In this document: in pieces, positions 1-64,000 of the stretch | Layout of the letters: each line of letters opens with the position of its first letter | How positions within the stretch are numbered: position 1 is the first letter of the stretch | Source of the DNA: an uncultured Prevotella sp. | GTDB taxonomy: Bacteria > Bacteroidota > Bacteroidia > Bacteroidales > Bacteroidaceae | Length of the DNA: 64,000 nt | NCBI GenBank assembly: GCA_946612625.1 | Contig: CAMOEW010000003.1 | Span: 1 to 64,000, forward strand | Direction of reading: 5' to 3' | The notes under the pieces: generated by a model | The model's database searches: none | What the model saw: only the letters and a program-made list of their open reading frames with translations | Told to the model about the DNA's origin: nothing | Position numbers and translations under genes: made by a program

Positions 1-2932
1 CAGTCTGTCCAAGCACGATGTTGGCAAGTACTACGAGGTCGGTTCCGTTAACCTGTTCGTCGCCGTTGATGTCGCCACTGATTGCCGGCTTAAGGCTCTT
101 CTTAATCTCGACAATCTTATTTGACATCTCCTCAATATAGAACACAGCATTCTGCAGGTCGGTAAGCTGCTCAAAAGTCTCTGTAGTAGAGAGTGCAGCT
201 ACAGCGTCAACCATACGACGCTCGGCACGACCAATCCAAGTAGCAGCTGCAGCATTGAGAACATCGTCAGCCTTAGCATCGGCAATAATCTGCTCAACAG
301 CCTTTACGCGAGCATTCATATCAGCAAGGAATGCGGCACGGAATGCAGGCTCGGCACCAAGATACTCAAACTTAGTGTCACCGAAGCCATAGTTATTTGC
401 ACCGCCACCAGAAAGGTTAGCCTGCTGGTAAGAATCCATACCGAACTCTACCTCGATAGTATCGGTAGCAGGAGTTGTCTTCTGATAGTAGATTGCATAT
501 TCGCAAGCGTCGTAACCGAGGATAGAAAGTGCAGAACCAGCACCTGAGTTGGATCCACCACCGGCAAGACGATAGCGACTGATAACGGTAACTGAGTCAG
601 CGAGACCGTTCTGGCCGAAGATGAGCTTAACTCCGCCCTTATTATATACTGTATCTGCTACAACACCCTGGTCAGGATCAGCCACTGTTATTGTTGCCAT
701 TACATTGTGCTTGCCAAAGTCTTCGTTAAGCGCGATAGCGTGAGCACGGAACTTATACACGCCAGGATAGGTAATCTTCTTAGTCTGAACAAGCTTGCTT
801 GTCGGGAATGCAGAGTTACCACGCCATACTGCTGTGTAGTAGCCAGCCTCCCAGCCTGCTCCCTGAGTAGATTTCTTAAACTGCTCTTTACCGGAAGTAT
901 TCTCTGTAAATGTCCAGTTCTTGTCAGAATAGCTCTCTGGGTTTGCTGCGAATACCTGAGGTGCAGGATTGTCATAAGAAGCTGTGGTTCCCCAATAAGC
1001 AGCCTTAGTCTCCTTAATCTTTGTTGTCTGTGCATCAAACTTAGTTGTCAGACCTTCAGCCTCACCGTCGATTCCGTCGGGTGCTTCGTCTATCATTTTC
1101 TTTGCTTCGTCAACGGCAGCCTGCAGAGCAGCACGCTCAACATCACCGCCACGACCAGCGTTGTCGGCCAAGAACTGATCAGCATCAGCCACTGCATCCT
1201 TCAGCGTGGTGAAGTAAGCGTTCTTGCTTTCCCAAGTCTGCCAAGCACGCTTAATAGCATTCACCTGAGCAAGAACCTCTGCAGAAACAGAAGTCTGCTC
1301 CTCGTCGAAATAGCGACTCTTGAGAGTTTCTGAATCCACAACATTACCGTCAGCGTCGATAATAGCGTAAGAAGCTTGCAAGGTCGCCTGTGCCAGACCA
1401 ATGGCGACATTGAGAGAATCCTTACCCCAAGGACGGTCGTCAGCCTTAGTCATGGCAGCATATCCCTGAGCTGTTACGATACGGCTTGCAAGTTCTTTCT
1501 GCTGTGCCTGAACATCGCGAATCTCCTGAGCCATCTCGTAGGTATCGTTGTCGACACCGATGCATCGAATCTGCGGGTTACGCAGCTGCAAGTTGCTACC
1601 CTTTCCAGAAGGTGCATTGGTAGGAATATAGGTAACGCCGAAATAGAGAGGCTTGCCAAGATTCTCCTCTGTAACATCGAATGTAACAAGGATGGTCTTA
1701 TAATACTGATTGGCAAGATTACCGCCATAAACAGCCTTAACAGTACCGGCAGCAATGTCTTCATTATTTGCTATTGAATCACCGCCCAAGTGGTTGTAAC
1801 CAACATAGTATGTTGCACCCTCGAATGGAGTGATATAGTCAGGGGTATAGTTCTCGCTCTTGCTTACCATATAGTAGCCTTGAGTCTCAATGGCAAACAT
1901 ATAAGTACCAGCGAAAGTAAGTGGATTAATAGTGTAGTACTGAGTTGCGGATCCTGCACCCATGCCACCTTGTAAACGGTGTCCTATTTCATCGCCGTCA
2001 CCACCACCATTGTTCTTGTGGAACCAGCGACCGCCAGAACCGCTCCAGCCCTCGCCAATTGCATTCTGCTTACGTGTGTCGCCATAAGAATCCCAGCGCT
2101 TCTTACCCTTAAGGATATCGGCAGAGTTAGCGTTCAGCCATGCTGTGAGTTCCACATCAAAGCTTGCAAGCATGTCCTCGATACCGGCCTTGTCGTCAAG
2201 AGCAGAGGGTTCCTGAAGGAAGCCGCGAATCATCTCAACGATACCAAGGAAACCATTCTCTGTATCGTTAACAAACTTACCAGTTGCAATAAGAGCATCG
2301 ATGTAAGCCAATTTACGCTCAAGGATACGGTTGTCATAAACTTCCATTGCCGGATTAACGCTGATGTTAGTAAAGGCAACATCGGTCTCAAACTGAGCGA
2401 AGTTCATAATAAGATACTGTCCGTCTTCAACGACCGTAAAGGTATCAACAGCCTCAGTCCACTCAGACGAGAAACCATGCTTTGTAGCTACACCACGTGC
2501 ACCGTCACCCTTTGTAAGGCTCATGTCGCTGTTGATGAAGAAGTCGGCATAATTGTTGGTGCCAGCTGTAACAGAAGTAGTACCTACAGCTGTACCCTTA
2601 ATCCAATAAGATACGACATACACACCAGGTGTCAATGGAATAGCACGAGTGAACGGGCTTACCGTTGTTGTACCAAGGCTCTGGGCCACAGACTCCCCAT
2701 TCGGTCCCAAACCAGGAACGAAAGACCAGACAGAAGCGTCAACCGGTGTAGCAAGGTCTGTTCCAGAGAATCCCTCAAACGAACCAGACGAAAAGTCACC
2801 ATTGCTGATAAGGTTTTCACCCTGCGTCTTGAACTTCGCAGTCGCTGTGAAGACATACTCCTCTACACCATATGCATAGGAGCTGACTGCACATACAATT
2901 GCCAAAAGTTGCAAAAGTAATCTTTTTTTCAT
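1..2932 (-). CDS. Large secreted protein with N-terminal CBM-like segment and dockerin-like motif near the window edge (partial, runs off left edge)
   Basis: Absent from ORF track because it is open at the edge. Reverse strand from CAT at 2930-2932 gives MKKRLLLQLLAIVCAVSSYAYGVEEYVFTATAKFKTQGENLISNGDFSSGSFEGFSG...; the frame checked at both ends ends in ...KPAISGDINGDEQVNGTDLVVLANIVLGQT, a type I dockerin-like Ca-binding half-repeat. Confidence 0.8.
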   Translation of the reverse strand, partial: MKKRLLLQLLAIVCAVSSYAYGVEEYVFTATAKFKTQGENLISNGDFSSGSFEGFSGTDLATPVDASVWSFVPGLGPNGESVAQSLGTTTVSPFTRAIPLTPGVYVVSYWIKGTAVGTTSVTAGTNNYADFFINSDMSLTKGDGARGVATKHGFSSEWTEAVDTFTVVEDGQYLIMNFAQFETDVAFTNISVNPAMEVYDNRILERKLAYIDALIATGKFVNDTENGFLGIVEMIRGFLQEPSALDDKAGIEDMLASFDVELTAWLNANSADILKGKKRWDSYGDTRKQNAIGEGWSGSGGRWFHKNNGGGDGDEIGHRLQGGMGAGSATQYYTINPLTFAGTYMFAIETQGYYMVSKSENYTPDYITPFEGATYYVGYNHLGGDSIANNEDIAAGTVKAVYGGNLANQYYKTILVTFDVTEENLGKPLYFGVTYIPTNAPSGKGSNLQLRNPQIRCIGVDNDTYEMAQEIRDVQAQQKELASRIVTAQGYAAMTKADDRPWGKDSLNVAIGLAQATLQASYAIIDADGNVVDSETLKSRYFDEEQTSVSAEVLAQVNAIKRAWQTWESKNAYFTTLKDAVADADQFLADNAGRGGDVERAALQAAVDEAKKMIDEAPDGIDGEAEGLTTKFDAQTTKIKETKAAYWGTTASYDNPAPQVFAANPESYSDKNWTFTENTSGKEQFKKSTQGAGWEAGYYTAVWRGNSAFPTSKLVQTKKITYPGVYKFRAHAIALNEDFGKHNVMATITVADPDQGVVADTVYNKGGVKLIFGQNGLADSVTVISRYRLAGGGSNSGAGSALSILGYDACEYAIYYQKTTPATDTIEVEFGMDSYQQANLSGGGANNYGFGDTKFEYLGAEPAFRAAFLADMNARVKAVEQIIADAKADDVLNAAAATWIGRAERRMVDAVAALSTTETFEQLTDLQNAVFYIEEMSNKIVEIKKSLKPAISGDINGDEQVNGTDLVVLANIVLGQT

Positions 2933-3003
2933 AATTACAAAATTTAGTTATTAATAAAAAATCAATATATATATATCCGTATCGATTGTTCGTCGTTCGG
3001 ATG

Positions 3004-3011
3004 CAAAGATA
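3004..3011 (-). promoter_or_regulatory. Bacteroidetes -7 box (TATCTTTG) for the <1..2932 gene
   Basis: CAAAGATA on plus strand, about 70 bp upstream of the start codon; matches TAnnTTTG. Confidence 0.5.
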
Positions 3012-3050
3012 GCAATTTTCTTTTTATCCGCAAAGAAAATTGCTATCTTT
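3005..3050. repeat. Perfect 19-bp inverted repeat (8-nt loop) overlapping the -7 box
   Basis: AAAGATAGCAATTTTCTTT (3005-3023), TTATCCGC, AAAGAAAATTGCTATCTTT (3032-3050). Confidence 0.9.
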
Positions 3051-3080
3051 TTTAAAATTTAACTTTAAAAATTGTATGTG

Positions 3081-6000
3081 TCACCTTTTCATGACCTTAA
3101 TTATCTCCGTCTTGTTCTGATTCTTCATCTTAACAATGTACGTTCCGGCGCCTAACGGCTGGTTCATGACATCAAGTGCAGCTTTAGCCTTGACAGATGC
3201 AAACCTGCCAACGAGCGAGCCGCTGAGAGTATAAACCTCGCAGTCAACGAAAGCATCTGAAGAGATAGTACTGATACCTGTTGCTGCCACCACCTTCAGC
3301 ACACTCTTTTTCTGGGCAGCCTGACTGGTATCCCATGCCAGTCCGTCGGGCAATACAGGCAGGTCGAATTTCGGAGTTCCGGCATAGCTCACCGAAGCGT
3401 TCCAGAGTGTGAACTCGTCACCCTCGGCAGGAGTATATCCGTTAAGAAGAATTACCTTCACCGTACCGTTCATGCTCAGAGCCACAGGCGTGAAGAGCGA
3501 CTGTTTTGTTGCATTAAACAGATAGGTGATTGTTCCACCCTCCGAAACAGTCGTCATTGCCGTTGAGCGGATTTCACCAGGTGTGGTCTCGTTGGTATAA
3601 GAGGCACATGGAACAAGTTCGCCGCCATCCTGTATATAGAGAGCTGCCATCTTTCCCTGTCCTACGATACGTCCCTTGTCTTTGATATAAACAGCACTCG
3701 TTCCTGTCACTGGTGTTGAGAAAGCTGCATTGTTGAATGTCACCGTTCCCTCTTCTACGGTGAGCTTGCCTGTCAGCTTACCAAGGGTAATCATTGTCAT
3801 CTTACCAGCACCTCGCTTGATTACCGGTGCTGATATATTGGTATTGAGGTAGAAATTGTCACCATTACCGCCAAGTATGTACGAGCCCGTTCCGGCAAGT
3901 GTGCCTGTGCCTGTGAGCTTGCCTATCGGGAAGTCCTTTCCCTGGTTGTTTACCGTCAGACCAGCAGTCACGTTAAGCGTTGCATTAGGCAGACCGTATG
4001 TGTTGCGGAAATCGAATGTAGGGTCGTCGCTCGGCTTGTTCTGACGCAAGTTCTTGTTCACATTCACCGTTCCCTTGAACTCGCTCCAATCGCCTTCCCA
4101 ATATGCGCGCACGCCACCTGAATAGACGTTAAACGTACCTTCTCCAAGGAGTTTTCCACGATATACTCCACGGTATGAACCGTAGAATGTTCCTGTCTTC
4201 AGTTTCTCAACGACGAAGGTTGCATTATTGGTGACTCCAGAGCCATCCTCCATATTTGCTCCCCAAACGACGCCACCCTCGAACTGCACAGTGTCGGGCA
4301 ACTGGTCGATATTCGACAGAAGGACAGAATTGACACGGCCGCCCTTTGCTATTATTTTGCGGAAAGTGTTAGATGTTCCGAGAGTGAGAGAACCTGCACT
4401 TGTCTTAGTCACTACTGCATTCGTTCCTAAAAGTCCCTTGTTGAACGTGAACGTCATAGACGACGGAACGTCGATTGTCACATTTCCGTTGACATAGAAT
4501 CTCTGATCGGTAATTATTGGCATTGTGTTGCTTAATATTGCCCCGTCGTTAAGAGTGACAGTACTTGAAACATTTCCAAGTGCGCCATATCTGGTGCCGC
4601 TGTTGTTGGCAAGTGCTTTAACAACGACCTTACCACCATTTATGATTGTACTCTTTATTCGGTTCTCGTTGGTAAGCGTCACCGTACGCGTACCGTTCTT
4701 TATAAAGTCGGGAGTTCCAAGGATGCTGTCGCCAGAGAAACTATAGTCCTTGACGTTATTGTCAATAATCATACGTCCGGGAGCCACAGCACCTTCAACC
4801 ACGACATTTGTGACTGCAGCGTTGTCATTAAACGTGATGGTGTCGTTGACAGCAGCATAGTCAGCCTCGCCGTCACGCAAGAAGTTCTTCGTCATTGCAC
4901 GATCCCAAGTGCTCTCGCTTTCCGTACCATTCCATACCACGGAGTTTGCCTCGCGCATATAGTCCATAATGAGGTATAGCTTTCCGTCCTCTAACTCAAG
5001 CAAGTACCGGCCGTTCTGAATACCCTCAATAAGAATATCTTTCAGGTTACCTTCTACCGAGCCAACATTTCCAAGCAGATATTTGCCGTTTGGCAAAGTA
5101 GCGGCTCCACGGAATTCGAACACAGGTGTGCGGTAGTGTGGCCCGTTCTCCCAAGTTTTTTTCTCAATGATAATCTTGGAGGCGTTGACATTGTCAACAT
5201 TTGTTCCGTTTACGTCAAAAACGATGCGCGAACCAAATCCGAGCGAAAGGGCAGAGACAGTAACACTTCCTACATTATCCTTGCCACCAGGGTAGATTGT
5301 GGCGTTATAATCGGCCTTCAATCCGCCAAGGAATTGTCCGCCATTACTGATGAGCGTCGTATGACGGTTCAGCCATACCGGACTGCTTTCCATCGTACCG
5401 TCAAACTGTAGCGTGCCGTTCCACACATCGGTATTGCCGGTATATTTCTCAGTAACTTTAGGAAGCACAAGTGTTCCCTCGCCCTGCTTTACCACTCTTG
5501 TGGCTCCTGTGAAGGCTCCACCTGTAAGCGTATGTGTATAATATATATATGTACGCGCGGGAGACTTTGGCGTTGCTGCCGTTGCCTGCTTGCTACCAGT
5601 ACCCTGTACCCAGCAATTAGCCACGTCGGTAACGATGTATGGCGACGCGCCGTCCTGCACGTTGATAGTCAGGTCTTCATCGTCACAGATGAGCAGATGA
5701 TTATCAGTAGTTCCTATTGAACCACCATTGGCAACCTTCACGCGTCCACGCTCCATCAATGGCGGCGGAGCCATAGTGATGCCTTCCAGTTCGCCAAGGA
5801 AGAAGCTGGGATGAGGCGGCTGGTTGTAGCCCACACATTGCCAAGCCATTGCGTTGCGATACTCATGGTCGTGCCACAGAGTATATATAGGATACTGTGT
5901 GGAATAGTTGGTCGCATAAATGCGCAGTGCCGTATTGTCAGCAAGACGTAGAACAAGTTCCTCACGCCAGTCGCCGAGGATGTCACCCTGAGCAGAAGGA

Positions 6001-7703
6001 TTACACTTAGTCCAGTTGTTGGTGATGGCATCAAACTGTGCAATTTGTACACCACCCCATTTAAATATATTTCCGGGGCGGTTGGCACCATTCTTCGAAT
6101 TAAAGATTTCGTCGAGTAGGTCGTCGTCCCAGAATATTCTGTTATTAAGGTTTGCGTAGTTACCCGACATTTCATCACCGTTGGTAACAATCACCTTATC
6201 GGTAGAGAGTCCGATTACTCCTGACGACACACTGCGCCCCTGTCCTCCGGGAATATTATTCGAGAAGTTTCCTGCCAATGAACGTCCGTCGTCACCACCG
6301 TCGCTCTTGCGGTAATACAATTCACCCGTCGTTGCGTTCCAGTAGGAGTTACCCTCCGACCCCTCAAGACATGTAAACTGCTCGAGTCCCCAACGGTATG
6401 GGTCAAGATCGCCACAATGCTGGGCGTCACCATGTCCGAGTCCGGTCGTAGCCAGTCCGAAGCCTGTATCGTCAATCGTCATGCTTCCGAACATTATCTC
6501 ATCGCGTCCGTCGAGATCGACATCAGCAATCTGGAAGTTGTGGAAACCGTTTCCGAACCATGGAGACTTGCCGTCATAGCAGTTCCAACGCCAACGCTGA
6601 GTCAGTTCGTGTGTCATCGGGTTCACATCAAGTGCACACATCTTATGACGTGTGTAGCATCCTCTTGCAAAAAACATGCTCGGTTTTACACCGTCGAGAT
6701 AGGGAGCACCCATGTAAATTTTCAGCGAGCGGTGTCCGGTATCAGCCTTTCCCCAAATTTTTGCATATTCTGTTGAGGTGGCATTATCCACATCAGCGGC
6801 TTCGCCGACCTCGAAGCGAGGAAGTGGGAACGCCATCGGAGTGAAATTGTCACTTGTGCCGTCCCAGCCGTAAGGCTCACCCGTCTCACCATTTATATAA
6901 AGCAGGTACTCCTTGCCATGATGAGTATATTCATCACGTGGAGCGTAGTAGCTCATGTCGCCGATATTAATGGTTTTTCCGCTCTTGGTATGTATAATCA
7001 TGTTATCGGCAGCGCGCATTACCATCTCTGCCTTTCCATCCATATCCCAGTCGTAGCCAATCATATCCCACTGCTCGTCAGGACCTGCCATCAAGTTCGG
7101 TCCGAGGTCAATCCACCAAAGGCGTGTTCCGTCAATCTTATAGCACTCATAAAGGTTGAAGTCGGTAGTGTTACCCGAAGAGTTCAGGTTTCCCTGATTA
7201 TTGTTACGCTTCACAATAAATTCCGTAATTCCATCGCCGGTAACGTCGGCAAGCGACACATCATTGATAGTATATCCTGGAGTAGTAGTGTCTGTACCAC
7301 CGCTATTACCTGCTACAGAGTTGGCAATAGTCTTTCCGGCACGATTCACCACCGGTTTCATCAGCACATCAAAATAATTGGTTGTCCATCCATAAACAGC
7401 AGCAGACTTTTCCTTAGCCACACCCCTTACTACAGGCTCCACCTGATAAGAAGCCGCAGCACTACCAGAAGGGTCAACATAGTTTGACACATCGAGCGGT
7501 CCGGCAATCTTGGTTCCGTTGCGGTAGAGATTATACTGCGTATCGTAATACTCTTCACCGAACTTACGCCAACTGACAAGATAGCCTCCGTCTCTTGCAG
7601 GAACTCCCACGATGCCACGGTCAAGCTTGTCGGTAAATCTTTGTGCACTTACTCCCACTGACACTGAAGCCATAGCGAGCAGCAATAAAAGCTTTTTCAT
7701 CAT
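3081..7703 (-). CDS. PL11-type rhamnogalacturonan lyase fused to a long beta-strand-repeat region and T9SS-like C-terminal domain
   Basis: 1540 aa with signal peptide; N-terminal half resembles PL11 (ADVTGDG..EFIVKRN, DVDLDGRDEIMFGSM, GDWREELVLR, WQCVGYNQPPHPSFFLG); C-terminal half has G/N/T-rich beta repeats; tail GAGTYIVKMKNQNKTEIIKVMKR. Confidence 0.85.
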   Translation of the reverse strand: MMKKLLLLLAMASVSVGVSAQRFTDKLDRGIVGVPARDGGYLVSWRKFGEEYYDTQYNLYRNGTKIAGPLDVSNYVDPSGSAAASYQVEPVVRGVAKEKSAAVYGWTTNYFDVLMKPVVNRAGKTIANSVAGNSGGTDTTTPGYTINDVSLADVTGDGITEFIVKRNNNQGNLNSSGNTTDFNLYECYKIDGTRLWWIDLGPNLMAGPDEQWDMIGYDWDMDGKAEMVMRAADNMIIHTKSGKTINIGDMSYYAPRDEYTHHGKEYLLYINGETGEPYGWDGTSDNFTPMAFPLPRFEVGEAADVDNATSTEYAKIWGKADTGHRSLKIYMGAPYLDGVKPSMFFARGCYTRHKMCALDVNPMTHELTQRWRWNCYDGKSPWFGNGFHNFQIADVDLDGRDEIMFGSMTIDDTGFGLATTGLGHGDAQHCGDLDPYRWGLEQFTCLEGSEGNSYWNATTGELYYRKSDGGDDGRSLAGNFSNNIPGGQGRSVSSGVIGLSTDKVIVTNGDEMSGNYANLNNRIFWDDDLLDEIFNSKNGANRPGNIFKWGGVQIAQFDAITNNWTKCNPSAQGDILGDWREELVLRLADNTALRIYATNYSTQYPIYTLWHDHEYRNAMAWQCVGYNQPPHPSFFLGELEGITMAPPPLMERGRVKVANGGSIGTTDNHLLICDDEDLTINVQDGASPYIVTDVANCWVQGTGSKQATAATPKSPARTYIYYTHTLTGGAFTGATRVVKQGEGTLVLPKVTEKYTGNTDVWNGTLQFDGTMESSPVWLNRHTTLISNGGQFLGGLKADYNATIYPGGKDNVGSVTVSALSLGFGSRIVFDVNGTNVDNVNASKIIIEKKTWENGPHYRTPVFEFRGAATLPNGKYLLGNVGSVEGNLKDILIEGIQNGRYLLELEDGKLYLIMDYMREANSVVWNGTESESTWDRAMTKNFLRDGEADYAAVNDTITFNDNAAVTNVVVEGAVAPGRMIIDNNVKDYSFSGDSILGTPDFIKNGTRTVTLTNENRIKSTIINGGKVVVKALANNSGTRYGALGNVSSTVTLNDGAILSNTMPIITDQRFYVNGNVTIDVPSSMTFTFNKGLLGTNAVVTKTSAGSLTLGTSNTFRKIIAKGGRVNSVLLSNIDQLPDTVQFEGGVVWGANMEDGSGVTNNATFVVEKLKTGTFYGSYRGVYRGKLLGEGTFNVYSGGVRAYWEGDWSEFKGTVNVNKNLRQNKPSDDPTFDFRNTYGLPNATLNVTAGLTVNNQGKDFPIGKLTGTGTLAGTGSYILGGNGDNFYLNTNISAPVIKRGAGKMTMITLGKLTGKLTVEEGTVTFNNAAFSTPVTGTSAVYIKDKGRIVGQGKMAALYIQDGGELVPCASYTNETTPGEIRSTAMTTVSEGGTITYLFNATKQSLFTPVALSMNGTVKVILLNGYTPAEGDEFTLWNASVSYAGTPKFDLPVLPDGLAWDTSQAAQKKSVLKVVAATGISTISSDAFVDCEVYTLSGSLVGRFASVKAKAALDVMNQPLGAGTYIVKMKNQNKTEIIKVMKR

Positions 7704-7834
7704 ATTAATAGTTGTTTAGTTATTAACTTCATTATTCGGTGCAAATTTACTTATAATTTTTGAATATCACTCCTTTTTGGATGTAAAATTTCACTTTTTT
7801 ACCATGTTTACGAACCTAATTTAAAAAAAAATCG

Positions 7835-7842
7835 TATTTTTG
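7835..7842 (+). promoter_or_regulatory. -7 box TATTTTTG upstream of PL11 gene
   Basis: TAnnTTTG match about 34 bp before ATG 7876. Confidence 0.4.
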
Positions 7843-7875
7843 CAGACGCAAAACGATACTAAAACAACTTTATAT

Positions 7876-10125
7876 ATGAAAAAAATCATTACCACAGCAT
7901 TGATTGCGGCATTGCCGATATTATCGCAAGCCCAGATTACTCCTGTAAGCCAGATGGAGAAACTCGACCGTGGTGCAGTAGCCTTGAAGTCATCAGGCAC
8001 AGGCATCTTCATCTCCTGGCGACTGTTAGGCACCGACGACAAAGGGCAAACGACCTTCGACCTTCTCCGAGGCAGTACGACGATAGCTAAGAATCTCAAG
8101 CGCACGAACTATGTTGATACCGGCGGTACAACTGCTTCTGAATACACTATCGTAGTAAATGTAAACGGCGAAGAGACCGAACGTGTCAGCGGCATCAAGC
8201 CATGGACATCAGCATACAAGACACTTTCTCTCGACCGTCCCGCCAACGGAATAGGTAACTGCACCTACACTCCTAACGACATGAGCGTAGGCGACGTGGA
8301 TGGTGACGGGCAGTATGAGATTGTCGTCAAGTGGGATCCCATCAACTCGAAAGACAACAGCCAAAGCGGAGTCACCGGCAACGTATATCTCGATGCCTAT
8401 AAGATGGATGGCAGCAAACTGTGGCGCATCGACCTCGGGCGCAACATCCGTGCCGGTGCTCACTACACCCAATTCCTCGTATATGACTTCAACAAAGACG
8501 GCAAGGCTGAGGTGATGTGCAAAACTGCCCCAGGGAGCATTGACGGAAGCGGAACATACGTCAACCAGGCTGCTACCGACGCTACAATCAAGTCGCACGA
8601 CAACAGCAAGAGTTACGTCAACGAGAACGGATATGTCACCGACGGTCCGGAATATCTCACGGTTTTCAACGGCGAGACAGGTAAGGCCATCCACACAATC
8701 TGGTATCTTCCCAACCGTGCCGGACTGTTCAACCAGAGCAGTGCCTGGCTCACCACGAACTATTGGGGAAAAGCTAATGACAACGGGAACCGTTCTGACC
8801 GTTTCCTTGCTGCCGTGGCTTATCTTGACGGAGCCGACAAGAACCCGAGCGGTGTTTTCTCACGCGGTTATTACATGAGGGCATTTGTTTGGGCTGTGGA
8901 TTTCGACGGTGAGCAACTGCACACCAAATGGCTGCATCACAGTCACAGTGCCAACCATACCTATCGCTATCTCGGCGACAACCTCGAAATCCAGCGCGGC
9001 TACAACGGTGTCATCGATTATGACGAGGTACGTACCAAGAGTAATGGCTTGGGCAATACCGCCGGCACTACGACATCATCATCCAACAGTGGCGGAGCCG
9101 GCAGCAACACTATGTACAGCAACGGCAACCACAACCTCTCAATCGCCGACGTCGATGGCGACGGTAAAGATGAAATCATTTGGGGTTCGGCTGCTCTCGA
9201 TGACAACGGACGTATGCTATACAGCGTTGGTTACGGACATGGAGATGCCATCCATCTTGGCGACCTCGACCCCACACGTCCCGGTCTGGAAGTGTTCGAT
9301 GTGCATGAGGAGAAAATCAACAACGGACTGGGCTGCTGGGACGTTCATGATGCCGCTACCGGAGAGATACTACATAAGGGCGGAGCCGATAATGCCGATA
9401 ACGGACGCGGCGTTGCTGCCGACATCGATTCGAAAAACCTTGGATACGAATTCTGGTCGTCGAACACTAAGGATGAAAGTACCGGAAAAGAGCTTGACGA
9501 CAACCGGCACCCCCGCAGTGCCGTCACCGGCAACAAAGTAATATCCAAGACATGCTCCGTGAACTTCCGTATTTATTGGGACGGTGATGCACAAGACGAG
9601 CTGTTCAATGCCAGTTATACCGGTTCTGCAGACGACCCGGCAAACTTTGTCTCCTCACCATATATTGAGAAATGGAGTGGCAGCAGTTTTTCAAAGCTCA
9701 AAGAGTTCAAAGACTTTGGCTCGCAGACATGCAACACCACCAAATGTACTCCCTGCCTTCAGGCAGACATCCTTGGCGACTGGCGCGAGGAACTTATAAT
9801 GTGGAATCATGACAATCCTGCCGAGATACAGATTTTCACCACCAATACAACTTCCCAGTATGCCGTACCATGCTTGATGCACGATCATGTCTATCGCATG
9901 GGCATTGCATGGCAGCAGACATCATACAACCAGCCTCCCCACCTTGGCTACTATCTGCCCTACTACCTTGACGGCACGCTGAGCGGCATTAACGACGTCT
10001 CGTATCGAAATGACAATAGAGAACTGACAACAGACAAGCCTGTATTCAACCTTAACGGTCAGCGCGTAGCTAATCCGTCACACGGACTTTACATCATCGA
10101 CAACAAGAAATTACTCATCAAATAA
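7876..10125 (+). CDS. Rhamnogalacturonan lyase, PL11 family, secreted
   Basis: Track ORF begins at a TTG (7840); ATG at 7876 gives the signal peptide MKKIITTALIAALPILSQAQ. MSVGDVDGDGQYEIVVKWDP, GDWREELIMW, WQQTSYNQPPHLGYYLP are PL11-like; tail NLNGQRVANPSHGLYIIDNKKLLIK. Confidence 0.9.
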   Translation: MKKIITTALIAALPILSQAQITPVSQMEKLDRGAVALKSSGTGIFISWRLLGTDDKGQTTFDLLRGSTTIAKNLKRTNYVDTGGTTASEYTIVVNVNGEETERVSGIKPWTSAYKTLSLDRPANGIGNCTYTPNDMSVGDVDGDGQYEIVVKWDPINSKDNSQSGVTGNVYLDAYKMDGSKLWRIDLGRNIRAGAHYTQFLVYDFNKDGKAEVMCKTAPGSIDGSGTYVNQAATDATIKSHDNSKSYVNENGYVTDGPEYLTVFNGETGKAIHTIWYLPNRAGLFNQSSAWLTTNYWGKANDNGNRSDRFLAAVAYLDGADKNPSGVFSRGYYMRAFVWAVDFDGEQLHTKWLHHSHSANHTYRYLGDNLEIQRGYNGVIDYDEVRTKSNGLGNTAGTTTSSSNSGGAGSNTMYSNGNHNLSIADVDGDGKDEIIWGSAALDDNGRMLYSVGYGHGDAIHLGDLDPTRPGLEVFDVHEEKINNGLGCWDVHDAATGEILHKGGADNADNGRGVAADIDSKNLGYEFWSSNTKDESTGKELDDNRHPRSAVTGNKVISKTCSVNFRIYWDGDAQDELFNASYTGSADDPANFVSSPYIEKWSGSSFSKLKEFKDFGSQTCNTTKCTPCLQADILGDWREELIMWNHDNPAEIQIFTTNTTSQYAVPCLMHDHVYRMGIAWQQTSYNQPPHLGYYLPYYLDGTLSGINDVSYRNDNRELTTDKPVFNLNGQRVANPSHGLYIIDNKKLLIK

Positions 10126-10134
10126 CTACACTAC

Positions 10135-12543
10135 ATGAAACTACTATTAGCTTTAGCATTTCTTGCCACCACTACAGGCATTCACGCCCAGACCACGCCG
10201 GCGAGCCAGATGGAGAAACTCGACCGCGGACTTGTGGCACTTCCAGCAAGCAACGGCGGAATCTTCCTCTCATGGCGATTTCTCGGCACCGACGATGAAG
10301 ACCGAACTAAATTCGACATTCTGAAGAACGGTGTGTTACTCTCCGGAGCCCGAAACCTCTATAAGACGAACTATCGCGATGCCAACGGCAATAGCGGAGC
10401 CACATACCAGATAGTAACTAAAGTTGACGGTATTGCCGTAGATACCACGGCAGCCATAAAGCCTTGGGAACAGGTATATAAACCCCTAAAGCTCGACCGT
10501 CCTGCCAATGGTATTGACGACTGCACCTATTCACCCAACGACATGAGCGTGGGCGACGTGGATGGCGACGGCCAGTATGAGTTATTTGTAAAATGGGATC
10601 CCAGTAACTCCAAGGACAACTCACAGAGCGGTGTCACCGGCAACGTATATATCGACTGCTACAAACTCGACGGCACCAAGCTGTGGCGCATCGACCTCGG
10701 TCGTAATATTCGCGCCGGTGCCCACTACACACAGTTTATGGTAGCCGACTTCGACGGTGACGGCCTTTCAGAACTGATGTGCAAGACAGCTCCCGGCAGC
10801 AAGGATGGCAACGGCATGTATGTGAACCAAGCCACTGACAACGCCGCCATCAAGTCGGCAAGCAACACCGCCATTCACGTAACAAGTGCAGGCCGCATCA
10901 ACAGCGGCCACGAATATCTCACCGTGTTCAACGGTCTCACAGGAGCGGCCATCAATACCATTGCATATAACCCCACACGTAACGCCAAGAGCGGTCTTAG
11001 TGCCGACGCCGGCACCTTTAACTGGGACGACCGCAGCGGCAAGAGCGACAACAGCAGCTACGGCAACCGCGGCGAACGCTACCTCGCCGCCGTAGCATGG
11101 CTTGACGGTCCGGAGGGCAATCCCAGCGGTATCTTTTCACGAGGGTATTACACCTATGCATACGTATGGGCAGTGGATTTCGACGGTCAGAAGCTCAGCG
11201 AACGCTGGCTGCACCGCTCCGACAGCCACACACAATACAGCGTTATCGACTACAGAAACGGTGGTGCGAGCAAGACATATACAGCTCCTGTGAGTTGGGC
11301 GAAAGAAGGTCGCAACACAATGTACGGTAATGGCAATCATAATCTCTCCATCGGCGATGTTGACGGCGACGGCAAAGACGAGATAATCTGGGGCTCGGCA
11401 GCACTCGACGACGATGGTACACTGCTTTACAGCGTCGGTTTTGGTCATGGCGATGCTATCCACATGAGCACATTTATGCCGCAGCGTGGCGGTATGCAGG
11501 TGTTCCATGTCCATGAAGACGGCGGTCCGTATGCCTGGGACCTTCACGATGCTGCCACCGGCGAGATTATCTACAAGGGCGGCCCTGCAGGAATCGATAA
11601 CGGACGCGGCATTGCCGGCTGCTTCGATGCCAATGTCAACGGCGGTCTGTTCTGGTCGGGAGCCGACAGCTATTCCCGTTCCGCCGTTGACGGCTCTGTT
11701 GTTTCCGATAAAAAAGGCTCACAGAACTTCCGCATCTTCTGGGATGGCGACCTGCAGGAAGAGCTACTTGACGGTACAAAAATCGACAAATGGAATGGTA
11801 ATGGCACCAGCCGACTCTATCTGAACGGCAAAGACCTGTACGACTACAACAGTTCATCATCGTGCAACGGTACAAAATCGACACCTAACCTTCAGGCAGA
11901 CATTTTCGGCGACTGGCGCGAAGAAGTAATCTTATGGTCGGCTGCAGACGGCTGCACACTGAATATCTTCACTACCAATACCGAAACTGTGTTCAGAATG
12001 CCCACGTTGATGCACGACCATACATATCGCCTCGGAGTGGCATGGGAGAACACGGCATACAATCAGCCTCCTCATCTGGGCTATTTCCTTCCTGATGCGA
12101 TGCACGCACGATTCTCTAACCCTGACACTATGGTCACCGTCAACATCAGCGAAGATTTCAGTTACAAGACATACTACCGCTATGCAACTATAGCCACTCT
12201 CAAAAGCGTACTTCTACCCGACGGCACCACATCGACAAAAGCGCCCGGGAGCATGACATCGAAGATTGACTATACCGCAAAAACCATCACTATCAGCGGC
12301 ACGGCATCCCAAGAGGGCGACTATGTCTTCACCTACAACCTCACAGGCACAGACAAAGTAACCATGCGTCACAGCATCGTCGTACATGTCGTCAATACTA
12401 CGGGAATAAGCGACGCCTCGCGACTAAATGATAACGTAGAATTGACAACCGGAAAACCCGTATTCAACCTCAACGGTCAGCGTGTTGCCAATCCAAGAAA
12501 AGGCATATACATCGTCGGTGGCAAGAAAATATTCATGAAATAA
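10135..12543 (+). CDS. Rhamnogalacturonan lyase, PL11 family, secreted (tandem paralog)
   Basis: 802 aa, closely similar to the preceding ORF along its length; signal peptide MKLLLALAFLATTTGIHAQ; tail NLNGQRVANPRKGIYIVGGKKIFMK. Confidence 0.9.
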   Translation: MKLLLALAFLATTTGIHAQTTPASQMEKLDRGLVALPASNGGIFLSWRFLGTDDEDRTKFDILKNGVLLSGARNLYKTNYRDANGNSGATYQIVTKVDGIAVDTTAAIKPWEQVYKPLKLDRPANGIDDCTYSPNDMSVGDVDGDGQYELFVKWDPSNSKDNSQSGVTGNVYIDCYKLDGTKLWRIDLGRNIRAGAHYTQFMVADFDGDGLSELMCKTAPGSKDGNGMYVNQATDNAAIKSASNTAIHVTSAGRINSGHEYLTVFNGLTGAAINTIAYNPTRNAKSGLSADAGTFNWDDRSGKSDNSSYGNRGERYLAAVAWLDGPEGNPSGIFSRGYYTYAYVWAVDFDGQKLSERWLHRSDSHTQYSVIDYRNGGASKTYTAPVSWAKEGRNTMYGNGNHNLSIGDVDGDGKDEIIWGSAALDDDGTLLYSVGFGHGDAIHMSTFMPQRGGMQVFHVHEDGGPYAWDLHDAATGEIIYKGGPAGIDNGRGIAGCFDANVNGGLFWSGADSYSRSAVDGSVVSDKKGSQNFRIFWDGDLQEELLDGTKIDKWNGNGTSRLYLNGKDLYDYNSSSSCNGTKSTPNLQADIFGDWREEVILWSAADGCTLNIFTTNTETVFRMPTLMHDHTYRLGVAWENTAYNQPPHLGYFLPDAMHARFSNPDTMVTVNISEDFSYKTYYRYATIATLKSVLLPDGTTSTKAPGSMTSKIDYTAKTITISGTASQEGDYVFTYNLTGTDKVTMRHSIVVHVVNTTGISDASRLNDNVELTTGKPVFNLNGQRVANPRKGIYIVGGKKIFMK

Positions 12544-12576
12544 GCCTCTTCTGAACAAAAAAACATAGAATAGTAC

Positions 12577-12654
12577 GATTTTCCCATATTATTTGTTTTT
12601 ATTGCTGTATCTTTGCAGCAAAACAAACTTAAAAACAAATAATATGGGAAATTC
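12577..12654. repeat. 25-bp inverted repeat (24/25) flanking a promoter and covering the GH2 start codon
   Basis: Left arm GATTTTCCCATATTATTTGTTTTTA (12577-12601); right arm TAAAAACAAATAATATGGGAAATTC (12630-12654); 28-bp loop holds TTGCTG-TATCTTTG-CAGCAA. Confidence 0.95.
12608..12615 (+). promoter_or_regulatory. -7 box TATCTTTG in the inverted-repeat loop
   Basis: Consensus TAnnTTTG, 28 bp before ATG 12644, flanked by TTGCTG/CAGCAA. Confidence 0.55.
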
Positions 12655-15547
12655 TATCAAGAAACTATTACTCTTTGCAGGTATTGCTATTACGACGACA
12701 AGTGCCGGTGCACGCGATACCTACAATTTCAACAGCGACTGGAGAATCGAGAAGCAGAAAGCCACAGTGACCCTGCCTCATGCATGGAACGAGGACGAGG
12801 CTTTCAAAGTAGGCATCAAGAGTCTCAGCGACAGTGTTATCTGGTATCGCAAGACCTTTATGCTCCCAGCCGGCAGTGAGAATAAGAAAGTGTTTATCGA
12901 GTTCGAAGGTGCACGCCAGCAGGCCGTCGTATATCTCAACGGCAAGGAGATAGGTATGCACGACAACGGTGTGATGGCATTCGGTTTCGACCTTACACCA
13001 TATATCAAAAAGGGAAAGAACCTTATCGAGGTGCGCACCGATAATGACTGGCACTACCGTGAGACTAAGGCATGGAAAGACGGCAAACATTGGTCGTATC
13101 AGTGGAACAACAACAACTTCAATGCCAACTACGGCGGCCTTCCGAAGAATGTATGGCTGCACATCACCGACCACGTATATCAGACACTCCCTCTCTACAG
13201 CAACCTCCATACCACAGGAACCTACGTCTATGCCACCTGTTTTGACATCCCCGGCCATAAAGCTACCATAAATGCAGAGACACAGGTCAAGAACGAGACA
13301 TCATCAGATGTAACAAAGAAGATGACCGTAGTAGTAGAAGAGACCGACGGTCGGGAGATTGCACGTTTTGAAAGCAGTGATGTAACTATACCTGCCGGCA
13401 AGATGGCTACCCTCAAGGCATCAAAGTCACTCAGTGGCCTGCACTTTTGGAGTTGGGGCTATGGTTATCTATATAATGTAAAGACCATCGTCGGCGACGA
13501 TGAAGTAATAACCACCACGGGATTCCGCAAGACAGCCTTCAAGGACGGCATGTTCTATCTGAACGACCGCGTTCTGATGGTTCACGGCTATGCCCAGCGC
13601 ACAAGTAATGAATGGCCCGGCGTTGGCATGAGCGTTCCTGCCTGGCTCTCCGATTATTCTAACGACCTTGAGGTGAAGAGCGGCGGCAACGTTGTGCGCT
13701 GGATGCACGTCACCCCCTGGAAGCAGGATGTTGAAAGTTGCGACCGTGTCGGACTGATTCAGGCGATGCCCGCCGGCGATGCAGAGAAAGATGCCGAGGG
13801 CCGACACTGGGAACAACGTGTCGAACTGATGCGAGATGCCATCATCTACATGCGCAACAACCCGAGTGTTATCTTCTACGAGTGCGGCAACCAGCGTATA
13901 ACGCGCGAGCACATGATCGAGATGAAGCATATCCGAGACATTTTCGACCCCTGTGGCGGTCGCGCCATCGGCTGCCGCGAGATGCTCGACGTGAACGAGG
14001 CTGAATATGGAGGTGAGATGCTATACATCAACAAGAGCAAGACAAAACCCATGTGGATGATGGAGTACTGCCGCGATGAAGGGCTGCGTTGGTACTGGAA
14101 CTCATGGAGCTATCCTTTCCATAAGGAAGGCGACGGTCCACTCTACCGCAACGCTCCTGCCGTGGCATACAACCACAATAGCGATGAGTTTGTTGCCGAG
14201 CTCGTGCGACGATGGTATGAATATTGGGAGAACCGCCCCGGCACTGCCACCCGTGTTAACAGCGGTGGCGTAAAGATAGTGTTCAGCGACACTCAGACCC
14301 ACGGACGCTCTGCCGACAACTATCGTGTCAGCGGCATCGTTGACCCCATGCGTGTCCCCAAAGATGCCTTCTATGCTCATCAGACAATGTGGGACGGCTG
14401 GGTTGACGACCTGAAGCCACATACATACATCTGTGGTCACTGGAACTACAAACAAGGCGAAATTATCCCCGTAATATATGTCATCTCAACAAGTGATAAG
14501 GTGGTGCTGAAACAAGGCAGCGAAACCATTGAGGAAAGCGGTCGCGAGGCACATTTCAACCATATATTCAAGAATGTGAAATACACGTCCGACAAACTCA
14601 TAGCCATCAGCTACGACCATAACGGCCGTGAAGAAAGCCGCTATGAGCTGCAAACAGCAGGCGCCCCTGACCATCTGAAACTGACCACCATCGAGAATCC
14701 CACCGGTTGGAAGGCCGACGGCAACGATGTAGCTTTGGTTCAGATAGAAGTAGTTGATGCTCAGGACCGTCGCTGTCCTCTTGACAATCGCCTCATCAAA
14801 TGGAGCGTAAAGGGACCTGCCGAATGGCGCGGCGGTGTTGCCAAGGGCAAGAACAACCACGCGCTCTGCGACACTCTTCCTGTTGAGTGCGGCATCAACC
14901 GCGTCATGCTCCGCTCGCTTACCAAAGCAGGCACCGTCACCGTTACCGCAAAGGCTGAAGGCATGAAAGATGCCGTAGTAACAATGAAGACCAATGCCAT
15001 AAAAGTAGAGAACGGACTTACCAGATACATGCCATCCGACGGTCTGAAACCGGTGCTCGATCGCGGCGAGACGCCAGCCACACCCTCCTTTCACCAGAGT
15101 TTCGTCGAAGTACCTATCATGGGCGCCCAAGCAGGCAGCGGCGACAATGTATTCGCCAGCTACGACGGCAATGAGAACTCGTCATGGGACAGCTCCAAGA
15201 ATAAGGATGATGCGTGGGTCACCTATATTCTCGCCGAAGAATCGCCTATCGAAGACATCTGTGTAAAGATGAAAGGATTCCGCACCACCACCTACCCCAT
15301 TGAGATTCTTGCCGACGGGAAGAAGGTATGGGAGGGATGGACTCCGAAGACTCTCGGCTACACCCACATCCGTCTTGACCGTCCGGTGAGCGCACGTCAG
15401 TTCACTCTCCGCATGACGGGTTCAAGCACCATGCGCGATGCTTTCGGAGCAGTGAAGGAACTTGACAGTCGCAACAACGACAAAGTGGAAAAAGGAAGTG
15501 CTTCACTGAAGATTATCGAAATAGAATTCTTGAAAAAAGCATTCTGA
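12644..15547 (+). CDS. Glycoside hydrolase family 2-like protein (beta-galactosidase-like), secreted
   Basis: GH2 features: WRIEKQKATVTLPHAWNEDEAF, RNNPSVIFYECGNQ, late sugar-binding-like domain. ATG 12644 (MGNSIKKLLLFAGIAITTTSAGA) preferred over track start 12593. Confidence 0.8.
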   Translation: MGNSIKKLLLFAGIAITTTSAGARDTYNFNSDWRIEKQKATVTLPHAWNEDEAFKVGIKSLSDSVIWYRKTFMLPAGSENKKVFIEFEGARQQAVVYLNGKEIGMHDNGVMAFGFDLTPYIKKGKNLIEVRTDNDWHYRETKAWKDGKHWSYQWNNNNFNANYGGLPKNVWLHITDHVYQTLPLYSNLHTTGTYVYATCFDIPGHKATINAETQVKNETSSDVTKKMTVVVEETDGREIARFESSDVTIPAGKMATLKASKSLSGLHFWSWGYGYLYNVKTIVGDDEVITTTGFRKTAFKDGMFYLNDRVLMVHGYAQRTSNEWPGVGMSVPAWLSDYSNDLEVKSGGNVVRWMHVTPWKQDVESCDRVGLIQAMPAGDAEKDAEGRHWEQRVELMRDAIIYMRNNPSVIFYECGNQRITREHMIEMKHIRDIFDPCGGRAIGCREMLDVNEAEYGGEMLYINKSKTKPMWMMEYCRDEGLRWYWNSWSYPFHKEGDGPLYRNAPAVAYNHNSDEFVAELVRRWYEYWENRPGTATRVNSGGVKIVFSDTQTHGRSADNYRVSGIVDPMRVPKDAFYAHQTMWDGWVDDLKPHTYICGHWNYKQGEIIPVIYVISTSDKVVLKQGSETIEESGREAHFNHIFKNVKYTSDKLIAISYDHNGREESRYELQTAGAPDHLKLTTIENPTGWKADGNDVALVQIEVVDAQDRRCPLDNRLIKWSVKGPAEWRGGVAKGKNNHALCDTLPVECGINRVMLRSLTKAGTVTVTAKAEGMKDAVVTMKTNAIKVENGLTRYMPSDGLKPVLDRGETPATPSFHQSFVEVPIMGAQAGSGDNVFASYDGNENSSWDSSKNKDDAWVTYILAEESPIEDICVKMKGFRTTTYPIEILADGKKVWEGWTPKTLGYTHIRLDRPVSARQFTLRMTGSSTMRDAFGAVKELDSRNNDKVEKGSASLKIIEIEFLKKAF

Positions 15548-15556
15548 AGCCGCAGT

Positions 15557-18334
15557 TTAATATATGAACTTACCGTCAGGAGTTATTCCCGAAGCGGAAA
15601 TCTTTATACGAGTATCCTTGCTGTTGTTGAAGAAGGTTGCATTGAAGCGACCTTCTTCATCTGTAACGGCATTGGGGTTCCAGTAGAGCGTGCGCCGATA
15701 GTCGGTCGGTTCAGTGGGCGTACTGCTGCTATAGTCAGGTTTGTAGAACTCTGCAGGCAGATGGAAGCCGCTGATAAAGATATGCCTGTCACGAAACGTC
15801 ACCTGTTCGCCTTCATCGGGTATGGGAAGCATCTCAATTGTAACATCGGCAGAAGTGCTACTGTGAAACATCAGCGAGTCTTCGTTGCGAGGCTCGAAAT
15901 CGGTGAATACACGGATATCCTTCAGTCGTTTCAGACGTATGTTGTTGTATATGTACTGTGGAGTCTTAGGCGCAATAATCTGCGCCGATGCCTCAGCCTC
16001 GGCTCCTGCTCCTCCGATAAGATTACTATAGTTGCGATAATAAACGTATTTCTCAAAGCGTCCGTCGATGTTTGATGTCTGGTGCCTGTTCAGGTTGCCG
16101 AATAGAAACCTCGTAATCTGAATCGGGAATTGTCGCATATCGTAGATACCAAACGACAATCCATAGTCGGTGATATTATTGTACATATCATAGGCATCGA
16201 GCACGAAGGCAGGTTTGTTCCAGTCAATACTACGCTTACCACGTCGTTTTCCCTTGACATTGACATTGCCTAACTGGTGCACATCGTTCTCCATAGAGAA
16301 GTCGCTGAGTGTATCTATCAGTTCCTCATAGTTCACCTCGGGCTGATGGTCCTGATAATATCCGTAGGGCGAGGTGAATATGGGATAGAACAAATCGCGC
16401 TTGACATAATAGTCGGGATATTCATCCTCGCGCAACACTTTGGTATCCTTGCGCGACTCCATGCTCTTCGTCAACGAGTCTTTCTCATTGTATGCCTTCA
16501 TGTTAAGATACGTACTGCCATAGAACGGAGGTATCTCGAATATGAAATGTCCGCGGTTGTTAGTTTTCTGCACTCCTCCTACGAAAGCATCACCCATGAA
16601 CACTTCTGCCTCGACAAGCACTTCACGTCGCAGCTTGCCATGATCCACTCCTACATTATCATTTGTGCTGTTCATATTTCCATATTCTATCGACGAGAAG
16701 TCAGCGACCGTCTCTGCAACTTCTCCCCCCTCGTCATCAGCACTTTCGGCAAGCAGGTCTTCCGACTCAGACATCGAACGTCCGACAAGCCCTACTCCTT
16801 CTCGCCACGAAGAAATCTCTTCGGGCTCCACGGGGTTTATGTTAAGCATTTTATAGACGTTGCCTTCAACGGTGAGCGTGGTCTCAGACTTATAACGCGG
16901 TTTCCATGTCGTGTCGGCAAGTTGTTGCCAACTATACTTGCGCCAACCCTGCACCTGCATGAGCAGGTCGAGCCGCTGTCTGTGGACAGCATCATTGCTC
17001 TCGAAATAATATGCCGGGTGTGCCACAAAGCCTTTGAGTTCTGACGACAGCAGAAGTTCTGTCAGGATGTTTCCGTCGTCATATGTAGGCTCGTCGGTAC
17101 GAGTGTCGCGCACGGCAACAGAGAAAACGGTAGGACTTTCTATCCCGTCGAGCTTCATGTCGAGCGAAATCTTCTCGTATGGGTCGTAGGTCAGCTTGCT
17201 ACCACTTTCTATCTTCAGCTGTGATGACGGCGCATTACCGTTGTTGACGAAAAACAATCTGCTGGCGAGTATCTGCCCTTCATCGTCGAAGATGGTTGCC
17301 TCGCATACCCCGTCAGGAAGACTGTCGGTCGGCACGGCTACCGTTGCGACAGTATTAAGACTGACAGGCATGAACGCCTTCAGTACTCCCCGCGAAATAA
17401 ACGACACAGCATACTGACGAGAATCGGTCAGTCCCCTTGGTGTGATTACAATCTTACCATCGTCAAGACGCATTGCCACTCCGCTCTTCTCTACTTTCGG
17501 CAGCTGGAACGAATAGTTCTTCCCATGCCAAGTAAACATTGCCTTCTGACGTGCCGACGACGGTGTTACGGTAAATGTGCCACGACCCATATAGTCAGTC
17601 TTGATGTCTTTTTCCACGCCATCGACAACGAGTTTTCCCGAGATATCCACAGCCGCTCCCAACTGGTCAACGAGTTCAAAGGCGACGTTGTTCTCAACTC
17701 CTTCTATGAGATGACCTCCTTCAGGAAAGAATCTTGCAATGAGATTTTCCTTTTTTACCGGGCGCACACGCTGTGTAGGTCGTTTAGCAATGCGCTTATA
17801 TGTGAAGTCGCCGGCAGCTTCCGGCTTGCTATATACCGGTATTACGCGGCTATACAGCCCATCCCAGACGCGGAAATAGTCTTTTGCCATCTGATTGTTA
17901 TAGAATGCCCATGCATCCCATTTCTCATACATGTGTTCACGCACGTTGAAATTGAGCTGCCAGCGTGTATATGCCCTCAACTCGTAATAACCGCTGTAGA
18001 GAGAGTCGCGCAATGTAAAATTACCGTTGGTATATCCTTTGTTACTTATGATAAGTGTCTGCCGCTCAACAAGCAGTCCGTCGGGAGTAAGCAGTTCGAC
18101 ATACAGCAGTCGGCTCATATCTGTGAACCTATTATTGTCGGAACGTACCACGTATGCCTTGTACCACAATGTATCACCAACGAAATAACATGTGTTGTCG
18201 GTATGTATATAAACTTTCTCCTGCACCTGAGATACCGACGATTTCTCCAGTGCCTCACGAATCATGTTAATGTCGCCGGCGTTAGCACTTAACGACAACA
18301 AGCTAACAACTGTAAGCAATAAAAATCTATTCAT
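15557..18334 (-). CDS. MG2 (alpha-2-macroglobulin-like) / carboxypeptidase-regulatory-like domain membrane protein
   Basis: 925 aa, signal peptide MNRFLLLTVVSLLSLSANA, EKVYIHTDNTCYFVGDTLWYKAYVV typical of MG2-like N-termini in Bacteroidetes. Confidence 0.65.
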   Translation of the reverse strand: MNRFLLLTVVSLLSLSANAGDINMIREALEKSSVSQVQEKVYIHTDNTCYFVGDTLWYKAYVVRSDNNRFTDMSRLLYVELLTPDGLLVERQTLIISNKGYTNGNFTLRDSLYSGYYELRAYTRWQLNFNVREHMYEKWDAWAFYNNQMAKDYFRVWDGLYSRVIPVYSKPEAAGDFTYKRIAKRPTQRVRPVKKENLIARFFPEGGHLIEGVENNVAFELVDQLGAAVDISGKLVVDGVEKDIKTDYMGRGTFTVTPSSARQKAMFTWHGKNYSFQLPKVEKSGVAMRLDDGKIVITPRGLTDSRQYAVSFISRGVLKAFMPVSLNTVATVAVPTDSLPDGVCEATIFDDEGQILASRLFFVNNGNAPSSQLKIESGSKLTYDPYEKISLDMKLDGIESPTVFSVAVRDTRTDEPTYDDGNILTELLLSSELKGFVAHPAYYFESNDAVHRQRLDLLMQVQGWRKYSWQQLADTTWKPRYKSETTLTVEGNVYKMLNINPVEPEEISSWREGVGLVGRSMSESEDLLAESADDEGGEVAETVADFSSIEYGNMNSTNDNVGVDHGKLRREVLVEAEVFMGDAFVGGVQKTNNRGHFIFEIPPFYGSTYLNMKAYNEKDSLTKSMESRKDTKVLREDEYPDYYVKRDLFYPIFTSPYGYYQDHQPEVNYEELIDTLSDFSMENDVHQLGNVNVKGKRRGKRSIDWNKPAFVLDAYDMYNNITDYGLSFGIYDMRQFPIQITRFLFGNLNRHQTSNIDGRFEKYVYYRNYSNLIGGAGAEAEASAQIIAPKTPQYIYNNIRLKRLKDIRVFTDFEPRNEDSLMFHSSTSADVTIEMLPIPDEGEQVTFRDRHIFISGFHLPAEFYKPDYSSSTPTEPTDYRRTLYWNPNAVTDEEGRFNATFFNNSKDTRIKISASGITPDGKFIY

Positions 18335-18344
18335 AGCATATAAA

Positions 18345-18391
18345 AAAACGGATTCCCGTCATGTTTATTACATTTGACGTAAATCCGTTTT
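18345..18391. terminator. Hairpin between dnaA and the MG2-like gene
   Basis: AAAACGGATT (18345-18354) / AATCCGTTTT (18382-18391) with inner CGTCA/TGACG pairing. Confidence 0.6.
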
Positions 18392-18415
18392 ATGAGTTTA
18401 ACCGTCTGCAGCTAT

Positions 18416-19822
18416 TTATTTGCGTTTCAACTTGAATGACCCCTCGATACTGCGCATCTCATCAGCAAACGATTGATCCACATGCAGCCGCTGCTCAATG
18501 GTCTTGCAGCTATGCACCACCGTACTGTGGTCACGGTTGCCTATAAGCTGCCCGATGCGCGATGCCGGCATGTTAGTATATTTCTGAGCGAGATACATAG
18601 ACACCTGGCGAACAAGCACATAGTCGTGCTTACGACTCTTACTGGCAAGCTGCTGCTGGGTTACGTTGTAGTGCCGGCATACTGTTCCGGTGATCTCCTC
18701 AACGGTGAGTGGCTTGTCGTCGATTTTCACGGCACGCTTGAGCACGCGCTCTGCAAGACGCATATCAATCTTGCTATTATACACAATACTATATGCCATC
18801 AGCGAATTGACAACACCCTCAAGGTCACGCACACTGCCATTCGCTGTCTCAGCAATAAACTGTATCACATCGGCCGGGATGTTCAGACCGTCGCGACGAC
18901 ACTTGTTCGTCAGAATATCGATACACAGCTGCACGTTCGGTTTCTCAAGCTCGGCAATAAGACCGCATGAGAATCGCGTCAGCAGACGGTCTTTCATCCC
19001 CTGCAAATCTACGGGAGGACGGTCGCTGGCAAGGATAATCTGCCTGCCATTGCGAAACAGATGATTGAAGATATGAAAGAACGTGTCGAGTGTTTTCGGT
19101 GAGTTGGACCATTCTTGTATGTCATCGACGATAAGCACATCGATAGTCTGGTAGAAGTTAATGAAGTCGTTGACAGTATTCTGGCGCACAGCGTCAGTAT
19201 ATTGCACTTGAAAGAGTCTTGCACTTACATACAACACCCGTAGTTGCGGATAGAGTTCCTTGCTGCGCACGCCGATGGCATTGATGAGATGGGTTTTTCC
19301 ACAACCTGAAGGTCCATAGATAAAGAATGGATTGAATGTCGATCGTCCCGGGTGCTCTGCCACCGACAGCCCGACCGTCCGCGGCAGCTTGTTTGAATCT
19401 CCCTCGATAAAGCTGTTGAAAGTCTTACGTGGATCGAGCTGTGGATTGAGTTGCTTCACGCTGTCGGTGACACGCGGTCCCTTGTTGCCGACGGCTGTTT
19501 CCTCAGGCATGTCGATAGTCGGTGGCTCGTCGCCAACCACCGTTGTAGAAAGGTTATGCTCCTTGTCGGTTACAATGCGGTATGTCAGTACCACATTCTC
19601 CCCAAAGCATCTTTGCAGCACCTTGCTCAGCAGTCCCACGTAGTATTGTTCCAAATACTCATACACATATTGACTTGGAACCTGAACCAGCAACGTATGA
19701 CTGTCTTCAGAATACTTCTCGAAGACAATCGGCAGGAACCATGTTTTATATTGCTGCTCTGTGACGTTCTCCCTTATCAATTTTAGGCAGTTGTCCCATA
19801 GCACCTTATGATTGTTTTGCAT
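18416..19822 (-). CDS. dnaA: Chromosomal replication initiator protein DnaA
   Basis: Walker A GPSGCGKTHL, VLIVDDIQ, C-terminal GNRDHSTVVHSCKTIEQ signature. Confidence 0.97.
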   Translation of the reverse strand: MQNNHKVLWDNCLKLIRENVTEQQYKTWFLPIVFEKYSEDSHTLLVQVPSQYVYEYLEQYYVGLLSKVLQRCFGENVVLTYRIVTDKEHNLSTTVVGDEPPTIDMPEETAVGNKGPRVTDSVKQLNPQLDPRKTFNSFIEGDSNKLPRTVGLSVAEHPGRSTFNPFFIYGPSGCGKTHLINAIGVRSKELYPQLRVLYVSARLFQVQYTDAVRQNTVNDFINFYQTIDVLIVDDIQEWSNSPKTLDTFFHIFNHLFRNGRQIILASDRPPVDLQGMKDRLLTRFSCGLIAELEKPNVQLCIDILTNKCRRDGLNIPADVIQFIAETANGSVRDLEGVVNSLMAYSIVYNSKIDMRLAERVLKRAVKIDDKPLTVEEITGTVCRHYNVTQQQLASKSRKHDYVLVRQVSMYLAQKYTNMPASRIGQLIGNRDHSTVVHSCKTIEQRLHVDQSFADEMRSIEGSFKLKRK

Positions 19823-20189
19823 TTGGCGTTCGTTATATGTTAATTAAGGGTGTGTTTACACTCTTGTTGATTTTCGAATGCAAAGGTCGCATTTTTTTTT
19901 GAAACTGCCAAATCGCATATTTATTTACAATAATTAATTTCTGATGTAACTTTCTTATTCTTCGCACGTTATGGAATATTCCAATTTTCTTCGAGCATTG
20001 TATCATTTGTTTTTTTCGATGTTTTTGTCTTTCAAACATTTACGTCGCATTATGCAAAAAAAAGCCACATATCCACCTACGACGTGTGACATTCGTCGAA
20101 CATTGTTTAAATCAGCATGTTTTATCAGAAAAGGGATGTCGTGAAACACCCCTCCACTTATTTAGACAAATTAAAAATTATGGTAAAAT

Positions 20190-21092
20190 TTATTTATTGC
20201 TCTTTCTTCCAAAGACAGAGAAATGCACATAGCGTTTCGGATTAGCCTTTAGGTCGGTTACGAGCGAATCGGCATGTGCCATAGTACTTGTAAGATTGTC
20301 GTAAAGTGTCCTGTCATGCATCAGCAGTCCTAAGGTGCCCTCCGTGCCATTAAGTGCCTTTGTCGCCTGTTCCACGTTGGCAAGCGTTGCATTCACTTTT
20401 GCCATCGTATATGCCACGTCGATGTTGCTGAGTTTCTTTGTCACCGCTTGAGTATTCGACAAAGTGGAATCGGCTTTTGCCATCATTTCCGGAAAGCGTG
20501 AGTTAAGCACTTGCATTGTCGAGTTGAGCTGTGCTGTGGTCTGCGTCAGGTTGCTGGTGATCGTCTCTACGTTATTCAGCGAGTTCTGCAGTGCCGCACT
20601 GTGCAGAAGCATATTGATTGCGCTCATGATAGAGTCGAGCTTCGGCATTATCTGCTGTACCTGTGGTATGATGTTCCCTGCCTCGCCCAGCACTCCTGTC
20701 GCCAGACCTCCTTTGATAGTATCACCTGCGCTGAGGTTGGCTATCGGGTTGGCTCCGAGAATCAGGTTCAGTTTGACATTGCCGAGCAAGTCGCTTTCAA
20801 TTTCCGCACGTGAGCCCTTCGGTACATTCATTTCAGGTGCAAGTCCCACAACGGCAACAATCGTCGAGGCATCTTTGTAGTTGTAGAGAATGTCGTTGAC
20901 CGTACCTACACGGAAGCCGTTGGCATATATTGGGCTCGACTTCGACAGTCCGCTAACATCGCTGAATGTGACGTAAAACGTTTTTTCATTGCTCATCAGT
21001 GAATGGCCTTTCAGAAACTGTAGTCCGAAAAACAGCACTACAATACCGGCTATACCGGCAAGTGCTATCTGTACCTCTTTGTTGAACTTCAT
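20190..21092 (-). CDS. MlaD/MCE-family protein
   Basis: Single TM then MCE core (VTFSDVSGLSKSSPIYANGFRVGTVNDI); start moved to MKFNKEVQIALAG. Confidence 0.85.
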   Translation of the reverse strand: MKFNKEVQIALAGIAGIVVLFFGLQFLKGHSLMSNEKTFYVTFSDVSGLSKSSPIYANGFRVGTVNDILYNYKDASTIVAVVGLAPEMNVPKGSRAEIESDLLGNVKLNLILGANPIANLSAGDTIKGGLATGVLGEAGNIIPQVQQIMPKLDSIMSAINMLLHSAALQNSLNNVETITSNLTQTTAQLNSTMQVLNSRFPEMMAKADSTLSNTQAVTKKLSNIDVAYTMAKVNATLANVEQATKALNGTEGTLGLLMHDRTLYDNLTSTMAHADSLVTDLKANPKRYVHFSVFGRKSNK

Positions 21093-21096
21093 ATCG

Positions 21097-22308
21097 CTAA
21101 TTATTGTTTGTATCTTTTCTATTTGCCTTGAACTCACGTATTGCTTCGTTGATGTCCATTCTCACCCCGTTTTTGAAAGCGACGATGAATGCCTGAGGGA
21201 ATTTAACCATGAGTTTTTTCCTCTGTCGGTATATCTCATTATAGTCGGCCGAAGCTCCGATGGTATATTTATATATACCTCCCTCCACATAGCTGTCAAC
21301 ATTACTTTCGCCCTTAAACTGCTTGTCGCCGGCACTTAGCTTGCGACCGCTCGTAACAATCTGAACCTTAAAAACCGGAGCAATTGTTGGCACCTCGCTG
21401 TTCGTCTCTGCCGGCACTTCGGCTTTCTGTGTGCCGGCCGGTGTAGCTGTATCACTATGGGTCGGCATTTCCTCCTCTGAGCTTTTTTCTTCTGCTATCG
21501 GTTCGTTCGTTTCCTTTCCGGGTTCATAAGGCACATTGATGCCACCATGATACTTTCGCTTGTAGTCAAGAAAAGCGCGGTATATTCCGCGTCCCATGGC
21601 GTCAATGCCTGTATTGCTGTTCAGGAAACGCTCTTCGTCGGGTGTTGTGATGAATCCCAATTCGATGAGACAGCTCGGCATCGAGGTTTCCCGAAGCACG
21701 AGGAATCCTGCCTGCTTCACGCCCTTGTCCTGACGGTTTGCAAGGGCACAGGTTCGTTGTTGTACAAAACGGGCAAGGTCAACGCTCTTAGCCATGTTCT
21801 TATCCTGCATGAACTCAAACATGATATAGCTCTCGCTTGAACGTGGGTCGAAGCCCTCATAGCGCTGCCGATAGTCTTTCTCTACGAGTATCACCGAATT
21901 CTCGCGCTTTGCCACGTCAAGATTGTCGGCCGCACGGTGCATACCGAGCGTGTATGTCTCCATACCACGCGAAATTCTGCCTTTGGGCAGAGCGTTAGTA
22001 TGTATGCTGACAAACAAGTCTGCATGGTTCTTGTTGGCAATATCGGCACGAACGTGAAGGGGTACGAAAACATCGGTCTTGCGCGTATATACCACTTTCA
22101 CATCCTTGCAGTCGCGCTCCACATAGCGCCCGAAGGCAAGAGCAACGTTTAGGTTGATGTTTTTCTCGTATGAGAACGACCCTTTTGCTCCTGCATCATG
22201 CCCACCGTGACCCGCATCAATGACGAGGACAAACTGCTTTGCGGCAGCCGCATCAACCGCTATATAGAAACACAGCAATATGAAGAGAAAAACAATCTTC
22301 TTTCCCAT
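21097..22308 (-). CDS. N-acetylmuramoyl-L-alanine amidase (Amidase_3)
   Basis: VLVIDAGHGGHDAGAKG, SIHTNALP, LIELGFITTPDEE motifs; start MGKKIVFLFILL gives a signal peptide. Confidence 0.92.
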   Translation of the reverse strand: MGKKIVFLFILLCFYIAVDAAAAKQFVLVIDAGHGGHDAGAKGSFSYEKNINLNVALAFGRYVERDCKDVKVVYTRKTDVFVPLHVRADIANKNHADLFVSIHTNALPKGRISRGMETYTLGMHRAADNLDVAKRENSVILVEKDYRQRYEGFDPRSSESYIMFEFMQDKNMAKSVDLARFVQQRTCALANRQDKGVKQAGFLVLRETSMPSCLIELGFITTPDEERFLNSNTGIDAMGRGIYRAFLDYKRKYHGGINVPYEPGKETNEPIAEEKSSEEEMPTHSDTATPAGTQKAEVPAETNSEVPTIAPVFKVQIVTSGRKLSAGDKQFKGESNVDSYVEGGIYKYTIGASADYNEIYRQRKKLMVKFPQAFIVAFKNGVRMDINEAIREFKANRKDTNNN

Positions 22309-22375
22309 AGACATTCCACACTTAGCTTGCAAAGGTAGTGATTTTCCGTGAAACAGCGACATTATTGCCGTGCTT

Positions 22376-22741
22376 TTATTGATTTTTCACAGTAATCTCA
22401 ACTCCAGCACCGTCGCAGTCGGCTCCCATAGGGGGATTTACCTTCATCAGCCTCAGCCACAGCGACATGATTTCAGGAAATCTGCGCAAGAGAGATTCTA
22501 CAATCCTTCCTGCCACATTCTCCAACAGATTCGATGGAACGGCCATCTCCCGCCTTACCACATCATATACATCTGCATAACTGAGAGTGTCGGCAATATC
22601 GTCGCTCTGCATAGCGCGGCTGAAGTCGTAGCCAATTTTCAGGGAAACGACGAAATCGCCTCCTACCACTCGCTCCTGCCCCATCACACCGTGACAGGCA
22701 TGAATCCTCACATTATCTAATATAATATAACTCTTGCCCAC
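22376..22741 (-). CDS. folB: Dihydroneopterin aldolase
   Basis: IILDNVRIHACHGVMGQERVVGGDFVV, LLENVAGRIVE motifs. Confidence 0.9.
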   Translation of the reverse strand: MGKSYIILDNVRIHACHGVMGQERVVGGDFVVSLKIGYDFSRAMQSDDIADTLSYADVYDVVRREMAVPSNLLENVAGRIVESLLRRFPEIMSLWLRLMKVNPPMGADCDGAGVEITVKNQ

Positions 22742-22788
22742 GTTTGTCCATTAGAGATTTGCGTCAGCTTCGTGCTCGCGCAAAGCAC

Positions 22789-25398
22789 TTACCCACAGCG
22801 GCTGGCGCCACAGTTCTTGCAAATAAGACATCCCTCCTGATATACAAGAGTCTCCTGTCCGCAGTTCGGGCAACGCTGTCCTGCTGCAACAGTACCGTCA
22901 ATCACATATTTCTTCAGCGCACGTTCCACACCGTTCTTCCACGTGTTGATGCTTTCGCTTTTCAGCTGCAGCGATCCCACGAGTTTTATCACGTGATCGA
23001 TAGGCATACGGTAGCGCAGCACACCGGAAATCAGCTTGGCATAGTTCCAGTATTCGGGGTTGAACTTCTCCGACAGTCCCTCCACGGTGGTCTTGTAGCC
23101 GCGTTTGTTCTCAAACTGGAAATCGTAGCGGTGGGTGCCGTCGTCGTTGGTGTTCTTGATAATCTTGCCTTTGGTGACAGTCTTGGGCAACACTATTCCT
23201 TCCTCGTCGTCCTGCAAACCAGTGAATATCTCGTATGGATAGCCGTTAAGCAGCCCTACGAACGCCACCCATTTTTCCTTATTGTTTTGGAAGCGCACCA
23301 CGTCGCACTCCAATTCCTTCGGACGCACCTCGGTCACTTGCGGATGGCAATGACAGTCTGTAGTTTTCTTGCTGTCGTCACCGGGCTGTATATCCACTTC
23401 ATGCAGTTTACCGTCGGCGGACTTAGTCTCTTCTTTCTTTTCCTTTTTGACGGCAATCATGACACCTGCCCGCGAGCCGTCACGATAGATAGTGCAGCCC
23501 TTGCATCCCGAGCGCCATGCTTCAACATACAGGCGATTGACAAGGTCTTCGTCAACATCATTTGGAAGATTGACTGTGACACTGATTGAATGGTCAACCC
23601 ACTTCTGGATTGCACCTTGCATTCTCACTTTCATAAGCCAGTCAACATCATTAGCAGTAGCCTTGTAATAAGGCGACTTTTCCACTATCGCGTCAATCTC
23701 CTCCTGAGTATAGTGCTTGGTAGTATCCAACCCGTTAACCTTCATCCATTCCATGAATTTCGGATGATATACGACGTATTCCTCGAAAGAGTCGCCCACC
23801 TCATCTACGAAATCCACATGCACTTCCTCGTCGTTTGGGTTCACCTTGCGACGGCGTTTATACACGGGCATGAAAACGGGTTCTATTCCGCTCGTTGTCT
23901 GAGTCAAGAGCGAAGTTGTTCCCGTGGGGGCAATGGTAAGGCAGGCAATGTTGCGACGTCCGTAGCTGACCATGTCTTCATACAGTTTAGCATCATGCTG
24001 ACGGAGGCGGTTGATAAATGGATTCTTCTCCTCGCGACTGGCATCATATATCTCGAAGGCGCCACGCTCACGGGCCATCTCAACGCTCGAACGGTAGGCT
24101 GAGAGCGCAAGCGTCTTATGTACCTCGACACTGAAATCAGTGGCAAACTGTGTGCCATAGCACAGCCCCATGGCAGCTATCATGTCGCCTTCGGCGGTGA
24201 TGCCCACTCCCGTGCGGCGGCCTTTCGAACTCTTGGCCTTGATTTTCTCCCACAGGTGATATTCGGCTCCTTTCACCTCCATCGATTGTGGGTCGCTCTC
24301 CACTTTTGCCATAATCTGGTCTATCTTCTCCAGTTCCAGATCGACGATGTCGTCCATGATACGCTGTGCCGCAGCCACATGCTTGCGGAACAAATCGTAG
24401 TCGAAATAGGCATCCTTTGTGAATGGATTTACCACATAGGAGTACAGATTGATGCTCAGCAGACGGCAGGAATCGTAGGGACAGAGAGGTATCTCACCAC
24501 ACGGATTGGTGCTCACCGTGCGGAATCCCAAGTCGGCATAGCAGTCGGGAATGCTCTCGCGCAGGATAGTGTCCCAGAACAGCACGCCGGGTTCTGCACT
24601 CTTCCATGCATTGTGTACAATCTTCTCCCAAAGAATCCTTGCATGGATTTCCTTTCTCACCATCGGTTCGCCGTCGCCGTCGATGGGGAACTGCTGCATG
24701 TATGTTTTGTCGTCGATAGCGGCACGCATGAACTCATCGTCGATTTTCACACTCACGTTGGCTCCGGTCACCTTTCCTTCGGTCATTTTGGCATCTATAA
24801 ACGCTTCTGAGTCGGGGTGCTTGATGCTGACAGAAAGCATCAGGGCACCACGGCGCCCATCCTGTGCCACTTCGCGCGTACTGTTACTATATCGCTCCAT
24901 AAACGGCACGAGGCCGGTCGATGTAAGTGCGGAATTCGCCACTGGAGTACCTTTCGGGCGGATATGGCTAAGGTCGTGTCCCACTCCGCCACGACGTTTC
25001 ATCAACTGAACCTGCTCCTCGTCGATGCGCATAATAGCACCATACGAGTCGGCGTCGCCGTCAAGACCAATGACAAAACAGTTACTCAGCGAGGCTACCT
25101 GATGGTTGTTGCCGATGCCTGTCATAGGACTGCCTGCGGGAATGATATACTTGAAATGATCGAGCAACGAGAAAATCTCATCTGCGCTCATCGGGTTTGG
25201 ATATTTCTGCTCGATACGTGCAATCTCTGCGGCAATGCGATGGTGCATTTCTTCCGGCGTCTTCTCGTATATATTGCCGAAACTGTCCTTCATTGCATAC
25301 TTGTTTACCCACACTCTCGCAGCGAGTTCATCGCCACCGAAATATTCCAACGAGGCTGCAAATGCCTCATCATAGCTGTATGTCTTATTATGTCCCAT
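22789..25398 (-). CDS. nrdJ: Adenosylcobalamin-dependent ribonucleoside-diphosphate reductase
   Basis: RRGGVGHDLSHIRPKG, NPCGEIPLCPYDSCRLLSINL, C-terminal CPNCGQETLVYQEGCLICKNCG zinc-ribbon-like tail. Confidence 0.93.
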   Translation of the reverse strand: MGHNKTYSYDEAFAASLEYFGGDELAARVWVNKYAMKDSFGNIYEKTPEEMHHRIAAEIARIEQKYPNPMSADEIFSLLDHFKYIIPAGSPMTGIGNNHQVASLSNCFVIGLDGDADSYGAIMRIDEEQVQLMKRRGGVGHDLSHIRPKGTPVANSALTSTGLVPFMERYSNSTREVAQDGRRGALMLSVSIKHPDSEAFIDAKMTEGKVTGANVSVKIDDEFMRAAIDDKTYMQQFPIDGDGEPMVRKEIHARILWEKIVHNAWKSAEPGVLFWDTILRESIPDCYADLGFRTVSTNPCGEIPLCPYDSCRLLSINLYSYVVNPFTKDAYFDYDLFRKHVAAAQRIMDDIVDLELEKIDQIMAKVESDPQSMEVKGAEYHLWEKIKAKSSKGRRTGVGITAEGDMIAAMGLCYGTQFATDFSVEVHKTLALSAYRSSVEMARERGAFEIYDASREEKNPFINRLRQHDAKLYEDMVSYGRRNIACLTIAPTGTTSLLTQTTSGIEPVFMPVYKRRRKVNPNDEEVHVDFVDEVGDSFEEYVVYHPKFMEWMKVNGLDTTKHYTQEEIDAIVEKSPYYKATANDVDWLMKVRMQGAIQKWVDHSISVTVNLPNDVDEDLVNRLYVEAWRSGCKGCTIYRDGSRAGVMIAVKKEKKEETKSADGKLHEVDIQPGDDSKKTTDCHCHPQVTEVRPKELECDVVRFQNNKEKWVAFVGLLNGYPYEIFTGLQDDEEGIVLPKTVTKGKIIKNTNDDGTHRYDFQFENKRGYKTTVEGLSEKFNPEYWNYAKLISGVLRYRMPIDHVIKLVGSLQLKSESINTWKNGVERALKKYVIDGTVAAGQRCPNCGQETLVYQEGCLICKNCGASRCG

Positions 25399-25489
25399 TG
25401 GTTGTTAGATAGAAATCTGCTGCAAAGTTACGACTTTTCCGGGAAATGGCAAAAGAAAACCGGGATTATTCTCTACAGTCTTGATTATA

Positions 25490-25597
25490 TAATCTCTTAG
25501 TACTAACGGATTATTTTGCAAATAAAAAAAATAATCCCTTGGCCTTAAGGGATTATTTTGTTCGGAACTTTTATAATCCCTTAATACTAAGGGATTA
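25490..25597. repeat. Three 24-bp palindromes at exact 42-bp period
   Basis: 25490-25513 TAATCTCTTAGTACTAACGGATTA; 25532-25555 TAATCCCTTGGCCTTAAGGGATTA; 25574-25597 TAATCCCTTAATACTAAGGGATTA; 18-bp spacers; possible half-site GGGATTA near 25462. Confidence 0.95.
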
Positions 25598-25690
25598 TAT
25601 TTTATCAGCATAAGACCAAAAAAATTCTCAGAAGAATGCATTATTCGAAAAAATGTGGTATATTTGCAAACTAAAAGCTATATAACGGAA

Positions 25691-26428
25691 ATGAAAAACT
25701 TAGATACGCGGCGTACAATCCGCAAATATTCAGACAGAGAAGTGAGCAGCGAACTGCTAAACCGTCTTATGCACGAGGCATCGCGAACGCAGACAATGGG
25801 CAACCTGCAACTGTACAGCGTCGTCGTCACGCGCTCGGCAGAAATGAAAGAGCGTCTGGCACCAGCCCATTTCAACCAGCCAATGATAAAAGAGGCCCCC
25901 GTGGTGCTCACAATATGTGCCGACTTCAACCGCACAAGTACATGGGCACGTTGCCGCAAGGCAGAACCTGGCTACAACAACTTTCTATCTTTCGTCAATG
26001 CATCCATCGACGCCCTGCTCTACACGCAGACGCTCTGCAATCTCTTCGACGAAGAAGGGCTTGGCTACTGCTACCTCGGCACCACCGTTTATATGCCACA
26101 GATGATTATCGAAACACTGCAGCTGCCGAAACTGGTGATGCCCGTAGCAACGCTCACCGTAGGATGGCCCGACGAAGAACCTGCACAGAGCGACCGACTG
26201 CCGTTGCAGTCGTTCGTGCACGAGGAGACCTATCGAGACTATACAGCCCAAGACATCGACACATACTATAAATATAAGGAAAGTATTGAAGAGAACCGCC
26301 GGTTCTGCGAAATAAACAACAAGGAGACACTGGCGCAGATTTTCACCGACATACGCTATACCAAGAAAGACAACGAAGCAATGTCGGAATCACTCATGGA
26401 GGTCCTGCGGAAACAGGCATTTATATAG
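25691..26428 (+). CDS. Nitroreductase family protein
   Basis: MKNLDTRRTIRKYSDREVSSELLNRLMHEASRTQTMGNLQLYSVVV N-terminal signature. Confidence 0.85.
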   Translation: MKNLDTRRTIRKYSDREVSSELLNRLMHEASRTQTMGNLQLYSVVVTRSAEMKERLAPAHFNQPMIKEAPVVLTICADFNRTSTWARCRKAEPGYNNFLSFVNASIDALLYTQTLCNLFDEEGLGYCYLGTTVYMPQMIIETLQLPKLVMPVATLTVGWPDEEPAQSDRLPLQSFVHEETYRDYTAQDIDTYYKYKESIEENRRFCEINNKETLAQIFTDIRYTKKDNEAMSESLMEVLRKQAFI

Positions 26429-26447
26429 AACGGAATTCAAGGACACA

Positions 26448-27068
26448 ATGTATATTGTAGTAGCAGGAAACATCGGAAGCGGCAAAACCACACTCACCCG
26501 ACTGTTGGCGAAGCACTATGGCTGGGAACCTCGGATAGAACCCGTGGAATTCAACCCCTATATGGACGATTATTACCGTGATATACAGCGGTGGTCGTTC
26601 AACATGGAAGTGTTCTTCCTGAAGGAGCGGTTCCACGACCTGCTTGAGATAGAGCGGTCGGAGAAGACCATCATCCAAGACCGTTCAATCTACGAGGGAG
26701 TCTATGTATTTGCGGCCACCAACAAAGCCATGGGAAACATGAGCGACCGCGACTACGACACATACATGGAGTTGTTCGGCAGCATGATGATGATAGCACG
26801 ACAACCCGACCTCATTATCTATCTGAGAGCATCGGTGGCTCATCTGGTAGAGAACATACAAAAGCGCGGGCGCGACTATGAGCAGACGATACAGCTCGAC
26901 TATCTAAAGCAGCTAAACAACCGATACGAGGACTTTATCTTCAACCAATATAATGGGCGGCGGCTCGTTGTAGAGAAAGACGGCATCGACTTTGCCAACA
27001 ACCGTCACGACCTGGCAACGATTATCGACCACATAGACGCGGAACTCTTCGGTCTATTCTCAAACTAA
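26448..27068 (+). CDS. Deoxynucleoside kinase
   Basis: MYIVVAGNIGSGKTTLTRLLAKHYGW P-loop, IIQDRSIYEG, lid-like KRGRDYEQ. Confidence 0.9.
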   Translation: MYIVVAGNIGSGKTTLTRLLAKHYGWEPRIEPVEFNPYMDDYYRDIQRWSFNMEVFFLKERFHDLLEIERSEKTIIQDRSIYEGVYVFAATNKAMGNMSDRDYDTYMELFGSMMMIARQPDLIIYLRASVAHLVENIQKRGRDYEQTIQLDYLKQLNNRYEDFIFNQYNGRRLVVEKDGIDFANNRHDLATIIDHIDAELFGLFSN

Positions 27069-27075
27069 ATATAAT

Positions 27076-27696
27076 ATGCACATAGCAATTGCAGGAAACA
27101 TCGGAAGCGGCAAGACCACACTGACACAGATGCTTGCCAAGCGATACGGCTGGACACCAAGGTTCGAGCCTGTTGACAACAACCCATATTTAGAGGACTT
27201 CTATGCCGACATGAAACGCTGGTCGTTCAATCTTCAGGTGTATTTCCTCAACAAACGCTTCAAGGAGGTTGTGGAAATCTCTCAGTCGAAAGACACCATC
27301 ATCCAGGACCGCACCATCTTCGAGGATGCACGCATATTCGCTCCCAACCTGCACGACAGCGGCATGATGAGCGAACGCGACTTCCAGAACTACAGCGACC
27401 TGTTCGACCTGATGATGTCGCTGGTAAAACTGCCCGACCTCATGATATATATCCGCACCACCATCCCGAATATCGTGGCTCAGATAGAGAAGCGCGGGCG
27501 CGAATACGAGCAGTCGATACGCATCGACTATCTTGCAGGCCTGCAGCAACGCTATGAGGAATGGATAGACACATACAAGGGGCACCTGATTATCATCGAC
27601 GGCGACAAAGTGAAATTCGGCAACAATCCCGACGATTTCAAGATTGTCACCGACCTCATCGATGCAAAACTCTACGGTCTATTCCCGTTAGACTAA
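27076..27696 (+). CDS. Deoxynucleoside kinase (tandem paralog)
   Basis: MHIAIAGNIGSGKTTLTQMLAKRYGW, IIQDRTIFEDA, KRGREYEQ. Confidence 0.9.
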   Translation: MHIAIAGNIGSGKTTLTQMLAKRYGWTPRFEPVDNNPYLEDFYADMKRWSFNLQVYFLNKRFKEVVEISQSKDTIIQDRTIFEDARIFAPNLHDSGMMSERDFQNYSDLFDLMMSLVKLPDLMIYIRTTIPNIVAQIEKRGREYEQSIRIDYLAGLQQRYEEWIDTYKGHLIIIDGDKVKFGNNPDDFKIVTDLIDAKLYGLFPLD

Positions 27697-27741
27697 ACAA
27701 AAATAAAAGCTCCTTGTTCAGGAGCCTTTATTTTTGTTTAC
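27694..27741. terminator. Bidirectional intrinsic terminator between convergent genes
   Basis: AAACAAAAATAAAAGCTCC-TTGTTCA-GGAGCCTTTATTTTTGTTTA. Confidence 0.85.
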
Positions 27742-27749
27742 TATTCATA

Positions 27750-29204
27750 TTACTCTGGAATAATCGGAGAATACTTCGGTACGAGAGCCTTCATGATGCA
27801 CCAGCCGATGAGGTATGCAACGGCACAGATACAGAATACAACCATATAGGCAGCAGGCTTGCCGTCGAATCCGAAGAAAGAGAACGCCTCACCCTGGGCT
27901 GATGCCCAGTCGAAGAACACACCCGAACCCATGTTGATAGCCATTGAACCGAATCCACCTGCCATTGTTCCGAGACCGACAATGGTTCCGATAGTTGACT
28001 TCGGGAACATGTCACCAATAGTAGAGAAGAGGTTAGCCGACCAAGCCTGATGCCCGGCACCGAGCAGGCCGATGAGAATTGCCGGCCACCATGCGCTGTA
28101 AGCACCTAAAGGCTGCGCAAACAGACCGAGTACAGGGAAGCAGGCGAAGATGAGCATGGCGCGCATACGCCCGAGATACGGGTTCATACCCTTGTTCTCA
28201 ACGAAATACTTCGGCAGATAGCCGCCTCCGATAGAGAGCACCGTTACGATGAAATATAGAGTGAAGATGAGCAGAATACCCATCGTGGAGTCGGATGTAT
28301 AGCCGTACTGGTCAGAGAAGTATGCCGGTGCCCAGAAGAGGAAGAACCACCATACACCGTCGGTCATGAACTTGCCGACAAGGAACGACCAAGTCTGCTT
28401 GTAGGCAAAGCACTTGAAGAACGGTATTGCCTTCTCATCCTTTGCTGCATCACGATTCTGAACCTCTGCCAGGTCGTTGTCCTGCTCAATGTAGTTGAGC
28501 TCAGCCTGATTTACGAACTTGTTCTTGCGAGGCTTCTCGTAGAGCCAAATCCAAAGACCCATCCATACATAGCCGAGGACACCGATGATGATGAATGCCA
28601 TCTCCCAGCCCCATGCACGTGCAAGCAAAGGTATGGTGGCGGGAGCTGCGAGCGCACCCACAGAAGCTCCGCTGTTGAATATTGACGTAGAGAACGCACG
28701 GTCTTTCTTCGGGAAGTACTCCGCCGTTGCCTTGATGGCGGCAGGGAAGTTGCCGGCCTCGCCGACGGCGAGGATAAGACGGCAAGAGAGGAAGAGCCAT
28801 ACGGAGATGGTGGCGATAGCAACGGCAGCGTCAGAACCTGCCTGCACAAGACGGAGAGCCTCGATAGATTCGTAACCCTCGATGGTCATGGCAGCCCATC
28901 CGCAACCGGCATGGAGAACGGCACCCGTTGACCATACGAAGATTGCAATGAGGTAGCCTTTCTTCGTTCCCATCCAGTCAATGAATTTACCTGCAAAGAG
29001 GTTTGCAATAGCATAGAAGAGAGAGAACATACCGGTAATGGTACCATAGTCAGCATCAGTCCAGTGGAATTCAGGAGCGATGAAGTCTTTCCATGTCAGG
29101 GAGAGTACCTGACGGTCCATGTAGTTGACTGTTGTTGCAAGGAACAACAGTGCGCAAATCACCCAACGGAAGTTGGACATCTTGGTTGTTTGAACTAGTG
29201 TCAT
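27750..29204 (-). CDS. MFS transporter, hexuronate transporter (ExuT-like)
   Basis: RWVICALLFLATTVNYMDRQVLSL and GEAGNFPAAIKATAEYFPKKDRAFSTSIFNSG are characteristic. Confidence 0.88.
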   Translation of the reverse strand: MTLVQTTKMSNFRWVICALLFLATTVNYMDRQVLSLTWKDFIAPEFHWTDADYGTITGMFSLFYAIANLFAGKFIDWMGTKKGYLIAIFVWSTGAVLHAGCGWAAMTIEGYESIEALRLVQAGSDAAVAIATISVWLFLSCRLILAVGEAGNFPAAIKATAEYFPKKDRAFSTSIFNSGASVGALAAPATIPLLARAWGWEMAFIIIGVLGYVWMGLWIWLYEKPRKNKFVNQAELNYIEQDNDLAEVQNRDAAKDEKAIPFFKCFAYKQTWSFLVGKFMTDGVWWFFLFWAPAYFSDQYGYTSDSTMGILLIFTLYFIVTVLSIGGGYLPKYFVENKGMNPYLGRMRAMLIFACFPVLGLFAQPLGAYSAWWPAILIGLLGAGHQAWSANLFSTIGDMFPKSTIGTIVGLGTMAGGFGSMAINMGSGVFFDWASAQGEAFSFFGFDGKPAAYMVVFCICAVAYLIGWCIMKALVPKYSPIIPE

Positions 29205-29206
29205 AG

Positions 29207-30184
29207 TTATTTAATATCTGATACTTTGATTACGTCCTTATCATTATAGTCAAGGTTCTCGCCTGCCATGCCCCAGATGAAGGTGTAGTAATAGGTGGCA
29301 GAGGCAGCATGTATGCTCCACTCCGGCGACATGATGGCCTGCTCGTTGTGCAACCATACCACGCGGCTCTCCTGCGGCTCACCCATGATGTGCGAGATGG
29401 TCTGTCCGTCGGGCAGATTGAAATAATAGTAGGCCTCGATGCGGCGGCCGTGAGTGTGGGGCGGCATGGTGTTCCACACGCTTCCCTCCTGGAGCTGGGT
29501 GAGCCCCATCTGCAGCTGACACGGACCCTCCTCGAGCGCTGTGTTGACGATGAGCTGGTAGATAGTGCGCTGGTTGGATTCTGCGAGTGTGCCAAGTGGC
29601 TTCTCTTTCGTTCCTATAATCGTTGCCTTCAGCGAGCCCTTACGTCCGTCGAGGGTTATCCACTGCGTCTTGAAGTGTTTGTGGGCTGTGGCTGAGTTCA
29701 GGTAGAACTTGGCAGGTTTCGAAGCATCGAGCGACTTGAACGTCACGTTCTGGTTCGACTCTATCTGGTTGCCTTTCTTGTCCTTGCCGAGATTGCCACG
29801 GCCTACGTAAAGAGCTTCTTTCGGACCGAGCTTATATTCCTGTCCATCTACGGTAACGATTCCCTCTCCTTGTCCGCAGTTGATGATTCCAAGCTCGCGG
29901 TTGTGAAGAAAATAGGGAGCACGCAGTTCGGGAAAAGCCTCAAGCTTGAGTTCCTTGCTGACAGGCATGGCTCCGCCATAGATAAAACGGTCGTACATAC
30001 TATAGGTGAGGTTAATTTCATCGGGAGACATAACTTTCTCCATCACGAAACGCTCACGCAGAGTCTTGGTGTCGTAGTGCTTTACATCCTCAGGATGACA
30101 AGCCGTCTGGAAACTGACATTCTGCTGAGCATTGCTAACCATTGCCAGCATTGCCAGCATTGCTGATACAAAAATTTTCTTCAT
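29207..30184 (-). CDS. kduI: 5-keto-4-deoxyuronate isomerase (KduI) with N-terminal signal peptide
   Basis: [63 protein letters not shown]; preceded by [21 protein letters not shown]. Confidence 0.92.
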
Positions 30185-30244
30185 ATATTGTATATTAAAA
30201 TTGATTATTTTGACCATAACTTAACATAAAACAGTGAACACGAT

Positions 30245-31606
30245 TTACTTCTTCTCGTCAGCGATTATGCGCTTGCGATTCCACAAAATCATGCAAATGG
30301 AAATAAGCGTCAATATTCCCATTCCAATCCACTTCAGATAGTTCACACAAGCATAGATGACCCATCCGAAGAGAGAAGATGCGAAATCCAGTGCACCGGC
30401 CTGGAATCCTTCGGGAACCTTTGCTGCAGGATCCTGAGTCTGCTCATATACCGTTTGGGCTGCCATAGAGAATGCCGGAGCCATGTCGGTAACAAAGTAA
30501 AGACCGATGGCTACAGCAACGAGACCGACAATGAGAGTCTTCACCACATTTCCTTTGGTGTAGGGAAGCACCATTACGAACACATAGAACATTCCTGCGA
30601 GCGATGCAAGTGGAAGGAACTGGTTGCCGGGGAGCACAACGGCCAAAACAAGCGTCAACGGAATAAGTATCAGCGATGCAACGAGAGTTGTGGGATGACC
30701 GATGACAAGAGCCGGCGACATTCCGATATATACCTTCTTGCCTTTCCATTTCTTCTGAACCACCTCCTGAGTCTTCTCCGCTATTGGTTTCAGACCGTCG
30801 ATGAACAGCTTGGTTATTCGTGGGATAAGCTCCATCACGGCTCCCATGGTGACACCGAGGAAGAGTACCTTCTTTATGTCGAGCTGAGCTACAGCGCCGA
30901 TAAGAGCACCGACAATGACACCAAGAACGATTGGCTCGCCGAGAACGCCGAACTTCTTCTTCAATCCCTCAGCATCTATATCAAGCTTCGAGAAACCAGG
31001 AATCTTGTCGAGCAACCAGTTGATGGCGATGGCAAAAGCAGTGAAACTCTGGCAGAACGGCTGGGGAATGGATATTCCTTCCATGTCGTCATAATATCCC
31101 TGAAACTTCTCGGCAGTGAGGTCGGCCATTACAAGAGTAATGACGTAGCACACAATGGCAGCGAAGTATCCCCAGGCGAGACTCTGGTCCATAACGAAGT
31201 AAGCCACGGCTCCGATGAAAGCGAAATGCCAGTAGTTCCAAAGGTCGATGTTCACCGTACGAGTGCATTTTGTGATGAGAAGCAGAAGGTTAACACCAAG
31301 ACAGATAGGGATAATCAGTGCTCCTACGGCAGTATTGTAAGCGACTGCTGCTGCAGCAGGCCATCCCATGTCGAACACTCCGAGCTGGAGATTGTAGAGT
31401 TCGGAGATTTCACTCAGCGGATTACCGAAATTGTTAGTGAGAAGTGCGGTAACGATACCCAGTCCCACGAAACCGACTCCCACGTAGAGACCCGATTTAA
31501 GTGCTTTTCCGAACTTCATGCCTATGCATAGTCCGATAATGGTAAACAGGATAGGCATCATCACCGATGCACCAAGGCTGATAATGTAACTGAAAACTTG
31601 TTCCAT
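30245..31606 (-). CDS. Galactitol-type PTS EIIC-like membrane transporter (orphan)
   Basis: 453 aa polytopic; VMMPILFTIIGLCIGMKFGKALKSGLYVGVGFVGL and PAAAAVAYNTAVGALIIPICLGVNLLLL resemble GatC/SgcC IIC. Confidence 0.85.
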   Translation of the reverse strand: MEQVFSYIISLGASVMMPILFTIIGLCIGMKFGKALKSGLYVGVGFVGLGIVTALLTNNFGNPLSEISELYNLQLGVFDMGWPAAAAVAYNTAVGALIIPICLGVNLLLLITKCTRTVNIDLWNYWHFAFIGAVAYFVMDQSLAWGYFAAIVCYVITLVMADLTAEKFQGYYDDMEGISIPQPFCQSFTAFAIAINWLLDKIPGFSKLDIDAEGLKKKFGVLGEPIVLGVIVGALIGAVAQLDIKKVLFLGVTMGAVMELIPRITKLFIDGLKPIAEKTQEVVQKKWKGKKVYIGMSPALVIGHPTTLVASLILIPLTLVLAVVLPGNQFLPLASLAGMFYVFVMVLPYTKGNVVKTLIVGLVAVAIGLYFVTDMAPAFSMAAQTVYEQTQDPAAKVPEGFQAGALDFASSLFGWVIYACVNYLKWIGMGILTLISICMILWNRKRIIADEKK

Positions 31607-31649
31607 AAGTTGTTTTATTGTGTTTAGTAGATTGTTATTTTCATAAAAC

Positions 31650-31686
31650 GATGCAAAGTTAAAAAAAAATTTTGAAACTCTGCATC
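31650..31686. repeat. 11-bp inverted repeat (10/11) with the -7 box of the PTS IIC gene in one arm
   Basis: GATGCAAAGTT (31650-31660), 15-nt A/T-rich loop, AACTCTGCATC (31676-31686); -7 TAACTTTG on minus strand at 31654-31661. Confidence 0.8.
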
Positions 31687-31695
31687 ATTTTAATG

Positions 31696-34221
31696 TTAAT
31701 CTTGATAATAAATTCGTTTTACGCGGTTGGAAATGCCGGTAAGCACCTCGTATGGGATAGTATCAAGGATGTCGGACAGCACAGTGACTGGCAGATTGTC
31801 GCCGAAAATCTCAACAGTATCGCCCTCGCGGCATGGGATGTCTGTCACATCAACCATCGCTACATCCATACAGATATTTCCAACATATGGGGCCTTCTGT
31901 CCGTTGACGAGACAGTAGCCGGCTCCGCGTCCGAGCTTGCGGTTCAGGCCATCGGCATAGCCGATAGGGATGGCGGCAATAACGCTGTCGCGGCTTAGAA
32001 TGCCTTTACGCGAATAACCCACCGTCTCTTCCTTAGGAACATGGCGCAATTGAAGAATGGTGGTTTTCAGCGTGCTCACGTTATGCAAGATGTGATTGTC
32101 GCGAGGATCAATGCCATAGAGTCCCAGCCCAAGACGACACATGTCGAGATGACGTTCGGGGAAGTGTTCTATACCTGCCGAATTGCATATATGACGCAAT
32201 ATCTTATGGTCGAAGGCAGCCTGCAGACGGCTGCTCGCACGGTCGAAGCGCTCAAACTGCATCTTGGAAAAATTGTCGAAGTCGTCGCTATCGCTACCCA
32301 CGAAATGCGAGAACACCGAACGAGCGATAATGGCATTCTGATTCTTCAAACGGCGTATCACCTCATCAATTTCATCCATGGTTGTCTCACCACCATCAGA
32401 GAAACCGGTGGAAGATGCATTGAACCCCAAACGGTGCATACCTGTGTCGAGCTTTATGTGAACGGGATAGCCGGTGATGCCTTCCTTCTCGGCTGCACGT
32501 ATCAGAGCATCCATAAGACGGAAGTTATATACTTCGGGTTCAAGTTCATAGTCGAACATCGTCTTGAAAGCAGTCATCTCGGGATTCATAATCATAATGT
32601 TCGTAGTGATGCCGTTCTTACGCAAAGTGACGCCCTCGTCGGCGACAGCAACGGCCAGATAGTCAACCCGATGATCCTGCAAAGTCTTTGCCACCTCGAC
32701 GGCTCCGGCACCGTAGGCATCAGCCTTTACCATGCACACGAGCTTGGTCTCAGGACGCATATACGAACGGTAATGGTTGAAGTTATCCACAACGGCATTG
32801 AGGTTGACTTCGAGTATCGTCTCGTGCACTTTCTGTTCAAGCAGTTCTGTTATGTAGTCGAAGCCGAAGCTGCGGGCACCTTTTATCAGTACCACCTCGT
32901 CGCGCAGAGAGGTGAACACATCGCTGGCAACAAACTGTTGAACATTATCGAAGAAATGCTTGTTCTGAAGTGGTATGTACTGTGAGTTCGCCTTCAACTC
33001 CTCACCTATGCCGATGAACTTCTCCACCTTGCGCTCGACGACGAGCTTTCCAATCTCACCATACAAGTCGGCAGCACTGCGCCCACTCTGGTAGATGTCG
33101 CTGAGAATGAGCGTATGGTGGCGTCCGTTATGGTCGGGACGCCGATTCATAAAGTCAAGAGCGATGTCAAGGCTTGTCACGTCGCTGTTATAGGAATCGT
33201 TGATTATCGTACATCCATGCTGTCCCTCTTTCACCTCCAAACGCATTGCCACAGGTTCAAGGTGTGCCATACGTTCGGCCAGGCAATCACGCGACAGCCC
33301 TAATCGCAAAGAAACTATAGCACAAGCGAACGAGCATTCGAGCGAAGCCTCGTCGATGAAAGGCAACACATACTCATCTTCCTGTCCATTATATATATAA
33401 TGTACACGAGTGGATCGTCCGTCTTGTTCTGTCTTGCGGATATAAAACGGTGTCAGCTCATTCACACTGCTCCACCCTATCTTTTCGCCTTTATAACCGG
33501 AGCGACGTATGCAGCGGCTGATGATGTCGTCGTCAGCATTATATACTATGGTCTTGGCACCGTGGAACAGTTTCAGTTTCTCATTGCACTTTTCATCCAT
33601 AGAACGAAAATTTTCCTGATGAGCGGCACCAAGACTCGTAAGAACGCCAATTGTGGGCTGGATAATGTCGCGCAGAGCTTCCATCTCGTCAGGCTCACTG
33701 ATGCCTGCCTCGAAAAGACCTACCTGCGTATTCTGGTCGAGAAGCCATACTGAGAGAGGAACGCCGATCTGCGAATTATAACTCTTGGGACTGCGAGTGA
33801 CGGCACAGTCTGGTGAGAGAATCTGATAGAGCCATTCTTTCACCATCGTCTTGCCATTGCTTCCTGTAATTCCCACGATGGGGATATCAAACTCGTCGCG
33901 ATGACGCTCGGCAAGACGCTGAAGAGCGGCAAGCGGAGACGGGACCTGGAGGAAATTGGCATCCGGAAAAAGCGAAGCATCAACAGCAAACTGTGATTGG
34001 TTTCCATTTTCCACGACAAAACTTCTGACCCCTCGCTTATACAAATCAGGGATGTACTTATGACCATCGTTACGGTTGCTGCGCAATGCAAAGAAAAGCG
34101 TCTCTTCAGGGAAACAGAGCGAGCGGCTGTCTGTCAGCAGCCAGCCTATCGTGGTCTGTTCTCCTCCGATTCGCCGTGCACCTATCAGCGTTGTAATTTG
34201 CTCAATAGTGTATTTTTTCAT
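31696..34221 (-). CDS. Bifunctional UDP-MurNAc-tripeptide:D-Ala-D-Ala ligase / alanine racemase (MurF-Alr fusion)
   Basis: N-terminal Mur ligase GITGSNGKTMVKEW; C-terminal Alr MVKADAYGAGAVEVAKTL and YVGNICMDVAMVDVT. Confidence 0.93.
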   Translation of the reverse strand: MKKYTIEQITTLIGARRIGGEQTTIGWLLTDSRSLCFPEETLFFALRSNRNDGHKYIPDLYKRGVRSFVVENGNQSQFAVDASLFPDANFLQVPSPLAALQRLAERHRDEFDIPIVGITGSNGKTMVKEWLYQILSPDCAVTRSPKSYNSQIGVPLSVWLLDQNTQVGLFEAGISEPDEMEALRDIIQPTIGVLTSLGAAHQENFRSMDEKCNEKLKLFHGAKTIVYNADDDIISRCIRRSGYKGEKIGWSSVNELTPFYIRKTEQDGRSTRVHYIYNGQEDEYVLPFIDEASLECSFACAIVSLRLGLSRDCLAERMAHLEPVAMRLEVKEGQHGCTIINDSYNSDVTSLDIALDFMNRRPDHNGRHHTLILSDIYQSGRSAADLYGEIGKLVVERKVEKFIGIGEELKANSQYIPLQNKHFFDNVQQFVASDVFTSLRDEVVLIKGARSFGFDYITELLEQKVHETILEVNLNAVVDNFNHYRSYMRPETKLVCMVKADAYGAGAVEVAKTLQDHRVDYLAVAVADEGVTLRKNGITTNIMIMNPEMTAFKTMFDYELEPEVYNFRLMDALIRAAEKEGITGYPVHIKLDTGMHRLGFNASSTGFSDGGETTMDEIDEVIRRLKNQNAIIARSVFSHFVGSDSDDFDNFSKMQFERFDRASSRLQAAFDHKILRHICNSAGIEHFPERHLDMCRLGLGLYGIDPRDNHILHNVSTLKTTILQLRHVPKEETVGYSRKGILSRDSVIAAIPIGYADGLNRKLGRGAGYCLVNGQKAPYVGNICMDVAMVDVTDIPCREGDTVEIFGDNLPVTVLSDILDTIPYEVLTGISNRVKRIYYQD

Positions 34222-34230
34222 TTAGTATAA

Positions 34231-35052
34231 TTATATTTTCTTATTAAATGCTGCAAAATTAGGATATTTCTTCGACAACTCCATCACTTTTAACATTGTT
34301 TTATCCATAAAGGCACGATATTCGCCACTTTCGGGGTTGAAAGGCTTGTGGGCAAGTGCCTCTTTAAGAGGTTTCCATTCTTTAAGAAACTCCCTCGCAC
34401 GTTCGCTGAAGCAACATTCCACCAACCGTTCCCACAGATATTCCACCGCCTGTTCAGACGGATGAATCATGTCTGGCTTATAAAAACGATAGTCGCGAAG
34501 CTCGTCATCAATAATCTCGTAGGCGGGAAAGTAAGGCAATTGCAACCTCGATACGGCCAGAAGGAGTGTTGCCTTGGAAATCCGACTTTCATGAAATCCG
34601 TATTTTCTGTAACGGACGGGACTTACAGTAAGAACGACACATATCCCAGGGTTTCGCTCTCTCAGTAGTTCAGAGGCTTTCGTCAAAGTATCACAACATT
34701 CATCCACAGTAAGTTTTTCCTCATGAAAGAGGGCTTGCGGGCGTTTTCGACAGTTGTCAACTATCTCGCCCGTGGCTATCTCGCGATACACGTGGTTGGT
34801 GCCAAGCGTGAAAAATGCCACTTTAGGAGAAAATCCTACATATTTTTCATCTGTGAGCATGTGCTCCACAGTATGTAATATGCTCACAGGGTTATACATC
34901 ACTCCGTATGGATTGGTCACAACGCGGAACTTCTCTTCCCTAAACCTCGCACCTATATTATCGGCAAAACAACTGCCTATAAACAGCAATTCATCGCATG
35001 GTTCCAACTCAAACGGCAGTTTTTCTATATCTACAACGGTTCTGAATTCCAT
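34231..35052 (-). CDS. GSCFA domain protein
   Basis: DELLFIGSCFADNIGARF motif. Confidence 0.88.
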   Translation of the reverse strand: MEFRTVVDIEKLPFELEPCDELLFIGSCFADNIGARFREEKFRVVTNPYGVMYNPVSILHTVEHMLTDEKYVGFSPKVAFFTLGTNHVYREIATGEIVDNCRKRPQALFHEEKLTVDECCDTLTKASELLRERNPGICVVLTVSPVRYRKYGFHESRISKATLLLAVSRLQLPYFPAYEIIDDELRDYRFYKPDMIHPSEQAVEYLWERLVECCFSERAREFLKEWKPLKEALAHKPFNPESGEYRAFMDKTMLKVMELSKKYPNFAAFNKKI

Positions 35053-35053
35053 A

Positions 35054-37729
35054 TCAGCTGCGACTTATCTGAAGCCCCTGCTTACTTAAGCTCATTTCAA
35101 CGAAACGAGCATTGGCATTACAGCGGTTCTCATTTATTATCTTTTGTATGCGTGCAGCTGCCTCCGGGTCTTTTGCCACCATATACAAATATCCGCCACC
35201 GCCGGCTCCGGGCAACTTATAACCAAGACAGAGATCGTCAACGAGGTTGGTTATACGCTGTACGTCAGCCGGATTGGTACCGCTGTCGAGTGCCTGATTC
35301 TGAAGCCAGTTCCTACGCAGGGCGAGTCCCATCTGCCGGAAATTATTGCGCTGGATAGCCTCATACATGTCGAGCGCATGACTCTTCATATCGCGCAGCA
35401 GTGTCAATTGTGAGTTCTCGTTAAGGAACATGTGACACACTATCTCGGCAAGTATTTTCTTTGCCGTCCGAGTGATACCCGTATAATAGAGAAGATGGCA
35501 CTGCCGGTATTCGGGCTGTGTAAACACGTCGTCGGGAATCCACCTCACTGTGGGCGTCTGCTCAAATCCCTTCGTTGTCTGCAAGAGTTTCACTCCGCCG
35601 AGAACGCCGCCATACTGATCCTGCCATCCGCCGCCGGTAGTGAGCATCTGTTCGAGCACCAGCGTGCGCTTACATATCTCGTGTTTATCCCACGACAATG
35701 AGCAGAAGTCGCTGACAGCCCCGAGCAAAGTGGCGGCAAGAATACTGCTCGTACCAAGACCGCTGCCGGCCGGTATTGCCGAAAGCAACGTCAGTTCGAT
35801 GCCACAGCCGAAAGCCTCAAGTTGTGTACGCAACGAGTCGAAATGCTCATCGGAAAACCTTGGCAGGAAACCGGCAAGCGACAGTGCCGCTTTGGGGATG
35901 GAGAACGGGCTGCCCACTTTTTTATAGTCGGCAAGCTGCTCGTATGTCTCTACCACTTCACATGCACCAAGATCGATGCTACGCAACAGCACATGGTATT
36001 CCTTGCAGGGCTTTACGAACGCCTGTATGGGCTGCTGACCATTCAGTTCGATTGCAATGTTCACCACGTTACCGCCTTCCATCAGACAGAACGGAGGAGT
36101 GTCAGTCCAACCTCCGCTGATGTCGATACGCACTGGCGAGCGTCCCCACACTATCTGGTCGTCGTAGATATCCTTGTGTGGATGCTGTTTTTCAGAAAGC
36201 GCCGTAACCGTAAGCCCATGCCTCAACAGACCGAAAGCTGTGTCGCTGTCACCACGAAACATAGCATCCTGCATACGAGTGATGAGCGGAGCATCGGAAT
36301 CTACAGGCTCAGGCATCGCCACACCAAGACGGTCGGAAAGCGTCCGGGTATGGTTCAAGTCCAACTGATAGAACACGCTGTGCCTCCAGTTACGCGCCAT
36401 CTGCTGCAGGTTCTTTTTGAGATATACATCCCTCTGCCCGGCAATACGCATCAGGTTTGCCTGGTTGCTAATGTCCTCGGCGGACAAAAGACACGAATCG
36501 ACGGGCGACATTTCGGAAGTAACAACGGGAAACTGCTTTCTCTGCTGCTCTTCTCCGGCGAACTTGTCATCTATATTATAACGTCGAACGCAATAGTTGC
36601 TGTCGCCGACAGGCACGAAATCGATACACTGCCCCGGCTCAAGGCGAATGCCAAGACCAACAGGCGGCACACCAGTGACTATATTGTCATGGGTGAAAGT
36701 CCATCCCTCGTCGATATAGCTATTCTCTATCCAGATATTCTGATTTTCATCAGTGAATCCAACATTCAAATCGGAATTCTGCACGAATATCGACGGATGG
36801 GGTTTGCGGTCACGGTGCATAATCTCACGCTGGTCGTTGACGAGGTTCTGTATTGACATCATCGACGTAATCATCTCACGCGACGTTCCAAAATGATAAA
36901 ACTCACCTCCAGGCAGCGGCATCACTGCAACATTAAGACTTCCGATTTCTTCGTCAGCAATGGTCGGGTCGGTACCGAGAGCACATCCGAACTCCGAATA
37001 GAGGTCATACTCTTTTAATTCGCAATTGGCATTTGGCATTTTACATTTGTCACCAGCCATACTGCGCCTGGCCAATAATTCTACAGCACGGTCACTCAAT
37101 AGCCACACGCCAATGTCAGTGAGATAATAATGATTGTCGAGCAGCGAGTTAAGGGTTTCCACTGTGGGTTTCTGAAGCATCTGTTTCAATACGCCGGGAG
37201 TCTTCCGGTCGCTTACGAACACGCCATGGTCTTTGGCAATCGATGAGTCAAGCCAAAGGCCGTAGCATACAACGTCGGCATCTGGAACAGGCTGCAAAGG
37301 CTGCGTCGCACGTATCAGGACATCACCACTTGCTATCATCGTATGGATATTGGCTGGTGCCATCGACATGATTTTCTCGTATAGCGGCAACTGCTGCGAC
37401 AGCAGCGTCTGCGTGAGCTGCTGGCCGCGTTCCCAACGGAATACCGGCAGAGGCATCAACATCTTTCCTGAAGGGGCGTATGCTGGAAGCCGCCTACTCT
37501 GACCGCCGCCATGTAGAATGATGCGACGTTCCTGCGAAAGCCATTCGCCGAATGGAACCTCACTATTTTCGCAACGCCGGCATTCCTGTAAGACCCATGT
37601 CGTACCGCCGCCGCTGCCCAGTTTATGACCGACGGGATCGCACGTACAGAAATACTCATCACGGCCAAGCCCAGTAACTCTATGGAAACATTCCACCAAA
37701 TTTGGCGGCAAAGAAAGCAACTTTTTCAT
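35054..37729 (-). CDS. fkp: Bifunctional L-fucokinase / L-fucose-1-P guanylyltransferase
   Basis: ILHGGGQSRRLPAYAPSGKMLMPLPV, GHMP kinase IPAGSGLGTSSILAATLLGA, KLPGAGGGGYLYMVA. Confidence 0.9.
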   Translation of the reverse strand: MKKLLSLPPNLVECFHRVTGLGRDEYFCTCDPVGHKLGSGGGTTWVLQECRRCENSEVPFGEWLSQERRIILHGGGQSRRLPAYAPSGKMLMPLPVFRWERGQQLTQTLLSQQLPLYEKIMSMAPANIHTMIASGDVLIRATQPLQPVPDADVVCYGLWLDSSIAKDHGVFVSDRKTPGVLKQMLQKPTVETLNSLLDNHYYLTDIGVWLLSDRAVELLARRSMAGDKCKMPNANCELKEYDLYSEFGCALGTDPTIADEEIGSLNVAVMPLPGGEFYHFGTSREMITSMMSIQNLVNDQREIMHRDRKPHPSIFVQNSDLNVGFTDENQNIWIENSYIDEGWTFTHDNIVTGVPPVGLGIRLEPGQCIDFVPVGDSNYCVRRYNIDDKFAGEEQQRKQFPVVTSEMSPVDSCLLSAEDISNQANLMRIAGQRDVYLKKNLQQMARNWRHSVFYQLDLNHTRTLSDRLGVAMPEPVDSDAPLITRMQDAMFRGDSDTAFGLLRHGLTVTALSEKQHPHKDIYDDQIVWGRSPVRIDISGGWTDTPPFCLMEGGNVVNIAIELNGQQPIQAFVKPCKEYHVLLRSIDLGACEVVETYEQLADYKKVGSPFSIPKAALSLAGFLPRFSDEHFDSLRTQLEAFGCGIELTLLSAIPAGSGLGTSSILAATLLGAVSDFCSLSWDKHEICKRTLVLEQMLTTGGGWQDQYGGVLGGVKLLQTTKGFEQTPTVRWIPDDVFTQPEYRQCHLLYYTGITRTAKKILAEIVCHMFLNENSQLTLLRDMKSHALDMYEAIQRNNFRQMGLALRRNWLQNQALDSGTNPADVQRITNLVDDLCLGYKLPGAGGGGYLYMVAKDPEAAARIQKIINENRCNANARFVEMSLSKQGLQISRS

Positions 37730-37837
37730 CGTTTTAATCTATTTTGAATGCAAAGTTATATTTTTTTGGGCAAAAAAGGAAGAATTATAATTTATTTATT
37801 GTACTTTTGCATCAATTATCTACTAATTAGACATAAA

Positions 37838-39175
37838 ATGGACAGAAATAACAAAGACGGCGTATTAACTAAGAACGGGGTCAGCCTGCTCATTCCGTTC
37901 CTCATGATAACTTTATGCTTTGCGCTGTGGGGTTTTGCCAACGACGTTACCAGTCCTATGGTAAAAGCATTCTCAAAAATTTTCCGAATGAGTGTCACCG
38001 AGGGAGCATTAGTTCAGGTGGCGTTCTATCTAGGATATTTCTGCATGGCATTCCCCGCTGCTATGTTCATACAGAAATATTCATTCAAGGCCGGTGTCTT
38101 AGTGGGGCTTTCGCTCTTTGCCATCGGCTCGCTGATGTTCTTTCCGGCAAAAATGCTCGGCTTTTATTATCCGTTTCTCCTTGCTTATTTCATTCTTACC
38201 TGCGGACTGTCGTTTCTTGAGACGAGCTGCAACCCATTCATATATTGTATGGGAAGCGAAGAGACAGCAACTCAACGACTGAATCTCGCCCAAGCTTTCA
38301 ATCCTATCGGCAACCTTACAGGTATGTTTGTCGCCATGCAATTCATCCAAGCCAAGATGAGTCCGCTGTCAACGTCTGCACGTCATCATCTTCCACAAGA
38401 GCAATTCAATCTGATAAAAGACCACGACCTCGGCGTGCTCATACAACCTTATCTTGTCATTGGAGTGCTCTCGATTCTTCTGCTGGTACTAATACGCCTA
38501 TACAACATGCCCAAGGACGGCGATACAAAATCGAAGAAGACAATGGTAAAGGCACTTCGTGAACTCATTCACATACGCAACTACCGCGAAGGAGTGATAG
38601 CCCAGTTCTTCTATATCGGTGCTCAAGTAACATGTTGGACGTTTATTATCCAGTACGGCACGCGTGTATTCATGGCTGAAGGCATGGACGAGAGGGCAGC
38701 TGAGATTATGTCGCAGAAATACAACATCATAGCCATGGTGTTCTTCACCGTCAGCCGCTTCATCTGCACATGGTTCCTAAAGTATATCCAACCGGGACGC
38801 TTGTTAGCTATCCTTGCCATTATCGGCGGTGTCTTCGTCGCGGGAACAATATTATTCACAGACCGCAACGGTCTCTATTGCCTTGTTGCAGTGAGCGCAT
38901 GTATGTCGCTGATGTTCCCCACCATCTATGGTATTGCGTTGCGTGGTGTCGGCGACAATGTAAAGTTTGCCGGTGCCGGACTTATCATGTCAATCCTTGG
39001 AGGCTCGTTCTTCCCGCCAATTCAGGCAATCGTCATCGACATGAACTGGAACTTCCTCGGACTTCCCGCCACAAACATTTCATTCATCATCCCGTTCATC
39101 TGTTTCGTTGTCATTGCTCTCTACGGCCATCGTGCATACATTCGTAACAACATTAACAGAAACTACTACAGGTAA
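37838..39175 (+). CDS. fucP: L-fucose:H+ symporter-like MFS permease
   Basis: LMITLCFALWGFANDVTSPMVKAFSKIFRMS, ETSCNPFIYCMGSEETATQRLNLAQAFNPIG; start at ATG 37838. Confidence 0.88.
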   Translation: MDRNNKDGVLTKNGVSLLIPFLMITLCFALWGFANDVTSPMVKAFSKIFRMSVTEGALVQVAFYLGYFCMAFPAAMFIQKYSFKAGVLVGLSLFAIGSLMFFPAKMLGFYYPFLLAYFILTCGLSFLETSCNPFIYCMGSEETATQRLNLAQAFNPIGNLTGMFVAMQFIQAKMSPLSTSARHHLPQEQFNLIKDHDLGVLIQPYLVIGVLSILLLVLIRLYNMPKDGDTKSKKTMVKALRELIHIRNYREGVIAQFFYIGAQVTCWTFIIQYGTRVFMAEGMDERAAEIMSQKYNIIAMVFFTVSRFICTWFLKYIQPGRLLAILAIIGGVFVAGTILFTDRNGLYCLVAVSACMSLMFPTIYGIALRGVGDNVKFAGAGLIMSILGGSFFPPIQAIVIDMNWNFLGLPATNISFIIPFICFVVIALYGHRAYIRNNINRNYYR

Positions 39176-39206
39176 CTTAGGCTACAACACCGTCACCATC
39201 CTTGGA

Positions 39207-39899
39207 TTATTTCCCGTTAATACTCTCTAAGAATGCCTTCGTGACATGGAATGACTTGTCGGCTATCTCGTCCCAAAAATTAAAGTACTGCGAGGCGTTT
39301 GTGTCTTTCAGCGGTATATCGCTGATGATGCGGAAACTGATGAATCGTACTTTGTGCAGATAGCACACATGGGCTATGGCACACGACTCCATATCCACTG
39401 CCATTGCTTCTGGGAAATGGCTCAGGATGTCACGCATTTTCTCGCGACTGTCAACGAACCAATCGCCGGTAACGATAAGACCCTTGTGAACCGGCACGCC
39501 GGCATCAACCGCAAGTGCTTCCGAAAGCAAAGTATCGTCTGAATCGTAGCGTGCTGGAAAGCCCACAATCTGGCCGTATTCCACTCCACTGCCGCAATAC
39601 ATATCGTGATATACGCACTGGGTGCTCGCTACGACCTCCTGAACATTCAACTCTACGGATGCTCCACCAGCCACACCCGACGAGACGATGACATCTGGAT
39701 GGTAATGGCAAATCATTTCTGCTGTTCCTGCCGCGGCATTTACCTTTCCGATACCACTCGAAAGCATCACAATTTCGTTGTCACCCATCGTTCCGACAAC
39801 GAATGTTCTGCCGTCGTTTACCTCCTCACCGCCGTGGCTCAGAAGAGCCTTAATGCGCATGAACTCCTTGTCCATCGCGATAATTACACCTATTTTCAT
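39207..39899 (-). CDS. mtnN: 5'-methylthioadenosine/S-adenosylhomocysteine nucleosidase
   Basis: MKIGVIIAMDKEFMRIKALL, SGIGKVNAAAGTAEMI, AVDMESCAIAHVCYLHKVRFISFRIISD. Confidence 0.9.
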   Translation of the reverse strand: MKIGVIIAMDKEFMRIKALLSHGGEEVNDGRTFVVGTMGDNEIVMLSSGIGKVNAAAGTAEMICHYHPDVIVSSGVAGGASVELNVQEVVASTQCVYHDMYCGSGVEYGQIVGFPARYDSDDTLLSEALAVDAGVPVHKGLIVTGDWFVDSREKMRDILSHFPEAMAVDMESCAIAHVCYLHKVRFISFRIISDIPLKDTNASQYFNFWDEIADKSFHVTKAFLESINGK

Positions 39900-40120
39900 A
39901 TAACTTTGCTGATTTTTCCGTTGCAAAATTATAAAAAAAATCGGTTTTTTGAGTCAGATAGGGCATAAAAAAAACAAAAAGACAAGATAGGGTCAAGATA
40001 TACTAATAAAACCTTTGGCTACGTGATGAAAATTTTGTAATTTTGCAGGCGATGCGCAGGGCAGAAGCAGTCTGCTTCAGGTAGTTTACCCTCACAAAAC
40101 GAACATAAAGATTTTATAGC

Positions 40121-42610
40121 ATGGAAAAAATGAAGAAATGGATACCCGACGTGCTGGTGGTATTACTGTTTGTCATCATCTCGTTTGCCTACTTCTTCCC
40201 CGCAGATACCGAGGGAAGGATTCTCTACCGTCACGATGCCTCGGCAGGACGCGGTGCAGGACAGGAGGCCTCAGAATATCATGACCGTACTGGCAATGTG
40301 ACACGATGGACGAACGCGCTGTTCAGCGGTATGCCCACCTATCAGACAGCCCCTTCATACTCAAGCAACAAACCACTGGCTGTAATAGAGAAGGCATACC
40401 ATCTGTGGTTGCCTGACTACGTATGGTATCTGTTTGCATACCTGTTGGGCTTCTACATCCTGCTGCGTGCCTTCGACTTTAAGCAACACTTGGCAGCCTT
40501 GGGCTCCATCATATGGGCTTTCAGCAGTTATTTCCTGATTATCATCGCAGCAGGACATATCTGGAAAGTAATGGCGCTTGCCTACCTTCCACCACTTATC
40601 GGAGGTATAGTTCTTGCCTTCCGAGGAAAGTATCTGTGGGGTCTCGTGGTGACAGCGATATTCTCTGCTCTCGAAGTGCTTGCCAACCATGTGCAGATGA
40701 CATACTACTATCTGTTCGTAATCTTCTTCCTTGTGATAGCATTTGCATACGAGAGCATACGCGCTAAACGATACACCCATCTTGGTAAGGCAATAGCTGC
40801 CTGTGCAGCAGGCGGCATTATCGGCATCTGCATAAACCTCTCTAACCTGTATCACACATGGGAATACTCGCAGGAGACAATGCGCGGCAAGAGTGAATTG
40901 GTGAAGACGAATGCCGCCAACCAGACCAGTAGCGGACTTGACCGCGACTATATAACGCAGTGGAGCTATGGCATTGATGAGACATGGACACTGCTCATTC
41001 CCAACGCCAAGGGCGGAGCCCACCAGATACAGTTGAGAAACAATCCAAAAGCAATGGAGAAATGTGCCCCTCAGCTGGCACAATACATCGGACAATGGTA
41101 TCAGTACTGGGGTGAACAGCCATTCACTGCCGGTCCTGTATATGTCGGGGCATTTGTTATGATGCTCTTCATCCTGTCACTGTTCATTGTAACAGGACCA
41201 GTGAAATGGGGACTGCTTGCTGCAACGATACTATCAATATTGTTGTCATGGGGAAGGAACTTCATGCCGTTCACCGATCTGTTCATCGACTATATGCCTA
41301 TGTATGCGAAATTCCGCACTGTATCGTCGATTCTCGTGATTGCCGAATTCACTATTCCTCTGTTGGCAATGCTCGCATTGAAGAAGATTTGTGACAATCC
41401 GGACATTTTAAACAAGAAATTGAAATTCGTAATTCTCAGTTTCGCCCTCACAGCCGGCATCAGCACAATATTTGCACTCATGCCTTCAGCATTCTTCGAA
41501 TTCATATCATCAGCTGACCGTATGCAGCTCTCACAGTATGTCCCCACCGACATGATGGGACAGTTCTTAGACAATATAACAAAGGTACGCGAAGCTGTAT
41601 TCACAGCCGATTGTTGGCGAACGGTGATTATCATCAGCATCGGTACGCTCTGCCTGCTTCTCTTCAAAGCAAAGAAGCTACGCTCAGAATACATGATTGG
41701 AGCTGTCATTGTACTGTGCCTGATAGATATGTGGCAGGTTGACAAGCGCTATCTTTACGACGAGATGTTCGTTGACGGCAGCATCAAGGAGCAACCCATC
41801 CGTAAGACTCCTGCGATAGAGCAGATACTACGCGACAAGAACCTTGACTTCCGCACGCTGAACCTTGCCGGCGACACGTTCAACGAAAACGAGACGAGCT
41901 TCTACCTGAAGAGCATCGGAGGCTATCATGCCGCCAAGCTGCGCCGCTATCAAGAGATTATCGACCGTCACATCTCGCCTGAGATACAAAAGGCAATTGC
42001 TGCGATTTCGCAGAACGCGGGCGACATGACTTTAGTGAACGGCGACTCCATCTATCCTGTTCTGAACATGCTCAACACGAAGTATTTCATCATTCCGCTG
42101 CAAAGCGGCCAGTCAGTTCCCTTAGAGAATCCATACACCTACGGCAACGCATGGTTGGTTGACAAGGTGAACTATGTTGACAATGCCAATGATGAAATTG
42201 ATGCGTTGGCGACAACTCCGCTGCGCCATGAGGCAGTTGCCGACAAAAAATTCAAGGAGATACTCGGAGAAAGCGTCACACAAGACACCCTCAGCATCGT
42301 CAGAATCACATCGTATGAGCCCAACCAGCTGAAATACGATGTACAGTCGGACAAGGGTGGTGTAATAGTATTCTCCGAGATATACTATCCCGGCTGGACA
42401 GCCACTATCGACGGAGCAGAGGCAGAGCTTGGCCGCGTTGACTATGTTCTCCGTGCGCTCAAAGTCAACCCTGGGCATCATAAAGTTGTTCTCTCATTCT
42501 TCCCAAAGAGCATCGACCGTACCGAAACCATTGCATACGTTGCCTACGGTCTGCTACTGCTCGCAATCGCAGCAGCAGCATTCCATAGCTGGAAGAGAAA
42601 AGAACAATAG
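40121..42610 (+). CDS. YfhO-family membrane protein
   Basis: 829 aa polytopic protein with soluble C-terminal region (GGVIVFSEIYYPGWTATIDG) typical of YfhO. Confidence 0.8.
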   Translation: MEKMKKWIPDVLVVLLFVIISFAYFFPADTEGRILYRHDASAGRGAGQEASEYHDRTGNVTRWTNALFSGMPTYQTAPSYSSNKPLAVIEKAYHLWLPDYVWYLFAYLLGFYILLRAFDFKQHLAALGSIIWAFSSYFLIIIAAGHIWKVMALAYLPPLIGGIVLAFRGKYLWGLVVTAIFSALEVLANHVQMTYYYLFVIFFLVIAFAYESIRAKRYTHLGKAIAACAAGGIIGICINLSNLYHTWEYSQETMRGKSELVKTNAANQTSSGLDRDYITQWSYGIDETWTLLIPNAKGGAHQIQLRNNPKAMEKCAPQLAQYIGQWYQYWGEQPFTAGPVYVGAFVMMLFILSLFIVTGPVKWGLLAATILSILLSWGRNFMPFTDLFIDYMPMYAKFRTVSSILVIAEFTIPLLAMLALKKICDNPDILNKKLKFVILSFALTAGISTIFALMPSAFFEFISSADRMQLSQYVPTDMMGQFLDNITKVREAVFTADCWRTVIIISIGTLCLLLFKAKKLRSEYMIGAVIVLCLIDMWQVDKRYLYDEMFVDGSIKEQPIRKTPAIEQILRDKNLDFRTLNLAGDTFNENETSFYLKSIGGYHAAKLRRYQEIIDRHISPEIQKAIAAISQNAGDMTLVNGDSIYPVLNMLNTKYFIIPLQSGQSVPLENPYTYGNAWLVDKVNYVDNANDEIDALATTPLRHEAVADKKFKEILGESVTQDTLSIVRITSYEPNQLKYDVQSDKGGVIVFSEIYYPGWTATIDGAEAELGRVDYVLRALKVNPGHHKVVLSFFPKSIDRTETIAYVAYGLLLLAIAAAAFHSWKRKEQ

Positions 42611-42624
42611 AACATATTAACCAC

Positions 42625-42664
42625 GGAATGAAGAAGCCGCCCATCTAGGCGGCTTCTTCATTCC
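42625..42664. terminator. Bidirectional intrinsic terminator, 17-bp perfect arms
   Basis: GGAATGAAGAAGCCGCC-CATCTA-GGCGGCTTCTTCATTCC between convergent genes. Confidence 0.9.
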
Positions 42665-44460
42665 TTATTTGCTTTCTTTCTTTCGTTATGGTCGAGTATG
42701 ATTTTTCGCATACGCATTGACTTAGGGGTCACCTCCACCAGCTCGTCTTCCTTGATATATTCAAGACACTCTTCAAGACTCATCACCGTCTTTGGGATGA
42801 TACGAGCCTTGTCGTCGCTTCCAGAAGCACGCACGTTCGTAAGCTGTTTTGCCTTGCAGACATTGATGACGAGGTCTTTCTCATGAATATGTTCACCTAC
42901 GACTTCACCCATATACACATCCTCACCCGGGTCGATGAAGAACTTGCCGCGGTCCTGCAGTTTGTCGATAGCATATGCATACGACTGTCCTGTCTCCATA
43001 GCAATGAGCGAGCCGTTGGAACGACGGTCAATGTCTCCCTTATACGGCTGATATTCCTTATAGCGGTGAGCCATTATGGCTTCTCCCTGTGAAGCTGTAA
43101 GCACATTTGTTCGCAGTCCGATGATGCCGCGCGAGGGGATATCAAACTCTATATTCACCCTGTCGCCCTGGCTCTCCATTGACGTCATTTCTCCTTTTCG
43201 CCGTGTCACCATATCAATCATCTTCGACGCGAATTCCTCAGGAACATTGATGGTGAGTTCCTCTACTGGTTCGCACTTGACGCCGTCAATATCCTTATAT
43301 ATTACCTGCGGCTGTCCTACGGCAAGTTCATATCCCTCGCGCCGCATAGTTTCGACAAGCACGCTCAAATGGAGCACGCCACGACCACTAACCACCCACT
43401 TATCGGTAGAATCTTCGAACTGTTCAACGCGAAGTGCAAGATTTTTCTCCAGTTCTTTCTCCAGACGGTCGTTGATATGCCGTGAAGTGACAAACTTTCC
43501 TTCCTTGCCGAAGAACGGCGAGTCGTTAATCTGGAAGAGCATTGACATAGTGGGTTCGTCAATAGCAATCGGTGGCAGAGCATCGGGATTCTCGAAATCG
43601 CAGAGAGTGTCGCCAATCTCGAATTTCTCCAATCCTATTACTGCACATATATCTCCGCAATCTACTATGTCGGTGCGCTGATGACCCATACCATCAAATG
43701 TATGAAGTTCCTTTATCTTGGTTTTTTCGATGCTGCCGTCGCGATGGCAAATTGTCACCTGCTGTCCGTCTCGGAACGTTCCCCTATGCACCCTGCCCAC
43801 GGCAATTCGTCCCGTATAACTTGAATAGTCAAGACTGGTGATAAGCATCTGCGGCGTACCCTCAATCTGCTTCGGTGCAGGAATCACCTCGACGATTTTG
43901 TCAAGCAGGTAAGTGATATTGTCGGTTGGCTTGTTATAGTCTTCGCTCATCCATCCGTTCTTGGCAGAACCATAAACGACAGGAAAGTCGAGTTGGTCTT
44001 CAGTAGCATTAAGCGAAAACATAAGGTCGAATACCATCTCATACACCTCTTCCGGGCGGCAGTTTGGTTTATCCACCTTGTTTACAACTACTATTGGTTT
44101 CAGCCCTATCTGCAATGCCTTCTGCAGCACGAATCGTGTCTGTGGCATTGGCCCCTCGAAAGCATCCACAAGTAGCAGACAACCGTCGGCCATATTCAGC
44201 ACACGTTCCACTTCGCCTCCAAAGTCAGAGTGTCCCGGAGTGTCGATGATATTAATTTTCGTTCCTTTCCAGTTGATGGAAACATTCTTCGAGAGGATAG
44301 TTATTCCGCGCTCGCGTTCCAAATCGTTGCTATCCAACACCTGGCTGCTCAGGTTCTGTCCCTCACGGAAAAGATTACCTGCCAGCATCATCTTATCGAC
44401 CAATGTTGTCTTTCCATGATCGACGTGAGCTATAATTGCAATGTTTCTGATGTCTTGCAT
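42658..44460 (-). CDS. typA: Ribosome-associated translational GTPase TypA/BipA
   Basis: IRNIAIIAHVDHGKTTLVDKMM, DTPGHSDFGGEVERVL, VVNKVDKPNCRPEEV. Confidence 0.97.
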   Translation of the reverse strand: MQDIRNIAIIAHVDHGKTTLVDKMMLAGNLFREGQNLSSQVLDSNDLERERGITILSKNVSINWKGTKINIIDTPGHSDFGGEVERVLNMADGCLLLVDAFEGPMPQTRFVLQKALQIGLKPIVVVNKVDKPNCRPEEVYEMVFDLMFSLNATEDQLDFPVVYGSAKNGWMSEDYNKPTDNITYLLDKIVEVIPAPKQIEGTPQMLITSLDYSSYTGRIAVGRVHRGTFRDGQQVTICHRDGSIEKTKIKELHTFDGMGHQRTDIVDCGDICAVIGLEKFEIGDTLCDFENPDALPPIAIDEPTMSMLFQINDSPFFGKEGKFVTSRHINDRLEKELEKNLALRVEQFEDSTDKWVVSGRGVLHLSVLVETMRREGYELAVGQPQVIYKDIDGVKCEPVEELTINVPEEFASKMIDMVTRRKGEMTSMESQGDRVNIEFDIPSRGIIGLRTNVLTASQGEAIMAHRYKEYQPYKGDIDRRSNGSLIAMETGQSYAYAIDKLQDRGKFFIDPGEDVYMGEVVGEHIHEKDLVINVCKAKQLTNVRASGSDDKARIIPKTVMSLEECLEYIKEDELVEVTPKSMRMRKIILDHNERKKANKE

Positions 44461-44485
44461 TTTCCTTTTACCTTAAAAACGGGTG

Positions 44486-44493
44486 CAAAGGTA
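44486..44493 (-). promoter_or_regulatory. -7 box TACCTTTG for typA
   Basis: CAAAGGTA on plus strand, 26 bp from the start codon. Confidence 0.5.
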
Positions 44494-44535
44494 CAACTTT
44501 TTTCGGAAATTCTTGCTATATTCAGAAAAAAAGTG

Positions 44536-44543
44536 TACCTTTG
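44536..44543 (+). promoter_or_regulatory. -7 box TACCTTTG for rpsO
   Basis: Consensus match upstream of an approximately 105-nt leader. Confidence 0.5.
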
Positions 44544-44652
44544 CAGCCGCAATTCGGAAAATCCGAAACATTCGAAGTTGTGAACCGCCAGTGATTAGGC
44601 AGGAAAAGCAATCGAAGGATGTTATTGCACTAATTATTAATCACGTTTAAAA

Positions 44653-44922
44653 ATGTATTTAAACAAAGAAAAGAAGACTGAGATTTTCTCTCAGTATGGC
44701 AAGGATGCCAAGGACACAGGCTCAGTAGAAAGCCAGGTAGCGCTGCTTACCTATCGTATCACTCATTTGACAGACCACCTGAAGCAGAACCACAAGGATC
44801 ATGTTACGGCTCGCAGCCTGACCATGCTCGTTGGTCGCCGTCGCAAGCTGTTGAAGTATCTCTATAACAGAGACATCAACCGCTATCGTGAACTTATCAA
44901 GGCTCTTGGTCTCCGCCACTAA
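44653..44922 (+). CDS. rpsO: 30S ribosomal protein S15
   Basis: 89 aa; DTGSVESQVALLTYRITHLTDHLKQNHKDHVTARSL..LVGRRRKLLKYL. Confidence 0.97.
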   Translation: MYLNKEKKTEIFSQYGKDAKDTGSVESQVALLTYRITHLTDHLKQNHKDHVTARSLTMLVGRRRKLLKYLYNRDINRYRELIKALGLRH

Positions 44923-44940
44923 TCAGCGAGAGAAAACGAA

Positions 44941-44978
44941 AATATTAAAGGCTGCACCGAGGTGCAGCCTTTAATATT
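44941..44978. terminator. Intrinsic terminator after rpsO
   Basis: AATATTAAAGGCTGCACC-GA-GGTGCAGCCTTTAATATT followed by T-run. Confidence 0.92.
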
Positions 44979-44997
44979 TTTTTCAGTCCTTGTCTTC

Positions 44998-46476
44998 TTA
45001 CATCTTTCCGATGGTGACGCTGACGTTTTGCTTCTTTATATCCTTACAGTTGTTGAAGTAAGCGTCTTTTTCGGCAATAATGTCGATGTTCTTCAATGTA
45101 ATGCCGTCGATAGGCATTTCTGGCAGTCCGTTGAACTCCATTGCCCTTCCTGCTCCTGCACATATAATATCCTGAATATGTATGTTGCGGAAGATAGGTG
45201 TGGTCTCATCAACAGGCTTTAGATCATTGGCAACGGCTGCCGTGCCGTCTTCATTGTTCTCCACTACCGACTTTCCATTGTAATACATATTAAATGTGAT
45301 TGCATCGGCTTTAATCTGCATCATCGAGATACCCTTGATATATATGTTCTCGACAATACCGCCGCGCCCACGCTGGCTCTTGAAGCGCAGTCCTACGTCG
45401 GTACCAAGGAACTGGCAGTTCTGCACGCTGATGTTCCTCACGCCTCCACTCATCTCTGAACCTACGACAAAACCTCCATGCCCGGCAAACACCGTACATC
45501 CATCCACAACAACATTCTCGCACGGACGAGCACGTCTGCGTCCGTCGGCATCCTTTCCGCTCTTTATACAGATACCATCGTCGCCGGCATCGAAGCGTGA
45601 ATTGATGATAAGAGCATTCTTGCACGACTCAAGGTCGAGGGCATCGCCGTTTTGTGCGTATGACGGATTGCGCACAAGCACGTCTTTGATAATCACGTTC
45701 TCGCACATCAGCGGATGGATGTTCCACGCTGGTGAGTTCTGGAAGATACACCCTTCGAGCTTTACATTCTTACACTCGATGAAACTTACCATCACCGGGC
45801 GCAGGAAACGGCGTATGCTGTTCCACTCTGCGTCGCTCTTGATGTTCTGCGGCACATTCATCTGTGCCAATGCCTCACCCTTGGCATATCCTTCAGACGG
45901 CACCCAGTATGCTTTCTTCTTGTCAACTATACCTCCGCTGCTGGTGAAGTTGCTCCACTGCGAGTCGGTCACCTTAGCCTTCTTTACGGGTCGCCAGTAC
46001 TGACCGTTTCCATCGATTACACCCTGCCCGGTAATTGCCACGTTGGTTGCATTGCGGGCATTGATAGGCGACTGGCACCGCTTGGTGTCAAGTCCCTCAA
46101 ACACTGTCTCTACAATAGGGTACAGGCTTTCATCGGGCACAAAAGTTATAACAGCGCCGCTCATAACATGCAGGTTGATATTGCTCTTGAGCGTAATCGG
46201 ACCGGTAAGCCACACGCCCTTCGGAACGACGAGCTTGCCGCCGCCCTTTTTCGTCAAGGCATCAATAGCCTTGGCAAAAGCCTCGGTACATAGCTTCGAG
46301 CCATTACCGACAGCTCCGAAATCCGTCAGGTTAACCTCATTATTTGGAAAAACAGGGTCAGAAACTTCTGCCATCTTGAATGGCAAGTTCTGGGTGTACT
46401 GCTTGTACGGGTTGTCGGCATAAACAGCAATTGCCGCACATGCTACCACCAACAGAGAAAAAAATTGTTTGTTCAT
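44998..46476 (-). CDS. Glycoside hydrolase family 28 (polygalacturonase-like), secreted
   Basis: NGDALDLESCKNALIINSRFDAGDDGICIKSGKD, GHGGFVVGSEMSGG motifs; signal peptide. Confidence 0.92.
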   Translation of the reverse strand: MNKQFFSLLVVACAAIAVYADNPYKQYTQNLPFKMAEVSDPVFPNNEVNLTDFGAVGNGSKLCTEAFAKAIDALTKKGGGKLVVPKGVWLTGPITLKSNINLHVMSGAVITFVPDESLYPIVETVFEGLDTKRCQSPINARNATNVAITGQGVIDGNGQYWRPVKKAKVTDSQWSNFTSSGGIVDKKKAYWVPSEGYAKGEALAQMNVPQNIKSDAEWNSIRRFLRPVMVSFIECKNVKLEGCIFQNSPAWNIHPLMCENVIIKDVLVRNPSYAQNGDALDLESCKNALIINSRFDAGDDGICIKSGKDADGRRRARPCENVVVDGCTVFAGHGGFVVGSEMSGGVRNISVQNCQFLGTDVGLRFKSQRGRGGIVENIYIKGISMMQIKADAITFNMYYNGKSVVENNEDGTAAVANDLKPVDETTPIFRNIHIQDIICAGAGRAMEFNGLPEMPIDGITLKNIDIIAEKDAYFNNCKDIKKQNVSVTIGKM

Positions 46477-46530
46477 TTTGAGTAGATTTAGTTATTTTGG
46501 CACAAAGTTAGCAAATAAATCTGACAACGA

Positions 46531-46971
46531 CTAATTTTTCGGCAAAAAAATCTCTCTCAGTGGGATATTAACAAATTCACGTTGATTAATCAGCGGGTGT
46601 GGTATGACAAGATCTGGAGTGTCAAGCGATATATCATCATATAATAATATGTCGATGTCGATAATCCTGTCATGATATACCGGCTTTCCGCTCCCGTCGC
46701 GCGACGATTTCTGCCGTCGTCCCATCTCAATTTCAATTTTCTGCGTTATGTCAAGCACTTCGTGAGGCGAAAGCGACGTGGAACAGCAGACTACGGCATT
46801 GACAAAGCTGTTGTCGGATTGGAATCCCCAAGGCTCGGAGAAATAAAGAGCCGATTGGCGCATTACTGCGCCCACCAGCTCTCTGATTCTCTTTACAGCT
46901 TCACGTATGTTCGCCTCCTTGTCGCCGAGGTTGGTTCCCAGGCCCAGATAGACAACATGCGCAGCTCCCAT
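46531..46971 (-). CDS. folK: 2-amino-4-hydroxy-6-hydroxymethyldihydropteridine diphosphokinase
   Basis: YLGLGTNLGDKEANIREAV, DRIIDIDILLYDD, IPHPLINQREFV. Confidence 0.93.
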   Translation of the reverse strand: MGAAHVVYLGLGTNLGDKEANIREAVKRIRELVGAVMRQSALYFSEPWGFQSDNSFVNAVVCCSTSLSPHEVLDITQKIEIEMGRRQKSSRDGSGKPVYHDRIIDIDILLYDDISLDTPDLVIPHPLINQREFVNIPLREIFLPKN

Positions 46972-47011
46972 TATCTATTTTTCCGTTACCGATTATCCAT
47001 TAGCGAAGCGC

Positions 47012-48154
47012 TCAGTCGTCGAGGATAAGCATACAGTCGCCGTAGCACCCGAACTTATACCCGTTCTTGACCGCTTGGTTATAGGCTTCATATACAAGGT
47101 CATAGCCTCCGAAAGCAGCCGTTGACATCATCATCGGCGACTCAGGATGATAGAAGTTTGCCATCATTGCAGTGGCAAGCCCGAACTCGTATGGCGGGAA
47201 GATAAACTTGTTGGTCCATCCGTCATATTCTTTCAGCAATCCGTCGGTACCTACAGCCGTTTCTGTGGCACGCATGGTGCTGGTGCCTACGATACACACG
47301 TTCTTACCATCGGCTTTTGCCCGGTTTACGAGATTGCAAGCCTCCTGAGAAACCACCATCTGCTCTGAACTCATCTTATGCTTTGTCAGGTCTTCCACCT
47401 CTATAGGATCAAAATTGCCAAGACCGCAGTGCAAGGTGACGAACGCCGGACTGATGCCGCGTATCTCCATCATCTTCATCATCTCGCGGCTAAAATGCAA
47501 CCCCGTTGCGGGTGCCGTCACAGCACCTTCGTTTCTCGCAAAGATGGTCTGGAAATTTTCGATATCATCGGAAGTATATGGACGATTGTCAACGATATAG
47601 CGTGGCAGCGGCGACTCCCCGAGAGCAAAGAGCTCACGCTTGAACTCGTCGTGCGGACAGTCGTAAAGGAATCGCAGCGTACGCCCACGGCTCGTGGTAT
47701 TGTCGATAACCTCGGCAACCATAGGTCCGTCGTCCTCAAAGAACAGCTTGTTACCGATACGAATCTTGCGCGCCGGTTCTACAAGCACATCCCACAGCCG
47801 CAACTCTTCGTTAAGCTCACGCAGCAGGAACACCTCGATCTTAGCATCCGTCTTCTCCTTCGTACCGTACAACCTCGCCGGAAACACCTTCGTGTCGTTG
47901 AAGACAAAGACATCGCCCTCGCCAAAATATTTCAAGCTGTCGCGGAAAGTGAGGAAATGCTCCGTGTCGTTCCCTTTAGCATCTTTCTGGAACATTTCTA
48001 TCCGCTCACTCTTTCGGTGTACGAGCATCAGCCGGCATTCATCGCGATGATAGATTTTATCTACTGTACCATCCTCATTCTTAAAGACGCGGCACGACGG
48101 CTCAAGAGCCACCAGCTCTTCCGGCAGTCTGAATTTAAACTGTGATAGTTTCAT
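47012..48154 (-). CDS. queA: tRNA preQ1(34) S-adenosylmethionine ribosyltransferase-isomerase
   Basis: [55 protein letters not shown]-like segments. Confidence 0.93.
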
Positions 48155-48207
48155 GTGTATCCTTCTTTCTTGATTCTTTCCTATGCGGCGCATGGAAGCA
48201 CCGCCTG

Positions 48208-48903
48208 CTAATTCTCAATTTTCTCTAACCAGTCTGGAATATCATCCATCTTGATGCAGTCTTCCAACCGCACATTACCTACACGAGTGCGACACAACGC
48301 CGTAAGGTAGGCACCGCTTCCGAGAGCTTTGCCGATATCTCGAGCCAGCGAACGTATGTACGTACCCTTTCCGCATACCACACGGATGCTCATCCGCATC
48401 GTCACAGGATTGAAATCCGTCAGCTCAATCTCTTCAATATGTACAGGCTTTGCCACCAGCTGTACGTCTTGACCACTGCGTTTCAGTTTATATGCTCTGT
48501 CGCCTCCTATCTTGCAAGCTGAATAGGCCGGCGGCACCTGCATTATATCGCCCACGAAGCCGCCAATGGTTTTCCGTATCAGCTCTTCGCTGATATGCGC
48601 TGTAGGATATGTCTTATCGACGTCGTGTTCCATGTCGAAACTCGCTGTCGTGGCTCCGAGCTGAAGGGTGGCGATGTATTCTTTTTCGTGCAGCTGCAGC
48701 GACTCTATCTCCTTGGTCTTCTTTCCTGTACATAGTATCAGCACGCCTGTGGCAAGCGGGTCAAGTGTTCCGGCATGTCCGGTTTTCACTCGCTTCACAC
48801 CGGCCTTCATAGAGATGAGATAGCGCACCCGTGCGAGCGCACCGAAACTCGACATCCTATATGGCTTGTCCAAGTATATGTATTCTCCTTCTACGAAATT
48901 CAT
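48208..48903 (-). CDS. truB: tRNA pseudouridine(55) synthase
   Basis: [35 protein letters not shown]. Confidence 0.94.
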
Positions 48904-49761
48904 TTAATCTACCATTGCCAACGACTGACCGGATATGAGCAGTGCCAAAATGATGCCACCCACAATGATTCGATACCACCCAAACGCCTTGAAACCGTAT
49001 TTCGACACAAAGTCAACAAACCATTTCATGGCAAGCAATGCCACAATGAACGACACCACGCATCCCACAATGAGCATAGTGATATTATGCGTCGTTGCCC
49101 ATGTCCCACCCTCTTTCATCAGGTCGAGCAGGTCGAGTAGCGTTGCTCCTGCCATTGTAGGCACGGCAAGAAAGAACGAGAACTCGGCGGCAGCCCTGCG
49201 TGTAAGTCCTTGTGCCATGCCGCCCACGATGGTAGCCATCGAACGCGACACTCCCGGAATGACCGAGATGCACTGGAATAGTCCCACGTTGAACGCCCGC
49301 TTCTCGTTCATCTTGTTGGCCTCGCTGCCTTTATTGAAAATACGGTCGCAGTAGAGCATGAACACACCTCCCACGACAAGCATGACAGCCACCACCCAAA
49401 CCGAGTCGAGCAGCCAGTCGAGCAGTCCCGACTTCTTTGCAACCAGGCCGATGACCACAGCCGGTATCACTCCGACGATAAGCAGCCAGTAGAAATAAAA
49501 CCTGTGCTTCAGTTTCTGCAATGTGCTGCTTCCCTCCGGTGCTGGAGTGTTGTCGAAGATGAAAAAGCGTTTCCAGTATAGGCACACCACCGAGAGGATG
49601 GCGCCAAACTGTATGATAAACGTGAACGCATGCACAAACTCATCGCCTTGTGGCACACCAAGCAGGTTCTGCGTTATAATCATGTGTCCTGTAGATGACA
49701 CAGGAAGGAACTCAGTCAGTCCCTCAACAATACTGATAATAATTGTCTGCCAAAGATCCAT
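48904..49761 (-). CDS. uppP: Undecaprenyl-diphosphate phosphatase
   Basis: SIVEGLTEFLPVSSTGHMII, IPGVSRSMATIVGGMAQGLTRRAAAEFSFFLAVP. Confidence 0.95.
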   Translation of the reverse strand: MDLWQTIIISIVEGLTEFLPVSSTGHMIITQNLLGVPQGDEFVHAFTFIIQFGAILSVVCLYWKRFFIFDNTPAPEGSSTLQKLKHRFYFYWLLIVGVIPAVVIGLVAKKSGLLDWLLDSVWVVAVMLVVGGVFMLYCDRIFNKGSEANKMNEKRAFNVGLFQCISVIPGVSRSMATIVGGMAQGLTRRAAAEFSFFLAVPTMAGATLLDLLDLMKEGGTWATTHNITMLIVGCVVSFIVALLAMKWFVDFVSKYGFKAFGWYRIIVGGIILALLISGQSLAMVD

Positions 49762-49769
49762 TTACTACT

Positions 49770-50012
49770 TCACTCCTTTTCTTCTTTAGTCCCTTTCGGT
49801 TTCTTAACAATAGCGTAGATAATCGACAAGAAGCCCAGAAGACATACCACCGGGGCTACCTTTACTCTCCGTGCACTGAAGATGTCGGGATTGTACGCCT
49901 CATCGGTAGAGCCCGGACCGCTCATCAACAGGAATCCGATGATTACGACCACCATGCCTATAGCCAGCAACATGTAGTTGGTGCGGTCGAATGCCAAGTT
50001 TTTTCTATCCAT
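49770..50012 (-). CDS. DUF3098 small membrane protein
   Basis: 80 aa, two TM segments; position between ftsX and uppP is typical in Bacteroidetes. Confidence 0.8.
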   Translation of the reverse strand: MDRKNLAFDRTNYMLLAIGMVVVIIGFLLMSGPGSTDEAYNPDIFSARRVKVAPVVCLLGFLSIIYAIVKKPKGTKEEKE

Positions 50013-50043
50013 AGATATATTTTTATTTCTTAATTATTAACTT

Positions 50044-50922
50044 CTAAATCTTATACAAATCCCCCGCCCTCATTCTCAGGAATTTCCCTACCGAAAGATA
50101 CGAGCTGAGCGTTGTGATTACGATGCCAAAGACAAACACTGCCACGCCTACGATTGCGAGTTCAACCCACGATACGAGTGTAAGTATTCCGGGGTTCTGC
50201 ACATACAGCCCATAGAATCCCACAGAAAGAAAGCAACATGCCAGGAAGGCTGCCACCACTCCTACTATTAGGGCTCTTCTGACAAACGGCCATCTGATGA
50301 ATCCCCACGAAGCCCCCACAAGTTTCATCGTATGTATGAGGAAGCGGCGCGAATAGATGCCCAACCTCACGGTATTGTTAATCAGCGCAAACGAAATAAA
50401 CGTCAGTAGAAGTGCCAGCACAAGCAGTATGAGGCTGAACTTTCGCAGGTTGCTGTTCACCTTGTCCATCAGGTCAACCTGATAGTCAACATCAGTAATG
50501 GCGGGATTCGCCTTCAATTCCTTCGAAATCCACTTCAGTGAATCCTTGTTGGCATAGTCGGCTTTCAGCTGCATTTCGATAGTGGCGGGAAAGGGATTAA
50601 ACCCTATGAACTCCGACGGGTCGCTGCCCAAAGCCTTGCTTTGCTCACGGTTTGCCTGTTCCTTGCTGATATAGTCTATCTGCTTAGCATACGGACGGTG
50701 GTATATGTCGCGCACAAGCAGATGACCATCATTGACTGTGAGAGTGTCGTTGACTACTGCTGTAACCATAAAGTTCTCCCTAAAGTATTTCGAGAGGTTG
50801 TGTGCCGTCAGTACAGAGAACACCACCAACCCCAGTAGCACGAGCACCATCGATGTACTTATACACAACGTAACAACCTGCAAACCACGATGTCCACTGG
50901 CATTTCTTGACTTTCTTCTCAT
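50044..50922 (-). CDS. ftsX: Cell division permease FtsX
   Basis: 292 aa, four-TM FtsX topology with extracytoplasmic loop; RLGIYSRRFLIHTMKLVGASWGFIRWPF. Confidence 0.88.
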   Translation of the reverse strand: MRRKSRNASGHRGLQVVTLCISTSMVLVLLGLVVFSVLTAHNLSKYFRENFMVTAVVNDTLTVNDGHLLVRDIYHRPYAKQIDYISKEQANREQSKALGSDPSEFIGFNPFPATIEMQLKADYANKDSLKWISKELKANPAITDVDYQVDLMDKVNSNLRKFSLILLVLALLLTFISFALINNTVRLGIYSRRFLIHTMKLVGASWGFIRWPFVRRALIVGVVAAFLACCFLSVGFYGLYVQNPGILTLVSWVELAIVGVAVFVFGIVITTLSSYLSVGKFLRMRAGDLYKI

Positions 50923-51025
50923 TCGCTCTTGTGTCTTTTAAGCCGAAATTGCTGCAAAATTAGCAATTTTTCCATTAACAATCAAGGAATTAATATTAAT
51001 TAACCTGCATTCTCTAAAATATTAT

Positions 51026-51033
51026 GTACCTTT
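51026..51033 (+). promoter_or_regulatory. -7 box TACCTTTG for the radical SAM gene
   Basis: TAnnTTTG match about 40 bp upstream of ATG 51075. Confidence 0.45.
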
Positions 51034-51074
51034 GCATCTGAAATTTAAAATTTATCAAATAGTAAATTGTATAT

Positions 51075-51851
51075 ATGACAGTAATATATCCATCGCCCAT
51101 CTTCGGGCCCGTACATAGCCGTCGCTTAGGCGTTTCTTTGGGCATCAATCTTCTCCCTTCCGACGGAAAGGTATGCACGTTCGACTGTATCTACTGCGAA
51201 TGTGGCTACAACGACCAGCGCCGGCCTAAGGCAAAGATGCCTACACGCGAAGAGGTAGCAGCGGCACTTGAGGCAAAGCTGAAAGACATGCAGGCCAACG
51301 GTCCGCACCCCGACGTGCTTACATTTGCCGGCAATGGCGAGCCGACAGCCAATCCTCACTTCCCGGAAATTATCGACGACGTAATCCGACTGCGCGATAA
51401 GTATTTCCCCAATGCTAAGGTCAGCGTTCTTTCAAATGCCACACTCTCCTATCGTCAGCAAATTCACGCAGCTCTGATGAAGGTTGACAACAACATACAG
51501 AAACTCGACACCGTCAGTCCTGCATATATAAATAAGGTGGACCGACCTGTGGGCGACGGCTATAATGTAGATGCCGTCATCGACAGTCTGAAGCGCTTCC
51601 GGGGGCACTGCATCATCCAGACGATGTTCATGAAGGGCGAGTTTGAGGGCGAAAGCGTTGACAATACTACCGAAGAATACGTAAATCCGTGGCTTAAAGC
51701 GGTAACGGAAATAAAACCACAGGAAGTAATGGTATATACCATCGACCGCGAGACTCCCGCCCATCATCTTCAGAAAGCCACACACGAGGAACTTGACAGC
51801 ATTCGCGAACGCGTTGTTGCTGCCGGCATCCCTTGCCAGGCCAGTTACTGA
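51075..51851 (+). CDS. Radical SAM protein
   Basis: CTFDCIYCECG (CxxxCxxC plus an extra Cys), FAGNGEPTANPHFPEI. Confidence 0.88.
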   Translation: MTVIYPSPIFGPVHSRRLGVSLGINLLPSDGKVCTFDCIYCECGYNDQRRPKAKMPTREEVAAALEAKLKDMQANGPHPDVLTFAGNGEPTANPHFPEIIDDVIRLRDKYFPNAKVSVLSNATLSYRQQIHAALMKVDNNIQKLDTVSPAYINKVDRPVGDGYNVDAVIDSLKRFRGHCIIQTMFMKGEFEGESVDNTTEEYVNPWLKAVTEIKPQEVMVYTIDRETPAHHLQKATHEELDSIRERVVAAGIPCQASY

Positions 51852-52035
51852 CGACAGCATTTCCATGATTTCGGAATTCCTATCGTTCGGAATGACAGCA
51901 TTTCCATGATTTCGGAATTAGCGTCGCTCCGAACGACAGCATTTCCACAATTCAGGAATTCCCGTCGTTCGGAATGACAGCTTTTCCGCAATCTCAGAAT
52001 TCACGATGTTCAGAACGACAGTATTTTCTGCGGCC
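51851..52035. repeat. Imperfect tandem repeat, 41-bp period, about 4.5 units
   Basis: Unit starts at 51851, 51892, 51933, 51974, 52015; e.g. ACGACAGCATTTCCATGATTTCGGAATTCCTATCGTTCGGA. Confidence 0.95.
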
Positions 52036-52051
52036 AGACATACTTTAAAAC

Positions 52052-52080
52052 AAAACAGACGGGAAATTCTCGCCTGTTTT
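52052..52080. terminator. Probable intrinsic terminator between convergent genes
   Basis: AAAACAGACGGGAAATTCTCGCCTGTTTT hairpin followed by T-rich sequence. Confidence 0.6.
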
Positions 52081-52103
52081 ATCTTAATTTAATTAATCTT
52101 TTC

Positions 52104-53510
52104 TTACTTAATCACGACCTTCTTTCCATTAACGATGTAGAGACCCTTCACTGGAGCAGCTACACGCTGGCCGTTGAGGTTGAAGATTTCATTAGCAGCA
52201 GAAACTACGTCAGCCTTTGCCGCGATGGTGTTGATGGCTGAAGGAACTGTGCCCTTCGTCTGCCATACTTTCACGTTGCTGACAACCTTACCGGCTGATA
52301 TCTCGAAGCCAACCATTCCGTCAGCATCAACGAGATAAACATGGTGTCCATCCTCTTCAATCCATGGCGTCTTCTCTGCACCGTCGTCCTCACCGTCGTT
52401 CTGAGTGAAGAAGTTCGTGCCGCTGTTATGAGTAAACTCGACAATCTGTCCTGCCTTAACGTCGCAGATGGCAGCACAACGGCCGGCACCCGAACCCAAA
52501 GCCAGACCTTCGTCGGTCATAGACCAGCCCTTATTACTTGAAAGAACAGCCTGGATTGCAATGCTTGTCAGGCCCTCGTTTGTACAACGAAATACAGCAT
52601 TATTCACAGAGTTGACCTTATTCCAGATATTGCCTATTGACTCAGACTCTATTGTAATGTCAGCGGCACCGTAAGAAGCAAAATCATACTCAGCAGCCAC
52701 TTCGTAATTGTCGCTGTTGAACGCTTTCTTGACAACGATGTTCGCAGTGTCTCTGTATTCCGGTTGACTGTCATCGGCCTTCCAGCTGAACACGATCTCT
52801 GTCGCTCCCTCTGCAACTCCTGTGACTACGCCAGCTTCATCGACGGTTGCTACGCTCTCGTCCAAGCTCTTCCATGCGCCGTTGAATGTACCGCCCTTGA
52901 ACTCTCCGGTAAATGCCTGAGGATTGCCAATTTCAACGACCTTCTTTGCAGGAGTAATAACTGTGGACAACGGTGTGTCTGAAGTAGCCTCTGTGTATTC
53001 GATAGTCCACGTGGCATTTATCTGATTACCGCTAGAATTTGTGTTGTCAAAATAGAATGCAATAGAGGTCTTTGCCTCAATACCTGAGATATAGACATGA
53101 CCAGAAGTGCTTTCACCCTTTGCCGGGAATCCCACATGTTCGTATGCACTGGCATCCAACTCGACACCGTCAACCTCAACCTTAGTCACGGAAATGCACG
53201 GCTCAGTGGCATTATCCTTCAATACATAGTTAGAGATTCCGTCAAGGCTGAATGCATTGATAACGTAACCGGCATTAACGTTGAATACGGCACGGGCACC
53301 GTCGCTACCTGTACGCAGCTTTAAGCCTTTGCCTAACATATCGCCGGCCTGTGTGCTTCCTCCACCTGCGATGTATGTTCCAGGCAGTGTATAGCTTATG
53401 CCTTTGAGGTCAGTGTCTTTTGCACCTCCACTCTTGAGCTGTTCTGTAAGCGCGAAAGTCGAACTGGCGGCAAATACCGTCAATGCGAATAAAGTAAATA
53501 GTTTCTTCAT
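52104..53510 (-). CDS. Secreted protein with Ig-like (BIG2-type) segment and T9SS-like tail
   Basis: Signal peptide; WKSLDESVATVDEAGVVTGVAEGATEIVFSWKADD; tail EIFNLNGQRVAAPVKGLYIVNGKKVVIK. Confidence 0.7.
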   Translation of the reverse strand: MKKLFTLFALTVFAASSTFALTEQLKSGGAKDTDLKGISYTLPGTYIAGGGSTQAGDMLGKGLKLRTGSDGARAVFNVNAGYVINAFSLDGISNYVLKDNATEPCISVTKVEVDGVELDASAYEHVGFPAKGESTSGHVYISGIEAKTSIAFYFDNTNSSGNQINATWTIEYTEATSDTPLSTVITPAKKVVEIGNPQAFTGEFKGGTFNGAWKSLDESVATVDEAGVVTGVAEGATEIVFSWKADDSQPEYRDTANIVVKKAFNSDNYEVAAEYDFASYGAADITIESESIGNIWNKVNSVNNAVFRCTNEGLTSIAIQAVLSSNKGWSMTDEGLALGSGAGRCAAICDVKAGQIVEFTHNSGTNFFTQNDGEDDGAEKTPWIEEDGHHVYLVDADGMVGFEISAGKVVSNVKVWQTKGTVPSAINTIAAKADVVSAANEIFNLNGQRVAAPVKGLYIVNGKKVVIK

Positions 53511-53540
53511 AATGTGTTAGTTTTTGAGTGTTAGTAATAG

Positions 53541-53570
53541 TGGGCGAGGAAGCATATTGTTCCTCGCCCA
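53541..53570. terminator. 11-bp perfect hairpin between two co-oriented secreted-protein genes
   Basis: TGGGCGAGGAA-GCATATTG-TTCCTCGCCCA; the T-run lies on the plus-strand side only. Confidence 0.55.
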
Positions 53571-53589
53571 GGTTTTTTAAAGAATAAAA

Positions 53590-55146
53590 TTATTTCAGGA
53601 TTACCTTCTTGCCATTAACAATGTAGAGACCTTTCACTGGAGCAGCTACACGCTGGCCGTTGAGGTTGAATACCTCATTCTTAACAGCATTCTCGCTCTT
53701 AGCAGCGACAGATGTGATACCGGTTGCGACTCCTGCTGTCTTCTTGATATACAGCCAGTCGATGGCATTGGTCTTTGAACCACCGGCAAGGAGCTTAACC
53801 GTTACTGTTGACTTAACTTCGAACTCTGCCGTTGAAAGTTCATTGTGATAACCATTGGATGTCGATGTGAGAGTAAATGTCTCTTCACCTACAGAGAACT
53901 TTGACGAACCCATTGCAGAAGTCGGTGTAAAGAGGTCGGCTGTGAGAATATACTTTCCTGGCTCAAGAGTGGTGATTTCAACATCTTCTGCATCGGCAAA
54001 TCCAACTGCTCCACCGAAGCTGCGGATATCTGCATAGTTGGAATTTGAAGCAGTAGCACCATCAAGAGCCTCACCCTCTGAATAGAATACGATCGAACCA
54101 ATATCCGACTTCGTGTAGGTCACGGTCTCCTCAGTGTCAGGATCTTCCAAGACGAAGCTTATACCATACCATGGATTAGAACCCTGTTTGGGGCAATTGT
54201 ATAGAGAATCATCCACTAAGACGAAGTGAGGATAGTATGCCACAACTGTCTCACCTAAGAAATCCTCACCCTCGACAATTGTTGTTCCAAGATTGCTCTT
54301 TACGCTATAATTATACTTGGGTGCCTCGCTGAAAACAAGCGTGATAACATTATTGGCCGGTTCCTTTACCAGAGTGATTGTCTTATTGCCGCTTTCATAG
54401 ATGTACTTCTTGTCGTTCACCTTAAATGCTGCCATATCTTCAGCTGAAGCTGTAGCGGTCTCGCCAATGGTGCCGTCATAAACGACAGGATCCTTGATGG
54501 CAGCAGTTCCGTCGGTGAATTCAACGGTATATGTTGTCTGGCTTGAAGCGTCGGCTGTTGTAATCACAAGTGCAGGAGCCTTTTCTGCGGAACCTTTTCC
54601 ATAGAGGTCAGCACCGCCGGCATTTCCCGTCCACTGGAAAATAATATAGCTCTGACCTTGGCCTGCAATATCCTTAACGGCATCGGTAACGTCAAATGTC
54701 AGAGGACCACGGTCGCCAGTACCACCGGTAGGAGCTGATGCAACAGCCTTGCCCGAACGATCAGATGTATAACGCAAATCTTTTCCTGTCTGACCTGCAA
54801 ACGTATCATAATCGATAGTGAAGTCCTTCTTCATGTAATAGATAATATCATTACGGCTTGCACGTCCACCCTGATTTACATAATACGTAAGTTCAGCCTT
54901 TGTTACCGAATGGCCCTCCGGAATTTGATAAGAGAACTGAGCGTATGCACATCCTGCCCAAGAACCTGCAGCATCATTATTGTAATGTTCTTTTTCAGCA
55001 TCAACTGTTGAAGCACCGGTGTTGCTGCCCCATTGTGCACCTGCCGTATGATCGAGAGTTGCATTAATCTCGTCGGCAACAGCATAATTTGTACCTGCAA
55101 CGAATGCTACAACTACAAATAATGATTTAAGTAAATTTTTCCTCAT
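53590..55146 (-). CDS. Secreted protein with T9SS-like tail, function unknown
   Basis: 518 aa; signal peptide; N-terminal beta-rich segment (AQFSYQIPEGHSVTKAELTYYVNQ) resembling DNRLRE/CBM-like folds; tail VFNLNGQRVAAPVKGLYIVNGKKVILK. Confidence 0.65.
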   Translation of the reverse strand: MRKNLLKSLFVVVAFVAGTNYAVADEINATLDHTAGAQWGSNTGASTVDAEKEHYNNDAAGSWAGCAYAQFSYQIPEGHSVTKAELTYYVNQGGRASRNDIIYYMKKDFTIDYDTFAGQTGKDLRYTSDRSGKAVASAPTGGTGDRGPLTFDVTDAVKDIAGQGQSYIIFQWTGNAGGADLYGKGSAEKAPALVITTADASSQTTYTVEFTDGTAAIKDPVVYDGTIGETATASAEDMAAFKVNDKKYIYESGNKTITLVKEPANNVITLVFSEAPKYNYSVKSNLGTTIVEGEDFLGETVVAYYPHFVLVDDSLYNCPKQGSNPWYGISFVLEDPDTEETVTYTKSDIGSIVFYSEGEALDGATASNSNYADIRSFGGAVGFADAEDVEITTLEPGKYILTADLFTPTSAMGSSKFSVGEETFTLTSTSNGYHNELSTAEFEVKSTVTVKLLAGGSKTNAIDWLYIKKTAGVATGITSVAAKSENAVKNEVFNLNGQRVAAPVKGLYIVNGKKVILK

Positions 55147-55194
55147 AACGATAGATTTTTTTTTGTTAGCTAATGATAGTTATTTAAAACGAGT

Positions 55195-55202
55195 CAAAGG
55201 TA
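55195..55202 (-). promoter_or_regulatory. -7 box TACCTTTG for the 53590..55146 gene
   Basis: CAAAGGTA on plus strand. Confidence 0.4.
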
Positions 55203-55288
55203 AGTATTTTTATTTATTCCCGTTCACAAAATGACGTTATGATATGATTATTTAACTTTTTTTATACCGTTCCCTGACTGTTTATATT

Positions 55289-56068
55289 CTAAAGTTTTGA
55301 GATGATTCCCTGTTTGGTACCCTTGATGAACTCTATTATCTTCCGAATCTCGGGACTGTCGGGCACCTGTTCCTCTATCTGCAGCACGGCATCGAAGACG
55401 CTCGTCTGTCCATGGAACACAAGGCGGTAGGCATTGGCGATATGCTTTAGCACCTTGTCGTCGATGCCGTAAGCCGAACACATAGTGGTATTGACGCCTC
55501 CGTAGGTATTCTTATTGGTTGCCACGATATATGGCGGCACATCCTTCGAGAAGGTTGTTCCTGCCTGGATCATCGCACCCTCGCCCACACGGGTGTTAGG
55601 ATTTTCAATGACGCTCGACGAGAAAATCACGCCGTTGCTTATCTGGCAGTCACCGGCAATCTTAGTGCCGTAGCCAAAGACGCAGTGGTTGCCCACCTTA
55701 GTGTCATGGCTGATATGCGCACCTTCCATCAGGAAGTTGTCGTCGCCGATTACGGTCTTGCCACCGGTATGCGTGGCACGGTTGATTACAACATTCTCGC
55801 GGATGATGTTGTTGTTGCCAATGATACACTCCGACTTCTCGCCCCGGAAGTTGAAATCCTGTGGCAAGGCTCCGACTACGGCTCCCTGGTGCACCTTGTT
55901 GTTCTTGCCCATACGCGTACCATTTAATATACTTACGAACGGGAAAATGATACATTCGTCGCCAATCTCTACATCGCCCTCAATATAGACGAAGGGGAAT
56001 ATCTTACAGTTGTTGCCGATTTTCGCTCTTGGGTCAATCTCGGCCTTGTTGCTTATTTCGCTTGCCAT
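55289..56068 (-). CDS. LpxA-like UDP-GlcNAc O-acyltransferase (left-handed beta-helix)
   Basis: Hexapeptide repeats, VGALPQDFNFRGEKSE, ENVVINRAT, HISHD, KDVPPYIVATN, IANAYRLVFHG. Confidence 0.8.
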   Translation of the reverse strand: MASEISNKAEIDPRAKIGNNCKIFPFVYIEGDVEIGDECIIFPFVSILNGTRMGKNNKVHQGAVVGALPQDFNFRGEKSECIIGNNNIIRENVVINRATHTGGKTVIGDDNFLMEGAHISHDTKVGNHCVFGYGTKIAGDCQISNGVIFSSSVIENPNTRVGEGAMIQAGTTFSKDVPPYIVATNKNTYGGVNTTMCSAYGIDDKVLKHIANAYRLVFHGQTSVFDAVLQIEEQVPDSPEIRKIIEFIKGTKQGIISKL

Positions 56069-56098
56069 AATTATCAATTTTTAATTTTCAGTTATCAA

Positions 56099-57508
56099 TC
56101 ATTTCCCTCCTCCTCCAAGAGCCTGGTATAGACTTACTACAGCCTGCATCTTATTGAAGTCGTCGGCAGCCTTCGAAAGCTGAGAAGCGAGGAGCTGCGT
56201 CTCGGCAGTGAGAACTTCGAGATAAGAGGCTCCGCTGCTCTTGTAGAGAGCCTTTGTGTCTTCTACGTTCTGGCGAAGTACGGCAGTGCGCTGTTCCTCG
56301 ACACGGCTGTTGGCATCATAGCTGTTGTAGTTAACGAGAGCATTGCTCACCTCGGTACCGGCCTTCAGCACCGCGTTCTGCCACGTGTTAAACGCTTGTT
56401 CATACTGGATTTTACTCACTTTCAGTTTAGCAATAAGCGCCCCGCGCTGGAACACCGGCTGCGTGAGGTTGGCGAAAAGATTACCGAACCACTTGCCGGG
56501 ATTCACTGTGCCACCCTGGTTGCCAAACGATATAGAGGCACCTATACTGATGTTAGGATAGAACTGCGAGCGTGCTGTCTGCACATCGTGGAAGCACGAG
56601 GCGAGCTTCATCTCGGCAGCATGAACATCAGGACGGTTCTGAAGCAACTGGCCGCCCACGCCGGTTGCGAACTGCTGCGGCAGATGCTGTGCGTCAAGAG
56701 TGGAACGCGGGATTTGCTGCCCGGCCTGTCCGATGAGCACGCAGAGAGCATTCTCGGCGGCACGTATCTGACGGCGGAACTCTGTGGCCTGTGTCTGAGT
56801 CGAGAGATATTGTGCCTCGGCACTCTGAACACTTGTCGAGCGCATACGTCCAAGCTGATACTGCAGTTTCATCATCTCCCATGTCTCTTTTGCCATCTGC
56901 CCCATCTCCTCGGTCAGTGCCAGCTGGCGGTCGAGCATCAACAGAGTGTAATAGCTGTTGGCAATACCGCTGATGAGACTGGCACGCACTGCCATCTGGT
57001 TGTCCTTCATGGCAAGAAGCGTCATCTGAGTGGAACGCTTCTGCGAAAGGATATTGCCGAAGAGGTCGAGCGTCCAGCTTGCAGATGCCGGGAAGCTGTA
57101 TGAGTTGGTAGCTGTGGCGCCATCGGCAAACATCTTGCTCGTGGAAGCCATCTGTCCGTTCTGTTGCCCGATGTTGACTGCAGGCAGAAAGGCGAGTTTG
57201 GCTGCCTTGAGCATCGACTCATATATCTGAACGTTGAGCGCAGCGTTGAGCAGATCGGTATTCTTCTGCAAACCCTGTTCGATGAGCGACTGCAATTGTG
57301 GGTCGGTAAAGATCTCACGCCAAGGCAGGTTGCCGAAGTTGGCAGTGTCGGCCTGAGCTACAAGCGTATCGGCATCGTTGTGGGCATCGCGGATAAGGCC
57401 CGCAACATTTACATCCGGACGCTCATACTTGTTATACAATCCACAGCTGGAGAGTAGCGCAGCAAAAGCCACGAAATTTAAAACTTTAAGAATCTTATTA
57501 TGTTTCAT
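56099..57508 (-). CDS. RND efflux outer membrane factor (OprM/TolC family)
   Basis: LLSSCGLYNKYERP lipobox, LPWREIFTDPQLQSLIEQGLQKNTDL, QNRPDVHAAEMKLA. Confidence 0.92.
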   Translation of the reverse strand: MKHNKILKVLNFVAFAALLSSCGLYNKYERPDVNVAGLIRDAHNDADTLVAQADTANFGNLPWREIFTDPQLQSLIEQGLQKNTDLLNAALNVQIYESMLKAAKLAFLPAVNIGQQNGQMASTSKMFADGATATNSYSFPASASWTLDLFGNILSQKRSTQMTLLAMKDNQMAVRASLISGIANSYYTLLMLDRQLALTEEMGQMAKETWEMMKLQYQLGRMRSTSVQSAEAQYLSTQTQATEFRRQIRAAENALCVLIGQAGQQIPRSTLDAQHLPQQFATGVGGQLLQNRPDVHAAEMKLASCFHDVQTARSQFYPNISIGASISFGNQGGTVNPGKWFGNLFANLTQPVFQRGALIAKLKVSKIQYEQAFNTWQNAVLKAGTEVSNALVNYNSYDANSRVEEQRTAVLRQNVEDTKALYKSSGASYLEVLTAETQLLASQLSKAADDFNKMQAVVSLYQALGGGGK

Positions 57509-57548
57509 AACACTTCTACTTTACTCCTTATATTACTTTACTTATTTA

Positions 57549-60500
57549 CTACTCCTCAACAGTGTATTCCTTCACCGGACCGTGGGCATACTGCTGCAAC
57601 TCGGTTGCCACATCGCCGGAAAGTTCCTCGTCGTCGAACTTCATCGGACGTAGTTTCTCCTGCAGACTCTGGAAAATCACGAATAGCACAGGAACCACAA
57701 ACAACTGGCAGATGGTACCTATCAACATACCTCCCACAGCTGCGGTTCCAAGCGTCTGGTTTCCATTCTTGCCGACACCGGATGCGAACATCATCGGCAA
57801 AAGACCGATAACCATGGCAAGCGAAGTCATTAGGATAGGACGCAGACGCGCTGTAGAACCAAGGATGGCAGACCATGAGATTGCCATACCAGTTTCGCGG
57901 CGCTCAAGGGCGAACTGCACGATAAGGATGGCATTCTTGGCAAGCAGACCAATAAGCATGATGAGTGAAATCTGCATGTAGATATCGTTGGAATGGCCGA
58001 ACAACTGCGTAAAGAGGAAACAGCCTGCCAGTCCGAACGGAACAGAGAGCACCACCGCGAGCGGCAGGATATAACTCTCATACTGTGCCGACAGGATGAG
58101 GTAGATGAACATAAAACAGAGCAGGAAGATGATTGCCGTAGAGTTGCTGGCATTGGCTTCCTCACGCGTAAGGCCGCTGTACTCGTATGCATATCCCTGG
58201 GGCAGCATCTGTGCTGCCGTCTCCTCAACAGCCTTGATTGCCTCGCCAGTGGAATAGCCGTCGGCAACAGTTGCCGTCACGTTGATGGAGGTAAAGAGGT
58301 TGAAGCGGTTGATGTTCGACGGACCATATACACGCTTGAGGTTGCAGAACTCGTTCACCGGCGACATGCCATTTGGAGTGCGCACATAGATGCTGTTCAG
58401 GCTCGACTCGGTCATACGGGTCTCGGGCAAACCTTGAATCATTACGCGGTAGAGCTTTCCATAAGCATTAAAGTTTGAGGCATAAAGACCGCCGTAATAG
58501 CCTTGAAGCGTAGTGAGCACAGTTGCCGGCGAAATGCCTGCCTGCTTACATTTTGCGACATTTACATCCACCATATACTGAGGATAGTTGGGGTTGTAGG
58601 ACGTCATGGCCATCTGTATCTCCGGACGCTTATTAAGCTCGGCAAGATAGTCTTTCACAACAGCGAAGAAGTCGTTGAGCGAACCGCCGGTCTTGTCCTG
58701 CATCACAAGCGACACACCGCTGTTTGCTGAGAATCCGGGAATCATTGGTGGGGCGAAAGCGAGTATCTGCGCATCCTTGATGTTGGCCGTCTTGATATAT
58801 ATCTGTGCCAACACACCGTTGGCGGTGTTCGGATCGATGAAGAAACGGTATATACCATCGCCCTGCCACAGACCAGACAGCTTCCACCAGAATCCTTTCT
58901 GACGTTCGGAGAAAGGTTTAAGCTTGATGATGAATGTGGCCTGGTCGCTACCAGAACCAGCAATAAAATTGTAGCCCTGAATCTGCTCGCGGCTTAGAAT
59001 GGCGGGGTCGGCTCCGAGGATGGAATCAACTTGGCTTATAATCTGCTTGGTGCGTGCAACAGACGTGGCAGGAGGCATAGAAATGGTACAGAAGATAGTA
59101 CCGGTGTCCTCGTCAGGCACAAGACCGGTCTTCGTAGTTGACATAGAGCCGACGAGACCGACGATTCCAACAACGACAAGAAGTATCGTCAACAACGGCT
59201 TGTGCACGAGTTTCTCTACCGAACCTTTGTATTTCTCGGTCGTAGCATTGAATGCCGTATTGAACGAAGCATGGAATCGGTCGATAACCGACATCTTCTT
59301 CTCATGACCTTCTTTGTCGTGAGGCTTAAGGAAGATGGCACAGAGAGCCGGCGACAGCGTGAGGGCGTTGAGCGCCGAGATGAAAATCGACACGGCCATC
59401 GTCACACCGAACTCACGGTAGAACGTACCCGACGTTCCTCCCATGAACGACACGGGAATGAACACAGATGCCATCACAAGAGTAATGGAGATGATGGCTC
59501 CTGAAATTTCGTTCATGGCATCTATACTTGCCGTCAGGGCACTCTTGTAGCCCAAATCGAGCTTGGCGTGTACCGCCTCGACCACCACAATGGCATCATC
59601 GACAACAATTGCGATGGCAAGCAGCAATGCCGAGAGAACAAGCAGATTAATCGAGAATCCGAACAGTTCAAGGAAGAAGAACGTTCCGACAAGCGATACC
59701 GGCACGGCTATCAGAGGAATCATCGTAGAACGCCAGTCCTGAAGGAACACATAGACCACGAGGAACACGAGCACAAGTGTCATCACAAGGGTGAACACAA
59801 CCTCTTCGATGGCAGCATAGAGGAACTCCGTTACATCGTAGTTAATCTTATATATCACTCCCGGTGGGAAGCTCTTAGCCTGTTTCTCAAGCTCAGCCTT
59901 CACATCCTTGGCAATCTGGTTGGCGTTTGAGCCTGCAATCTGCTGAACCATACCCATCACAGACGGAAGGTTGTTGTTCTTCATCGACACGGTATATTGC
60001 TGTCCACCGAGTTCTATCTTTGCAACGTCCTTCAGTTTCAGCGTCTGTCCGTTGACATCACTCTGAATAATGATGTTACCGAATTCCTCAGGGGTTTTCA
60101 GACGTCCAGTATAGCGGAGCGCATACTCGTAGGCTACCTCCGACTGCTCGCCGAAGGTTCCGGGGGCAGCTTCGATGTTCTGCTCGGCAAGAACACCAGC
60201 AATGTCGGAAGGCATCAGGTTGTATTGCTTCATCACGTCGGGCTTCAGCCAGATACGCATCGAATAGGTCTTAAGACCAGGACTCTGAACGTCGCCGACA
60301 CCCTGAATACGCTTCAGTGCTGGGATGATGTTAATGTTGGCATAGTTGGTAAGGAACTCGTCGTCGTACTGCCCGTCGGTTGAAGTCAGCGAATACATAA
60401 TTACCTGCGACGTCTGACGCTTCATCACGGTAACGCCCATCTGCGTTACCTCGGCGGGCAGCAATGCCTGTGCCTGGCTGACGCGATTCTGCACATTGAC

Positions 60501-60812
60501 GGCACACATATCGGCATTAGTACCCTGGCGGAAGTATATCTGTATCTGCGCCGAACCAGTGGCTGCCGTTGAAGTCATGTAAGTCATGTTCTCCACACCG
60601 TTGATACTCTCTTCGAGCGGCGTAATTACAGAGTTCTTCACTGTCTCGGCATCGGCTCCGGGATAATTGGTCCATACAACTACTGTAGGAGGTGCTATAT
60701 CAGGATACTGCTCAATAGGCAGCGTTACCAGTCCTATGAAGCCCAGAATTACGATGAGCACTGAAATCACCGTAGAGAGCACCGGGCGCTTGATAAATGC
60801 TGTAAAAGTCAT
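57549..60812 (-). CDS. RND efflux inner-membrane permease (HAE1/AcrB family)
   Basis: 1087 aa; FIKRPVLSTVISVLIVILGF, PEVTQMGVTVMK-like segment, AILIVQFALERRETG. Confidence 0.95.
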   Translation of the reverse strand: MTFTAFIKRPVLSTVISVLIVILGFIGLVTLPIEQYPDIAPPTVVVWTNYPGADAETVKNSVITPLEESINGVENMTYMTSTAATGSAQIQIYFRQGTNADMCAVNVQNRVSQAQALLPAEVTQMGVTVMKRQTSQVIMYSLTSTDGQYDDEFLTNYANINIIPALKRIQGVGDVQSPGLKTYSMRIWLKPDVMKQYNLMPSDIAGVLAEQNIEAAPGTFGEQSEVAYEYALRYTGRLKTPEEFGNIIIQSDVNGQTLKLKDVAKIELGGQQYTVSMKNNNLPSVMGMVQQIAGSNANQIAKDVKAELEKQAKSFPPGVIYKINYDVTEFLYAAIEEVVFTLVMTLVLVFLVVYVFLQDWRSTMIPLIAVPVSLVGTFFFLELFGFSINLLVLSALLLAIAIVVDDAIVVVEAVHAKLDLGYKSALTASIDAMNEISGAIISITLVMASVFIPVSFMGGTSGTFYREFGVTMAVSIFISALNALTLSPALCAIFLKPHDKEGHEKKMSVIDRFHASFNTAFNATTEKYKGSVEKLVHKPLLTILLVVVGIVGLVGSMSTTKTGLVPDEDTGTIFCTISMPPATSVARTKQIISQVDSILGADPAILSREQIQGYNFIAGSGSDQATFIIKLKPFSERQKGFWWKLSGLWQGDGIYRFFIDPNTANGVLAQIYIKTANIKDAQILAFAPPMIPGFSANSGVSLVMQDKTGGSLNDFFAVVKDYLAELNKRPEIQMAMTSYNPNYPQYMVDVNVAKCKQAGISPATVLTTLQGYYGGLYASNFNAYGKLYRVMIQGLPETRMTESSLNSIYVRTPNGMSPVNEFCNLKRVYGPSNINRFNLFTSINVTATVADGYSTGEAIKAVEETAAQMLPQGYAYEYSGLTREEANASNSTAIIFLLCFMFIYLILSAQYESYILPLAVVLSVPFGLAGCFLFTQLFGHSNDIYMQISLIMLIGLLAKNAILIVQFALERRETGMAISWSAILGSTARLRPILMTSLAMVIGLLPMMFASGVGKNGNQTLGTAAVGGMLIGTICQLFVVPVLFVIFQSLQEKLRPMKFDDEELSGDVATELQQYAHGPVKEYTVEE

Positions 60813-60850
60813 GGGTATTTAATAAATTTGACAATTTACTATTTAACAAT

Positions 60851-62017
60851 TTACTTCTTCATCGCACCAACGATGTCGCCGGCTGTCATAGCCTTGGCCG
60901 ACTCGCTGATTTTCTTCTGATACTCAGCCGGACTGATGGGCTTTATCTCCATGCCGTCACTAAGCTTGGTGATGCCATTGGTGACATATTTATCACCTAC
61001 CTTCAGACCGCTGGTCACTACATAGTTGTTGCCGTCGTTCTGGGGAGAAACGGTAATCTCGGTATATTTGACCTTATTGTCCTTATCCAAGGTATATACG
61101 AACTTCTTGTTCTGAACCTCAGTGACAACACTTTGTGGGATTACGATTGCAGAAGAATTAGACGACGGTATAACCACCGTTCCTGCACCGCCGCTCTTGA
61201 GCAGACGCTCAGGGTTAGGGAAGAGAGCTATTACCTGAACGCTGCCTGTGGCGGCATCAATCACGCCGCTCATCTTCGTCACCTTTCCTTCGTAGCTATA
61301 TTCGGTGCCATCAGCAAGACGGAGCTTCACGGCAGGCAACGACGACACGCCACTGCCATTGCGCTGCATCTCAAGTGCCGACTTCTCTGTCAGAGAGAAA
61401 TACACCTCCATCGAACTGTTGTTGGAAACAGTGGTCAGAGCGTCGGCAGCACTCACAAGGGCTCCCTTCTTGAAAGGAAGAGTACCCACAACGCCAGATG
61501 CAGGACTCTTGACATAGCAGAAGCTAAGGGCTTCCTTGGCCGACATCAGGACGGCCTGAGCCTGAGCCAGCTGCGCCTTGGCACTCTCGTAGTTGTTTTC
61601 GGCAGACTGAAGTTCGAAATCGCCAATAACCTTGTTAGCATGAAGCTGCTTAGAATTCTCATAGGTCAGCTTCACAGTGTTGCACTGAGCCTGGGCTGTG
61701 TTCACAGCAGCCTGAGCCTGACGCACCTGAGCCTGATATGTAATGTCGTCAATGGCAAAAAGCACCTGTCCGGCAGTTACCGTCTGACCTTCCTTGACAT
61801 TTATCTGAGTGATAAATCCTGACACCTTCGGACGTATCTCCACATCCTGCACTCCCTTAATCGTTGCTGGATATGTCGCCTCAGAGGCTGCACTCTGCGC
61901 ACCGACTGTCACTACCGGGTACTCATCGTCACCGAAATTCGGACGCTCCTGCTTACCGCCACATGCCGACAACATCATGCCGGCAGCAACAAACAAAAAT
62001 AAATGCTTAATCTTCAT
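60851..62017 (-). CDS. RND efflux periplasmic adaptor (MFP family)
   Basis: Lipobox MMLSACGG, VEIRPKVSGFITQINVKEGQTVTAGQVLFAID. Confidence 0.95.
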   Translation of the reverse strand: MKIKHLFLFVAAGMMLSACGGKQERPNFGDDEYPVVTVGAQSAASEATYPATIKGVQDVEIRPKVSGFITQINVKEGQTVTAGQVLFAIDDITYQAQVRQAQAAVNTAQAQCNTVKLTYENSKQLHANKVIGDFELQSAENNYESAKAQLAQAQAVLMSAKEALSFCYVKSPASGVVGTLPFKKGALVSAADALTTVSNNSSMEVYFSLTEKSALEMQRNGSGVSSLPAVKLRLADGTEYSYEGKVTKMSGVIDAATGSVQVIALFPNPERLLKSGGAGTVVIPSSNSSAIVIPQSVVTEVQNKKFVYTLDKDNKVKYTEITVSPQNDGNNYVVTSGLKVGDKYVTNGITKLSDGMEIKPISPAEYQKKISESAKAMTAGDIVGAMKK

Positions 62018-62143
62018 ATCGTCTATCTATTTAATTAATGTATTAATCCAATTTGGCGTGCAAAGGTACTTAAAATCACAAATATTCGCGTCTCATCTAA
62101 CATTATTTAATTATTATTTTAACATTTTTCGCACATTATTTTG

Positions 62144-62151
62144 TACCTTTG
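62144..62151 (+). promoter_or_regulatory. -7 box TACCTTTG immediately upstream of the CCA-enzyme start
   Basis: TACCTTTG ends 4 nt before ATG 62156. Confidence 0.5.
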
Positions 62152-62155
62152 CAGC

Positions 62156-63583
62156 ATGAAAATGTATTCCGACGACGAACTTGCCGACATTCTCGACAAA
62201 AAAATTTTCCATCAGATAAGCGATGTTGCTGACAGCCTTGGCGTAGAGTGTTATGTCGTAGGCGGATACGTACGCGATATTTTCTTAGAACGCCCCGGCA
62301 ACGACATCGATGTCGTGGTAGTAGGCAGCGGCATCAAAGTAGCAAAAGAACTGAAACGGCGGTTAGACAGAAATGCCCACCTCTCGGTATTCAAAAACTT
62401 CGGTACTGCACAGGTGAAATTCGGCGAAGAAGAAGTAGAATTCGTGGGAGCACGGAAAGAAAGCTACAGTCACGACTCGCGCAAGCCAATTGTCGAAGAC
62501 GGAACACTGGAGGACGACCAGAACCGCCGAGACTTCACCATCAATGCAATGGCTATATGCCTGAACAAACAACGGTTCGGAGAACTTGTAGATCCATTCT
62601 ACGGTCTTTACGACCTTGAAGACGGAATTATACGCACCCCACTCGACCCCGAAATAACATTCAGCGACGACCCACTGCGCATGATGCGCTGCATACGATT
62701 TGCAACACAGCTGAACTTCTGTATCGACGACGAAACCTTCAATGCCCTCGAACGAATGGCAGAACGCATAAAGATTGTGAGTGGCGAGCGGATCAAGGAC
62801 GAACTGAACAAGATTTTAATGAGTCAGGCACCAAGCAAGGGTTTCGTTGACCTGCAACGCTGCGGATTGCTTGACATCATACTGCCCGAACTGTCAGCAC
62901 TCGACATCGTGGAGACACGAAACGGAAAGGCTCACAAAAACAATTTCTACCACACGCTCGAAGTGTTAGACAACGTGGCAAAAGCAGGAGGCGGATTATG
63001 GCTAAGATGGGCAGCACTGCTTCACGACGTGGGAAAAACAAAATCAAAGCGATGGAACAATCAGGCAGGATGGACTTTCCACAACCACAACTTGGTTGGA
63101 GCTAAAATGGTGGCACCAATCTTCCGCCGACTTGCTCTCCCACTCGACATGAAAATGAAATACGTGCAGAAACTCGTTGACCTGCACATGCGACCCATTG
63201 TGATTGCCGACGAGGAAGTGACCGACTCCGCCGTTCGACGTCTGATGAACGATGCCGGCGACGACATCGACGACCTCATGACATTGTGTGAAGCCGACAT
63301 CACAAGCAAAAACGAAGTAAGAAAAAAAATGTTCCGCGAAAACTTCCGCATGGTGCGCGAAAAACTTACCGTTCTGAAGGAGAAAGACTACAAACGACTA
63401 TTGCAGCCTGTCATCGACGGCAACGAAATTATGGAGCTCTTCCATCTTACTCCAAGCCGTGAAGTGGGAGAGCTGAAGAAAATACTGAAAGATGCAGTTC
63501 TCGACAACCGCGTGCCAAATGAACGCGAACCGCTGATGAAGCTATTGAACGAAGCAGTGCAAGAAATGGGCATCGGAAAATAA
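62156..63583 (+). CDS. CCA tRNA nucleotidyltransferase / poly(A) polymerase family with HD domain
   Basis: YVVGGYVRDIFLERPGNDIDVVVVG, RRDFTINAMAI, LRWAALLHDVGKTKSKR. Confidence 0.92.
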   Translation: MKMYSDDELADILDKKIFHQISDVADSLGVECYVVGGYVRDIFLERPGNDIDVVVVGSGIKVAKELKRRLDRNAHLSVFKNFGTAQVKFGEEEVEFVGARKESYSHDSRKPIVEDGTLEDDQNRRDFTINAMAICLNKQRFGELVDPFYGLYDLEDGIIRTPLDPEITFSDDPLRMMRCIRFATQLNFCIDDETFNALERMAERIKIVSGERIKDELNKILMSQAPSKGFVDLQRCGLLDIILPELSALDIVETRNGKAHKNNFYHTLEVLDNVAKAGGGLWLRWAALLHDVGKTKSKRWNNQAGWTFHNHNLVGAKMVAPIFRRLALPLDMKMKYVQKLVDLHMRPIVIADEEVTDSAVRRLMNDAGDDIDDLMTLCEADITSKNEVRKKMFRENFRMVREKLTVLKEKDYKRLLQPVIDGNEIMELFHLTPSREVGELKKILKDAVLDNRVPNEREPLMKLLNEAVQEMGIGK

Positions 63584-63672
63584 ATTTTTGTTTTTTTTCG
63601 CATTATATTTGGCGTTTTAAATATATTTTCATACCTTTGCAACACGGAGAAAACAATCAAACCTTAAATTAT

Positions 63673-64000
63673 ATGAAAAAATTTAAACTTCTTGCAATTG
63701 CTTTATTGATGACAATAACAGCCAACGCAACAGTAAACCTCACACCGGGAACCAACTACTCCAATGATAACCCTATTGAACTGGAAGGCGTAGAACTCGA
63801 ACCGGTGCTGAAGCCAGAACTCGTTGCTGAAGCAAACAAAAGACACGACATCACAGAACTCATGAATCCCAAACCCGAAACGGAATCTTGGATTAAGCTT
63901 GCACAACGAGATGGCATCAAAGAGCATAAATTCCTTGAAGATATGACATGGGTAGGAATTCCTATCTTCGTGGCAGGTATCATTGCAAAGAGCGAGAAAC
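63673..64000 (+). CDS. Exported protein, possibly PAP2-family phosphatase (partial, runs off right edge)
   Basis: Not in ORF track (open at edge). ATG 63673 gives MKKFKLLAIALLMTITANATVNLTPGTNYSNDNPIELEGVELEPVLKPELVAEANKRHDITELMNPKPETESWIKLAQRDGIKEHKFLEDMTWVGIPIFVAGIIAKSEK. Confidence 0.5.
   Translation, partial: MKKFKLLAIALLMTITANATVNLTPGTNYSNDNPIELEGVELEPVLKPELVAEANKRHDITELMNPKPETESWIKLAQRDGIKEHKFLEDMTWVGIPIFVAGIIAKSEK

Follow-up and report, generated by a model that had tools for sequence, protein, structure and literature searches.

What is the phased array of three palindromes between nrdJ and a nitroreductase gene: an operator that controls nrdJ, or one copy of a repeat that happens to lie there? 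The gap is divergent, with nrdJ on the minus strand (start at 25398) and the nitroreductase gene on the plus strand (start at 25691), the latter followed by the two dNK-family kinase genes. Our results suggest that the array is probably a small, mobile, REP-like repeat rather than a dedicated switch of the neighboring gene, and the genome-wide test corrects what was a tempting operator call.

The palindrome array beside nrdJ

Within the window (the whole 64,000-nucleotide stretch that was analyzed), the sequence-only reading had described TAATCCCTTA-N4-TAAGGGATTA as occurring three times at a 42-bp period, with differing spacers, about 90 bp upstream of nrdJ. This description is borne out in nearly every detail. 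The pattern is found three times at the places given and never in 100 dinucleotide-preserving shuffles; the starts (25490, 25532 and 25574) are exactly 42 bp apart; the spacer sequences differ as described; the perfect 10-bp arms of the third palindrome reach 12 bp when extended; the distance to nrdJ is 92 bp; and the neighboring genes are indeed those of NrdJ, a nitroreductase and two dNK-family kinases. The degenerate half-site proposed near 25462 holds only in part, as GGGATTA is present at 25462-25468 but is weak and 3 bp off the 42-bp register. The features of the gap are as follows.

25490..25513: palindrome unit 1, 24 bp with 2 mismatches, decayed; an extra unit outside the conserved doublet
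25514..25531: spacer 1, 18 bp, differing in sequence from the conserved spacer
25532..25555: palindrome unit 2, 24 bp with 1 mismatch; first half of the doublet common to the other three loci
25556..25573: conserved spacer TTTTGTTCGGAACTTTTA, 18 bp, 14-16 of 18 nucleotides identical between loci
25574..25597: palindrome unit 3, 24 bp with 0 mismatches; second half of the doublet
25423-25430, minus strand: TAACTTTG, candidate nrdJ promoter box (TAnnTTTG), outside the array
25659-25666, plus strand: TATATTTG, candidate nitroreductase promoter box (TAnnTTTG), outside the array

The two candidate boxes, called on the basis of TAnnTTTG, which we take to be the Bacteroidetes-type promoter box, both lie about 60 bp from the array edges. 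The ORF list of the window has no minus-strand ORF of at least 80 amino acids in the array. The dnaA gene is at 18416-19822 of the window, about 6 kb from the array, and the nrdJ-dnaA distance is also about 6 kb in three of the complete or near-complete relatives that were checked.

Copies in the host genome

The host assembly (2.18 Mb in 91 contigs, 83% complete) was searched as a whole with two patterns, one of 20 bases with at most 3 mismatches and one a 16-base core with at most 2. These searches identified nine copies of the palindrome family, spread over four loci, and a single 2-mismatch site unrelated to it. A profile search with the 48-bp unit, covering 2.15 of the 2.18 Mb, recovered only the same nine (the next match has E = 3.4), and among 178 non-overlapping palindromes with arms of at least 9 it is the only family to stand out, with eight members. 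The four loci are listed below.

Locus 1, window: triplet in the divergent gap between nrdJ and the nitroreductase gene
Locus 2, C5:685-750: co-directional gap, after the stop of a gene without a family match and before the start of an AraC-like gene
Locus 3, C5:34109-34174: convergent gap bounded by a ComEC-like gene and a sodium/solute symporter gene, whose stop codon the array touches
Locus 4, C17:14733-14798: co-directional gap that follows a gene ending in a GC-rich hairpin of its own and precedes a 4-alpha-glucanotransferase gene

It is evident that the copies are never single: they occur as doublets or as the one triplet, always at the 42-bp period, at all four loci. The loci share no common gene theme, and comprise one divergent, one convergent and two co-directional gaps. 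The AraC-like gene has an HTH_18 match just under the cut-off. A TAnnTTTG box lies about 40-60 bp downstream of three of the four arrays. No copy is found at nrdD, the host's other RNR gene.

Homology between the loci is confined to a discrete 68-78 bp at 83-88% identity, and alignment with 200-bp flanks detected nothing beyond it. The 18-bp spacer is part of this homology; its observed total of matches between loci was never reached in 20,000 random draws, each of four AT-rich 18-mers. Because the homology takes in the spacer and stops at the edges, the arrays are taken to derive from copying, and because the sequence of the spacer is conserved and not only its length, common descent of the whole doublet is a simpler explanation than a phase-requiring protein. 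The doublet partners are exact reverse complements, loops included, at two loci, and show a 20-21/24 inverted match at the other two. The computed single-strand folds are strong (z of -7 to -10 for the four doublets); at three loci the doublet forms two hairpins, at C17 a single long one. The arms are better kept than the loops, with one compensated arm change (C5:727); both would also be expected under selection for function and count against the repeat reading.

Distribution outside the host

None of the other 398 genus genomes sampled has the exact core, and in 118 relatives, with up to 2 mismatches allowed, only scattered single sites of different sequence were found. Matches in G013 and G085 were dismissed, being single 2-mismatch palindromes of other sequence. 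A GTDB scan returned one single palindrome, in a Brocadiia genome, and Rfam only a microRNA match below threshold (27 bits, where the gathering score is 100); both were taken as chance. Viral, phage and plasmid collections gave no match. In relatives, neither the orthologous nrdJ gaps nor the orthologous symporter 3′ ends have the array, and since the symporter ends at the same place there, the element abuts the end of this protein and did not create it. Among the genomes sampled, the array is thus shown to be restricted to this species. One relative has tandem repeats around GACAAAAGAACATAGGGACATATAAATTTA in its nrdJ-nitroreductase gap (L035).

A dispersed repeat or a phased operator

The sequence-only reading had offered an operator and a dispersed, REP-like palindrome as its two possibilities and had named a search of the genome and relatives as the check between them. 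That search gave four loci not confined to nucleotide genes, one of them convergent and at a stop codon, which favors the REP-like possibility in a low-copy form; the array is neither unique nor syntenically conserved, the combination said to speak against a mobile repeat. We consider it likely that the array is one copy of a species-private, low-copy, REPIN/BIME-like extragenic doublet without a dedicated role at nrdJ. The unit would be two 24-bp palindromes with the conserved 18-bp spacer (a 66-bp core, 68-78 bp overall), whose dispersal to four intergenic places is observed and would reflect copying, and the nrdJ copy would have a third, decayed unit in addition to this doublet. When single-stranded, each palindrome is predicted to form a hairpin, or the partners to pair into one long hairpin. 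Such a shape would suit a single-strand nuclease or transposase that recognizes hairpins and acts in trans, the putative moving agent. We infer the mode of spread and also the absence of a dedicated role at nrdJ, where the flanking promoters would at most be affected incidentally.

An unlikely alternative is that a species-specific regulator, dimeric or tetrameric, uses the arrays as a phased operator and controls a small regulon of nrdJ/nitroreductase, the AraC-like gene and 4-alpha-glucanotransferase, the convergent copy being a decoy. The 42-bp period fixed at all four loci, the similar distance of three arrays to downstream TAnnTTTG boxes and the small number of copies are consistent with such an operator. 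However, a phase-requiring protein fixes the spacing and not the spacer sequence, so that the conservation of the spacer, unneeded for phasing, counts against it, as do the array between convergent genes at a stop codon, the lack of an array at nrdD, the lack of a gene theme and the absence of the array from every relative, their nrdJ gaps included.

A different palindrome at nrdD and nrdJ in relatives

The nrdJ gaps of relatives often hold a different palindrome, AAGTTTTCC-N5-GGAAAACTT, at one or two sites (L028-L056). Upstream of nrdD (class III RNR, TIGR02827 match) these sites also occur as a pair, with a distance of 43 bp in 26 of the 29 regions of relatives that were read (L094-L123), a count that allowed up to 5 mismatches of 18 and in which some single sites are weak. 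When scanned with up to 1 mismatch, positive genomes have 1-3 sites each, nearly all at nrdD or nrdJ, and no site was found in the 24 other genera sampled. This palindrome is shown to be conserved at nrdD and nrdJ across relatives. In the host, the best match is upstream of nrdD on contig C68 (L225:641; 20.7 bits, with a degraded partner), and the best in the nrdJ gap reaches 6.2 bits; in this genome the motif survives in weakened form at nrdD and is lacking at nrdJ.

Neither the host genome nor any of the 17 genus mates searched gave an NrdR match above the cut-off; the two sub-threshold matches from the genus are at nrdD loci and most likely represent the ATP cone of nrdD. We infer that AAGTTTTCC-N5-GGAAAACTT is a better candidate for an RNR operator than the array, as the site of a putative RNR regulator. 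It is rather unlikely that a tagless REPIN-like doublet, which keeps to a 42-bp period, lacks its own RAYT and is early or late in its spread, replaced this motif and took over or abolished the control of nrdJ. The nrdD pair at a fixed 43 bp and the nrdJ sites, with NrdR not found, make the question of RNR control directly testable, and in our view outweigh the finding on the array.

Terminators and chromosome organization

It is quite unlikely that the arrays serve as bidirectional transcription terminators or mRNA-stabilizing hairpins. At the window the stems, flanked by A-rich and T-rich sequences, are scored as terminators on either strand; of the other arrays, two lie just past a stop codon and one past the gene with its own hairpin. 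Yet the window array precedes both of its divergent neighbors, where there is nothing to terminate, no terminator is scored for the convergent copy, and terminators of unrelated genes do not have a spacer and a period in common. A chromosome-organization site of the parS or matS kind, suggested by the few palindromic copies and by the one near dnaA, is very improbable: such sites are widely conserved but the relatives lack the array, and the RNase Y gene, which is near one C5 copy, lies about 310-825 kb from dnaA in four relatives of 1-2 contigs, distances that do not support an idea based on chromosome position.

Comparison with known systems

NrdR boxes are paired sites near an RNR gene, an integer number of helical turns apart, usually three with four tolerated (PMC12051234). 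The array resembles them in having paired sites at integer helical turns near an RNR gene, but not in the usual three-turn spacing. An operator of this type would have its sites at RNR genes and its regulator in the genome; unlike NrdR boxes, the array is also found at non-RNR genes and not at nrdD, and NrdR was not found.

The dispersed-doublet reading leads instead to REPs and REPINs. Bacteroidetes TnpA_REP subclass 2.6 is associated with atypical structures (PMC6006769), which the array resembles as untagged, atypical hairpins in Bacteroidetes; unlike those structures, it has no such gene found in the host assembly, and we regard the likeness as a lead only. The array palindrome shows no sequence relationship to the hairpins found at the RAYT loci of relatives. 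Near the Y1 transposase genes of two relatives we observed near-identical pairs of short hairpins, TGCATCTC/GAGATGCA (L023 1981-2190) and CCCAGGGC/GCCCTGGG (L025 1366-1950), which are possible REP pairs of those RAYTs.

Like the GTAG/CGTC-tagged REPs, some of which form dimers with conserved spacers, the array consists of species-specific 20-40 bp palindromes in dimers with a conserved spacer (PMC3733652). Unlike these, it is of low copy number and has neither a GTAG nor a CGTC tag at the palindrome foot, the flanks being A/T runs such as CAAAA and TTTTG (PMC3733652). A MITE would have terminal inverted repeats and a target-site duplication; no such duplication was seen by eye, the flanks share no homology, and near relatives offered no true empty site. 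REPINs are inverted doublets of extragenic palindromes that form hairpins (PMC3116915). In comparison with them, the array is present in four copies instead of hundreds (four loci in 2.15 Mb), carries no known REP tag, and is accompanied by no RAYT found, as the assembly (83% complete) has no match to the Y1 transposase family PF01797. Since high copy number, the GTAG/CGTC tag and the RAYT, all usual in REPs, are missing or unproved, we call the array REPIN-like and not a canonical REPIN. As in REPINs, its nine palindromes are dispersed over four intergenic loci, all in hairpin-capable doublets or the triplet of about 70 bp per doublet, with inverted partners at two of the four loci and homology within the element only (PMC3116915). 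In appearance, and probably in behavior, the array is thus like a REPIN, though not a canonical one, and it provides a compact case of a low-copy palindromic doublet without a known mover.
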